Shown here piece by piece: positions 1 through 43,451 of a stretch of DNA of 43,451 bases. The stretch comes from Paenibacillaceae bacterium (GTDB lineage: Bacteria; Bacillota; Clostridia; Lachnospirales; Lachnospiraceae). The translations under genes were made by a program, and so were the position numbers. A model generated the notes under the pieces. The model saw only the letters and a program-made list of their open reading frames with translations, made no database searches and was not told where the DNA came from. How positions within the stretch are numbered: position 1 is the first letter of the stretch; each line of letters starts with the position of its first letter. The stretch spans positions 1 through 43,451 of the forward strand of contig SVDS01000024.1 of the NCBI GenBank assembly GCA_015057715.1, in the 5' to 3' direction.

Positions 1-726
1 TTCGGAGTGGCATGCTGTCCGCCCAATATTGCCAGAACCCTTGCTTCCCTTGGTAATTACATATACGCTTCAGATGAGAGTACGATCTACGTCAATCTTT
101 TTATACGAAGCAGAGTGGAATGTCAGCTCTCCGGAGTAGGCATCTGTGTAAGTCAGGAATGCAATTTTCCTGAAAATGGAACGGTCACGCTTTCCATAAA
201 TCCGGAAAAACCAGGAAGCCAGTTTACCCTTGCTGTGCGTATTCCTTCTTACTGCAAGGGATCGGTAATTAAAATCAATGGAAAAGAAGAGACTGGAACC
301 CTGGAAAAAGGGTATCTTTATTTAAAACGAATTTGGGAAATGGGTGATGAGGTTGTTATGGAACTGAATGTCCCGTTCCGATACGTCAGATCCAATCCCA
401 GGGTTCGCCATAATATAGGAAAAGTAAGTCTGATGAAGGGACCGGTGGTTTATTGCCTGGAAGAGGCGGATAATGGAAAATATCTATCCGGGGCGGTTAT
501 CGATACCAGAGTAGAGCCAAAGGAAGAATTTGACCACCAGCTTTTAAGAGGTACCCTGTGCGCCAGATTACAGGGAAGCCGTATTGATTATGAAAAGGCA
601 GGAGATTCTCTATATGGAGAAGAAAAGCCGGTTTATAAAAAATCAGAGTTGAAAGCAATTCCTTACTTTTGCTGGAACAACCGGGGAGAGGGAGAGATGA
701 CTGTCTGGATGAGAGAAAAGGAATAG
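1..726 (+). CDS. GH127 family beta-L-arabinofuranosidase-like protein, C-terminal part (5' truncated by window)
   Basis: The reading frame is open from base 1, so this is the C-terminal 241 residues of a longer protein; the start lies outside the window. The motif ACCPPNIARTLASLGNYIY near the beginning is the signature of glycoside hydrolase family 127 (formerly DUF1680). In the characterised member HypBA1 the paired cysteines are a zinc ligand and the nucleophile; the pair here is encoded at bases 13-18. The remainder, with short strands such as FTLAVRIPSYCKGS, GYLYLKRIWEMGDEV and GPVVYCLEEADN, matches the C-terminal beta-sandwich domains of that family. GH127 enzymes release L-arabinofuranose or related sugars from plant glycans or glycoproteins. 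Substrate specificity cannot be told from this fragment. A strong hairpin terminator follows directly, so this is the last gene of its transcript. Confidence 0.85.
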   Translation, partial: FGVACCPPNIARTLASLGNYIYASDESTIYVNLFIRSRVECQLSGVGICVSQECNFPENGTVTLSINPEKPGSQFTLAVRIPSYCKGSVIKINGKEETGTLEKGYLYLKRIWEMGDEVVMELNVPFRYVRSNPRVRHNIGKVSLMKGPVVYCLEEADNGKYLSGAVIDTRVEPKEEFDHQLLRGTLCARLQGSRIDYEKAGDSLYGEEKPVYKKSELKAIPYFCWNNRGEGEMTVWMREKE

Positions 727-728
727 AA

Positions 729-772
729 GAAAGCCTGGATCACTTTAGTTGACTGATCCAGGCTTTCTTTTT
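729..772. terminator. bidirectional intrinsic terminator
   Basis: A perfect 14-bp stem (729-742 with 754-767, GAAAGCCTGGATCA and its complement) is followed by a T-run on the plus strand and an A-run/T-run on the other side. It separates the convergent GH127 gene and the tryptophan importer operon and can serve both. Confidence 0.9.
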
Positions 773-1544
773 AGTTTCCGCATTCCACGCTGATTTCATT
801 AAACTTCTCAAGAATAAAGTTAATATCCAGGCCATTTTTTTCTTCATCTGCGCAGTCCACAACTGCATTGCCCTGATGCATCATCAGAAGCCTGTTTCCG
901 TAATCCACTGCGTAGCGCAGGTTATGGGTTACCATGATGGTTGTCAGCTGTTTCTCTTTCACGATCTTATCGGTAAGCTGCATGATAATCTCAGCCGTTT
1001 TCGGGTCAAGTGCTGCTGTGTGTTCATCAAGAATCAAAAACTCGATGGGAGTCATGGTTGACATTAAAAGTGCCATGGCCTGTCTCTGACCTCCGGATAA
1101 AACTCCTACCTTTACGTGAAGCTTGTCTTCCAGTCCAAGACCTAATGTATGAAGCTGCTCTTTGTAATAACCAATCCGCTGCTTATTGGTTCCGGGAAGT
1201 AAATTAAAGGGTTTTCCTTTCGTATCAGCCAGTGCCATATTTTCCAGAATGGTCATATTCGGGCAGGTTCCCATGGCGGGGTTCTGATAGACTCTGCCGA
1301 TGCGCCGCTGGCGGCGGTATTCGGGCATGCTGGTGATATCGGTGCCGTTAATGAGTATGGATCCGCTGTCCAAAGGAATGCTGCCGCAGATCAGATTTAA
1401 AAGAGAAGTCTTTCCAGATCCGTTGCTACCCACTACAGAAACAAACTGCTGATCCTTTATGGTTAATCCAAAATTGTGGAACAGACACATTTCATTGACA
1501 GTTCCGTGGTTGTAATATTTATTTATGTTTTTCAGTTCAATCAT
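771..1544 (-). CDS. trpZ: ABC transporter ATP-binding protein, TrpZ-like
   Basis: This is a 257-residue ABC ATPase. It has Walker A GSNGSGKTS (about residues 39-47), a Q-loop region RRIGRVYQNP, the signature LSGGQRQAMAL, Walker B LILDEHTAALDP and the switch histidine in VTHNLRYA. It powers uptake through the permease encoded just upstream; the start ATG overlaps the permease stop by 4 nt (ATGA type), implying translational coupling. The gene order (binding protein, permease, ATPase) together with the Trp-specific T-box upstream matches the trpXYZ importers of Firmicutes. The family assignment as an ABC ATPase is secure. The tryptophan substrate is inferred from the T-box specifier, not from this protein's sequence. 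Confidence 0.85.
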   Translation of the reverse strand: MIELKNINKYYNHGTVNEMCLFHNFGLTIKDQQFVSVVGSNGSGKTSLLNLICGSIPLDSGSILINGTDITSMPEYRRQRRIGRVYQNPAMGTCPNMTILENMALADTKGKPFNLLPGTNKQRIGYYKEQLHTLGLGLEDKLHVKVGVLSGGQRQAMALLMSTMTPIEFLILDEHTAALDPKTAEIIMQLTDKIVKEKQLTTIMVTHNLRYAVDYGNRLLMMHQGNAVVDCADEEKNGLDINFILEKFNEISVECGN

Positions 1545-2419
1545 GCTTTCACCTTCTTTTCCCTGCCGTTGCTCAGTACCAGAATGGCTAAGAACAGAAC
1601 TGATGTGATCAGTTTTAAGTCTGAAGCTTCCATTCCTAAGAAAATTGCAAAAGATACGCAGGCTTTATAAATGATAGAGCCTATAATGACAGCAGTGGTT
1701 GATTTAACAAATCCGATCCGCTTAAAAAGCTTTGTACCGATAATGACATTGGCAAGCCCGATGACGATGGTTCCGGTTCCCATGCTGATTTCAAAGAAGC
1801 CTTTTTGCTGACAGTATACAGAACCTGCCAGAGCTGCCAGGCCATTGGCAATTGCCAGGCCCACAATTTTAACCATCCCTCTGTCTTTCGCCAGGGAAGT
1901 AACAAGTGTTTCGTTATCACCAACTGCCCTTAACAGATATCCGGAGCGGGTTTTTAAGTACTGGTCTAAAATAAATTTTACAACGAAAACGATAACTGCC
2001 AGAATCACAACCACAGTAACGCCGCTTAGTGACGCCGGAAACAGCCTGTTAACCAGGCTGTTTTCAAAAATGGTGCTCACATTGAAAAATGGAACATTGG
2101 CTTTTCCCGCAACTCTTAAATTAACGGAGTACAAAGCAGTCATGACAATAATACCAGACAAAAGATCCCGCACTTTTAATTTTACATGGATAAAACCTGT
2201 GATGCACCCGGCCAGAGCTCCAATGGCAAATGCGATAAACAGGGTTGCCAGAGGATTTATACCGGCTAATATAAGTGTAACGGTAACAGCGCCTCCAAGG
2301 GGAAACGTGCCATCAACGGAAAGATCCGGAAAATCCAGAATCTTATAGGTGATGTATACGCCCAGCGCCATAATGGCATAAACCAGACCTTCTTCCAAAA
2401 CGCCAAGTATAATTGACAT
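1541..2419 (-). CDS. trpY: ABC transporter permease, TrpY-like
   Basis: This 292-residue polytopic membrane protein has about eight hydrophobic segments, beginning with MSIILGVLEEGLVYAIMALG. The block YKILDFPDLSVDGTFPLG is characteristic of the permeases paired with PF04392-type binding proteins (BPD_transp_2-like fold). It should form the membrane channel with the ATPase downstream. It lies 28 nt after the binding-protein gene and overlaps the ATPase gene by 4 nt, so all three genes sit in one T-box-controlled transcript. No truncation or frameshift is visible. Confidence 0.85.
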   Translation of the reverse strand: MSIILGVLEEGLVYAIMALGVYITYKILDFPDLSVDGTFPLGGAVTVTLILAGINPLATLFIAFAIGALAGCITGFIHVKLKVRDLLSGIIVMTALYSVNLRVAGKANVPFFNVSTIFENSLVNRLFPASLSGVTVVVILAVIVFVVKFILDQYLKTRSGYLLRAVGDNETLVTSLAKDRGMVKIVGLAIANGLAALAGSVYCQQKGFFEISMGTGTIVIGLANVIIGTKLFKRIGFVKSTTAVIIGSIIYKACVSFAIFLGMEASDLKLITSVLFLAILVLSNGREKKVKA

Positions 2420-2447
2420 GATTTAACTTCCTCCACTCAGTTTCTTC

Positions 2448-3500
2448 TTATTTTGTTCCTTTTGAAATATCAGTAAACATCTTGGCAGCAGAATCGGTCA
2501 GTTCCTTTGGTAAGGTAATACCAAGTGTATCAGCAACCTTGGAATTTCCGTAAAATGCCGCATCTTTAATTACTTCAAAATTTAATTCGCTTGCTTTGGC
2601 TTCTCCTTTTAATACCTTGGCAGCCATAACACCAGTCTGTTTTCCTAAATCCACATAGTCAAGACCCATTGCTGCAAGGCAGCCGATTTTTACCTGTTCC
2701 ACTTCACTGCCGAATACCGGTATGTTTTTCTTGCCTGCTTTGTCAAGGATAAGTGGGAGAGAGCTGACTACGGTATTATCCGTTAAATTGTTAAGGCAGT
2801 CAACTTTTTCTAAAAGGCTGTCAGTTGCCAGGGAAATATCAGCAGTAGAGGTAACTGCGCCTTCCACGATTTCAAATCCATAATTTGCAGCAGCAGCTTT
2901 GTATTCTTTGATGGCTGTCTCTGAGTTTACTTCGCTTGTGCTGTATAAAATTCCGATTTTCTTTGCATCCGGAAGAATCTTGCGGATCATCTCCAACTGT
3001 TTTTCAACGGGAAGTTTGTCGCTGGTACCGGTTATTTCGCCAACCGGAGTTCCGTCTTCTTTGGCAAGAGCAGCAGCTACCGGATCAGTTACTGCTGTGA
3101 AAATAACAGGAACGTTGACTTTTTTCGCTCCGCCGTAGGCAGCCTGTGCCATAGGAGTTGCAATTGCGCAGATCAGATCGGTCTTCTTTGCAAGGAAATT
3201 GTTTACGATCTGGCTTGCTGTACCACCGTCAGCCTGTGCATTTTCATAGAGGACAGTTAAATTCTTTCCTTCCTCAATCCCTTCTGCGGCAAGTCCCTGT
3301 AAAAAACCTTCCCGGCAGTTGTCGAGAGAGCCGTGCTCTGCGAACTGGGCGATTCCGATGGTATAAGTTCCAGCTCCTTCACTTTTTGCAGATGCTGCAG
3401 AAGTGGTTTCCTGTGTCTTTTCCGGTGCTTTGCCTGAAGCACATCCGGTGAGGGTAGCAGCAAGTGCTGCCAGTAACATGATTTTTACAGATTTTTTCAT
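2448..3500 (-). CDS. trpX: tryptophan ABC transporter substrate-binding lipoprotein, TrpX-like
   Basis: A 350-residue exported lipoprotein: basic N-terminus MKKSVK, a hydrophobic stretch and the lipobox LTGCAS, with Cys at about residue 20 as the lipidated residue. A Ser/Ala/Glu-rich linker follows. The mature part has the features of the ABC_sub_bind family (PF04392): YTIGIAQFAEHGSLDNCREG, VPVIFTAVTDPVAA and GILYSTSEVNSE. Members bind small ligands outside the membrane and deliver them to the permease. The ATG is preceded by AGGAGG about 7 nt upstream. This is the first gene after a T-box leader with a UGG specifier, which points to tryptophan as ligand. The family also contains binding proteins for other ligands, so substrate certainty is moderate. 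Confidence 0.85.
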   Translation of the reverse strand: MKKSVKIMLLAALAATLTGCASGKAPEKTQETTSAASAKSEGAGTYTIGIAQFAEHGSLDNCREGFLQGLAAEGIEEGKNLTVLYENAQADGGTASQIVNNFLAKKTDLICAIATPMAQAAYGGAKKVNVPVIFTAVTDPVAAALAKEDGTPVGEITGTSDKLPVEKQLEMIRKILPDAKKIGILYSTSEVNSETAIKEYKAAAANYGFEIVEGAVTSTADISLATDSLLEKVDCLNNLTDNTVVSSLPLILDKAGKKNIPVFGSEVEQVKIGCLAAMGLDYVDLGKQTGVMAAKVLKGEAKASELNFEVIKDAAFYGNSKVADTLGITLPKELTDSAAKMFTDISKGTK

Positions 3501-3549
3501 AATAATTCCTCCTAGAATTTATTTTAATGATACAAAAGCTTTTTTGCAT

Positions 3550-3811
3550 AAAAAAAGTCCCAAGTATGTTATACACATACTTGAGACGAATCATACAATC
3601 CGCGGTGCCACTCAAATTGGCTTAATATAAGCCCTCTTTTCATATACTAACATATATGCCACATCATATAACGGTTGTGGATTCCGTCAGCCCCTACTTC
3701 CATTCGGTTCAAGGCTGCCCTCAAAAGTCCATTCAGCTATCTGCACTATACCGCACTCACACCACCGGCGGCTCTCTGAAATACTGCTGGGAAAGCTTAC
3801 TCTTCTTTTTC
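3550..3811 (-). promoter_or_regulatory. T-box riboswitch, tryptophan (UGG specifier)
   Basis: On the minus strand the leader shows a Stem I start (CAGAGAGCCGCCGGTGGTG), the specifier-loop context GAATGGACTTTTGAG with the codon TGG at 3729-3731, the conserved T-box AGTGGCACCGCGG around 3598-3613, and a terminator hairpin (3557-3587, arms GTCTCAAGTATG / CATACTTGGGAC) followed by T7. The tRNA-acceptor-pairing tetrad is TGGC, implying discriminator base G, as expected for bacterial tRNA-Trp. Uncharged tRNA-Trp should therefore switch on the downstream ABC importer. The agreement of specifier and discriminator makes the Trp assignment strong. Confidence 0.93.
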
Positions 3812-3834
3812 AACGGTTTCTTTTATTAATCAAT

Positions 3835-3863
3835 ATATTAATGCGTGAAAGGAATATTGTCAA
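3835..3863 (-). promoter_or_regulatory. sigma-A-type promoter of the Trp T-box operon
   Basis: On the minus strand TTGACA (3858-3863) is separated by exactly 17 bp from TAATAT (3835-3840). It lies about 25 nt upstream of the T-box leader. Confidence 0.8.
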
Positions 3864-3942
3864 TAGGTAATTAAAAAAACTTTATTTATTTTTCAGGATC
3901 TGTGATAGAATAAAAAAAAGACATGGGATGGAAGGAGAATTT

Positions 3943-4455
3943 ATGAACAGACTGTTGGTTGTTGTGGATATGCAGAAGGATTTTATAGATGGTTCATTGG
4001 GAACGATAGAGGCGCAGGCAATCGTTGAAAACGTAAAGAAGAAAATCGAAGAATATCAGGCGGCAGGAGACGATGTGATCTTTACTCTTGATACTCATGA
4101 ACATAATTATATGGATACTCAGGAAGGAAAGAACCTTCCAGTGATGCACTGCGTGAAGGGGACCGCCGGCTGGGAGCTTGCTGATGTGTTAAAAGAGATT
4201 CCGGGCAGACGTTTTGAAAAAAACACCTTTGCAAGTACGGATTTAGGAAAATATGCAGCATCAGGCAGTTATGATTCCATAGAGCTCATCGGTCTGTGTA
4301 CCGATATCTGCGTGATTTCCAACGCACTGTTAATCAAAGCATTTCTTCCGGAGACTCCGGTTCTGGTTGATTCTTCCTGCTGTGCGGGAGTCACACCAGA
4401 AAGCCATAAAAATGCGTTGAATTCCATGAAGATGTGCCAGGTTACCATTTTATAA
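3943..4455 (+). CDS. isochorismatase/nicotinamidase-family cysteine hydrolase
   Basis: A 170-residue protein of the isochorismatase-like hydrolase superfamily. The catalytic triad can be read: Asp in LLVVVDMQKDF, Lys in HCVKGTAGWEL and Cys in IGLCTDICVISNALLIKA. The metal-site region DTHEHNY resembles nicotinamidases, and the short length also fits nicotinamidase (PncA-like), which hydrolyses nicotinamide to nicotinate in NAD salvage. Other amidases of the fold cannot be excluded. I chose the ATG at 3943 because AAGGAG (3932-3937) is correctly spaced; an in-frame ATG at 3928 lies upstream of that site. It is a monocistronic gene facing the aro operon convergently and shares its terminator. 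Confidence 0.85.
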   Translation: MNRLLVVVDMQKDFIDGSLGTIEAQAIVENVKKKIEEYQAAGDDVIFTLDTHEHNYMDTQEGKNLPVMHCVKGTAGWELADVLKEIPGRRFEKNTFASTDLGKYAASGSYDSIELIGLCTDICVISNALLIKAFLPETPVLVDSSCCAGVTPESHKNALNSMKMCQVTIL

Positions 4456-4464
4456 ATAAGACTT

Positions 4465-4509
4465 AAAAAGCAAAAAAACAGCTCTGTGCAGCTGCTTTTT
4501 TGCTTTTTT
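4465..4509. terminator. bidirectional terminator
   Basis: An extended hairpin with A-rich left arm, core CAGCT/AGCTG (4479-4483 with 4490-4494) and outer pairs AAAAAGC/GCTTTTT, ending in a T-run on both strands. It lies between convergent genes. Confidence 0.85.
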
Positions 4510-4516
4510 ATTGTAA

Positions 4517-5794
4517 TTATCTGCCCAGGCGTTCTAAGTCATGATAGAAACCGGGGTAGGAGATATTTACGCATTCTGCTCCCTTAATTTCGGTTTCCCC
4601 CTCTGCACATAATCCGGCAACAGCGAAGGTCATGGCAATTCTATGATCCAGCTTACTGTCGATCACGGCTCCATGAAGGGTTCTGCCTCCACGGATAATC
4701 ATTCCATCCTCAGTCTCTGTTACATCGGCTCCCATTGCAGAAAGATTGCGTACCATTACTTCGATCCGGTTGGATTCTTTTACCTTTAATTCCCCTGCAT
4801 CTCTTATTACGGTTTCTCCCTCTGCAAAGCATGCCATGGCAGCTATGACGGGAAGTTCATCAATTAATGTGGGGATGATGGAACCACCTATTTCCGTTCC
4901 GTGAAGAGTACTGGATTTTACAAGAATATCAGCAGTGGGTTCACCGGAATCGGTATTTTTATTAAGCAGTGTGATATCTGCACCCATATCACGGCATACG
5001 GAAAGAATTCCGTCTCTGGTTGGATTGATTCCCACATGCTTTAAAAGTATTTCAGAGCCAGGTACTAAAAGACCTGCTGCAATGAAAAAGGCAGCAGAGG
5101 AGATATCTCCAGGAACGACGATTCTGTTCCCGTACAATTCCTTTGCAGGCCGTATGGTAGCAGTTGTGCCTTCTGCGGAAACATCGGCACCAAAGTATTT
5201 CAGCATGATTTCAGAATGGTTTCTTGATACATAAGGTTCCGTTACCTTTGTCTCGCCATCTGCATAAAGACCTGCCAGAAGTATGGCTGATTTTACCTGG
5301 GCAGAGGCTACCTTGCTGGTATAATGAATGCCGTAAAGCTTCTTTCCGGTAATAACAAGAGGTGCACAGCCATTGCCTTCCAGGCTTCTTATGTCTGCGC
5401 CCATATGTGAGAGCGGATCCATGATCCGTTTCATCGGTCGTTTTTTAATGGATTCATCCCCGGTAAGAGTGACGTCGAAGTCCTGGGCAGCCAGAATGCC
5501 GGATATGAGGCGGGTGGTGGTTCCGCTGTTTCCACAGTCCAGAATTGTATCCGGTTTTTTTAGCCCGAACAGACCGTTTCCGTGGACGATCACAGAGTCC
5601 CCGTTATTTTCAATCCCGATTCCCATTTTTTCAAAGCAGGCAATGGTGGACAGACAGTCAGCGCCCTGTAGAAAATTGGTGATCTCAGTGGTTCCCATTG
5701 CCAGAGAACCGAACATAATACTGCGGTGGGAAATGGATTTATCGCCAGGTATGGATAGTTCTCCCCTGAGAGGGGAGGCTTTTGTAAATTTCAT
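4517..5794 (-). CDS. aroA: 3-phosphoshikimate 1-carboxyvinyltransferase (EPSP synthase)
   Basis: A 425-residue full-length EPSP synthase, transferring enolpyruvyl from PEP to shikimate-3-phosphate. Visible family motifs are the N-terminal PGDKSISHRSIMFGSLA (substrate-binding Lys/Ser/Arg), LDCGNSGTTTRLISG (PEP-binding loop), IKKRPMKRIMDPL, GDISSAAFFIAAG, INPTRDGIL, the catalytic region LIDELPVIAAMACFAEG, KVKESNRI and DHRIAMTFAVAGL. It starts 12 nt after the tyrA stop and is the last gene of the aroF-tyrA-aroA operon. No anomalies are seen. Confidence 0.97.
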   Translation of the reverse strand: MKFTKASPLRGELSIPGDKSISHRSIMFGSLAMGTTEITNFLQGADCLSTIACFEKMGIGIENNGDSVIVHGNGLFGLKKPDTILDCGNSGTTTRLISGILAAQDFDVTLTGDESIKKRPMKRIMDPLSHMGADIRSLEGNGCAPLVITGKKLYGIHYTSKVASAQVKSAILLAGLYADGETKVTEPYVSRNHSEIMLKYFGADVSAEGTTATIRPAKELYGNRIVVPGDISSAAFFIAAGLLVPGSEILLKHVGINPTRDGILSVCRDMGADITLLNKNTDSGEPTADILVKSSTLHGTEIGGSIIPTLIDELPVIAAMACFAEGETVIRDAGELKVKESNRIEVMVRNLSAMGADVTETEDGMIIRGGRTLHGAVIDSKLDHRIAMTFAVAGLCAEGETEIKGAECVNISYPGFYHDLERLGR

Positions 5795-5806
5795 AGGATA
5801 CCTCTC

Positions 5807-6904
5807 TTAATTGGATATTAATTCATAATGATAGCGTTCCAGCTGCTTCCAGGCCTGATCCATGGTTTCTTTGTCGTAAAATGCAATGCGCAGGGTTCCT
5901 TCTCCGTGCTCCCGGTTATGATTGATTCCGATATTACGGATACTGATTCCCTTTGCAGCCAGGATAACAGAAAGGGTGGAAATGGCACCAACTTCATCTG
6001 CCATATCAACGGTAAAGGAGTATTCAGGCGCAATGGGACCGGTTGCTTTTTCAGAAAAAGAATTCCGGTAATCCCTGGAAGTTTCAAACAGCTGGTTAAT
6101 ATAACTGCCATTTTTTTTATTTAATTCACCCAGAATCAGATTTAAGGAAGCGATGTAGCGCTCCAGAATAAGAGAAAGATTCTTATGGTTTGTCATACAG
6201 ATCTGTTCCCACATCTCCGGTGAAGAGGAGGCAATTCGCGTAATATCCTTAAATCCTCCGGCAGCAAGCCGTTTCATAAGTCCCTGCTGGTTGTCAGAGT
6301 CCTTTACTAAGTTTACCAGACTTGAGGCAACGATATGGGGCAGATGACTGATGGCAGCCGTCACAAAATCGTGCTCATGATAATCTAAAACAATGGGGAT
6401 GGAACCGATCATCTCTGCAATATGAACGATACGATTGGTCTGCTCTTTGGTTGTCTGCGCAGTTGGAGTAATGATATAGTAAGCATTTTCCAGCAAATGA
6501 TCCGTAGAATTTTCATAGCCTGTTTTTTCTGAGCCAGCCATTGGGTGGCCGCCCACAAACCAGGACTCCATGCCAAGGCGGATTACGGCTTCGTGGATGT
6601 CGGTTTTGGTGCTCCCCACATCGGTGATGATGGCTCCAGGTTTTAAAAAAGGCTGGATTTTACTTAGATAATCTGCGTTGTATTCCACTGGCGTACAAAG
6701 GAATATAAAGTCACATTCCGAAAGCTCTTCTCCAATACCGTCGAGAATAACATCAACGATGCCTTCTTCTCTGGCTTTGTCAAGTCTGGAACGTGTCCGC
6801 ATATAAGCCATTATTTTTGTATCTGGAGCTTCACGCTTGATCCCCCGGGCAATAGACCCCCCGATCAGACCAAGCCCGATAAAGGCTATGACTTCATCAT
6901 TCAT
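5807..6904 (-). CDS. tyrA: prephenate dehydrogenase with C-terminal ACT domain
   Basis: A 365-residue protein. The N-terminal Rossmann fingerprint IAFIGLGLIGGSIARGIK binds NAD(P). STKTDIHEA and FVGGHPMAGSEKTG are typical TyrA active-site blocks, with the catalytic His in GGHPM. The all-alpha dimerisation part follows (residues about 170-285) and residues about 295-365 (YSFTVDMADEVGAISTLSVI) form an ACT domain, a probable tyrosine feedback sensor. The enzyme converts prephenate to 4-hydroxyphenylpyruvate. Its start overlaps the aroF end by 8 nt. Prephenate versus arogenate specificity cannot be settled by eye. Confidence 0.95.
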   Translation of the reverse strand: MNDEVIAFIGLGLIGGSIARGIKREAPDTKIMAYMRTRSRLDKAREEGIVDVILDGIGEELSECDFIFLCTPVEYNADYLSKIQPFLKPGAIITDVGSTKTDIHEAVIRLGMESWFVGGHPMAGSEKTGYENSTDHLLENAYYIITPTAQTTKEQTNRIVHIAEMIGSIPIVLDYHEHDFVTAAISHLPHIVASSLVNLVKDSDNQQGLMKRLAAGGFKDITRIASSSPEMWEQICMTNHKNLSLILERYIASLNLILGELNKKNGSYINQLFETSRDYRNSFSEKATGPIAPEYSFTVDMADEVGAISTLSVILAAKGISIRNIGINHNREHGEGTLRIAFYDKETMDQAWKQLERYHYELISN

Positions 6905-7916
6905 TGAAAACCCTCCCTGAAAGTTTTGCGTATGGCTGTAACTGCTCTGTCAATTGTTCAAACTGCTCAAAGGTGAGAGACTGAGGACCATCAGATAATG
7001 CACAGGAAGGACAGGGATGAACTTCCACAATCAGACCGTCTGCACCAACTGCAAGAGCTGCCTTGGAGATGGGCTCAATGTAAGCACGTACACCAGTGGC
7101 ATGACTGGGATCCACAATAATTGGAAGATGGCTCTTAGACCGGATTACGGGAATTGCGCTGATATCCAGGGTGTTTCTGGTTGCAGTTTCATATGTGCGG
7201 ATTCCTCTTTCACAAAGAACAATATTGGGATTGCCTTCGGAAGCGATGTATTCTGCTGCATTTAACCACTCGTCAATGGTAGCGCAGAGACCTCTTTTTA
7301 AGAGAACAGGTATTCCTGCTTTTCCTGCTTCTTTTAAAAGCTCAAAATTCTGCATGTTTCTTGCACCGATCTGGATCATATCAACGTATTTTACAGCAGT
7401 TTCCAGTGCCCTTAAACTGGTCACCTCACAAACTACATTCAGTCCGGTCGCCTCTCTGGCTTCTTTCATGTATTGTAACCCTTCTTCTTCCAGACCCTGA
7501 AATGCGTAGGGGGAAGTTCTTGGCTTGTAAGCGCCTCCTCTTAAGAACTGTGCTCCGGCTTTTTTTACTGCATAGGCTGTTTCTAAAAGCATGTCATGGT
7601 TTTCAATGGCACAGGGACCGGCCATCATGGTAAGGTATCCTGGGCCGATTTTGGCATTGCCCACTGTAATAACAGAATCTTCCGGGTGAAACTTCTTATT
7701 TACTACCTTGTAGCTTTCAGTTACCGCAACGATTTTATCCACACCATCCATCATCTCAATATTAGCACCCTGAAGTTTCGTTTTATCCCCTACAACACCT
7801 ACTATGGTTACTTCCGTTCCCTCTGATAAATGAGCGGTCAGGCCGTTGGATTCAATTAAGTGCTTTACTTTACTTACAGCCTCTGCAGAAGCGTTTGGTT
7901 TCATAATAATAATCAT
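6897..7916 (-). CDS. aroF: 3-deoxy-7-phosphoheptulonate (DAHP) synthase, type I-beta with N-terminal ferredoxin-like domain
   Basis: A 339-residue protein of the Thermotoga/Bacillus type. An N-terminal regulatory ferredoxin-like domain (MIIIMKPNASAEAVSKV through about residue 70) is followed by a TIM-barrel with TMMAGPCAIENHDMLLETA, FLRGGAYKPRTSPYAFQG, LLKRGLCATIDEWLNAAEYI, ERGIRTYE and the metal/substrate region IVDPSHATGVR. It condenses PEP and erythrose-4-phosphate, the first step of the shikimate pathway. It is the first gene of the operon behind a near-consensus promoter with a short leader. I see no T-box or attenuator, so control probably comes from allostery (N-terminal domain) or a repressor. 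ATG at 7904 is an alternative start; 7916 fits the AGAGG upstream better. Confidence 0.96.
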   Translation of the reverse strand: MIIIMKPNASAEAVSKVKHLIESNGLTAHLSEGTEVTIVGVVGDKTKLQGANIEMMDGVDKIVAVTESYKVVNKKFHPEDSVITVGNAKIGPGYLTMMAGPCAIENHDMLLETAYAVKKAGAQFLRGGAYKPRTSPYAFQGLEEEGLQYMKEAREATGLNVVCEVTSLRALETAVKYVDMIQIGARNMQNFELLKEAGKAGIPVLLKRGLCATIDEWLNAAEYIASEGNPNIVLCERGIRTYETATRNTLDISAIPVIRSKSHLPIIVDPSHATGVRAYIEPISKAALAVGADGLIVEVHPCPSCALSDGPQSLTFEQFEQLTEQLQPYAKLSGRVFNE

Positions 7917-7954
7917 ATCTCTTTTTCCTCTTTTCTTACAAATGATTAATCCCC

Positions 7955-7983
7955 ATTGTAATGGATAGCGGGGAAGTTGTCAA
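7955..7983 (-). promoter_or_regulatory. promoter of the aroF-tyrA-aroA operon
   Basis: On the minus strand TTGACA (7978-7983), a 17-bp spacer, then TACAAT (7955-7960), about 40 nt before the aroF start. Just upstream of the -35 lies a perfect inverted repeat TTAAAGT-n5-ACTTTAA (7996-8002/8008-8014) that could bind a regulator. Confidence 0.8.
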
Positions 7984-8321
7984 CGCTTTTATACGTTAAA
8001 GTTTAACACTTTAAAGTAAATTATAAATTTAAAACTTTTCAGAGGCAATTTTGCACAGTGAAAAAGGGAAAGATCTAGACTTATTATGATAAATTTTCCT
8101 AAAGATTATAAGAATTATTAGTGAAGCCGTCAAAAATGATCTCCTGATACACGGACATTTTTGTATAAATAGCAGTTATGTGCCAGGATGATGTTAAAAA
8201 AAGTTACATCAAACATGGAAAATGCCATGTAATTTTCCAAGGAAATCATTTAATATAGAGATAAAACAAATCAAAAATGTATTTATTTGTGCACCAACTG
8301 GGGCAGTAAAGGGATAAGACA
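7984..8321. promoter_or_regulatory. divergent control region between aro operon and the 8322 cassette, with stacked GGAAAA/TTTTCC palindromes
   Basis: This gene-free, A+T-rich stretch holds the inverted repeat TTAAAGT-n5-ACTTTAA (7996-8014). Nearer the plus-strand gene it holds GGAAAAT (8217-8223) paired with ATTTTCC (8232-8238), the latter paired again with GGAAA at 8241-8245; an overlapping CATGG/CCATG repeat lies at 8214-8229. A possible -10 TAATAT sits at 8251-8256 with no good -35, which would fit an activator-dependent promoter. No ORF with a ribosome binding site is seen here. Confidence 0.5.
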
Positions 8322-10760
8322 ATGGAAAAATTACAATTGAACAGAACCGGGTTCCTTACGAATTACCTGATATCCGGTCCAAAAGTAACGGATTTTATCA
8401 ATCATGAATCAGATGACAACCAGCTGCGTTATGAACAGCATTTAAGATCCCTCGTGGCGGACTTAAACAAATCCTGCCCCGAAGGCCCGGTTATTCTTGG
8501 AGAAAACAGCAGACTTCAGATGCCGTGGAAGTATTATTATCATTATGGAAACTGGTTTGTAGATGAAAGCACATTCTATTCTACATTGCAGAAGGTAGAA
8601 CTGGATGCAGTGACAGGAATCGAAGTAGAGGAAGACATCGCAGTGAATGCTGTTGTATGGTCTTATGCGGCAGTCGATGTGTGGTGCAATGGAAAACTTG
8701 TGTGCCGTATGGATACGCCGGTTTATAAGCCCATTAAAAAGAAACAGATGGAGCTTCAGCTGAAAAAGGGAATCAATGAAATTTATATCAGTCTGCAGAC
8801 ACTTGGTGTCAGGGATACGAGAACATTGTTCGGCATTCAGATCATGGATCACATGGAAGAGATCTGTGTTGTACTGCCGGATGAGAAGCATACCGATGAA
8901 CTGGTACAGATTGAGAACTGGCTTGGTTCCATCTCCATTAAGAATTCCATCATGACGTTCAAAGAAGGTGCGCCGAAAGGAGCCTCTTTGGCCTACGACA
9001 GCCAAAGCCCTGATTTTGCACAGGTGAAAAGCCGTAAGGAATGGCAGGAGATCAGCGGTAAAAATCAGGTGAAGCTTGAGGACGAAAAGCCAGGTGTTAT
9101 TTTAGTAAGTGTAAAAAGTGACCATGGAGTCCTTACCAGAAAAGTGGAGAATATCCTGGCTCAGAGACCGGAATATGGAAAAGACAAGGACTTTGAGGAG
9201 AACAAAAAGGCCATTTTCCATAGAATTGCAGAAGCAGAAAGTCTGTCCAGAGGTGATAAATTCGGATTTTCCATCTCCAATATCCTTGCGAGAAAAGCCC
9301 TTGGAATGGACAGCGGGCGGGATGTAGAACTTCTTTATGAGACTCTGGATCAGATTGAAAGCAGATATGACTGCTCTGATTTTCTGGTGTGTGGCATGGT
9401 CCGATATCTAAAAAATTATCCAGTCAGTGAGAATCTGGCAAAACGTGCAAAAGAGGTTCTTTTAAACTGGCGTTACTGGATGGATCAAAAAGGATCTGAC
9501 GCCATGTGCTTCTGGAGCGAAAACCATTCTCTTATGTTTTATACCTGTGCCATGAACGCAGGAGAGATGTATCCGGATGAGTATTTCCCACGGGCAGACA
9601 TGACCGGCAGAGAGCTTTTTAAAATCGGAAGAGCTAAAGTTGAAGCATGGCTGGCGGATGTGGAGGAACATGGATTTGAAGAATTCTTAAGTACAGTTTA
9701 TATGTGCGTTACGTTTGCAGCACTGTTAAATGTAATTGATTTTTCAGAGGAAGCCATTTCAAAAAGGGCAGTCAAGATTACCGATAAACTTCTTGAAATG
9801 CTGTGCCTCCATACCTATGACGGTGTTGTAATTGCCCCTATGGGACGAGTATACAGGGAAGTGATTCATCCCTTTGAGCAGGGAGCCCAGGCACTGATGA
9901 ATTTGATCAATCCTGACGTCCCTTATTCCTACGGAGAAGGTTGGCTGGGCTTTTATTCATGCAGCAGCTATCAACTTCCAGAAGGACTAAAAGAACTAAT
10001 GGAGCGCCCGGCAGATATGGATTATTCCACTGGAAATGCTCTGATAAGGCTGAAGAAAACATCAGAGTACTGTATGACCTCCGTTCAGTCTCCAAGACCG
10101 GATCCGGAATTTAAACGCTGGAAAAACCTGACTCTGGATCCGGATGCTGATACCACAACCTGTGAATACACCAAGTCGCTGAACGAACGGTTCCATGGAA
10201 CCACCTGCTTTGAGCCTGGCGTATATGGTTATCAGCAGCACATGTGGTATGCTGCCCTTGATATGGAGACAGATATCTTTACAAACCACCCGGGAGGAAC
10301 CTGCGATTCCTGTTCCATGAGACCGGGATACTGGTTCGGTAATGGAGTAATGCCTGCACTGGTTCAGGAAGGAAATTTACTGGGTGCTGTTTATCATATA
10401 CCGGAGGAGCATCCCATTCATTTCACCCATGCTTATTTTCCTTCACCAAAGTTTTCTGAAACGAAAATCTCCGGCAATTGGCTTTTCGGCAGTAAGGCAG
10501 GGGGCTTTGTGGCTCTTTGGTGCAGCAGTACGTTGGAACCCGTGGATGACCAACTGTTTGAATGCGAATTCCGTACCTATGGGGATGATATTGCCTACTT
10601 CTGCGTATGTGCAGGAAATCAGGAATTTAAATCCCTTGCTGAGTTTTCAGCCTATGTAGAAAATCTCCGGCCGGTATTTGATGTAAAGCAACGTATTTTA
10701 ACAGCGGGACCGTTGAAAGTGGGATTTACAGATAACAATGACAAAACTCAGTATATTTAG
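8322..10760 (+). CDS. uncharacterised 812-residue protein, probable (alpha/alpha)-toroid carbohydrate-active-type enzyme
   Basis: I do not recognise a named family with certainty. The protein has no signal peptide, so it is predicted cytoplasmic. Residues about 80-180 read as a beta-sandwich (VVWSYAAVDVWCNGKLVCRM, KKGINEIYISLQ). Residues about 290-530 are helical with aromatic/acidic conserved-looking blocks: FWSENHSLMFYTCAMNAGEM (397-416), STVYMCVTFAALLNVIDF and APMGRVYREVIHP. The C-terminal part (about 600-812) is again beta-rich, with NHPGGTCDSCSMRPGYWFGN. This architecture, beta domain then helical toroid then beta domain, resembles polysaccharide lyase/heparinase-like or glycoside-processing enzymes, and related sequences with a W(S/T)ENH block occur in other soil and gut bacteria. 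It is the first gene of a three-gene cassette and overlaps the next gene by 23 nt. Function is inferred only loosely: intracellular sugar or glycoside processing. Confidence 0.6.
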   Translation: MEKLQLNRTGFLTNYLISGPKVTDFINHESDDNQLRYEQHLRSLVADLNKSCPEGPVILGENSRLQMPWKYYYHYGNWFVDESTFYSTLQKVELDAVTGIEVEEDIAVNAVVWSYAAVDVWCNGKLVCRMDTPVYKPIKKKQMELQLKKGINEIYISLQTLGVRDTRTLFGIQIMDHMEEICVVLPDEKHTDELVQIENWLGSISIKNSIMTFKEGAPKGASLAYDSQSPDFAQVKSRKEWQEISGKNQVKLEDEKPGVILVSVKSDHGVLTRKVENILAQRPEYGKDKDFEENKKAIFHRIAEAESLSRGDKFGFSISNILARKALGMDSGRDVELLYETLDQIESRYDCSDFLVCGMVRYLKNYPVSENLAKRAKEVLLNWRYWMDQKGSDAMCFWSENHSLMFYTCAMNAGEMYPDEYFPRADMTGRELFKIGRAKVEAWLADVEEHGFEEFLSTVYMCVTFAALLNVIDFSEEAISKRAVKITDKLLEMLCLHTYDGVVIAPMGRVYREVIHPFEQGAQALMNLINPDVPYSYGEGWLGFYSCSSYQLPEGLKELMERPADMDYSTGNALIRLKKTSEYCMTSVQSPRPDPEFKRWKNLTLDPDADTTTCEYTKSLNERFHGTTCFEPGVYGYQQHMWYAALDMETDIFTNHPGGTCDSCSMRPGYWFGNGVMPALVQEGNLLGAVYHIPEEHPIHFTHAYFPSPKFSETKISGNWLFGSKAGGFVALWCSSTLEPVDDQLFECEFRTYGDDIAYFCVCAGNQEFKSLAEFSAYVENLRPVFDVKQRILTAGPLKVGFTDNNDKTQYI

Positions 10761-11802
10761 TAAAGATACTCAGGCAGCGGTGGAACTTTTTGCCGCTGCC
10801 TATGAGAGTAATGAATATTTTAAGAGAAATTACAGCAGATGCCGGGAACTTATGCTGGTGGAAAAAGATCCCGAGGGGGCAGCGCAAGCCGTGATGTTTG
10901 GAATCAGACATGCCAGATTCCTTCATTTGGATGATTTTTTACTTCCGGTTATTTACATTGACTGGATGTTACCGGAACTGGTACATGAATTAGAAAAGCA
11001 GGCCATACCGGAAGCTGTTATCCGGGATTCATTTAAAGATGTTGAAATCTGGATTCAGTCCTATCGCAAATATCACAAGGGTCAGGTGGGACTTAACCGG
11101 ATTGAGTGGGTATTCCGCTCCCTTGTTGGAAAAGTACGAAGATTCGGCAGCCTGCAATTTGAGGAAGTTACTTATGAATTCCCGTTTCTGATTTTTGAAA
11201 ACAGACAATCCGGTGAGTTTCAGGCATTGGCATGTCCGGATCTGATGATTGACCAGGACGGATATATCTCTGGTACAAATGGAAGGAGTGTGAACTGTGA
11301 AATAAAAACTTACCTGGATTTTGGAGAAAGAGCTTTGACTGGATATAGGGTGGATTTAGAATCAGGAACTGTAAAGATGGAGACCCCTGTTTTGTTAAAT
11401 CCAACGGAATGGGAGCTTAAGCTTGCACCGGGAGAGAAGGCGGTTGCTGTTCATATTCCGGAAGGTTCTGATTTATCCACCGACAGCATTGACTTCTCTT
11501 TTCATACTGCAAAGAACTATTATGAAAATCAGATTCTTGTCTGCGACAGCTGGCTACTGGATCCCCATCTTAAGCACATCCTGCCTGAGACCAGTAAAAT
11601 CATAAGCTTTATGAATCGATTTCATAAAATGCCTGTACTGACTGGGCAGCCGCAGATACTGGAGCGGGTTATGGGCTTTGATTTTACCATGGAAGCACTG
11701 GAACAATTTTCCTGCACTACTTCGCTGCAGACCTCATTAAAGAAGTATCTTTTAGATGGAAATGAGATGTTTACAACAGCAGGTTTTATGCTATGGAGAT
11801 AA
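10738..11802 (+). CDS. GNAT_C-type acyltransferase-domain protein
   Basis: A 354-residue protein with two parts. An N-terminal helical domain spans about 1-140. A C-terminal region contains HIPEGSDLSTDSIDFSFHTA and the block LVCDSWLLDPHLKHILPETS followed by IISFMNRF, close to the pattern C-x-SWLLDP-x-L...LP-x-(D/T)SNI-x-x-F-x-x-RF that I associate with the GNAT_C acyltransferase-like family (PF18164). Its acyl donor and acceptor are not known. The ATG lies 23 nt inside the end of the preceding gene and the next gene starts 22 nt after its stop, so the three genes are almost certainly co-translated. The tight coupling suggests that it acts on the same substrate, perhaps as a small-molecule or sugar acyltransferase. 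The role is inference. Confidence 0.65.
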   Translation: MTKLSIFSKDTQAAVELFAAAYESNEYFKRNYSRCRELMLVEKDPEGAAQAVMFGIRHARFLHLDDFLLPVIYIDWMLPELVHELEKQAIPEAVIRDSFKDVEIWIQSYRKYHKGQVGLNRIEWVFRSLVGKVRRFGSLQFEEVTYEFPFLIFENRQSGEFQALACPDLMIDQDGYISGTNGRSVNCEIKTYLDFGERALTGYRVDLESGTVKMETPVLLNPTEWELKLAPGEKAVAVHIPEGSDLSTDSIDFSFHTAKNYYENQILVCDSWLLDPHLKHILPETSKIISFMNRFHKMPVLTGQPQILERVMGFDFTMEALEQFSCTTSLQTSLKKYLLDGNEMFTTAGFMLWR

Positions 11803-11824
11803 CAACCGAGAGGAGTACAGGATT

Positions 11825-12745
11825 ATGACAGGATTTTATGCCGGGCTGGATGTGGGAGGAACCAATGGACGTCTTAAAGTCTGCGATCCCGCAGGTAACG
11901 TATTGGGGGAATTTACAGCACCTGGCTGCAGCCTCAATACAGATGGAGCTGAAAAAAGCAGGCTGCGTTACCGGGAACTGGTAATTCCAGCTTTGAACCA
12001 GCTGAATCTGGATTCTGGCAGCTGCCTGGGAATCTGTGTGGCAGCAAGCGGAATTGATTTTCCGCCCCATGAACGTGATTGCAGATCCTTTTTTGAAGAA
12101 ATGGGATTTTTGCCTGACAAACTGAAGGTAATCAATGACTGCGAAGTATTTCTTTATCTGACGGAAACGCCGGCTCTTGTAATCATATCCGGCACCGGTT
12201 CCGTTTGCTTTGGAAGAGATCAGAACGGGGGCCTGCACAGAACAGGAGGCTTTAATCACATTGTAAGCGATGAAGGAAGCGGTTTTGATCTGGGGCTAAA
12301 GGTTTTAAGAGCGGTGGGCAATGATTTATCAGGGAGGGGCAGGAGCCCCATTCTTACCCCACTTTTTATCAAGTCAACCGGAATTGATACATTGGGAAAA
12401 ATAGATGATTATATCAATGCCAATCTTATGGAGAAATATCAGATCGCCAGATTTTCCCTTCTTGCCTATCAGGCGGCAGCATTAGGTGACGAGACTGCCA
12501 TAGAGATACACCGGGAATGTGCAGACGCCTTATGGGGGCTGATCCGTGATACAGCAGCTAAAATGGGTGCGGACGGATTTGAACTCTGGTACTGGGGAAG
12601 CCTTCTTGTGAAAAATGATATTTTGCGGGAGATGGTGGATAAAAAAGTAAACAAAGGACTGCCAGGGGTGAGGACTTCCATACCACGGATTACAGCACTT
12701 GATGCGGCACTCCAGGCAGCTGTGAAATTGCATCACATACCCTGA
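11825..12745 (+). CDS. BadF/BadG/BcrA-type ATPase, N-acetylglucosamine-kinase-like sugar kinase
   Basis: A 306-residue member of the ASKHA fold. It has phosphate-1 motif YAGLDVGGTNGRLKV (residues about 5-19), phosphate-2 region VINDCEVFLY followed by VIISGTGSVCFG, and the GGFNHIVSDEGSGFDLG block typical of N-acetylglucosamine kinases of family PF01869. It probably phosphorylates an amino sugar or a similar hexose in the cytoplasm, possibly a product of the first gene of the cassette. The start at 11825 is chosen because GAGAGGAG lies about 10 nt upstream; longer in-frame starts lie inside the previous gene. It is followed by a strong terminator. Kinase family membership is fairly secure; the substrate is not known. 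Confidence 0.8.
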   Translation: MTGFYAGLDVGGTNGRLKVCDPAGNVLGEFTAPGCSLNTDGAEKSRLRYRELVIPALNQLNLDSGSCLGICVAASGIDFPPHERDCRSFFEEMGFLPDKLKVINDCEVFLYLTETPALVIISGTGSVCFGRDQNGGLHRTGGFNHIVSDEGSGFDLGLKVLRAVGNDLSGRGRSPILTPLFIKSTGIDTLGKIDDYINANLMEKYQIARFSLLAYQAAALGDETAIEIHRECADALWGLIRDTAAKMGADGFELWYWGSLLVKNDILREMVDKKVNKGLPGVRTSIPRITALDAALQAAVKLHHIP

Positions 12746-12790
12746 AAAATCGGATTTTGGTTTAAATACAATATTTATAGGTAAATATGG

Positions 12791-12822
12791 GAAAAGAAGA
12801 GGGCGGCGCCCTCTTTTCTTTT
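12791..12822 (+). terminator. intrinsic terminator of the 8322-12745 cassette
   Basis: Long near-perfect hairpin with GAAAAGAAGAGGGC paired to GCCCTCTTTTCTTT around a 3-nt loop, ending in T-rich sequence. Confidence 0.9.
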
Positions 12823-12874
12823 ATCAAAATATAGAAAAATGTCGAAAAATATTTGTGCAAATTGTACCTTTTAC

Positions 12875-12903
12875 TTGCAATTATAAGACATTTTTAGTAA
12901 AAT
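12875..12903 (+). promoter_or_regulatory. promoter of the EF-G-like gene
   Basis: TTGCAA (12875-12880), 17-bp spacer, TAAAAT (12898-12903), about 40 nt before the start codon. Confidence 0.6.
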
Positions 12904-12941
12904 ATTGTTATAGACTTAAATACCGAACAGGAGGAATGCTT

Positions 12942-15044
12942 ATGAACGTGTATGGAACCAAACAAATCCGTAACGTCGCCTTACTTGGGCACGGGGGCGC
13001 CGGTAAAACTACCCTTGCTGAAGCAATGGCGTTAGTGACCGGAGCCATCAGCAGAATGGGAAAAGTTACCGATGGCAATACCATCAGCGATTATGACAAA
13101 GAAGAGATTAAGAGACAGTTCTCCATCTCCACTTCCCTGATTCCATTGGAATATGAAGGAGAGGATGGACCGATCAAGATTAATTTACTTGATACTCCCG
13201 GTTATTTTGATTTTGTTGGCGAGGTAGAAGAGGCAATCAGTGTAGCAGATGCTGCTGTTATCGTAGTAAACTGCAAGGCAGGAATTGAAGTTGGTACGTT
13301 AAAGGCATGGGAGCTCTGTGAAAAGTACAAGCTTCCCAGACTGTTTTTTGTAACCAATATGGATGATGATCAGGCCAGCTTTCGTGAACTTCTTTTAAAG
13401 CTGGAGAAAGAATTCGGAAGAAAGATAGCTCCGTTCCACCTTCCTATCAGAGAGAATGAAAAGTTCGTAGGATTTGTGAATGTGGTGAAAATGGCTGGGC
13501 GGCGCTTTACCGTTAACAGTGATTATGTGGAATGTGAGATTCCTGAGTATAGCCAGAAGAATTTAGGGATTGCCAGAGAAGCTTTGATGGAAGCAGTTGC
13601 TGAAATCAGTGAGGAATACATGGAACGGTATTTCTCAGGCGACGAATTTACCCTGGAAGAGATTTCTTCTGCACTTCGGGAACATGTAATACAGGGAAAT
13701 ATCGTTCCGGTCATGCTTGGTTCCGGAATTAATGCCCAGGGTGTAAAGATGGTTTTACAGGCAATTGACAAGTATTTTCCATCACCGGAGCGTTATGAAT
13801 GCATCGGTGTGGATGTTTCCACCGGAGAACGTTTTACTGCCAGATACAATGACAATGTATCGTTGTCAGCCCGGGTATTTAAGACAATCTTAGACCCATT
13901 TATCGGCAAGTATTCTCTGATGAAGATCTGTACAGGAACATTGAAAGCGGATTCAGCCATCTATAATGTAAATAAAGATACGGAAGAGAAAATCGGAAAA
14001 CTCTATGTGTTAAGGGGAAAAGATGCTATCGAAGTTCCGGAATTAAAAGCAGGAGATATTGGTGCAGTATCCAAATTGAACGTGACACAGACCGGTGATA
14101 CCATAGCCCTTCGCTCCGCACCTATTGTCTATCACAAGCCTGAGATATCCACTCCATATACGTATATGCGTTATAAGACGAAAACAAAAGGTGATGATGA
14201 TAAGGTTTCCAATGCACTGGCTAAATTAACGGAAGAGGACTGGACCTTAAAGGCAGTGAATGATACGGAGAACCGTCAGTCTCTTCTGTATGCAATCGGC
14301 GATCAGCAGCTGGAGGTAGTGGTCAGCAAGCTGTTAAACCGCTATAAGGTTGAAATTGAATTAAGCAAACCTAAATTTGCATTCCGTGAGACCATCCGCA
14401 AAAAAGTGGAGGTTCAGGGAAGATACAAGAAGCAGTCCGGCGGTCATGGTCAGTTTGGTGATGTAAAGATGACCTTTGAGCCTTCCGGTGATTTGGAGAC
14501 TCCCTATGTATTTGAAGAATCTGTATTTGGCGGAGCGGTTCCCAGGAATTATTTCCCGGCAGTGGAAAAGGGAATTGCAGAATGCGTCTTAAAAGGACCA
14601 TTAGCTGCTTATCCTGTTGTGGGAATCAAGGCAACGCTGACCGACGGATCCTACCATCCAGTGGATTCCTCTGAACTTGCTTTTAAGATGGCTGCAACCC
14701 TGGCATTTAAAAAAGGCTTTATGGATGCCAATCCGGTACTGCTGGAACCCATCGCTTCCTTAAAAGTCACTGTGCCGGATAAATTTACCGGCGATGTTAT
14801 GGGAGATTTAAACCGGAGAAGAGGACGTGTTCTTGGAATGAATTCCAATCATCATGGAAAACAGGTCATAGAGGCGGATATTCCAATGTCAGAGCTGTTT
14901 GGCTATAATACAGACCTTCGCTCTATGACAGGTGGTATTGGTACGTTTGAATATGAGTTCAGCCGTTATGAGCTGGCACCCGGAGATGTTCAGAAGAAAG
15001 AAGTTGAGGAACGGGCATCCAAGGTTGACCGTATGGAAGGATAA
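12942..15044 (+). CDS. elongation factor G-like GTPase (EF-G paralogue)
   Basis: A 700-residue translational GTPase with the full EF-G domain order. The G domain has P-loop GHGGAGKTT at about residue 15 and G3 DTPGYFDF. Domain II begins about residue 290, followed by domains III and IV (QSGGHGQFGDVKMTFEP) and V. The G4 motif, normally NKxD, reads TNMD in FFVTNMDDDQASF, so the Lys stacking on guanine is missing. This deviation and the overall sequence mark it as an EF-G2-type paralogue rather than the essential FusA of the str operon. Its role in translocation, recycling or stress is not established. The start at 12942 follows CAGGAGG; a second in-frame ATG lies 6 nt upstream. The gene is monocistronic, bounded by promoter and terminator. 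Confidence 0.9.
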   Translation: MNVYGTKQIRNVALLGHGGAGKTTLAEAMALVTGAISRMGKVTDGNTISDYDKEEIKRQFSISTSLIPLEYEGEDGPIKINLLDTPGYFDFVGEVEEAISVADAAVIVVNCKAGIEVGTLKAWELCEKYKLPRLFFVTNMDDDQASFRELLLKLEKEFGRKIAPFHLPIRENEKFVGFVNVVKMAGRRFTVNSDYVECEIPEYSQKNLGIAREALMEAVAEISEEYMERYFSGDEFTLEEISSALREHVIQGNIVPVMLGSGINAQGVKMVLQAIDKYFPSPERYECIGVDVSTGERFTARYNDNVSLSARVFKTILDPFIGKYSLMKICTGTLKADSAIYNVNKDTEEKIGKLYVLRGKDAIEVPELKAGDIGAVSKLNVTQTGDTIALRSAPIVYHKPEISTPYTYMRYKTKTKGDDDKVSNALAKLTEEDWTLKAVNDTENRQSLLYAIGDQQLEVVVSKLLNRYKVEIELSKPKFAFRETIRKKVEVQGRYKKQSGGHGQFGDVKMTFEPSGDLETPYVFEESVFGGAVPRNYFPAVEKGIAECVLKGPLAAYPVVGIKATLTDGSYHPVDSSELAFKMAATLAFKKGFMDANPVLLEPIASLKVTVPDKFTGDVMGDLNRRRGRVLGMNSNHHGKQVIEADIPMSELFGYNTDLRSMTGGIGTFEYEFSRYELAPGDVQKKEVEERASKVDRMEG

Positions 15045-15056
15045 AATAGTAACCAG

Positions 15057-15090
15057 GGCGGATCCAATGCATGATTGGATCCGCCTTTTT
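15057..15090 (+). terminator. intrinsic terminator of the EF-G-like gene
   Basis: Perfect 12-bp stem GGCGGATCCAAT / ATTGGATCCGCC (15057-15068 with 15074-15085), 5-nt loop, T5. Confidence 0.95.
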
Positions 15091-15182
15091 AAGCATCTGG
15101 ATTCCAATGGCAGCAACCAGAAGAATTGCGTATTTGCTCATTCTGTGTTAAACTGATATCAATTCAGCAGGAGGTAAGATTT

Positions 15183-16100
15183 TTGGTGGAAGAGACAAAG
15201 GGCGCAAAACAAGTATTTGGCAGAATCGGACTGGGATATACGGGGTTTCTCACTGCATCAATTGTACTGCAGATTGTGTTAAGAATTGTGATTCAGGTGG
15301 TCAGTCAGAATGGAATTTTTAATTTGTCCAGAGGCTGGTCTTTATTTTCCGTTTCTCTGGCAAATTATGCAGCAGGAGGGCTGGTTTTATATCTGATTAT
15401 AAAGAATATACCTGTTACCCATAGACCGATAAGCCGGAAACCGGAACAAAAGCTGTTGATTTGTTCTTTTTTTATCTGTATCAGTGCATTGGTTGCAGGT
15501 AACCTGGCGGGACAGCTGCTTATGAGTCTCATCAGTGCTTTGGAAGGAAAACCAATGATGAATCCCATTGCAGAAGTGCTTAAGGGACTGAACACAGGAA
15601 CGATCTTTGCAATTATGGTGGTTATGGCGCCGGTCTGCGAAGAGGTTCTCTTTCGAAAACTCATTATTGACCGTGTCCGCAGATATGGAGATAAGGCGGC
15701 TATATTGGTATCCGCTATTATTTTTGGATTGTGTCATGGGAATTTTTATCAATTCTTCTATGCATTTGGGATCGGACTTGTATTTGGCTATATTTACACC
15801 AGAACAGGAAGAATCCGCTATACCATTGGTTTTCATATGATCATTAATTTCCTTGGATCAGTTGCTGCTATTTATATTCAGAATTCAATTCCCCTTGCAG
15901 TTATCTATGCTATGTTTTTGTATGGATCTATGATAGCTGGTATCGTATTGTTTTTTGTCACAAGGGAAAAATGGATGTTCTGGCAGGGTGAGGAAGCGGT
16001 ATGGGGCAGGGGGGCAGGTAAAATCCTGTTTTTGAACGTTGGTATGATTTTATTTTTTGTATTGTCTGCCATTTCCTTTGTTGTCGCAGAGTTTTCATAA
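15183..16100 (+). CDS. CPBP-family intramembrane glutamic endopeptidase (Abi/CAAX protease-like)
   Basis: A polytopic membrane protein of about 305 residues with roughly eight hydrophobic segments. The CPBP/Abi motifs are present in order: EE in APVCEEVLFRKLI (EExxxR), the His in IIFGLCHGNFYQFFYAFG, and the third motif with His and Asn in GFHMIINFLGS. Family members cleave or process membrane proteins or act in bacteriocin immunity and protein sorting; the target here is not known. AGGAGG at 15169-15174 points to a non-ATG start: TTG at 15183 (8-nt spacing) or GTG at 15186 (11-nt spacing). The leuS promoter begins 8 nt after the stop. Confidence 0.88.
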   Translation: MVEETKGAKQVFGRIGLGYTGFLTASIVLQIVLRIVIQVVSQNGIFNLSRGWSLFSVSLANYAAGGLVLYLIIKNIPVTHRPISRKPEQKLLICSFFICISALVAGNLAGQLLMSLISALEGKPMMNPIAEVLKGLNTGTIFAIMVVMAPVCEEVLFRKLIIDRVRRYGDKAAILVSAIIFGLCHGNFYQFFYAFGIGLVFGYIYTRTGRIRYTIGFHMIINFLGSVAAIYIQNSIPLAVIYAMFLYGSMIAGIVLFFVTREKWMFWQGEEAVWGRGAGKILFLNVGMILFFVLSAISFVVAEFS

Positions 16101-16107
16101 AATCGGG

Positions 16108-16136
16108 TTGACACATCCGGGCAATTATGTTACATT
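16108..16136 (+). promoter_or_regulatory. promoter of the leuS T-box leader
   Basis: TTGACA (16108-16113), 17-bp spacer, TACATT (16131-16136). Confidence 0.8.
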
Positions 16137-16154
16137 TACACTTAGCAAAAATAC

Positions 16155-16425
16155 TGTGATTAGGAGTAGTAAGCAGTCTGAAACATTCAGAGAGCCGGCG
16201 GCTGGTGAGAGCCGGTTGGGAAAGATTGCTGAACTGGCCTTTGAGTAGCATACTGAAGAAAGCCATGGCTTTTGTGTAGGTATAGCCGGAATCCCGACCG
16301 TTACAGCGGGCGGACAGGAGAGTCTGTCCGGTTGAGCGCATACGTTTTGTATGAAATAGAGTGGTACCACGCGGTAGATACTGCGTCTCTATAGCCGTTT
16401 TATTACGGGTGGAGGCGCTTTTTTT
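16155..16425 (+). promoter_or_regulatory. T-box riboswitch, leucine (CUG specifier)
   Basis: Stem I begins with AGAGAGCCGGCGGCTGGTGAG. The specifier-loop context GAACTGGCCTTTGAG places codon CTG (Leu) at 16234-16236. The conserved T-box AGTGGTACCACGCGG lies at 16360-16374. The terminator hairpin (GCGTCTC from 16383 pairing with GGAGGCGC ending at 16418) is followed by T7. The tetrad TGGT implies discriminator A, matching bacterial tRNA-Leu, so specifier and antiterminator agree. It controls leuS by tRNA-Leu charging. Confidence 0.96.
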
Positions 16426-16477
16426 ATGCAATCAGAATCAAATTTACCGTGACTGTCTAATAAGGAGGAATTTTGTT

Positions 16478-18892
16478 ATGGCATCATCTTATAACCACAG
16501 TGCCATTGAGAAAAAATGGCGCGAGAATTGGGAAAAGAATCCAATCAATGTTGACGATGGAAAGAAACCAAAATATTACTGTCTGGATATGTTCCCATAT
16601 CCGTCTGGCAGCGGCCTTCATGTTGGCCATTGGAGAGGTTACGTTATCTCTGACGTCTGGAGCCGTTACCAGATTTTAAAGGGACATTATGTCATTCACC
16701 CCATGGGCTGGGATGCATTTGGTCTTCCTGCAGAGAATTATGCAATTAAGATGGGCGTTCATCCGGCAAAATCAACGGCTGAGAACGTAAGTAATATTAA
16801 AAGACAGATCAATGAGATCGCGGCTGTTTACGACTGGGATATGGAAGTAAATACCACAGATCCTGGATTTTATAAGTGGACCCAGTGGATTTTTGTCCAG
16901 ATGTTTAAGAAGGGTCTTGCCTATGAAAAGGAATTCCCCATTAACTGGTGTCCTTCCTGTAAAACCGGTCTTGCCAACGAGGAAGTGGTAAACGGCTGCT
17001 GCGAGCGTTGCGGAACCACAGTTACAAAGAAGAATTTAAGACAGTGGATGTTAAAGATCACTGCTTATGCAGACCGCCTTTTAAATGATTTGGATAAGCT
17101 TGACTGGCCGGAAAAGGTTAAAAAGATGCAGACAGACTGGATCGGAAAATCTTACGGTGCAGAAGTAGATTTTAAGGTAGAGGGGAAAGAAGAAGCCATT
17201 ACGGTTTATACCACAAGACCTGATACCTTATACGGAGCAACCTTTATGGTGCTTGCACCTGAGCATGCCCTTGCGGCTTCTCTTGCAACAGAGGAAACCA
17301 AAGCAGAAGTGGACCAGTATATCTATGAAGCTTCCATGAAATCCAATGTTGACCGTCTTCAGGATAAGGAAAAAACTGGAGTATTTACCGGAAGCTATGC
17401 AATCAATCCTTTAAGCGGAGCTAAAGTTCCGATCTGGATTTCCGATTATGTACTGGGTGACTACGGTACAGGCGCAATCATGTGCGTTCCGGCTCACGAT
17501 GACAGAGACTTTGAATTTGCAACCAAATTTAATATTCCGATTATTCAGGTAATTGCAAAAGACGGCAAAGAAATTGAGAATATGACAGAGGCCTATACAG
17601 AGGCCAGCGGAACCATGATCAATTCCGGCGAGTGGAATGGCATGGAATCAGCTGTACTCAAAAAAGAGGCGCCTGCCATGATCGAAGCAAGAGGTCTTGG
17701 TAAGAAAACGGTAAACTTTAAACTTCGTGACTGGGTATTTTCCAGACAGCGTTACTGGGGTGAGCCGATTCCGATTATTCACTGCCCTCACTGCGGCAAT
17801 GTTCCCGTGCCGGAAGACCAGCTTCCTCTTACTCTTCCTGAAGTGGAAAGCTACCAGCCGACTGGTACAGGAGAATCCCCTCTTGCAGATATTGACGAGT
17901 GGGTTAATACCACCTGTCCGGTATGCGGTGCGGCTGCAAAGAGAGAGACTAATACCATGCCTCAGTGGGCAGGATCTTCCTGGTATTTCCTCCGTTATGT
18001 AGACAGCCACAATAATCAGGAACTGGTATCCAGAGAGAAAGCGGACAAATATCTTCCTGTTGATATGTATATCGGCGGTGTGGAGCATGCGGTTCTTCAT
18101 CTTCTGTACTCCCGTTTCTACACCAAGTTCTTAAATGATATCGGTGTGGTAGATTTTGACGAGCCATTTACCAAACTGTTTAACCAGGGAATGATTACTG
18201 GTAAAAACGGAATTAAGATGAGTAAATCAAAGGGCAATGTGGTTTCCCCTGATGAACTTGTTCAGGATTATGGCTGTGATTCCCTTCGTATGTATGAACT
18301 TTTTGTAGGACCGCCGGAGTTAGATGCTGAGTGGGATGACAGGGGAATTGAAGGTGTCAGCCGTTTCTTAAACCGTTTCTATAATCTGGTAGCAGATAAC
18401 TGTGAAAAGAACGTGGAAGCGACCAAAGAGATGATCCGCCTCCGCAATAAACTGGTATTTGACATTGAACAGCGTTTCAACCAGTTTAACTTAAACACCG
18501 TAATATCCGGCTTTATGGAATATAACAACAAGCTGATCGAACTTGCAAAAACAGCCGGCGGCATTGACAAAGAGACATTAAAGACCTTTGTAATTCTTCT
18601 TGCACCATTTGCTCCTCATATCGGTGAGGAACTGTGGCAGCAGCTTGGCGGCACAGACTCTGTATTCCATGCTACATGGCCGGAGTGGAGTGAGGAAGCC
18701 ATGAAAGAGGATGAAATCGAAGTGGCTGTTCAGGTAAATGGAAAGACCAGAGCGGTTGTAAAGCTTCCTGCGGATGTTTCAAAGGAAGATGCAATTGAGG
18801 CTGGTAAGGCAATGATTCCCGATAAGATTACCGGAACCATTGTGAAAGAAATATATGTTCCTGGAAGAATTGTAAATATCGTCTGCAAATAG
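16478..18892 (+). CDS. leuS: leucyl-tRNA synthetase
   Basis: An 804-residue class I aminoacyl-tRNA synthetase, the usual bacterial length. The HIGH signature is in PYPSGSGLHVGHWRGY (about residue 45). The CP1 editing domain spans about 220-410 (TTRPDTLYGATFMVLAPEH; the GTGAIMCVPAHDDRD block with the editing Asp). The KMSKS loop is in NGIKMSKSKGNVV and the anticodon-binding helical domain and C-terminal domain follow. The ATG at 16478 follows AAGGAGG; longer in-frame sequence upstream lies in the T-box leader and is not coding. Its expression is set by the Leu T-box. Confidence 0.98.
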   Translation: MASSYNHSAIEKKWRENWEKNPINVDDGKKPKYYCLDMFPYPSGSGLHVGHWRGYVISDVWSRYQILKGHYVIHPMGWDAFGLPAENYAIKMGVHPAKSTAENVSNIKRQINEIAAVYDWDMEVNTTDPGFYKWTQWIFVQMFKKGLAYEKEFPINWCPSCKTGLANEEVVNGCCERCGTTVTKKNLRQWMLKITAYADRLLNDLDKLDWPEKVKKMQTDWIGKSYGAEVDFKVEGKEEAITVYTTRPDTLYGATFMVLAPEHALAASLATEETKAEVDQYIYEASMKSNVDRLQDKEKTGVFTGSYAINPLSGAKVPIWISDYVLGDYGTGAIMCVPAHDDRDFEFATKFNIPIIQVIAKDGKEIENMTEAYTEASGTMINSGEWNGMESAVLKKEAPAMIEARGLGKKTVNFKLRDWVFSRQRYWGEPIPIIHCPHCGNVPVPEDQLPLTLPEVESYQPTGTGESPLADIDEWVNTTCPVCGAAAKRETNTMPQWAGSSWYFLRYVDSHNNQELVSREKADKYLPVDMYIGGVEHAVLHLLYSRFYTKFLNDIGVVDFDEPFTKLFNQGMITGKNGIKMSKSKGNVVSPDELVQDYGCDSLRMYELFVGPPELDAEWDDRGIEGVSRFLNRFYNLVADNCEKNVEATKEMIRLRNKLVFDIEQRFNQFNLNTVISGFMEYNNKLIELAKTAGGIDKETLKTFVILLAPFAPHIGEELWQQLGGTDSVFHATWPEWSEEAMKEDEIEVAVQVNGKTRAVVKLPADVSKEDAIEAGKAMIPDKITGTIVKEIYVPGRIVNIVCK

Positions 18893-18914
18893 AACCAGTT
18901 GTAAAATAGAAGAA

Positions 18915-18965
18915 GGACATTATAGGCATCCCCGTCAGGAGTTGTCTATAATGTCCTTTCTTTTA
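18915..18965. terminator. probable bidirectional terminator
   Basis: Hairpin GGACATTATAG / CTATAATGTCC (18915-18925 with 18946-18956) followed by a T-rich stretch on the plus strand. It lies between convergent leuS and the 96-residue minus-strand gene. Confidence 0.75.
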
Positions 18966-19253
18966 TTTCTTTCCATTTCGTTTCATCATATTTTTTGAGA
19001 GCATGCGAACGGTTTCGATCCGCTGCCGCTCAGCTGGACTCATATTGTCGCCGAGTATGGAAATAAGAAGATCTGTTTCAGCATCGTTAAAATGGATACC
19101 CTTCTGATTAGCTTCCGCGGTCAGACTCATAAGCGTCGGAAAAAGCTGGTCCTTTGGAGCAGCCTCAGCACGTTTTGCAAATTCGGTCAGCATGGAAAGC
19201 TTCTGGGGATTCATATTTTTTAACCGTGGGTCCTGTTTCCAGTTGGAATTCAT
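18963..19253 (-). CDS. small hypothetical protein (96 aa), shares C-terminal motif with upstream neighbour
   Basis: Not recognised. A 96-residue, mostly helical, charged protein with no signal peptide or membrane segment. Its C-terminal block MSPAERQRIETVRM (residues 71-84) closely matches MPPEQQSRLETMQM (residues 162-175) of the protein encoded just upstream (19313-19867), suggesting related origin or a shared binding surface. The ATG is preceded by AGGAAGG about 7 nt upstream. It lies 59 nt downstream of its neighbour in the same orientation, so probably the same transcript. The region around contains other small, spore-type proteins, but no function can be assigned. Confidence 0.75.
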   Translation of the reverse strand: MNSNWKQDPRLKNMNPQKLSMLTEFAKRAEAAPKDQLFPTLMSLTAEANQKGIHFNDAETDLLISILGDNMSPAERQRIETVRMLSKNMMKRNGKK

Positions 19254-19312
19254 AAGTTAATAACCTTCCTTTCCTGTGAATATGTATGGAGTAAGATGGT
19301 GACAGTTGTATT

Positions 19313-19867
19313 TTAGTTCATCTGCTGCATGGCGGACATCATCATCTGCATGGTTTCCAATCGTGACTGCTGTTCCGGAGGCATGAAGTTCTTTAACTGC
19401 TCAAAGGGCATTCTGCCAAATGGATTGTTGTTTTGGCGATGTGAGTTATTGGAACGGTTTTGTCCGTCTGACTGAGCCTGTGATTGTGCCTGTGCCTGAA
19501 GCGGGATCGTTGAGCTTGGAACGGCTTCCGAGTAGGCATTTGCCATATTAAATCCCTGGAAGATGTTGATAAATAAGTCAATTAAGTCCTGCTCCGAAGG
19601 ATCTGCGTAGGGTTTAATGGTGTTTAACATCTCAAGGGGTGAGTTAGACCGTTCCTTTTCACCGGCAGAACAGATTCCCATAGCAGCCACTTCTCCATCT
19701 TCAAATAGGTTTATGGTGCGCTGCAGTTCGTTAAATTTAACAAAGGTGGAGATCATACGTTGCTGGGGAACATTCATATAAGGCAGGGCGGCTTTCATCA
19801 TATCAAGATGATTATCCCCGATACGGGAGTCTAATTCATTTGCGTGGACATTTTGTTCATTATTCAT
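19313..19867 (-). CDS. hypothetical protein (184 aa) with internal duplication and Gln/Ser/Asn-rich linker
   Basis: Not recognised as a named family. Residues 21-52 (LDMMKAALPYMNVPQQRMIS...) and 78-109 (LEMLNTIKPYADPSEQDLID...) look like two copies of one helix-Pro-helix unit. A low-complexity linker (about 112-148, rich in Gln, Ser, Asn, Ala) follows, then a tail FMPPEQQSRLETMQMMMSAM that resembles the end of the downstream 96-residue protein. It is hydrophilic with no export signal. It starts 30 nt from a 22-bp palindrome that also carries the promoter of the opposite 50-residue gene. The modular layout suggests a structural or adaptor protein; this is inference. Confidence 0.75.
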   Translation of the reverse strand: MNNEQNVHANELDSRIGDNHLDMMKAALPYMNVPQQRMISTFVKFNELQRTINLFEDGEVAAMGICSAGEKERSNSPLEMLNTIKPYADPSEQDLIDLFINIFQGFNMANAYSEAVPSSTIPLQAQAQSQAQSDGQNRSNNSHRQNNNPFGRMPFEQLKNFMPPEQQSRLETMQMMMSAMQQMN

Positions 19868-19891
19868 TGCATGGGATCCTTACTTTTCTTG

Positions 19892-19920
19892 TTGACAATA
19901 TATGCGGCCGCATATATTAG
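19892..19920. promoter_or_regulatory. palindromic promoter/operator between divergent genes
   Basis: TTGACA (19892-19897), 17-bp spacer, TATTAG (19915-19920) on the plus strand. The spacer is a perfect 22-bp palindrome (19897-19918; half-site AATATATGCGG). Because it is symmetric, both strands carry GCATATATT, and the plus strand also fits CATAnnnTA, a sigma-K-like -10. It could act as an operator or as a back-to-back promoter core. Confidence 0.6.
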
Positions 19921-19941
19921 TATTACAGGAGAGTGATTTAT

Positions 19942-20094
19942 ATGAGAAACCGATTAATCATAGATGGAAATGCGGTTTACGAAATTGATGATGAGTGTAT
20001 GAAACAAAAGCAAAATAGAAACAGCCAGGAAGGAACAGGTAACCAGTCCGCTTTTACAAGACCGGGACAGGAGAAAGGTCAGAGCCGTAATTAG
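19942..20094 (+). CDS. small hypothetical protein (50 aa)
   Basis: A short ORF starting at the ATG at 19942 with AGGAGAG about 10 nt upstream, and a terminator hairpin 7 nt after the stop. Promoter, ribosome binding site and terminator frame it exactly, which supports it as a real gene. The protein begins MRNRLIIDGNAVYEIDDECM and has a hydrophilic Gln/Asn/Arg-rich tail. It has no membrane segment and I recognise no domain. The Cys in DDEC is the only cysteine. Confidence 0.7.
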   Translation: MRNRLIIDGNAVYEIDDECMKQKQNRNSQEGTGNQSAFTRPGQEKGQSRN

Positions 20095-20101
20095 ACGTAA
20101 A

Positions 20102-20133
20102 CAGGGCCCGAACCAAAGATGGTTCGGGCCCTG
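20102..20133. terminator. GC-rich hairpin terminator between convergent small genes
   Basis: Perfect 14-bp stem CAGGGCCCGAACCA / TGGTTCGGGCCCTG with loop AAGA. The T-run is weak on both sides, but the stem is very stable and sits exactly between convergent stops. Confidence 0.8.
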
Positions 20134-20146
20134 CTTTATGTTTTGT

Positions 20147-20401
20147 TTAGCAGCCGAATCCGCCGCCGAATCCGTTGCCGCCACAGCAGAACAGAAGAAT
20201 GATGATCCAAATCCAACTGCCACAACCATCATTTCCGCAACCGCCACAACCGTTACCGCATCCACCACCGCAGCTGTTATTACCGCCGCAGCAGCACAGA
20301 AGAAGGATAATCCAGATAAAACTACAACCGTTGTTATTACCGCATCCTCCGTTGTTGCAATCACATCCGCATCCACAGTTAGTTGCTGCCAGATCACTCA
20401 T
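20147..20401 (-). CDS. Cys/Gly-rich small protein with two hydrophobic repeat units, spore-surface-like
   Basis: An 84-residue protein beginning MSDLAATNCGCGCDC and made of two similar units: CSFIWIILLLCCCGG (about 26-40) and CGSWIWIIILLFCCGG (about 60-75). The units are joined and flanked by Gly/Cys/Asn-rich stretches (GGGCGNGCGGCG). The hydrophobic parts are long enough to touch or span a membrane, and the many cysteines suggest cross-linking. It is reminiscent of small sporulation proteins (YjcZ-like) and Cys-rich coat proteins, but I make no firm family call. GGAGG lies 7 nt before the ATG. The motif CATACACTTA lies 31 nt before the start codon, the same distance as a similar motif before the collagen-like gene at 43339. 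Confidence 0.75.
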   Translation of the reverse strand: MSDLAATNCGCGCDCNNGGCGNNNGCSFIWIILLLCCCGGNNSCGGGCGNGCGGCGNDGCGSWIWIIILLFCCGGNGFGGGFGC

Positions 20402-20432
20402 ATTGGTTCCTCCAAATAATTTGTTTACACTG

Positions 20433-20442
20433 TAAGTGTATG
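20433..20442 (-). promoter_or_regulatory. putative sporulation-type -10 element (CATACACTTA)
   Basis: On the minus strand CATACACTTA ends 31 nt before the ATG of the Cys/Gly-rich gene. It matches the SigE-type -10 CATACANT and is one base off the SigK-type CATAnnnTA spacing. An AC dinucleotide sits 17 nt upstream. Consensus matching only. Confidence 0.4.
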
Positions 20443-20497
20443 AATGTCAGCTTGCCACTGTTTCCTTTTTTTCTGAAAAATTTTAGATTTGATATGA

Positions 20498-20525
20498 TTG
20501 AACTTAAAGAAATGTTGTGTATAAT
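20498..20525 (+). promoter_or_regulatory. promoter of the alanyl-tRNA editing gene
   Basis: TTGAAC (20498-20503), 16-bp spacer, TATAAT (20520-20525), 30 nt before the start codon. Confidence 0.75.
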
Positions 20526-20555
20526 TAGTAGCAACAGGATTAAAAGGAGCAAAAG

Positions 20556-21731
20556 ATGGAAAAATTATATTATGAGAGACCCTATGTGAAACAGTTTGAA
20601 GCAGAGGTGACAGGATGCATACCAGATAAGGATGGTAAATATCTGGTTCAGTTAAGCAGGACAGCCTTCTATCCTGAGGGTGGAGGGCAGCCGGCGGATA
20701 CAGGCACATTGGGAGACGCCCTTGTTATGGATGTCAGAGATCGTCCGGAGGGAATCGTTCATATTACGGACAGGTCTCTTCCTGAAAATTCGCTGGTAAC
20801 TGGAATTATTGATTGGGAGAGAAGATTCAGTCATATGCAGAATCATTCGGGAGAACATTTGTTTTCAGGCGTGGTACATAAGTATTACGGTTACGATAAT
20901 GTAGGGTTTCATATGGGGAAAGATGAGGTCACCGTTGATTTCAACGGGATATTGACTCTGGAACAGGCAGAAGAAGTGGAAGCTGAAGTAAATGAACTGA
21001 TCTGGCAGAATATACCGGTTTTAGAGACTTATCCGTCAAAGGAAGAACTAAATGCATTGAATTACAGAAGCAAGAAGGAATTAAGCGGTCAGGTACGGAT
21101 TATTGAATTCCCTGGAGCAGATATATGTGCCTGCTGCGGAACCCATGTGATGACTGCAGGAGAGATTGGGATGTTAAAGGTCACCGGTCTGATGCGATAT
21201 AAAGGCGGCGTGAGAATATCCCTGCTGTGCGGCAGAGAGGCATTTCTTGATTACCGCAGGAAATTAAAAGCTGTCCAGGGAATCTCGGTGTTATTATCAG
21301 CAAAACCCGACAGTGTACTGGAGACAGTCACAAAGCTAAAAGAGGACGGAGCGAAAAAGGATGGTGATGTAAGCCGCCTTACCAGAGAACTGCTTGAATA
21401 TAAAACAGCACAATATGCTGTTAGCGGCGATCCCCTGCTGGTGTTTGAAGAGCATCTTTTGCCAGCACAGCTCAGACAGTTTGCCACCATGCTTTATGAG
21501 GAGAAGAAGGGGAATGTTGTATTGGTATGTTCCGGAGAAGATGGACTATTCCAGTATGCAGCAGGAAGCAGTGATATGGATATGCGGGAATTCAGCCGTC
21601 AGTTAAATGAAAAATTAAATGGCCGGGGCGGAGGGAATGCTCTGCTGGCACAGGGAACTTTTCAGACATCGTTTCAGGAGATTCAAAAAGTGTTTCAGGA
21701 AGAGATCCAGAGGAGGATTGAATGGAATTAA
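20556..21731 (+). CDS. alanyl-tRNA editing protein (AlaX-L type, with DHHA1-like C-terminus)
   Basis: A 391-residue free-standing homologue of the AlaRS editing module. It hydrolyses mischarged Ser- or Gly-tRNA(Ala). The N-terminal beta-barrel contains FYPEGGGQPADTG. The zinc/editing site is visible as HxxxH in MQNHSGEHLFSGV (about residues 93-98) and CxxxH in ADICACCGTHVMTAGEIGML (about 190-210). The C-terminal part (about 250-391), with RGGGNALLAQGTF near the end, resembles a DHHA1 domain. ATG follows AAAAGGAG. It overlaps the next gene by 10 nt, so the two are translationally coupled. Confidence 0.92.
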   Translation: MEKLYYERPYVKQFEAEVTGCIPDKDGKYLVQLSRTAFYPEGGGQPADTGTLGDALVMDVRDRPEGIVHITDRSLPENSLVTGIIDWERRFSHMQNHSGEHLFSGVVHKYYGYDNVGFHMGKDEVTVDFNGILTLEQAEEVEAEVNELIWQNIPVLETYPSKEELNALNYRSKKELSGQVRIIEFPGADICACCGTHVMTAGEIGMLKVTGLMRYKGGVRISLLCGREAFLDYRRKLKAVQGISVLLSAKPDSVLETVTKLKEDGAKKDGDVSRLTRELLEYKTAQYAVSGDPLLVFEEHLLPAQLRQFATMLYEEKKGNVVLVCSGEDGLFQYAAGSSDMDMREFSRQLNEKLNGRGGGNALLAQGTFQTSFQEIQKVFQEEIQRRIEWN

Positions 21732-22870
21732 ATGACAGCACAATAAAAAAATTACGATGGTTAATTATATTTACTGTGATTGCCGTAGTGGCTGGTATTA
21801 ATTATAGAAGTTTATTTGCCCTGATTGTCAGGGCAGTGGGGATTTTAACTCCTTTCTTATTAGGTGGAGTAATGGCATTTGTATTAAATGTTCCCATGCG
21901 GGCGATTGAACGCATTCTGCCGGTAAAAAAAGAGAGTCAGTTTCGCCGCCCTTTAAGCCTGGTTCTCACTTTTGTGTTTGTAATCGGAATTTTGCTTGTG
22001 GTTACTTTTGTAGTCATGCCCCAGCTGTTTGATACAGTTTTAAGTCTGCAGTACAGCCTACCTGTTTTTTTCAATGATGTAAAGCAGGGAGCAGAGAAGC
22101 TGTTTTCCCAATATCCGGAGATTACAGATTATATTAACCATATTCAGATTGACTGGAAATCCTATCTTGAGAAAATTGTTCAGTTTTTATCTGTTGGTGC
22201 CGGAACAGTGCTGTCCTCTACTTTATCCGCAGCTTTAAATATTATAAGCGGAGTGACAACCTTTGCAATTGGTGTGGTTTTTGCAGTTTACATTCTTTTG
22301 CAGAAGGAAAATTTATCAAGACAGATAAAGAAGTTTATGAAAGCGTTTCTGCCTGATCGTGTTTCTGACAGAATTTTAGAGATATTAAGTCTCACCAGCC
22401 GTACATTTTCCAATTTTCTGACTGGACAGTGTGTAGAGGCAGTAATACTGGGAAGCATGTTCTTTCTAACATTATCCATATTACGCCTTCCATATGCACT
22501 TCTTATTGGAGTCCTGATCGCATTTACTGCCTTGATTCCTATGTTTGGAGCATTAATCGGCTGTGCAATCGGAGCCTTTTTAATGCTGATGGTGAAGCCT
22601 TTTGATGCAGCTTTGTTTCTCATCATCTTCTTCGTTCTTCAACAGATCGAAGGAAATTTAATTTATCCCCACGTGGTTGGCAATTCAGTGGGACTTCCAG
22701 CTATCTGGGTTCTGGTAGCGGTGACCATAGGCGGCAGTGCCATGGGAATTGCGGGTATGCTGATATTTATCCCGCTTTGTTCCGTTCTTTATGCGATTTT
22801 AAGAGAAACAGTGAACAAAAGAATTTGGGCAAAAGAACGGGCAAAACGTAAAAAGACAGTAAAACAATAA
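21722..22870 (+). CDS. AI-2E family transporter / predicted permease
   Basis: A 382-residue membrane protein of the AI-2E transporter family (PF01594). It has two or three N-terminal segments (LLGGVMAFVLNVPMRAIE), an amphipathic middle domain, and a C-terminal bundle with the typical LPYALLIGVLIAFTALIPMFG and GNLIYPHVVGNSVGLPAIWV. Family members have been linked to autoinducer-2 export, ion/proton antiport and other roles; the substrate here is not predictable. It starts within the end of the editing gene, preceded by GAGGATTGA. Confidence 0.9.
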   Translation: MELNDSTIKKLRWLIIFTVIAVVAGINYRSLFALIVRAVGILTPFLLGGVMAFVLNVPMRAIERILPVKKESQFRRPLSLVLTFVFVIGILLVVTFVVMPQLFDTVLSLQYSLPVFFNDVKQGAEKLFSQYPEITDYINHIQIDWKSYLEKIVQFLSVGAGTVLSSTLSAALNIISGVTTFAIGVVFAVYILLQKENLSRQIKKFMKAFLPDRVSDRILEILSLTSRTFSNFLTGQCVEAVILGSMFFLTLSILRLPYALLIGVLIAFTALIPMFGALIGCAIGAFLMLMVKPFDAALFLIIFFVLQQIEGNLIYPHVVGNSVGLPAIWVLVAVTIGGSAMGIAGMLIFIPLCSVLYAILRETVNKRIWAKERAKRKKTVKQ

Positions 22871-22911
22871 AAAAAGGATTCCCTGAATGACCATCGGGGA
22901 ATCTTTTTTTG
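22871..22911. terminator. bidirectional terminator
   Basis: Hairpin GATTCCCTGA / TCGGGGAATC (22877-22886 with 22894-22903) with A5 before and T7 after, between convergent genes. Confidence 0.88.
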
Positions 22912-22912
22912 C

Positions 22913-23167
22913 TTAATCAAGGTTTGCGTGATAAACCGTACCGGAGCTGTGAATGTCAATTGCACTTAAGTTAAACTGATCTTCAAAGATCTGAATCTTG
23001 TACTCAAAAAATATTTCATCTGTTTTTTTAGACATGAACACATAAGCTCCCGGTTCCTTGTCTTCAATCTCATCACAGATCTCATCGTAGATGTCCTGTC
23101 CGCTTACTGGACCTTCATATCCGGTATTACGAATGGCATCTTCAATTGCCTGATAAAATTCTTCCAT
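22913..23167 (-). CDS. small acidic hypothetical protein (84 aa)
   Basis: Not assigned to a family. An 84-residue, acidic, soluble protein beginning MEEFYQAIEDAIRN, with FMSKKTDEIFFEYKIQIFED in the second half; the pattern suggests an alpha+beta fold. I chose the ATG at 23167 because AGGT lies about 8 nt upstream; an upstream in-frame start at 23236 would add a segment overlapping the hemB promoter side and has no better site. It is a monocistronic, short gene between the transporter (convergent) and hemB (divergent). Confidence 0.7.
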   Translation of the reverse strand: MEEFYQAIEDAIRNTGYEGPVSGQDIYDEICDEIEDKEPGAYVFMSKKTDEIFFEYKIQIFEDQFNLSAIDIHSSGTVYHANLD

Positions 23168-23243
23168 AATAAAATACCTCATTTCTGGTTCGTATTGTAC
23201 ATCTGCTATTATAAGCAATCTTTTCCAATGTCGCAAGAATTAC

Positions 23244-23271
23244 TTGAATCTTATTTGAGAGGGTGTATAAT
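23244..23271 (+). promoter_or_regulatory. hemB promoter
   Basis: TTGAAT (23244-23249), 16-bp spacer, TATAAT (23266-23271), 29 nt before the start. Confidence 0.75.
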
Positions 23272-23300
23272 AGGACAGGAATAAAAGGGAGGTAATGGAA

Positions 23301-24284
23301 ATGGATTTATTATATAGACCCAGAAGACTTAGAACTTCTGAGACTTTACGAACTATGGTGCGGGAGACCAGAGTTTCCAGACAGGCTCTTGTTTATCCCC
23401 TGTTCGCCATAGATGGAGAAGGCATTGTAGAAGAAATTCCTTCTATGGAGGGACAATATCGATATAGTGTAGACCGGCTTTGTGTAATTCTTGATAAACT
23501 GACTGCTGCCGGAATTAATAAGGTAATTTTGTTTGGCATACCAGCACAAAAAGACAGCTGCGGCAGCCAGGCTTACGATGAAAATGGAATTGTGCAGCGC
23601 GCGGTCCGCTATATCAGGGAATTTTATCCTGCAGTATATATCATAACGGATGTGTGTATGTGTGAATATACTTCTCATGGTCATTGCGGGATAATAGAAG
23701 GGGAGTATGTGGATAATGATCAGACTCTGGAGTATCTAAACCGCATTGCAGTCTCTCATGTTAAAGCCGGCGCTCATATGGTCGCTCCTTCTGATATGAT
23801 GGATGGAAGAATTCAAACCATGAGACTGGCACTTGATGAAGCCGGATTTGTAAATGTGCCAATTATGGCTTACTCTGCAAAGTATGCGTCTGCCTTTTAC
23901 GGTCCGTTTCGGGAGGCTGCAGGGTCTGCACCTGCCTTTGGAGACCGCAAGAGCTATCAGATGGATTACCATAACAGGAAAGAAGCATTAAAGGAAGTAG
24001 AACTAGACGTAGCAGAAGGGGCAGATATCGTCATGGTAAAACCAGCACTTTCCTATCTGGACATCATACGTGAGGTGTCAGACAGCACTAAAGTGCCTGT
24101 GGCTGCCTACAGTGTAAGCGGAGAGTACTCCATGATTAAGGCTGCAGCAAAAGCCGGCTTTATGGATGAGGAAAAAACTGTTTGTGAATCAGCCGTCAGT
24201 ATCTTTCGTGCAGGAGCAGATATTCTGATCACATATTTTGCCATAGATCTTGCCCGCTATATGGACGAAGGGAAAATCGGATAG
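23301..24284 (+). CDS. hemB: porphobilinogen synthase (delta-aminolevulinic acid dehydratase)
   Basis: A 327-residue protein condensing two 5-aminolevulinate molecules to porphobilinogen. The Schiff-base lysines are visible in MAYSAKYASAFYGPFREA and IVMVKPALSYLDIIRE. The catalytic zinc cysteines lie in TDVCMCEYTSHGHCGI, so this is a Zn-dependent type. I prefer the ATG at 23301 over 23295 because GGAGG (23288-23292) would be only 2 nt from the earlier ATG and 8 nt from the later one. No other tetrapyrrole gene is nearby; the product could feed cobalamin, siroheme or haem synthesis elsewhere. Confidence 0.97.
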   Translation: MDLLYRPRRLRTSETLRTMVRETRVSRQALVYPLFAIDGEGIVEEIPSMEGQYRYSVDRLCVILDKLTAAGINKVILFGIPAQKDSCGSQAYDENGIVQRAVRYIREFYPAVYIITDVCMCEYTSHGHCGIIEGEYVDNDQTLEYLNRIAVSHVKAGAHMVAPSDMMDGRIQTMRLALDEAGFVNVPIMAYSAKYASAFYGPFREAAGSAPAFGDRKSYQMDYHNRKEALKEVELDVAEGADIVMVKPALSYLDIIREVSDSTKVPVAAYSVSGEYSMIKAAAKAGFMDEEKTVCESAVSIFRAGADILITYFAIDLARYMDEGKIG

Positions 24285-24295
24285 TACGTGATTTT

Positions 24296-24326
24296 GGCAG
24301 GAGAGGTTACAGCCCCTTTTCCTGCC
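24296..24326 (+). terminator. possible hemB terminator overlapping the PHP gene end
   Basis: GGCAGGA (24296-24302) pairs with TCCTGCC (24320-24326), followed by a T-rich stretch. It overlaps the last codons of the convergent PHP gene, so the evidence is moderate. Confidence 0.5.
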
Positions 24327-25161
24327 GTATTCTTTTAATATCATCGAGAAGCAGGGCTGAGATGCGAAGACCACCTCTTCCTGTGCCTAAATCAATATCA
24401 GGTTTATTGGTTCCGTGAAAATCAGAGCCGCCGGTAGGAAAGAGCTGGTATTTTTTTGCAAGCTTTTTTAACTTTCCGCTTTCATATTGATTATTGGATG
24501 AGTGATAGACTTCAAGACCATGAAGTCCCATCTCCTTTAAATAAGAAACAAGTTCTTCAGTTTTTTGGTCCCCCAGGTGATACTGGTATGGATGGGCGAG
24601 GACGGGGGATGCGTTGCAGTCATGAAGTATTTTCATGGCATGCTCCGGAGTAATCTTTTCTTTTCTCGGGCAGTACGGTCCACTGTAGCTTAAATATTTC
24701 TTAAATGCCTGATCCATATTTTTGACATAGCCCTTTTCTAACAGAACCCGGGCGAAATGTGCGCGGGTAATGACCGTATCGGGATTACCGGCCTGTACCT
24801 CAGAAAGTGTGATGTCAATACCGGCATTTTGAAAACGGTGAATCATCTCCGTATTCCTTTTCATGCGGATGTCCTTTAACGTGTCAGTTTCAGTGATAAA
24901 TTTTTTATCAGCCGGATCGACATAAAGCCCTAAAATGTGAATTTCTTCACCCAGATAAACGCAGGAGAGTTCAATGCCGGGAATCACTTCCAAAGGCAGA
25001 CTTTTTGCTGCCTCCAAAGCTTCCGGAATGCCTTCGATTGTATCGTGATCTGTAAGCGCAATTTCCGAAAGCCCTTTTTGCGCCGCCAGTTCTACAACAC
25101 TGGCAGGTGTTAAGGTACCGTCAGAAGCGTTTGAATGAACGTGAAGATCAATAAAATTCAT
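24307..25161 (-). CDS. PHP-domain phosphoesterase (3',5'-nucleoside bisphosphate phosphatase / RNase AM-like)
   Basis: A 284-residue PHP-fold protein. Metal-binding motifs are present in order: DLHVHSNASDGTLTP, ALTDHDTIEGI, VIPGIELSC, the conserved His in VLAHPYQYH, and TGGSDFHG. Length and motif spacing match the YciV/TrpH-type family, whose characterised members remove 3'-phosphate from 3',5'-bisphosphonucleotides or trim RNA 5' ends. Which activity applies is not decided by sequence reading. GGAGG lies about 6 nt before the ATG. The gene is monocistronic, divergent from the VanW-family gene. Confidence 0.88.
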   Translation of the reverse strand: MNFIDLHVHSNASDGTLTPASVVELAAQKGLSEIALTDHDTIEGIPEALEAAKSLPLEVIPGIELSCVYLGEEIHILGLYVDPADKKFITETDTLKDIRMKRNTEMIHRFQNAGIDITLSEVQAGNPDTVITRAHFARVLLEKGYVKNMDQAFKKYLSYSGPYCPRKEKITPEHAMKILHDCNASPVLAHPYQYHLGDQKTEELVSYLKEMGLHGLEVYHSSNNQYESGKLKKLAKKYQLFPTGGSDFHGTNKPDIDLGTGRGGLRISALLLDDIKRIRQEKGL

Positions 25162-25342
25162 AATAACCTCCGAATTGAAATAGTTTATTAATACTATAGT
25201 AACATGTTTTTTTAGTTCTGTAAAATGTAGAATTTACGCGAAAAATAATTAAGAAAATTCATAAAAACGTAATAGCATTTCCCACAAAGTATGGTATACT
25301 ACTCAGTGTAATGCTACATAATCATGTAAAAAGGTGAAGTAA

Positions 25343-27046
25343 ATGAGTCAGGATGATAACAGACAAAGAAGCGGTGGAAGAACCCATTCCTCCCAGAACG
25401 GAAGCAAAAGAAATACGCCCAATTCAGGCAGAAGGACAAGCCAGTCTTACAGAGGAGGAAACTCCTATCAGCAAAGACGCGGTAAGAAGAGAAGAAGAGG
25501 ACCGCAGTACGGAATTACGAAGATTTTACTGGCTGCTGTTTTCGCTGTTGCCTCCGTTATCAGTGTTATGGCTGCTGTTAAGTATATTGGGGGTCATAAG
25601 ACAAAAGAGACCGATGTGAACTCTACGAAAGTCTCTGAGACCCAGTTGAAAAAAGAGGTACATGTAGACGGAGTTTCCATTACAGGTCTGTCAAAGACGG
25701 AAGCTAAAAAAGCAATTGACCAGTCCATAGGCTGGGGAATGAAAGTTACTTATGAGAGTGAAACATACGAACTGAAGAATTTTTTAGATGACAGGATTGA
25801 TTCCCTGCTGGATGAAATTTACAGTAAGGATACAAAAGAGGAATATACCATCGATACAGATGGTTTGGATGATGAAGTAGAAACTGAGGTGAAAGCCATT
25901 GCTGGAAAGTGGGATGTACCCGCCAAGAATGGTTCAATCTCAGGATTTGACAAAGCCACAGGAAAGTTTGTTTACGCTGGCGAAAAAAAGGGAATTGCAA
26001 TTGACCAGGACAAGCTGACTGCCGACATTCTGGCACAGATTAAAGCAAAGAACTACAAGGGTTCCATTGCTGCACAGGCCACAGAGACAGCTCCTAAGAT
26101 TACGGAAGAGCAGGCAAAGGCTCTGTATAAAGTAATCGGAACTTACACGACAACAACAACGACTAACAGTGACAGGAATAAGAATATTGAGCTTGCCTCC
26201 ACGGCGCTCAATGGAATGATTCTGCAGCCAGGTGAGGAATTCTCCTTTAATAAGACAACCGGCGAGCGTTCCTCTGCAAAGGGATATCGTCCGGCAGGAG
26301 CTTATTTAAACGGAGTCCTGATTGAAGAGCCCGGTGGCGGTGTATGTCAGGTTTCTTCCACCCTGTATAATGCAGTTGTTTTTGCAGGACTGACAACCAC
26401 GGAGCGTCATGCCCACAGTTATGAACCCAGTTATGTGACTCCGGGTGAGGATGCGATGGTAAGCTTTGGCGGACCGGACATGAAGTTTGTTAATAATTCT
26501 TCCAGTGCCATTGCCATCAGAACCAGTTTTGCTGATCGCAAGCTTAAGATTTCTATTGTAGGTATCCCGATACTGGAAGATGGTGTTACATTGTCAATGA
26601 CTTCCAACAAGACAGCAGAGTTAGATGCTCCGGCACCAATTTATGAAGAGGATCAGACCATGCAGCCAGGGGAAGAAAAAGTGATTAAGCAGGAAACAAA
26701 GGGAAGCCGTTGGGTAACCAATCTGGTTACTAAGAAGAACGGTACTGTGGTAAGTGATGAATTCTTCCATAACAGCACCTACCGCGGCAAGCCGGCTACA
26801 ATAAAACGGAATACAACCGGTGTTGTGGTACCTGCCACAGAACCTTCCCAGACTGTACCGGAGACCCACCAGGGAAATCCTCCCACTCAGACGTTACCAG
26901 ACAGCGGTCCGGGAACGAATGCAGGTGAGACCGCGCCCACTACAGTAGCGGAAACCCAGAACACTCCGGCAACTCAGGCTGAGACGGAAGGGACAACAGC
27001 GGAAAATACCCAAAGTATCATACAGCCAAATCCCATGAGTCAGTAG
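25343..27046 (+). CDS. VanW-family cell-wall-associated protein with peptidoglycan-binding and G5-like domains
   Basis: A 567-residue single-pass protein. A very basic Ser/Arg/Asn-rich cytoplasmic tail (1-52) is followed by one membrane segment (about 57-76, ITKILLAAVFAVASVISVMA), an extracellular YoaR-type putative peptidoglycan-binding region (about 95-260) and the VanW domain (about 290-400: GEEFSFNKTTGERSSAKGYR, EEPGGGVCQVSSTLYNAVVF, RHAHSYEPSYV). A G5-like strand domain follows (about 430-490), then a Pro/Thr/Glu-rich low-complexity tail of about 75 residues. Family members are envelope proteins of unclear biochemistry; vanW in vancomycin clusters gave the name, and this does not imply resistance. 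The basic N-tail may contact nucleic acid or the inner leaflet. Confidence 0.88.
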   Translation: MSQDDNRQRSGGRTHSSQNGSKRNTPNSGRRTSQSYRGGNSYQQRRGKKRRRGPQYGITKILLAAVFAVASVISVMAAVKYIGGHKTKETDVNSTKVSETQLKKEVHVDGVSITGLSKTEAKKAIDQSIGWGMKVTYESETYELKNFLDDRIDSLLDEIYSKDTKEEYTIDTDGLDDEVETEVKAIAGKWDVPAKNGSISGFDKATGKFVYAGEKKGIAIDQDKLTADILAQIKAKNYKGSIAAQATETAPKITEEQAKALYKVIGTYTTTTTTNSDRNKNIELASTALNGMILQPGEEFSFNKTTGERSSAKGYRPAGAYLNGVLIEEPGGGVCQVSSTLYNAVVFAGLTTTERHAHSYEPSYVTPGEDAMVSFGGPDMKFVNNSSSAIAIRTSFADRKLKISIVGIPILEDGVTLSMTSNKTAELDAPAPIYEEDQTMQPGEEKVIKQETKGSRWVTNLVTKKNGTVVSDEFFHNSTYRGKPATIKRNTTGVVVPATEPSQTVPETHQGNPPTQTLPDSGPGTNAGETAPTTVAETQNTPATQAETEGTTAENTQSIIQPNPMSQ

Positions 27047-27058
27047 TATTAATAACCC

Positions 27059-27107
27059 AAAAAGACAGCATCAGACACATATTTAAGGTCTGGTACTGTC
27101 TTTTTTT
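27059..27107 (+). terminator. terminator of the VanW-family gene
   Basis: AAAAAGACAG (27059-27068) pairs with CTGTCTTTTT (27096-27105), with an inner CAGAC/GTCTG stem (27072-27076 with 27088-27092), then more T. Confidence 0.9.
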
Positions 27108-27171
27108 AAATTGTTTTGAAAATAATACTTTAATTTCCAGTTTTAATATTTGCTTTTTGTTGAATAATTGT

Positions 27172-27206
27172 TATAATAATGTCAGGTCACTTTCCCCTAA
27201 GGGGAA
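27172..27206 (+). promoter_or_regulatory. PFOR promoter with palindrome in the initial transcribed region
   Basis: Extended -10 TGTTATAAT (hexamer 27172-27177) with only a weak -35 (TTTGCT, 17 bp upstream). A perfect inverted repeat TTCCCCT-A-AGGGGAA lies at 27192-27206, beginning 14 nt after the -10, where it can be an operator or a 5' stabilising hairpin of the mRNA. Confidence 0.6.
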
Positions 27207-27248
27207 CCAAATTATACAAATATTCACATTTGCAGGAGGAAATCAAGA

Positions 27249-30200
27249 ATGGCAAGAAAAATGAAAACCATGGATGGAAACCATGCAGCAGCTCATGCAT
27301 CCTATGCATTTACTGATGTAGCGGCAATCTATCCTATTACCCCGTCTTCACCTATGGCAGAAGCTACAGATGAATGGTCTACAGACGGAAGAACCAATAT
27401 ATTTGGCCAGACAGTGCACATTACAGAGATGCAGTCTGAGGCAGGTGCCGCAGGTGCGGTTCACGGTTCCTTGGCAGCAGGTGCTCTGACCACCACCTAT
27501 ACAGCTTCCCAGGGTCTGTTACTCATGATCCCTAATCTTTATAAAATTGCCGGCGAGCAGTTACCTGGTGTAATCAATGTATCTGCACGTGCTATTGCTA
27601 GCCATGCCTTATCAATCTTTGGTGACCACTCTGATGTTTATGCTTGTCGTCAGACCGGTTGCGCTATGATGTGTGAATCCAGTGTACAGGAAGTTATGGA
27701 CTTAACTCCGGTTGCTCATATGGCTGCCCTTGAGGGTAAAGTACCATTTATTAACTTCTTCGATGGTTTCCGTACTTCTCACGAGATCCAGAAGATCGAA
27801 ACATGGGATTATGAAGATTTAAAAGAGATGGTGAACATGGATTCCGTTGACGAGTTCCGTCGTCATGCATTAAATCCAAATCATCCATGTCTGAGAGGTT
27901 CCGCTCAGAACCCTGATATCTTCTTCCAGGCAAGAGAAGCATGCAACCCATACTATGATGCACTGCCTGCAATTGTTCAGAAATATATGGATAAGGTAAA
28001 TGCAAAGATTGGTACAGATTACAAACTTTTCAATTACTACGGAGCTGCTGATGCAGATCATGTAATTGTTTCCATGGGTTCTGTAAATGATACCATTGAA
28101 GAGACTCTTGACTATTTAGTTGCAGCTGGCCATAAGGTTGGTGTAGTTAAAGTTCGTCTTTACAGACCTTTCAGCGCACAGGCTCTGATTGATGCAATTC
28201 CTGACACAGTTAAGACCATTTCTGTTTTAGACAGAACAAAAGAACCAGGCTCTTTAGGCGAACCATTATACTTAGATGTTGTTGCAGCATTAAAGGGAAC
28301 AAAGTTTGACCAGGTTAAGATTCTTACCGGACGTTATGGTCTTGGTTCCAAAGATACGACTCCAGCTCAGATCGTAGCTGTTTACGAGAACAAGACAAAG
28401 ACTCCGTTCACCATCGGTATTGTGGATGACGTAACTCACCTTTCTCTTGAGACAGGAGCTGAGATCGTTACTACTCCAGAGGGTACCTCTAACTGTAAGT
28501 TCTGGGGTCTTGGTGCTGACGGTACTGTAGGTGCCAATAAGAACTCCATTAAGATCATCGGTGATAATACAGACATGTACGCTCAGGCTTACTTCGATTA
28601 TGATTCCAAGAAGTCCGGCGGTATCACAATGTCTCATTTACGTTTCGGACATAAGCCGATTAAATCCACTTATTTAATCCGCAGAGCTAATTTCGTAGCA
28701 TGCCACAATCCTTCCTATATCCGTAAGTACAACATGGTACAGGAACTGGTTGATGGTGGTGTATTCTTATTAAACTGCCCATGGGATCAGGAAGGCCTTG
28801 AAAAGCACTTACCAGGACAGGTTAAAAAGTATATTGCTGAGCACAACATTAAGTTCTATACCATCGACGGTGTGAAGATCGGTATCGAAACAGGTATGGG
28901 TGCAACCCGTATCAACACCATTCTTCAGTCAGCATTCTTTGAACTGACAGGAATTATCCCTGCAGAAAAAGCAAACGAGCTGATGAAAGCTGCTGCTAAA
29001 GCAACTTACGGCCGTAAGGGTGAAGAAATCGTTCAGAAGAACTGGGCAGCAATTGATGCCGGTGCAAAGGGCGTTGTTAAAGTCGAAGTTCCGGAAAGCT
29101 GGAAAAACGGCGAAGACGAAGGTCTTGATTATAAGAAGATCAAAGAAGGAAGACAGGATGTTGTTGATTTCGTTAACAACGTACAGACTAAAGTTAACGC
29201 TCAGGACGGTAATTCCTTACCAGTATCTGCATTCGTTGATTATGTTGATGGTTCCACACCTTCCGGATCTGCTGCTTACGAGAAACGTGGTATTGCAGTA
29301 ACTATTCCTCAGTGGAAACCAGAAAACTGTATTCAGTGTAACTTCTGTTCTTATGTATGTCCTCACGCTGTTATCCGTCCTGTTGCTTTAACAGAGGAAG
29401 AGGCTGCTAAGAAACCAGAGAACATGAAAGTTCTTCCTATGACCGGAATGCCAGGATATCAGTTCGCAATCACTGTATCTGCATTTGACTGTACCGGATG
29501 CGGTTCCTGTGCAAATGTTTGTCCTGGAAAGAAGGGCGAGAAAGCTCTTACCATGGTTAACATGGAAGCTAACTGTGATGTAACACAGGAAACCTTCGAA
29601 TATGGTCAGACTCTGCCGATTAAGCAGGAAGTTATTGATAAATTCAAAGAAGCAACCGTTAAGGGAAGCCAGTTCAAACAGCCTCTTCTTGAGTACTCAG
29701 GAGCATGTGCAGGCTGTGGCGAGACACCTTATGCAAAATTAATCACTCAGTTATTCGGTGACAGAATGTACATTGCAAACGCAACTGGATGTTCTTCCAT
29801 CTGGGGTAACTCCTCACCTTCTACACCTTATACCGTTAATGCAAAGGGACAGGGTCCTGCATGGGCAAACTCCTTATTTGAGGATAATGCTGAGTTCGGT
29901 TATGGTATGCTTTTAGCTCAGAATGCAATCAGAGAAGGATTAAAGAGCAAAGTAGAAGAAATCGCTAACTCCGATAAAGCATCTGATGATGTAAAAGCAG
30001 CATGCAAAGAGTATTTAGATACGTTCAGCGTCGGTGTTTCCAACGGTTCTGCATCTGACAAACTGGTTGCAGCATTAGAGGGCGTTGATTGCGAATTAGC
30101 AAAAGCTGTAGTTAAAAATAAAGATTTCCTTGGCAAAAAGTCTCAGTGGATCTTTGGTGGTGACGGCTGGGCTTATGATATCGGTTTCGGCGGTGTTGAC

Positions 30201-30788
30201 CACGTTCTTGCAAGCGGTAAGGACATCAACATCATGGTATTCGATACTGAAATCTATTCCAATACGGGCGGTCAGTCTTCCAAGGCTACCAAGACTGGTG
30301 CAGTAGCACAGTTCGCAGCTGGCGGAAAAGATACGAAGAAGAAAGATCTTGCTAGCATTGCTATGAGCTACGGTTATGTATATGTTGCTCAGATTGCTAT
30401 GGGTGCTGATTACAATCAGACTGTTAAGGCAATTGCAGAGGCAGAAGCATATCCAGGTCCATCCTTAATTATCGCATACGCTCCATGTATCAGCCATGGT
30501 ATCAAGAAGGGTATGTCAAAGGCACAGACAGAAGAGAAACTTGCTGTAGAGTGCGGATACTGGAATAACTTCCGTTACAATCCTGCTGCTGAGAAGAAAT
30601 TCTCCTTAGACAGCAAGGCTCCTGCACTGGAAGGATATCAGGAATTCTTAAAGGGTGAAGTTCGTTACGCATCCTTAGCAATGAAGAATCCGGAAAGAGC
30701 AGCTGAATTATTCTCCAAGAATGAGGAAGATGCAAAATCAAGATTTGAATATCTTCAGAAGCTGGTTACTTTATACGGCAATGAATAA
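27249..30788 (+). CDS. nifJ: pyruvate:ferredoxin (flavodoxin) oxidoreductase
   Basis: A 1179-residue single-chain PFOR that oxidises pyruvate to acetyl-CoA and CO2 and reduces ferredoxin, a central enzyme of clostridial fermentation. Domain order is complete: N-terminal pyrimidine-binding domain (AAIYPITPSSPMAE), domain II (GVVKVRLYRPFS), gamma-type domain (GITMSHLRFGHKPI), two 4Fe-4S clusters (CIQCNFCSYVCP from residue 694, CTGCGSCANVCP from residue 748), the TPP-binding C-terminal domain (CAGCGETPYAKL; TGCSSIWGNSSPSTPY) and ETEIYSNTGGQSSKATKT-like block (DTEIYSNTGGQSSK). AGGAGG sits just before the ATG. Codon choice is visibly more restricted than in neighbours, fitting high expression. Confidence 0.98.
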   Translation: MARKMKTMDGNHAAAHASYAFTDVAAIYPITPSSPMAEATDEWSTDGRTNIFGQTVHITEMQSEAGAAGAVHGSLAAGALTTTYTASQGLLLMIPNLYKIAGEQLPGVINVSARAIASHALSIFGDHSDVYACRQTGCAMMCESSVQEVMDLTPVAHMAALEGKVPFINFFDGFRTSHEIQKIETWDYEDLKEMVNMDSVDEFRRHALNPNHPCLRGSAQNPDIFFQAREACNPYYDALPAIVQKYMDKVNAKIGTDYKLFNYYGAADADHVIVSMGSVNDTIEETLDYLVAAGHKVGVVKVRLYRPFSAQALIDAIPDTVKTISVLDRTKEPGSLGEPLYLDVVAALKGTKFDQVKILTGRYGLGSKDTTPAQIVAVYENKTKTPFTIGIVDDVTHLSLETGAEIVTTPEGTSNCKFWGLGADGTVGANKNSIKIIGDNTDMYAQAYFDYDSKKSGGITMSHLRFGHKPIKSTYLIRRANFVACHNPSYIRKYNMVQELVDGGVFLLNCPWDQEGLEKHLPGQVKKYIAEHNIKFYTIDGVKIGIETGMGATRINTILQSAFFELTGIIPAEKANELMKAAAKATYGRKGEEIVQKNWAAIDAGAKGVVKVEVPESWKNGEDEGLDYKKIKEGRQDVVDFVNNVQTKVNAQDGNSLPVSAFVDYVDGSTPSGSAAYEKRGIAVTIPQWKPENCIQCNFCSYVCPHAVIRPVALTEEEAAKKPENMKVLPMTGMPGYQFAITVSAFDCTGCGSCANVCPGKKGEKALTMVNMEANCDVTQETFEYGQTLPIKQEVIDKFKEATVKGSQFKQPLLEYSGACAGCGETPYAKLITQLFGDRMYIANATGCSSIWGNSSPSTPYTVNAKGQGPAWANSLFEDNAEFGYGMLLAQNAIREGLKSKVEEIANSDKASDDVKAACKEYLDTFSVGVSNGSASDKLVAALEGVDCELAKAVVKNKDFLGKKSQWIFGGDGWAYDIGFGGVDHVLASGKDINIMVFDTEIYSNTGGQSSKATKTGAVAQFAAGGKDTKKKDLASIAMSYGYVYVAQIAMGADYNQTVKAIAEAEAYPGPSLIIAYAPCISHGIKKGMSKAQTEEKLAVECGYWNNFRYNPAAEKKFSLDSKAPALEGYQEFLKGEVRYASLAMKNPERAAELFSKNEEDAKSRFEYLQKLVTLYGNE

Positions 30789-30807
30789 TTAAAATATTGA
30801 TAGAAAG

Positions 30808-30845
30808 AGGTGCACTTGGTCAGAAGACCAGGTGCACCTCTTTTC
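30808..30845 (+). terminator. PFOR terminator
   Basis: Long stem AGGTGCACTTGGTC / GACCAGGTGCACCT (30808-30821 with 30826-30839, loop AGAA), then C and a T-run. Confidence 0.95.
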
Positions 30846-30933
30846 TATTGTCTGCCCATACTGTATATAATCCATAAATTTTAATAATCTGATGACAAAT
30901 GCGGGATGATTCCTGTCTGACAGGCACTGAGGA

Positions 30934-30962
30934 TTGTTCGCGGAATAAACTTACTATATAAC
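30934..30962 (+). promoter_or_regulatory. possible promoter of the DUF4397-like gene with upstream palindrome
   Basis: TTGTTC (30934-30939), 17-bp spacer, TATAAC (30957-30962). Just upstream CCTGTC-T-GACAGG (30912-30924) is a perfect inverted repeat that could be an operator. Confidence 0.45.
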
Positions 30963-30981
30963 GATAATAAAGAGGGATTTT

Positions 30982-31836
30982 ATGGGTATTATTTATTATA
31001 TGCAAAATGAAACCAATCAAAATCAACCCCCTGACTCCAATCAGGAAGTCAATACATCGCCATCAGATACCCGGGATGAGCCAGATAACCAGGATACCCC
31101 GTCTAATGTACCCGCTCCGGATCTTAGTGAGGATTGGCCATTGAATCGAAATCCCAGTGAAAGTTCGGATACAGACGAACATTGGACGTCCGTTATCACC
31201 GTGTTTCCCAAGCCAATCATACCATGCTATTTTTGTAATACCAGTGAATACGGATTGGTAAGATTTTTAAACGCTGCATCTGGTTATGATCCATTTCAGA
31301 TCTATATTAACAAACAACTTGCGGTAAATGGACTGGGTAATGGGGACATGAGTCAATATGGAAGAGTTTCAGCCAAGACTCAGACTGTGACGGTTCAAGG
31401 GGAGAATGGATACGTTTATTTAGAAAAACAGATCAATGTCCAACTGGGGCAGGCTATGACAGTGGCTGTGTTCAATTCGGATACCGGACTTGAAATAATG
31501 GAGATCATGGATATGTACTGCAACGGTGGAATTAACACCGGGTGCTTTCGGGTCTGCAATTTATCCATCACAAATCGGAAAGTGAACGTATTATTAAATG
31601 GAGGAGTACTTACCTTTAAGGAGGTGGACTATAAAGAGGTTACCGCCTTTAAATACCAAAAGATCGGTTTTTACCTGGTTTCGGTAATGAGCAGCAATGC
31701 CCAGAGCGAAAATATCCTGCTTTCTTCTAATCTTTACATCAGAGGAAATGCTTCTTATACATTATATGTATTTAACTGGAGCAATACTATGAATGCGATT
31801 CGGATTCTGATTGTTGAAGACAGAAGAAATTATTAA
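30982..31836 (+). CDS. DUF4397-like duplicated-domain protein with acidic disordered N-terminus
   Basis: A 284-residue protein. Residues about 8-65 are low-complexity, rich in Asn, Gln, Pro, Asp and Ser, likely disordered. Then come two similar beta-rich units: LVRFLNAASGYDPFQIYIN (about residue 93 on) and FRVCNLSITNRKVNVLLNGG (about residue 192 on). The first resembles DUF4397 (PF14344), where a VR(x)(L/V)NAS block is followed by a short carrier-like strand. No signal peptide is visible, although family members are often envelope-associated; in spore formers such proteins could be coat components. AGAGGG precedes the ATG. Monocistronic between the PFOR terminator and the GntR operon. Domain assignment is by pattern only. 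Confidence 0.65.
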   Translation: MGIIYYMQNETNQNQPPDSNQEVNTSPSDTRDEPDNQDTPSNVPAPDLSEDWPLNRNPSESSDTDEHWTSVITVFPKPIIPCYFCNTSEYGLVRFLNAASGYDPFQIYINKQLAVNGLGNGDMSQYGRVSAKTQTVTVQGENGYVYLEKQINVQLGQAMTVAVFNSDTGLEIMEIMDMYCNGGINTGCFRVCNLSITNRKVNVLLNGGVLTFKEVDYKEVTAFKYQKIGFYLVSVMSSNAQSENILLSSNLYIRGNASYTLYVFNWSNTMNAIRILIVEDRRNY

Positions 31837-31853
31837 AATAATCCTGCCTCCGG

Positions 31854-31911
31854 TTGACAGATCGGAGGCGATCTGCTATATTAAGTGTATTAAATGTGTT
31901 GGTACAGTTAA
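31854..31911 (+). promoter_or_regulatory. promoter and candidate auto-operator of the GntR/ABC operon
   Basis: TTGACA (31854-31859), 17-bp spacer, TATATT (31877-31882). From the end of the -10 an imperfect inverted repeat TTAAGTGTA-n13-TACAGTTAA (31881-31911, one mismatch) covers the start site, as expected for autorepression by a YtrA-type GntR regulator. Two further repeats overlap the promoter: GCCTCCG-n10-CGGAGGC (31846-31869) and CAGATC-n6-GATCTG (31858-31875). Confidence 0.65.
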
Positions 31912-31925
31912 GAAAGAGGTGAATT

Positions 31926-32321
31926 ATGATTCTGCTTGATTATAAAGATCGCAGACCTATCTATGAACAGATAGTGGAAAAATTAAAAGACCTTATGATT
32001 TGCGGAGTATTGGAACAAGACAGCCAGCTGCCTTCTGTCAGAAGTCTGGCCACAGATTTATCCATTAATCCCAATACCATACAGAGAGCCTATATGGAGC
32101 TTGAGAGGAGAGGTTTTATTTATTCCGTGAAAGGAAGAGGCAGTTTTGTTGCAGATACCAGTTCCATCCGTGCTCTTAAAACCAGTGAATTAAAAAATAA
32201 GCTGGGGGACTGGGTTGAAGAGGCAAAGCGGGCAGGAATAAAAGAGGATAAAGCACATTCGTGGCTGGCAGAGGAATGGATATATGAAGAAAACGGATCA
32301 GGGGGAGGCGTGAAGGAATGA
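31926..32321 (+). CDS. GntR-family transcriptional regulator, YtrA subfamily
   Basis: A 131-residue regulator: winged helix-turn-helix (YEQIVEKLKDLMICGVL, QLPSVRSLATDLSINPNTIQ, RAYMELERRGFIYSVKGRGSF) plus a short C-terminal dimerisation tail of about 50 residues, the small size typical of the YtrA subfamily. These regulators usually repress their own operon with an ABC exporter and respond to cell-envelope stress such as wall-active peptides. GAGGTG precedes the ATG. Its stop overlaps the ATG of the ABC ATPase (ATGA). Confidence 0.93.
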   Translation: MILLDYKDRRPIYEQIVEKLKDLMICGVLEQDSQLPSVRSLATDLSINPNTIQRAYMELERRGFIYSVKGRGSFVADTSSIRALKTSELKNKLGDWVEEAKRAGIKEDKAHSWLAEEWIYEENGSGGGVKE

Positions 32322-33217
32322 TTAAGGCAGAAAATTTGACAAAACAATTTGATAATATCATGGCGCTGGACCATGTAAGTGCTGAGATAAAGGACGGGAA
32401 TGTATTTGGTCTGATCGGTACTAATGGCGCTGGTAAGAGCACTTTTTTAAGGCTTTTAAGCGGAATTTTAAAACCAGATGAGGGAACTGTTACCATAGAT
32501 GGAGAGTCTGTCTTTGAAAATGAGAATGTAAAGAAGAGATTTTTCTATATTTCAGATGATCAGTATTATTTTAATAATGCCACTCCCCGGGATATGATGG
32601 AATTTTACAGTAAAGTTTATCCGGAATTTGACCGGAAGCGCTTTGAAAGTCTGATCGGTAATTTCGGGTTGGAAATGAGAAGAAAGGTACATACCTTTTC
32701 AAAGGGTATGAAGAAGCAGCTGTCAGTCGCCTGCGGCATCAGTGCCAATACAGATTATTTATTCTGTGATGAGACATTTGACGGTCTGGATCCGGTTATG
32801 CGCCAGGCAGTAAAAAGTATTTTCGCCAATGATATGGCGGAAAGAAATTTAACTCCCATTATTGCCTCTCACAATTTAAGGGAGCTGGAAGACATATGTG
32901 ACCATGTAGGACTGCTCCATAGAGGAGGCATTTTGCTTTCAAAGGATTTAGATGATTTAAAGCTGAATATTCATAAAGTTCAGTGTGTGTTAAAAGATGG
33001 TATGACAGAGGCCGACCTGGTATCTTTAGACCGGATTAAGACGGAGACGAGAGGGAAGCTGTATACCATGACTGTGCGGGGAACGAAGGAAGAGGTTGTT
33101 GGAATGATGGAATCCTTCCAGCCTGTCTTCTATGAGATTATTCCCTTATCGCTGGAAGAAATATTTATAAGTGAAACGGAGGTGGCAGGATATGACATCA
33201 AAAAGCTTATTTTTTAA
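32318..33217 (+). CDS. ABC transporter ATP-binding protein (YtrB-like)
   Basis: A 299-residue ATPase: Walker A LIGTNGAGKSTFLRLLSG, signature FSKGMKKQLSVACG, Walker B DYLFCDETFDGLDP, switch His in ASHNLRELEDICDH. The C-terminal extension of about 90 residues after the switch region is typical of exporters of this type. It is coupled to both neighbours (4-nt overlap with the regulator and 26-nt overlap with the permease). GGGGGAGG lies about 8 nt before the ATG. It presumably energises the permease encoded next. Confidence 0.9.
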   Translation: MIKAENLTKQFDNIMALDHVSAEIKDGNVFGLIGTNGAGKSTFLRLLSGILKPDEGTVTIDGESVFENENVKKRFFYISDDQYYFNNATPRDMMEFYSKVYPEFDRKRFESLIGNFGLEMRRKVHTFSKGMKKQLSVACGISANTDYLFCDETFDGLDPVMRQAVKSIFANDMAERNLTPIIASHNLRELEDICDHVGLLHRGGILLSKDLDDLKLNIHKVQCVLKDGMTEADLVSLDRIKTETRGKLYTMTVRGTKEEVVGMMESFQPVFYEIIPLSLEEIFISETEVAGYDIKKLIF

Positions 33218-35357
33218 ACTGATACAGGAAGATGGTAAGCGCAGACTTTGGGCGGTGACTCTTGCTTTTCTGATGTTTTTCTTCTCACTCCCGGTTACCA
33301 TAGCTATGGTAATTGGAGAATCTTTAAAACGGGAGGAAACCATAGCCAGTATTCATTCTCAACTAACACATTTATTGGGATTTCAGAATGGTTTTATTAC
33401 CTTTTTGATGATTGTTTTATCCATTGTGATGGGAGTCACAAGTTTCTCCTATCTTCACTCCAGACAAAAGGTTGACTTTTATCATGGAATTCCGGTAAAC
33501 AGAAAACACTTATTCTGGGCCAATTATCTGAATGGTATATTGATTGTGGCAGTTGTTTATGGGGTTAATTTAATTCTTACCCTGGGTGTTACTACGGCTT
33601 ATGGTATATCACCATCTGTACTTATCGGTTCAGTTATTTCAGGATATCTGCTTTTTTTGCTTCATTATGCCATGATCTACGCGGTTACAGTGCTGGCGAT
33701 GATTATGACGGGAAGCGTGATTGTAGGTATATTTGGCACAGCAGTTTTCGAAGGTTATTTTACAATTTTACTGATTGTTTTACAGGGCTGTTACGGGTAC
33801 TTTTTTCATACCAGCTATAGAAGCGGAGAAGAGCTATTCCGCCCGTTTCTGGTAAAATCATCTCCATATGCAATATTTATTTATAATGTTGCACTTGATA
33901 ATGGCGGAAAACTGGGTGCTGAATTAATTTCTCAGATAATAATTGTAACTCTCTTGTTTGTTATATTTACCTTTCTTTGTTTGTTTTTATATAAAAAAAG
34001 AGGTTCTGAGTCTGCAAAAAAGGCGATGGCATTTAAAATCAGTATGCCGATTATCCGGAATCCCATTGTTGTTTTATCTTCCCTTTCCGGATGCTTTGTT
34101 TTCTGGACCATCCGCTCTGACATGGGGTGGGCAGTATTTGGTTTGCTTTGTGGAATGTTTTTATCTCATTGTGTCATTGAAATCATATACCACTTTGACT
34201 TTAGAAAATTATTTTCAAACTGGAAGCAGATGATTGCATCCGCTCTTGTAGCGGCAGTGATATTTGGCGGCTTTCAAATGGATCTGTTTGGATATGACAG
34301 TTATATACCTTCGGAGAATTCCATAGATTCTATGGCTATATCCTTGAATAATGATAACAGTTGGGTTTCATATGGCGATGCAGTGCGCGATATCACAGAG
34401 GATTATCAGTGGAAATATCAAAGTGGGGATGATTATATCTTCAGTCATATGAAGCTGGAGAATAAGGCGCCGGCGCTGTCTATGGTTAAAAAGGCGGTTG
34501 AATACAACAGGAATAAAAATTGGGATAGATTCACTTATGAAGATGGGGGAGAAACAGACAGGAACTGTGATTTCTCTGTAAAATATACCCTTAAGAACGG
34601 AAAAAGCGTATATCGCAGCTATTCCTTAAGAAATTCAGAGGTTAAAGAGGAACTGTCCCAGCTATACGAAGATCAGGACTTCATTCAGGCAGTATATCCT
34701 ATTTTCAGTCAGACAACTGAGAATACATCTGCAGTGAGAGTCAGCAGAGGATCACAAACAAGTACTATAAGTCGTGACAAGAATGGTACAGATAAGGCTA
34801 TGACGGAAAAACTCCTTCTTGCATATCAGACAGATTTAAGTCAGTTGAAAGTTGAGGCTATGAGCAAAGAAAATCCGGTAGCCTCCATTCAGTTTATGAC
34901 AAAGATTCAGGCTGAAGCAGACAGTAAGAGAGAGGTAAATCAGAATTCCTGGCAGTATAGTGATCTGACTTCCAGAGGGTATTACCCGATCTATCCTTCC
35001 TTTACTACTACTCTGAATTTATTAAGAGAATGCCAGCTCGATGTAGATAGCTGGAATTCCTATGAAGGAATTAAAGAAATCAGTTTTGATTTAAGCCGGT
35101 TATCCAAGTATGATACGGCAGTTTATGAAAACAGCAGTTCTCAATACTATACGGTTACAGATCCCCAGTTGATTGCTCAGATTATGAGTCAGGCTGCGAT
35201 TGAAGAATATGCGGGAATGAACCCGTTTGGTATCTGGAATACAGAACGTATTGGTTTTTCAGCTGTCAGCAGTGCGCTGGGCAATCGCAGTGAGATTCAG
35301 TATATTGTACCTCTAGAGCACCTTCCTGATTCAGTAAGAGAAGCGCTCAAGCCATAA
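33192..35357 (+). CDS. ABC transporter permease with large C-terminal soluble domain
   Basis: A 721-residue protein. The first half (to about 375) has roughly nine hydrophobic segments, e.g. AVTLAFLMFFFSLPVTIAMV and MIYAVTVLAMIMTGSVIVGI. The second half, about 345 residues, is hydrophilic with no further membrane segment, e.g. DRNCDFSVKYTLKNGKSVYR, and is presumably extracellular. I recall similar clostridial permeases annotated with a DUF6449 C-terminal domain, but this is from memory. The start at 33192 is preceded by GGAGG; the longer in-frame start at 33171 is inside the ATPase gene without a site. The regulator-ATPase-permease context suggests envelope-stress detoxification; the external domain may sense or bind the compound. 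Confidence 0.85.
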   Translation: MTSKSLFFKLIQEDGKRRLWAVTLAFLMFFFSLPVTIAMVIGESLKREETIASIHSQLTHLLGFQNGFITFLMIVLSIVMGVTSFSYLHSRQKVDFYHGIPVNRKHLFWANYLNGILIVAVVYGVNLILTLGVTTAYGISPSVLIGSVISGYLLFLLHYAMIYAVTVLAMIMTGSVIVGIFGTAVFEGYFTILLIVLQGCYGYFFHTSYRSGEELFRPFLVKSSPYAIFIYNVALDNGGKLGAELISQIIIVTLLFVIFTFLCLFLYKKRGSESAKKAMAFKISMPIIRNPIVVLSSLSGCFVFWTIRSDMGWAVFGLLCGMFLSHCVIEIIYHFDFRKLFSNWKQMIASALVAAVIFGGFQMDLFGYDSYIPSENSIDSMAISLNNDNSWVSYGDAVRDITEDYQWKYQSGDDYIFSHMKLENKAPALSMVKKAVEYNRNKNWDRFTYEDGGETDRNCDFSVKYTLKNGKSVYRSYSLRNSEVKEELSQLYEDQDFIQAVYPIFSQTTENTSAVRVSRGSQTSTISRDKNGTDKAMTEKLLLAYQTDLSQLKVEAMSKENPVASIQFMTKIQAEADSKREVNQNSWQYSDLTSRGYYPIYPSFTTTLNLLRECQLDVDSWNSYEGIKEISFDLSRLSKYDTAVYENSSSQYYTVTDPQLIAQIMSQAAIEEYAGMNPFGIWNTERIGFSAVSSALGNRSEIQYIVPLEHLPDSVREALKP

Positions 35358-35383
35358 TCAGGAATTGAGATAACAGTCTTTCA

Positions 35384-35412
35384 TTGACTTTTTCTTCCAA
35401 TAAAGTTACAAT
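35384..35412 (+). promoter_or_regulatory. promoter of the zinc-ribbon gene
   Basis: TTGACT (35384-35389), 17-bp spacer, TACAAT (35407-35412). Confidence 0.75.
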
Positions 35413-35444
35413 GGTAGGAGCAAAAGTCAAAGGAGGAATCACGG

Positions 35445-35927
35445 ATGGCATTTTTTGAAGAGCTGGGAAAGACACTTAGTGATACCGGCAAAGAGGTTGC
35501 AACGAAGGCGAAAGCATTGACTGAGACAATACAGCTAAAGACACAGATCGGTGCAGAGAAAACAAAGCTGGAAGAAGCTTATGCAGTCATCGGAAAACTG
35601 TATTATGAAGACAACAGTGAGCCTAAGGAAGCTTATACCAAAGCTTATGAAGCTGTCAGAGCCAGCCGGGCAAGAATTGCCGCCCTGGAGATTGAATTGA
35701 CCCAAAGCGAAGGCAGCCGTATCTGTGCGGAATGCGGAGCAAAGGTTCCCAAAAGCTCTCTGTATTGCGGAAAATGCGGTGCACCTGTGAAGGAGGCAGC
35801 TGCTGATTCTGAGTCAGAAGAGATGGATGAGAAGGAGCAGACTACCACAGCAGAGGAAGTGAATGTAACTGCCGGAATTAACGCTGTGAATGATGATGTG
35901 TTTGAACCTACGGAAGAACAGGAATAA
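35445..35927 (+). CDS. coiled-coil zinc-ribbon protein
   Basis: A 160-residue protein. Residues 1-87 form a helical/coiled-coil segment (SDTGKEVATKAKALTETIQL, ALEIELTQSEG). Then comes a zinc ribbon CAECGAKVPKSSLYCGKCG with two CxxC knuckles (about 93-111), and an acidic Glu/Thr-rich disordered tail. Such zinc-ribbon proteins are common in Lachnospiraceae with no known function; the architecture suggests a scaffold or adaptor. AGGAGG precedes the ATG and a terminator follows, so it is monocistronic. Confidence 0.85.
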   Translation: MAFFEELGKTLSDTGKEVATKAKALTETIQLKTQIGAEKTKLEEAYAVIGKLYYEDNSEPKEAYTKAYEAVRASRARIAALEIELTQSEGSRICAECGAKVPKSSLYCGKCGAPVKEAAADSESEEMDEKEQTTTAEEVNVTAGINAVNDDVFEPTEEQE

Positions 35928-35933
35928 TTACGA

Positions 35934-35961
35934 GGGCCGGATTGAATCCGGTCCTTTTTTT
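35934..35961 (+). terminator. terminator of the zinc-ribbon gene
   Basis: GGGCCGGAT paired with ATCCGGTCC (one G-U) around TGA, then T7. Confidence 0.9.
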
Positions 35962-36147
35962 AGTTTGCCGATCAATGGGCATGGACAAATATGGGAATGA
36001 CGGCATACATACGTTTACTATAAACATTGCTCATCTAGAAAAATTTCCTCTTACTCCATGCTAATTTAAAAAAAGGTATGTAAATTTGCTGTAAAATGTG
36101 GTAGACTAAACCCGGTTCGCAAATGTGCATAGAAGATGAGGTATACA

Positions 36148-38064
36148 ATGAAAGTTTATTTCAGATGGCTTTGGAAGCTTTTAGCTCTTTCAGCAGGTAT
36201 TAATATAGTGATAGAGCTGGCCAGCCGGAAGTCGCTGTTGAATCTGTGTTCTTATATAGGGAATAGTTTTTTTATCTTTCTGCTTAATACTTTAATTATT
36301 TTTCTTCCCTTTACTATTATGTTTATTACAAGGCGAAAAGCATTTGCCTGTATCTTAATTACTTTTCTATGGATTTTCATGGGGATTGTAAACGGTATTC
36401 TTCTGATCTTCCGTACAACTCCCTTTACGGCAGCCGATCTGCGCCTGGTGAAGTATGCCATAAGCCTTGCTACCGTTTACTTTACCTGGATGCAGATTAT
36501 TCTCATGGCATGCGCTGGAGTACTGGCATTTATCCTATTAGTGGGAGTCTGGAAAAAAGCACCGGTCAGTCAGGAGAAAACCAGGCTGAGTCATGGATTG
36601 GCAATCATTTTTCTGAGTACTGCACTGGTACTTGGCATTACTAGCGGTGCCATGAAGTTTGGTCTGGTAGCGGTTCATTTTGGCAATATCGGACAAGGCT
36701 TTCGATCATACGGATTTCCTTACTGTTTTTCCAATTCCGTATTTAATACCGGGATAGCAAAGCCGGAAGGATATGGGGCTGAAACATTGGAAACCATCCA
36801 GTCGGAGGAACTGGTGCCTGAAAACACCTATGCAATTACGGAAAACACAAAACCCAATGTAATTATGATTCAGCTGGAATCGTTTTTTGACCCTTCTTTG
36901 TGGAAAAACAATCCGGTGGATTATGATCCCATTCCCTTTTTCCACCAGCTGCAAAAAAATTATCCAGGGGGATATTTAAGCGTTCCTTCTGTTGGAGCAG
37001 GTACTGCCAATACAGAGTTTGAAAACATAACCGGTATGAATCTGGACTTTTTCGGCCCCGGTGAGTATCCATATAAGACAGTTCTTAAAAAAACCTCCTG
37101 TGAAAGCACTGCTTTTGATTTGAAAAATCTGGGGTACACTGCTCATACCATTCATAATAACGAAGCCACTTTTTATGACAGAAACCGGGTATTTGCACAG
37201 CTTGGATTTGATACCTTTACTCCTATTGAATATATGAACAATATTGAGCGGAATCCCACAGGGTGGTGTAAGGATAAAATTTTAACCGGCGAGATTATTA
37301 AGACCCTGGATTCTACACCAGGACCGGATTATATCTACACCATATCGGTACAGGGACATGGAAAGTATCCAAATTTTGAGTATTACTGCCAGCAGATTAA
37401 TGAAATGGATCAGTTTATTCGTTCCCTAGTTAATACGTTAAGAACCCGCAAAGAACCCATCGTACTGGTGATGTATGGAGATCATCTTCCAGGTTTTGAG
37501 TGGAGTGAGGATGAGATGAAGAATCACTCCCTGTTTCAGACAGAATACGTTATCTGGAATAACATGAATCTGCCTGTGGTTAAAAAAGACGTGGAGGCTT
37601 ATCAGCTTTCTTCTCATGTGCTTAACATGCTGAATATTCATGAAGGAACTATGATCCGGTTTCATCAAAAATATTTAAATGGGGAAAACACCAATGAGGA
37701 AAGCTATCTGGAGGATATGAAAAATCTGGAGTATGATATCCTTTATGGAGAGCATAAAGTATATGGCGGAGATAGTCCTTATCTGAAAACTGATTTAAAG
37801 ATGGGAATTGATAAAATAAAAATTGATAAAGTAGTTTACAATGATTCCAATCTGTTGATTTATGGTGAGAATTTTACTCCTTATTCAAAAGTATGTCTTG
37901 ATGGAAAAGAGGTAGATACCACCTATGTATGGCCTCAGCTGATTATAGCCAAGGATGTTTCTGAAAAAAAGGTTAACAACAGTGAGATTTCGGTCTGGCA
38001 GATCGGAAGGGATAAGGTTCCCCTCAGTGAAGATGGAATCTATCATATGGGATGGCCTGATTAA
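36148..38064 (+). CDS. LTA synthase-family sulfatase (phosphoglycerol transferase-like)
   Basis: A 638-residue membrane protein with about five N-terminal membrane segments (to about residue 170) and an extracellular alkaline-phosphatase-fold domain. The metal/nucleophile regions are VIMIQLESFFDPSLW and SVGAGTANTEFENITGMNLD (Thr nucleophile in the GTANTEFE block); other conserved blocks are YTAHTIHNNEATFYDRNRVF and VLVMYGDHLPGFEW. Residues beyond about 545 form an extra C-terminal beta domain (VVYNDSNLLIYGENFTPYSK) not found in minimal LtaS. The family transfers phosphoglycerol units to build lipoteichoic acid or related polymers. Start at 36148 follows GAGGT; the ATG 12 nt upstream has no site. 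An IS200-type element lies directly after its stop. Confidence 0.9.
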   Translation: MKVYFRWLWKLLALSAGINIVIELASRKSLLNLCSYIGNSFFIFLLNTLIIFLPFTIMFITRRKAFACILITFLWIFMGIVNGILLIFRTTPFTAADLRLVKYAISLATVYFTWMQIILMACAGVLAFILLVGVWKKAPVSQEKTRLSHGLAIIFLSTALVLGITSGAMKFGLVAVHFGNIGQGFRSYGFPYCFSNSVFNTGIAKPEGYGAETLETIQSEELVPENTYAITENTKPNVIMIQLESFFDPSLWKNNPVDYDPIPFFHQLQKNYPGGYLSVPSVGAGTANTEFENITGMNLDFFGPGEYPYKTVLKKTSCESTAFDLKNLGYTAHTIHNNEATFYDRNRVFAQLGFDTFTPIEYMNNIERNPTGWCKDKILTGEIIKTLDSTPGPDYIYTISVQGHGKYPNFEYYCQQINEMDQFIRSLVNTLRTRKEPIVLVMYGDHLPGFEWSEDEMKNHSLFQTEYVIWNNMNLPVVKKDVEAYQLSSHVLNMLNIHEGTMIRFHQKYLNGENTNEESYLEDMKNLEYDILYGEHKVYGGDSPYLKTDLKMGIDKIKIDKVVYNDSNLLIYGENFTPYSKVCLDGKEVDTTYVWPQLIIAKDVSEKKVNNSEISVWQIGRDKVPLSEDGIYHMGWPD

Positions 38065-38071
38065 GTCAATA

Positions 38072-38272
38072 CCACCGGCTTAGCCGGTGGCTTGCTCAAC
38101 CCCTATAAGGGGTTTATTTCCTGCTTGCGCCCGGAAGGCGCTCCGAAAGTCTGCCTACTGCACCACATTCTCAGCTGCCCTTAAAAGGGCTTAATCGGAG
38201 CTGCCTTACTCCGGCGCAGCCCCAAAATGGGCTTGCTGGTTTGCTTTGATTTCCAACTGACTCTTAAGAGTC
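38072..38272. repeat. array of seven short hairpins at the 3' side of tnpA
   Basis: Seven separate inverted repeats in 200 bp: CCACCGGCT (38072-38090), AACCCCT/AGGGGTT (38098-38114), GCGCC/GGCGC (38127-38141), GCCCTT/AAGGGC (38177-38190), CGGAG/CTCCG (38196-38213), AGCCC/GGGCT (38218-38233) and the 14-bp palindrome GACTCTTAAGAGTC (38259-38272) abutting the tnpA stop. Only the first is the expected end hairpin. Confidence 0.75.
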
Positions 38273-38746
38273 TTATCTCTTGTTTTTCTTCACCGGCTCA
38301 CCCGTAAACGGGTCTATATACTCTACTAGTGACATCTGATCGTATTCTAAATCTTCTTTTATCTGGTTTTGTATGTATTCCTTAATCGCAGCTGTATTCT
38401 TTCCTACTGTATCGACGTAATATCCACGACACCAAAAATGCCGATTTCCATATTTATATTTTAAATTCGCATGCTTTTCAAATATCATTAGCGAACTTTT
38501 TCCTTTTAAGTATCCCATTATTTCTGATACTGAGTATTTTGGTGGAATTCGTATTAACATGTGTACATGATCTGGCATACATTGCGCTTCCATTATCTCG
38601 ATTCCTTTTCTCCGGCATAAACTCCCTAAAATTTGACCAACATCTGCCTTTATATCTTTGTAGATTACTTGCCTTCTATATTTTGGTGCAAAGACTATGT
38701 GGTACTTGCATTCCCATTTAGTATGGGCTAAACTATTAATGTCCAT
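38273..38746 (-). CDS. tnpA: IS200-type Y1 (HUH) transposase
   Basis: A 157-residue single-strand transposase of the Y1_Tnp family, full length. The HUH motif is in CMPDHVHMLIRIPPKYSVS. The catalytic tyrosine lies in the C-terminal helix region (GYYVDTVGKNTAAIKEYIQN), and the opening HTKWECKYHIVFAPKYRR is the family's first strand. It nicks and joins the hairpin-marked ends as a dimer. The ribosome binding site AGGAG is buried in a 10-bp leader stem, so translation is probably kept low. The coding frame is intact, so the element may still be active. Confidence 0.93.
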   Translation of the reverse strand: MDINSLAHTKWECKYHIVFAPKYRRQVIYKDIKADVGQILGSLCRRKGIEIMEAQCMPDHVHMLIRIPPKYSVSEIMGYLKGKSSLMIFEKHANLKYKYGNRHFWCRGYYVDTVGKNTAAIKEYIQNQIKEDLEYDQMSLVEYIDPFTGEPVKKNKR

Positions 38747-38753
38747 TATGGAT

Positions 38754-38806
38754 CTCCTGTGCTTTTATTTGTGGTTTGCAGACCTACATTTATTTTAGCA
38801 CAGGAG
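38754..38806 (-). promoter_or_regulatory. RBS-sequestering leader hairpin of tnpA
   Basis: CTCCTGTGCT and AGCACAGGAG (38797-38806 and 38754-38763 on the minus strand) form a perfect 10-bp stem around a 33-nt loop. The downstream arm contains the AGGAG that serves the tnpA ATG. Occlusion of the start site by a leader stem is the known IS200 mechanism for limiting transposase translation, especially on read-through transcripts. Confidence 0.85.
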
Positions 38807-38877
38807 TAACTTATATCTAAAGATCAGCCCTCCCCCTGCATAGCAGGGGGTTTATTTTTTACTGTCACACAAAGAGA

Positions 38878-38909
38878 AGAGAGAGGTTTTTGTAACCTCT
38901 CTCTTTTTG
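38878..38909. terminator. bidirectional terminator outside the IS
   Basis: Perfect 11-bp stem AGAGAGAGGTT / AACCTCTCTCT with T-run. It serves the DUF362 gene on the minus strand and was probably also the terminator of the LTA synthase gene before the IS inserted between them. Confidence 0.85.
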
Positions 38910-38914
38910 AAACC

Positions 38915-40021
38915 TTATATAGAAATTAATTCATATTCAGCACTTCCAAGACCTATTTTTACCCCGTGTTCAATGGAAGATTTCCAGTTTGTAGTAGGGT
39001 GAGTATCTTTAAAATGATCATGGTGGTGGCTGCCGTGTTTCTCAAGAACGCTACCTGCCATAACTGGCTGCTTATTTACTGCATCTGCACAGGCAACATC
39101 CAGTGCGACGGGATCGAAGGAGGCGAACATACCCACATCCGGAATGATCGGGATGTCATTTTCTGAGTGACAGTCGCAGTAGGGGGAAACATCCATCACA
39201 AGGCTGATATGAAAGTTGGGACGATCCTTTAGTACTGCCTGTGTATATTCCGCTATTTTACAGTTTAAAATATCGTTTGATTCATCACAATCAGATTCAA
39301 TGGCATCTACTGGGCAAACGCCAATGCAACGGCCGCAGCTGACACATCGGCTACGGTTAATCGTCGCTTTTTTGTTTTCAAATGAAAAAGCATCATGGGC
39401 ACAATTCTTCTCACAGGCATGACAGCCAATGCATGTTTCTTCGGTAACATGAGGTTTACCCGCGTTATGCATCTCCATTTTTCCGGCTCTTGAACCGCAC
39501 CCCATTCCGATATTTTTTAGAGTTCCGCCAAAACCTGTGCTTTCATGTCCTTTAAAGTGTGTGAGAGATATGAAAATATCAGCGTCCATAACAGCCCGCC
39601 CGATTTTCGCTTCTTTAACGTAGTCTCCGTCTATTGGAACCAGGATTTCATCCGTTCCTTTCAGACCATCGGCAATCAGAACATGGCAGCCAGTGGAAAA
39701 TGGTGAAAATCCATTTTCATAGGCAGTATCCAGATGATCCAGGGCATTCTTCCTGCTTCCCACATATAAGGTATTGCAATCGGTTAAAAATGGTTTTCCA
39801 CCTGCTTCTTTAATTAAATCAACCACTACCTTAGCGTAATTAGGACGTAAAAATGATAAGTTGCCCAGTTCTCCAAAATGGATTTTAACTGCGGCATATT
39901 TATTCTGAAAATCAATGTGCTCAGACATACCAGCTGTTTTAATGAGCCGGGCAAGTTTTTGAGGAAGGTTTTCACGGAAGGTGGTATGAAAATTTGTGTA
40001 ATAAACCTTGGATTTTTCCAT
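38915..40021 (-). CDS. DUF362-domain protein with two 4Fe-4S ferredoxin motifs
   Basis: A 368-residue protein of the DUF362 family. The N-terminal part has VKIHFGELGNLSFLRPNYAK and ISLTHFKGHESTGFGGTLKN followed by GMGCGSRAGKMEMH. The middle carries two 4Fe-4S binding motifs, CIGCHACEKNC and CVSCGRCIGVCP (about residues 195-240). A C-terminal DUF362 segment follows. Its biochemical role is not known; the clusters point to electron transfer or an Fe-S enzyme in the cytoplasm. AAGGAGA precedes the ATG. It is monocistronic, divergent from the cardiolipin synthase gene. Confidence 0.9.
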   Translation of the reverse strand: MEKSKVYYTNFHTTFRENLPQKLARLIKTAGMSEHIDFQNKYAAVKIHFGELGNLSFLRPNYAKVVVDLIKEAGGKPFLTDCNTLYVGSRKNALDHLDTAYENGFSPFSTGCHVLIADGLKGTDEILVPIDGDYVKEAKIGRAVMDADIFISLTHFKGHESTGFGGTLKNIGMGCGSRAGKMEMHNAGKPHVTEETCIGCHACEKNCAHDAFSFENKKATINRSRCVSCGRCIGVCPVDAIESDCDESNDILNCKIAEYTQAVLKDRPNFHISLVMDVSPYCDCHSENDIPIIPDVGMFASFDPVALDVACADAVNKQPVMAGSVLEKHGSHHHDHFKDTHPTTNWKSSIEHGVKIGLGSAEYELISI

Positions 40022-40056
40022 AGATGGTCTCCTTTTGATAATTTTTATTACTATGC

Positions 40057-40085
40057 ATTATACTGTAAATAAAAGGGAATTTCAA
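40057..40085 (-). promoter_or_regulatory. promoter of the DUF362 gene
   Basis: On the minus strand TTGAAA (40080-40085), 17-bp spacer, TATAAT (40057-40062). Confidence 0.8.
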
Positions 40086-40122
40086 TAAAACTTATTTGTT
40101 CCGTGGTCTGTTTGGCAAATAC

Positions 40123-40151
40123 TTGCAAGATATCTGGTCAGGCGGTATAAT
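40123..40151 (+). promoter_or_regulatory. promoter of the cardiolipin synthase gene
   Basis: TTGCAA (40123-40128), 17-bp spacer, TATAAT (40146-40151). Confidence 0.8.
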
Positions 40152-40196
40152 ATGAAGCATGTATAGAAACAAATTGGCGGAGTGGAGGTACAGAGG

Positions 40197-41747
40197 ATGG
40201 GTCGTATCAAAAAGATGCTTAGGATAATTTTTGGAAGGTCTATGTTTGCAGTTATTTCACTTATGATACAGATTCTGGTTATAGCAGCAGCATACCGCTT
40301 TCTGAGTTTTTATCTGGCGTATTTTTATGGTGCAGTTACAATGCTTAGCGCACTGGTTATCATTTATATCTTAAATAAAGAAGAGAATCCCAGCTTTAAA
40401 ATGAGCTGGATGATACCTGTAACAGCAGTTCCTGTTTTTGGAACCTTTTTTTATTTGCTGGTGGAATTACAGATTATTGAACGATTTATGGAGAAGAAGT
40501 TAAAGTCCAGCATGGATGAGACGGAATGCTATCTAAAGCAGAATTCCAGGGTTATGGAACGTTTATTAAAAGTCAGCAGGAGAAATGCAAATCTGGCACA
40601 TTATATGAAAGAATATGGCCATTATCCAACCTATGGAAATACCAATGCACAGTATTATCCCTTGGGAGAAGCAATGTTTGAAGCTATGAAACGGGAGATA
40701 GCTGAGGCAAAGAGATTTATCTTTCTGGAATTTTTTATTATTGAGAGAGGGGAAATGTGGGATTCTATACTGGAACTGCTGGAATCAAAAAGCAGAGAAG
40801 GGGTAGAAGTACGGATTATGTATGATGGGATGGGATCATTCACGGTGCTTCCATATAATTATATTAAAGTACTTCAGGAAAAGGGACTGAAAGCGAAAGT
40901 ATTTTCACCAATTAAACCAGTGATATCCAGTTATCAGAATAACAGGGATCATAGAAAAATTCTTGTGATAGACGGACATACTGCATTTACAGGCGGTATC
41001 AACCTGGCAGACGAATACATCAACAGAAAAGTGAGATTTGGGCATTGGAAAGACACAGGAATTATGCTCAAAGGAGATGCCGTTACCAGCTTTACTATGA
41101 TGTTTCTTCAAATGTGGAATATATCTGAGAAGGAACCGGAGAAATATGATAAATATTTAAGAGATCCGGAGTATTTTTACCCCCTGGAGCTTAACATGGA
41201 AGGATTTGTGATTCCCTATGGAGACAGTCCTCTTGATAAGGAATCGGTTGGAGAAGAGGTTTACTTAGATATCATTAATAATGCCAGATACTATGTTCAT
41301 ATTATGACTCCCTATCTGATTCTTGATTATGAGATGGTGAAAGCTCTGACATTTGCTGCGAAAAGAGGGGTGGATGTATCCATTATTCTCCCACATATCC
41401 CTGATAAAAAATATGCTTTTCTGCTTGCCAAATCGCACTATGGAGAGCTGATTCGGGCAGGCGTTAAAATATGGGAATATACTCCGGGGTTCATGCATGC
41501 AAAAGTCTTTACAAGTGATGATACAAAGGCGGCAGTTGGTACAATTAATCTGGATTTTCGAAGCCTGTATCTTCATTTTGAATGCGGAACGTATCTGTAT
41601 CGCAATGAAGTAATCCGGGATGTGGAACGGGATTACCAGGAAACCCTGTCTTTATGCAGAAGGATTTCGTTAGAAGATATACCAAATGATCCGTGGTATG
41701 AAAGATTTGCGGGGCGGGCACTCAGGCTGTTTGCACCGCTTATGTGA
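40197..41747 (+). CDS. cls: cardiolipin synthase (phospholipase D superfamily)
   Basis: A 516-residue membrane enzyme joining two phosphatidylglycerols into cardiolipin. Two or three N-terminal membrane segments (FAVISLMIQILVIAAAYRFL; FYGAVTMLSALVIIYILN) are followed by two PLD half-sites with HKD motifs: HRKILVIDGHTAFTGGIN and HAKVFTSDDTKAAVGTINLD. Both HxK...D signatures are intact, so the enzyme should be active. I chose ATG 40197 because GGAGG (40184-40188) is 8 nt upstream; the GTG at 40182 overlaps that site. A strong terminator follows. Confidence 0.95.
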   Translation: MGRIKKMLRIIFGRSMFAVISLMIQILVIAAAYRFLSFYLAYFYGAVTMLSALVIIYILNKEENPSFKMSWMIPVTAVPVFGTFFYLLVELQIIERFMEKKLKSSMDETECYLKQNSRVMERLLKVSRRNANLAHYMKEYGHYPTYGNTNAQYYPLGEAMFEAMKREIAEAKRFIFLEFFIIERGEMWDSILELLESKSREGVEVRIMYDGMGSFTVLPYNYIKVLQEKGLKAKVFSPIKPVISSYQNNRDHRKILVIDGHTAFTGGINLADEYINRKVRFGHWKDTGIMLKGDAVTSFTMMFLQMWNISEKEPEKYDKYLRDPEYFYPLELNMEGFVIPYGDSPLDKESVGEEVYLDIINNARYYVHIMTPYLILDYEMVKALTFAAKRGVDVSIILPHIPDKKYAFLLAKSHYGELIRAGVKIWEYTPGFMHAKVFTSDDTKAAVGTINLDFRSLYLHFECGTYLYRNEVIRDVERDYQETLSLCRRISLEDIPNDPWYERFAGRALRLFAPLM

Positions 41748-41750
41748 TAG

Positions 41751-41782
41751 AAAAAGCGCCGGTTTTTGCACCGGCGCTTTTT
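41751..41782. terminator. bidirectional terminator
   Basis: Perfect 13-bp stem AAAAAGCGCCGGT / ACCGGCGCTTTTT (41751-41763 with 41770-41782) between convergent cls and the collagen-like gene. Confidence 0.95.
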
Positions 41783-41797
41783 GTGGTTAAAGATCTA

Positions 41798-43339
<1,542 letters not shown>

Positions 43340-43370
43340 TATAACTCCCTCCTGTCAAGGTGTAATTTTT

Positions 43371-43380
43371 TACTTGTATG
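43371..43380 (-). promoter_or_regulatory. putative sporulation-type -10 element (CATACAAGTA)
   Basis: On the minus strand CATACAAGTA ends 31 nt before the ATG of the collagen-like gene. It matches the CATACANNTA pattern found at the same distance before the Cys/Gly-rich gene at 20401. Upstream on the same strand CATATGATA (43435-43443) also fits the SigK -10 pattern, but its -35 would lie outside the window. Confidence 0.4.
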
Positions 43381-43451
43381 ATGTCTTGTAGATGTGAATT
43401 GTATTATAAAGGGCTTTTTCAATCCTTTATAACATATCATATGTGATTAGT

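Follow-up and report, generated by a model that had tools for sequence, protein, structure and literature searches.

In terms of fold, the closest described systems to the locus reported here are the polysaccharide lyases of families PL8, PL12, PL15, PL17, PL21, PL33, PL35, PL39 and PL40, in which an (alpha/alpha) toroid is followed by an antiparallel beta-sheet domain. Calculated by arithmetic from the residue numbers given in portions of PMC12088678, PMC11848413 and PMC12915356, the Asn-Tyr distance is 53-60 residues and the Tyr-His distance 130-180 in PL12, PL15 exo-heparinase, PL17, PL21, PL33, PL35, PL39 and PL40, the first residue being His in the PL21 set; in the PL40 enzyme Uly1040, Tyr305 and His485 lie 180 residues apart (PMC12915356). 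The order of these residues is different in PL8 and PL23. Further points of comparison are the teicoplanin-type N-acyltransferases tcp24 and Dbv8, with the Pfam domains NAT_N and GNAT_C, and the MurNAc/GlcNAc kinase of PDB entry 8zo3. The role of tcp24 is in antibiotic synthesis, and DUF5596 is an older name of GNAT_C.

Based on the reading of open reading frames, three linked genes of a Lacrimispora-type bacterium, named A, B and C, were identified on one strand of the window, i.e. the whole stretch of 43,451 nucleotides analyzed. They are proposed, with a probability of about one half, to be the catabolic end of a sugar-uptake operon, in which A would cleave an imported uronate-containing oligosaccharide in the cytosol and B and C would then act on an amino sugar. 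The features of the locus are as follows.

7986..8038, no strand assigned: AT-rich short inverted repeats between the aro operon and gene A, which may serve either unit
8322..10760, plus strand: gene A, 812 aa, predicted GH2-type beta-sandwich, (alpha/alpha) toroid and antiparallel beta-sheet, lyase-like
8343..8852, plus strand: residues 8-177 of A, GH2-type N-terminal beta-sandwich (Foldseek, predicted model)
9177..10757, plus strand: residues 286-812 of A, toroid and antiparallel beta-sheet (Foldseek; model pLDDT 90.0)
9519..9527, plus strand: E400-N401-H402 of A, with N401/H402 as candidate carboxylate neutralizer, invariant in 46/46 and 14/14 aligned sequences
9699..9701, plus strand: Y460 of A, candidate catalytic Tyr, invariant, 59 residues past N401
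10239..10241, plus strand: H640 of A, candidate catalytic His of the beta-sheet, invariant, 180 residues past Y460
10738..11802, plus strand: gene B, 354 aa, NAT_N and GNAT_C acyltransferase
11825..12745, plus strand: gene C, 306 aa, BadF-type amino-sugar kinase
12795..12817, plus strand: intrinsic terminator, hairpin with T-run (fold z -2.8)

The tight coupling described in the initial annotation was confirmed: A and B overlap by 23 nt and a gap of 22 nt separates B from C, the start of C being the ATG behind gaggagtacaggatt (the longest open reading frame for C would begin further upstream, at 11756). The same 23-nt overlap was found in all nine Lacrimispora-clade loci long enough, at identities of A down to 79%.

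No family match to protein A was obtained in Pfam or NCBIfam, and the protein alone matched nothing among the PDB sequences at E<=10, in line with the initial annotation, which could name no family for it. A profile of 46 rows (the window and 45 of the 61 loci from the homologue search) gave eight PDB matches at E<=10, the best at 0.059 (colicins, ClpC, designed and other proteins), none of them useful, while NCBIfam returned a single chance-level match (E 0.077) for 14 superfamily members. Neither PDB nor Pfam, for the families with entries there, gave a useful match to characterized members of any one existing PL family. No signal peptide was recognized by eye at the N-terminus (MEKLQLNRTGFL), again as first annotated.

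The predicted model of the whole protein (pLDDT 91.7) consists of a GH2-type beta-sandwich, an (alpha/alpha) toroid and an antiparallel beta-sheet, in this order; the last two correspond to the fold of glycosaminoglycan/alginate lyases, and their succession is the mark of that lyase class. The beta/toroid/beta appearance noted earlier is thus reproduced by the model and by Foldseek. Since the matches listed for the 812-residue model were mostly GH2 enzymes, with four lyases, a separate model of the toroid part was made and used as query, and all 11 matches at E<=0.001 were then lyases of the toroid-plus-beta type. A lyase fold of A is therefore well supported by the predicted model and the fold search. 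Identity in these Foldseek alignments is 6-11%, and A differs from the known lyases in its additional GH2-type N-terminal domain, its lack of a signal peptide and its placement in ABC-importer loci. It resembles GH2 glycosidases in the N-terminal beta-sandwich, an accessory domain which is all that the two have in common; unlike them it has no GH2 Pfam match and no TIM barrel in the model. A row titled ulvan lyase (PL40) was absent from the best 50 Foldseek matches listed in two lists, which is no evidence against PL40.

In the FWSENH block, which had looked conserved in the single sequence, S399, E400, N401 and H402 proved invariant in 46/46 aligned homologues and F397 and W398 were kept in at least 90%. 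N401, H402, Y460, R509 and H640 are invariant in a set of 14 close and distant relatives, with identities down to 22%, that was picked to represent the breadth of the superfamily. The Asn/His-Tyr-His pattern of toroid-plus-beta lyases is present in A as sequence spacing and invariance, not as 3D position; the spacing is shared with most of the PL families named above, and the 180 residues between Y460 and H640 equal the distance in Uly1040. A profile comparison of A with heparinase II/III proteins paired N401-H402 with Asn-His and Y460 with the Tyr of these proteins, at a score of 30.8 (P 0.0092; hhalign probability 4.4%), where the highest score among 60 column shuffles was 24.4; H640 lies outside the alignment. 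Among the heparinase II/III proteins Asn is in register with N401 in 21 of 22, and the Asn-Tyr spacing is 50-58 in the 22. The heparinase II/III families PF07940 and PF16889 had no match in A of the window or in six far relatives, and were absent from the list of 10 weakly matching families that 46 close relatives gave. GH88/GH105 (PF07470) was likewise unmatched in A of the window and absent from that list. An apparent GH88 likeness of A (profile P 2.7e-10) was rejected as most likely an artefact, the automatically assembled GH88 set having taken the longest open reading frame of each locus; one member, L157, also carries part of the A paralogue of its own genome. After cleaning by similarity the comparison gave a score of 21.4 (P 0.098), no better than unrelated controls.

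The initial annotation suggested a pathway that could release, acylate or phosphorylate an unusual sugar. With a lyase fold and an added GH2-type N-terminal domain in A, release by beta-elimination is likelier than by glycoside hydrolysis, and the chemistry of A is probably that of a lyase. The best surviving alternative, itself unlikely, is a hydrolase of a new GH family built on the (alpha/alpha) toroid, for which invariant acidic residues, for example D350, D353 or E400, could serve as acid/base; the 11 matches of the toroid part at E<=0.001, all to lyases, the GH88 profile score at the level of unrelated controls and the conservation of the N/H-Y-H pattern across the superfamily argue against it.

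Relatives of A outside Lacrimispora were identified in 51 loci, where A is mostly placed after an ABC importer. ABC permease genes were found in 43, binding protein genes in 37, YesN-type genes in 39 and YesM-type genes in 37, together with GH28 (20 loci), GH38 (12), GH2 (12) and heparinase II/III (5); the groups called YesN, YesM, permease, binding protein and GH2 were formed by BLAST clustering and labelled by inspection, and Pfam confirmed one member in each. Among far relatives, a GH88 gene adjoins A in 7 of the 10 loci examined (L122, L127-L130, L220-L223 and L228), each confirmed by Pfam. This set includes one annotated plasmid only, on which A is labelled a hypothetical protein; it excludes the matches in G051, the extra copies in G046 and G149, the N-domain-only match in G380, the weak L224 (E 8.5e-6) and L229, which is without annotation. 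A relative of A is present in 199 plasmid records and in no viral contig. It is quite improbable that A is a uronate C5-epimerase or other non-cleaving enzyme of the same fold, with B and C acting on another molecule, as uptake loci with GH28, GH38, GH2 and heparinase genes, and GH88 in the far relatives, fit oligosaccharide breakdown better.

Nine of the 10 loci of the Lacrimispora clade carry A, B and C in co-linear order, the contig of the tenth (L030) ending inside A. Neither B nor C was found near A, within the flanks examined, in any of the 51 other loci; the expectation that the three genes would recur together holds for the clade and fails beyond it. In one clade locus, L023, the kinase is read as two open reading frames. 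The trio rows of the tree (n=4) form one clade (98/100), and its deepest branch, L. celerecrescens (L029), has the trio joined to importer and regulator in a run of eight Pfam-checked genes: AraC-type response regulator, histidine kinase, solute-binding protein, two permeases, A, B and C. Because the trio ends this two-component/ABC-importer run, the arrangement in the window is probably a shortened form of the L. celerecrescens sugar-uptake operon, and the intracellular sugar pathway suggested at first annotation is strengthened. Least credible is that an orphan lyase gene has come to lie next to two unrelated genes by chance. This would agree with the missing B and C elsewhere and with the lack of importer genes directly flanking A in the window, and is opposed by the constant overlap, the single clade and the joined importer and regulator of its deepest branch.

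Protein B carries both NAT_N (PF18082, 37.4 bits against a cut-off of 27.8; E 5.8e-9) and GNAT_C (PF18164, 109.7 against 22.8 bits; E 1.5e-31), as tcp24 and Dbv8 do, and the GNAT_C likeness first noted for it thereby stands. It is a remote relative of these enzymes (E 2e-4, a weak match), its C-terminal region aligning with H239-I-P on the His-Val-Pro of tcp24; in contrast to their place in antibiotic synthesis, B is found in a sugar-catabolic setting. The closest full-length relative of B (33%) has an FGGY kinase on one side and a GH123 gene on the other. GH123 occurs in 5 of 29 B regions, against a background of 18 of 150 family genomes with GH123 above the cut-off; the Pfam scan covered 106 of 160 B neighbours.

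The GlcNAc-kinase likeness of protein C was likewise upheld. C is of BadF type, scores above the cut-off for PF01869 and aligns with GlcNAc/MurNAc kinases, with 8zo3 at E 1.6e-28 over residues 4-241, the GTN, GTGS and DEGSG stretches being kept by eye; its score with the NagK equivalog NF046058 of NCBIfam, 46.6 against 370 bits, is below the cut-off. A 28% relative in L204 lies beside a SIS/GKRP-type gene, MurQ-like by eye, whereas C has no SIS-domain neighbour in the window. Around a 54%-identical kinase in L202 (genome G046) no recognizable sugar operon was seen.

In the proposed uptake pathway, the L. celerecrescens version would bring in a uronate-containing oligosaccharide by means of its AraC-type response regulator, histidine kinase and binding-protein-dependent ABC importer. 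Cytosolic A would hold it between toroid and beta-sheet and beta-eliminate, with N401/H402 neutralizing the uronate carboxylate and Y460 and H640 as putative acid/base, giving an unsaturated uronyl end and a free leaving sugar. If the latter is an amino sugar, or contains one, B would acylate the amine and C would then phosphorylate the sugar for entry into amino-sugar metabolism. An amino sugar in the substrate is suggested tentatively by B and C, and we infer the order A, B, C.

It is conceivable, if rather doubtful, that A founds an unnamed lyase family in Bacillota, Spirochaetota, rhizobial plasmids and, going by plasmid matches, perhaps haloarchaea, with an intracellular main branch bearing the GH2-type N-terminal domain, and that in Lacrimispora an amino sugar from beta-elimination is re-acylated and then phosphorylated. 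Literature searches found no report of such a salvage route from lyase through GNAT_C re-acylation to kinase, and nothing usable on the A motif strings, Lacrimispora/pectin, GH105/PL26, DUF5596, NAT_N/GNAT_C or teicoplanin acyltransferase, which is not proof of absence in print. Should A be a lyase, a large protein group, seen in the plasmid records above, would gain a testable chemistry; a use of acidic glycans by gut and root bacteria would have been missed by Pfam/NCBIfam annotation; and NAT_N/GNAT_C proteins, whose relatives of known structure are acyltransferases such as tcp24 and Dbv8, would gain a sugar-catabolic role.

Consensus matches at 7500-13500 were not in excess for promoters (15 against 12.1 in shuffles) or terminators (4 against 5.2), and Rfam gave no match at the gathering threshold in 7700-13000. 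Of the stacked palindromic control region claimed upstream of A, the excess of short inverted repeats stood (13, where shuffles averaged 4.4 and 1/100 of them reached 13), while the best arm of 15 nt (27/100 shuffles) and the RNA folds of three stretches (z -0.4 to -1.8) were unremarkable, leaving weak support. The repeats need not belong to the trio, since the densest block, 7986-8038, adjoins a site that resembles a promoter of the divergently oriented aro operon, and this block is missing 5' of A in L. celerecrescens, where a permease gene adjoins A. The terminator expected behind the trio was recovered, its hairpin being folded equally well by only 2 of 200 shuffles.

The cassette comprises genes for a lyase-like protein (A), an acyltransferase (B) and a BadF-type amino-sugar kinase (C). 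The three open reading frames of the initial annotation, with their 23-nt overlap and 22-nt gap, were found again at the same positions, as was the one strong terminator placed behind them.

8322-10760: A, 812 aa
10738-11802: B, 354 aa
11825-12745: C, 306 aa
12795-12817: terminator hairpin, single and strong

The contig belongs to a 5.4-Mb genome; among named organisms it is nearest to Lacrimispora xylanisolvens, whose A is 95-96% identical. Genes for DAHP synthase, prephenate dehydrogenase and EPSP synthase lie 5' of the trio on the opposite strand, and an EF-G-type gene lies 3' of it. A palindromic control region had also been proposed in front of A and is weakly supported. Short inverted repeats are in excess there (13 versus a shuffle mean of 4.4, one of 100 shuffles reaching 13), but the longest repeat is ordinary, being matched by 27 of 100 shuffles. 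The main repeat block is found next to a promoter-like sequence belonging to the divergent aro genes; where the neighbour of A is a permease, the block is absent. Two MAGs titled Paenibacillaceae bacterium (SIG288 and SIG287; L022 and L030) resemble mislabelled Lacrimispora, their A being 96% identical to that of the window; L022 holds the whole trio.

Protein A has no Pfam family: across 46 members, weak hits were scattered over just 10 families, the best of them (E 0.0032) in a single member. No NCBIfam match was obtained for A, 14 members yielding one at chance level, and a PDB sequence search with A returned no useful match. Relatives were located at 61 loci in genome_contigs, in 9 of 150 sampled genomes of the family and, using a profile built from close and distant members, in 7 of 398 genomes of the phylum (own genome counted in both; two of the seven weak or limited to the N-terminal domain). 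Plasmids contributed 199 records at E<=1e-5, among them Rhizobium (123), Pseudosulfitobacter (40), Sinorhizobium (12) and Haladaptatus (3). Far relatives show 22-31% identity; some carry an N-terminal hydrophobic stretch, and those of L222 and L223 are without most of the N-terminal domain. In L222 (6166-10317) two stand in tandem, neither with the GH2-type domain; the first has the hydrophobic stretch, and oxidoreductase-like genes, named by eye, adjoin. In two spirochaete loci, L036 and L070 (8010-11993), the frame extends about 520 residues further C-terminally; in L070 this added part weakly matches DUF3604. In one genome (G127, contig C6, 435042-437521) the gene is broken into two overlapping ORFs.

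An alignment of 14 near and far A sequences contained 36 invariant columns, including R348, D350, C351, D353, F354, E400, N401, H402, S457, Y460, R509, Q638 and H640. H625 and H656 are invariant in close relatives and are not retained by every far one. Catalytic sets published for this fold are Asn192-Tyr246-His401 (PL35), Asn240-Tyr294-His424 (PL12), Asn336/His337-Tyr390-His555 (PL15 exo-heparinase), Asn201-Tyr258-His413 (PL17), His202-Tyr257-His406 (PL21) and Asn186-Tyr239-His405 (PL39) (all PMC12088678), Asn238-Tyr291-His444 (PL33; PMC11848413) and Asn245-Tyr305-His485 (PL40; PMC12915356). Spacings in these eight sets are 53-60 and then 130-180 residues; in A the sequence spacings are 59 (N401-Y460) and 180 (Y460-H640). 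H402 stands beside N401 much as His202 adjoins Asn201 in PL17 (PMC4765187). Against a simple rule, the table that lists most of these sets has His preceding Tyr in PL8 and PL23 and another neutraliser in PL15 alginate lyase (PMC12088678), and the PL17 base is assigned differently by PMC12088678 and PMC4765187. When A was aligned by profile to heparinase II/III proteins, N401-H402 fell on Asn-His and Y460 on the invariant Tyr of these proteins, H640 lying outside the alignment. The match is statistically weak (P 0.0092, probability 4.4%); its score of 30.8 was higher than any of 60 column shuffles gave (24.4 at best) and higher than those of eight other profiles, a cleaned GH88 set included (13.6-22.4).

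Around A at 51 loci outside the Lacrimispora clade, genes for ABC permeases (43), solute-binding proteins (37), YesN-type regulators (39) and YesM-type sensors (37) were found, with GH28 (20), GH38 (12), GH2 (12) and heparinase II/III (5); GH88 was found at none of the 51. A could be placed at 49 loci, and at 35 of these the same-strand gene directly 5' of it is a permease. No relative of B or C was detected near A at the 51 loci (BLASTP E<=1e-4, ORFs of at least 80 aa, up to 8 kb on either side, less where a contig ends). A GH88 gene adjoins far relatives of A in seven of ten loci read (L122 of the own genome, L127-L130, L220 and the Rhizobium plasmid L228), Pfam confirming all seven; in L228 the same run includes GH28 and ABC transporter genes. 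Unsaturated uronyl ends, of the kind produced by lyases, are what GH88 enzymes attack, which makes these neighbours the best contextual hint of lyase chemistry. In L122 (8244-11818; from contig C17) the far paralogue of A (about 24% identity) is followed directly by GH88, in the order two ABC permeases, paralogue, GH88, AraC-like regulator and binding protein (neighbours other than GH88 by eye). The window's genome has 15 GH88 matches in total; one on contig C71 lies about 1.3 kb from a GH123 match on the opposite strand (8625-9701 and 10999-11988).

Protein C aligns with N-acetylmuramic acid/N-acetylglucosamine kinase (E 1.6e-28) and by eye retains its nucleotide and sugar stretches. Protein B consists of NAT_N and GNAT_C domains, and its H239-I-P is retained in all 13 aligned sequences, of which the trio clade contributes four. 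Tcp24, which acylates the glucosamine of teicoplanin, aligns weakly with B, one of its His residues falling on this motif. The closest relative of B outside the genus (33%, L113) sits between FGGY kinase and GH123 genes; another (L116) has an APH-type kinase on one side and a Gfo/Idh gene on the other, GH31 being nearby. GH123 occurred in five of 29 B regions (305 kb in total) and exceeded the cut-off in just 18 of 150 genomes; in the reverse direction, one of 30 GH123 loci (1.5-kb flanks) held a B relative, already among the five. GH123 being a beta-N-acetylgalactosaminidase family, some B relatives are thus found among N-acetylhexosamine genes; in most of the 29 regions a gene of this type was not seen.

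Most likely, a uronate-containing oligosaccharide would be imported, as the gene content of one locus (L029) suggests; A, judged by fold, residues and context, would perform beta-elimination in the cytosol; and B and C, from their families, would acylate and phosphorylate an amino sugar. The fold of A and the proposed chemistry are already known. The A family, its GH2-type N-terminal domain, its cytosolic setting beside importer genes and its association with GNAT_C plus kinase were without a name in the libraries searched; A may already hold a PL number in CAZy.

In the tree of A the four trio-bearing sequences (window, L027, L028 and L029) form one clade (support 98/100). Its neighbours are Clostridium sp. 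AT4, chh4-2 and MCC353, joined to it at a fork (86/99) that is weaker than the strongest ones; in these three A comes after a binding protein and two permeases, without B or C. The deepest branch of the clade is L. celerecrescens 152B (L029), with response regulator, histidine kinase, binding protein, two permeases, A, B and C in that order on one strand. A reverse transcriptase gene (86-1105; PF00078, E 4.1e-22) lies 5' of this eight-gene run. Where L029 has importer genes in front of A, the window and its close relatives have the aro genes. The best match to the L029 binding protein in the window's genome is 49% identical, which is lower than the values for A, B and C (63-79%), so the original importer has apparently been lost here. 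On the simplest account, an A operon linked to an importer acquired B and C in the ancestor, and the xylanisolvens/amygdalina line later lost importer and sensor; alternatively, the trio may have moved separately. L207, from another genome of the family, has the DAHP synthase and EF-G-type genes adjacent, without the trio, and L029 shares the EF-G-type gene, further 3' behind one opposite-strand gene.
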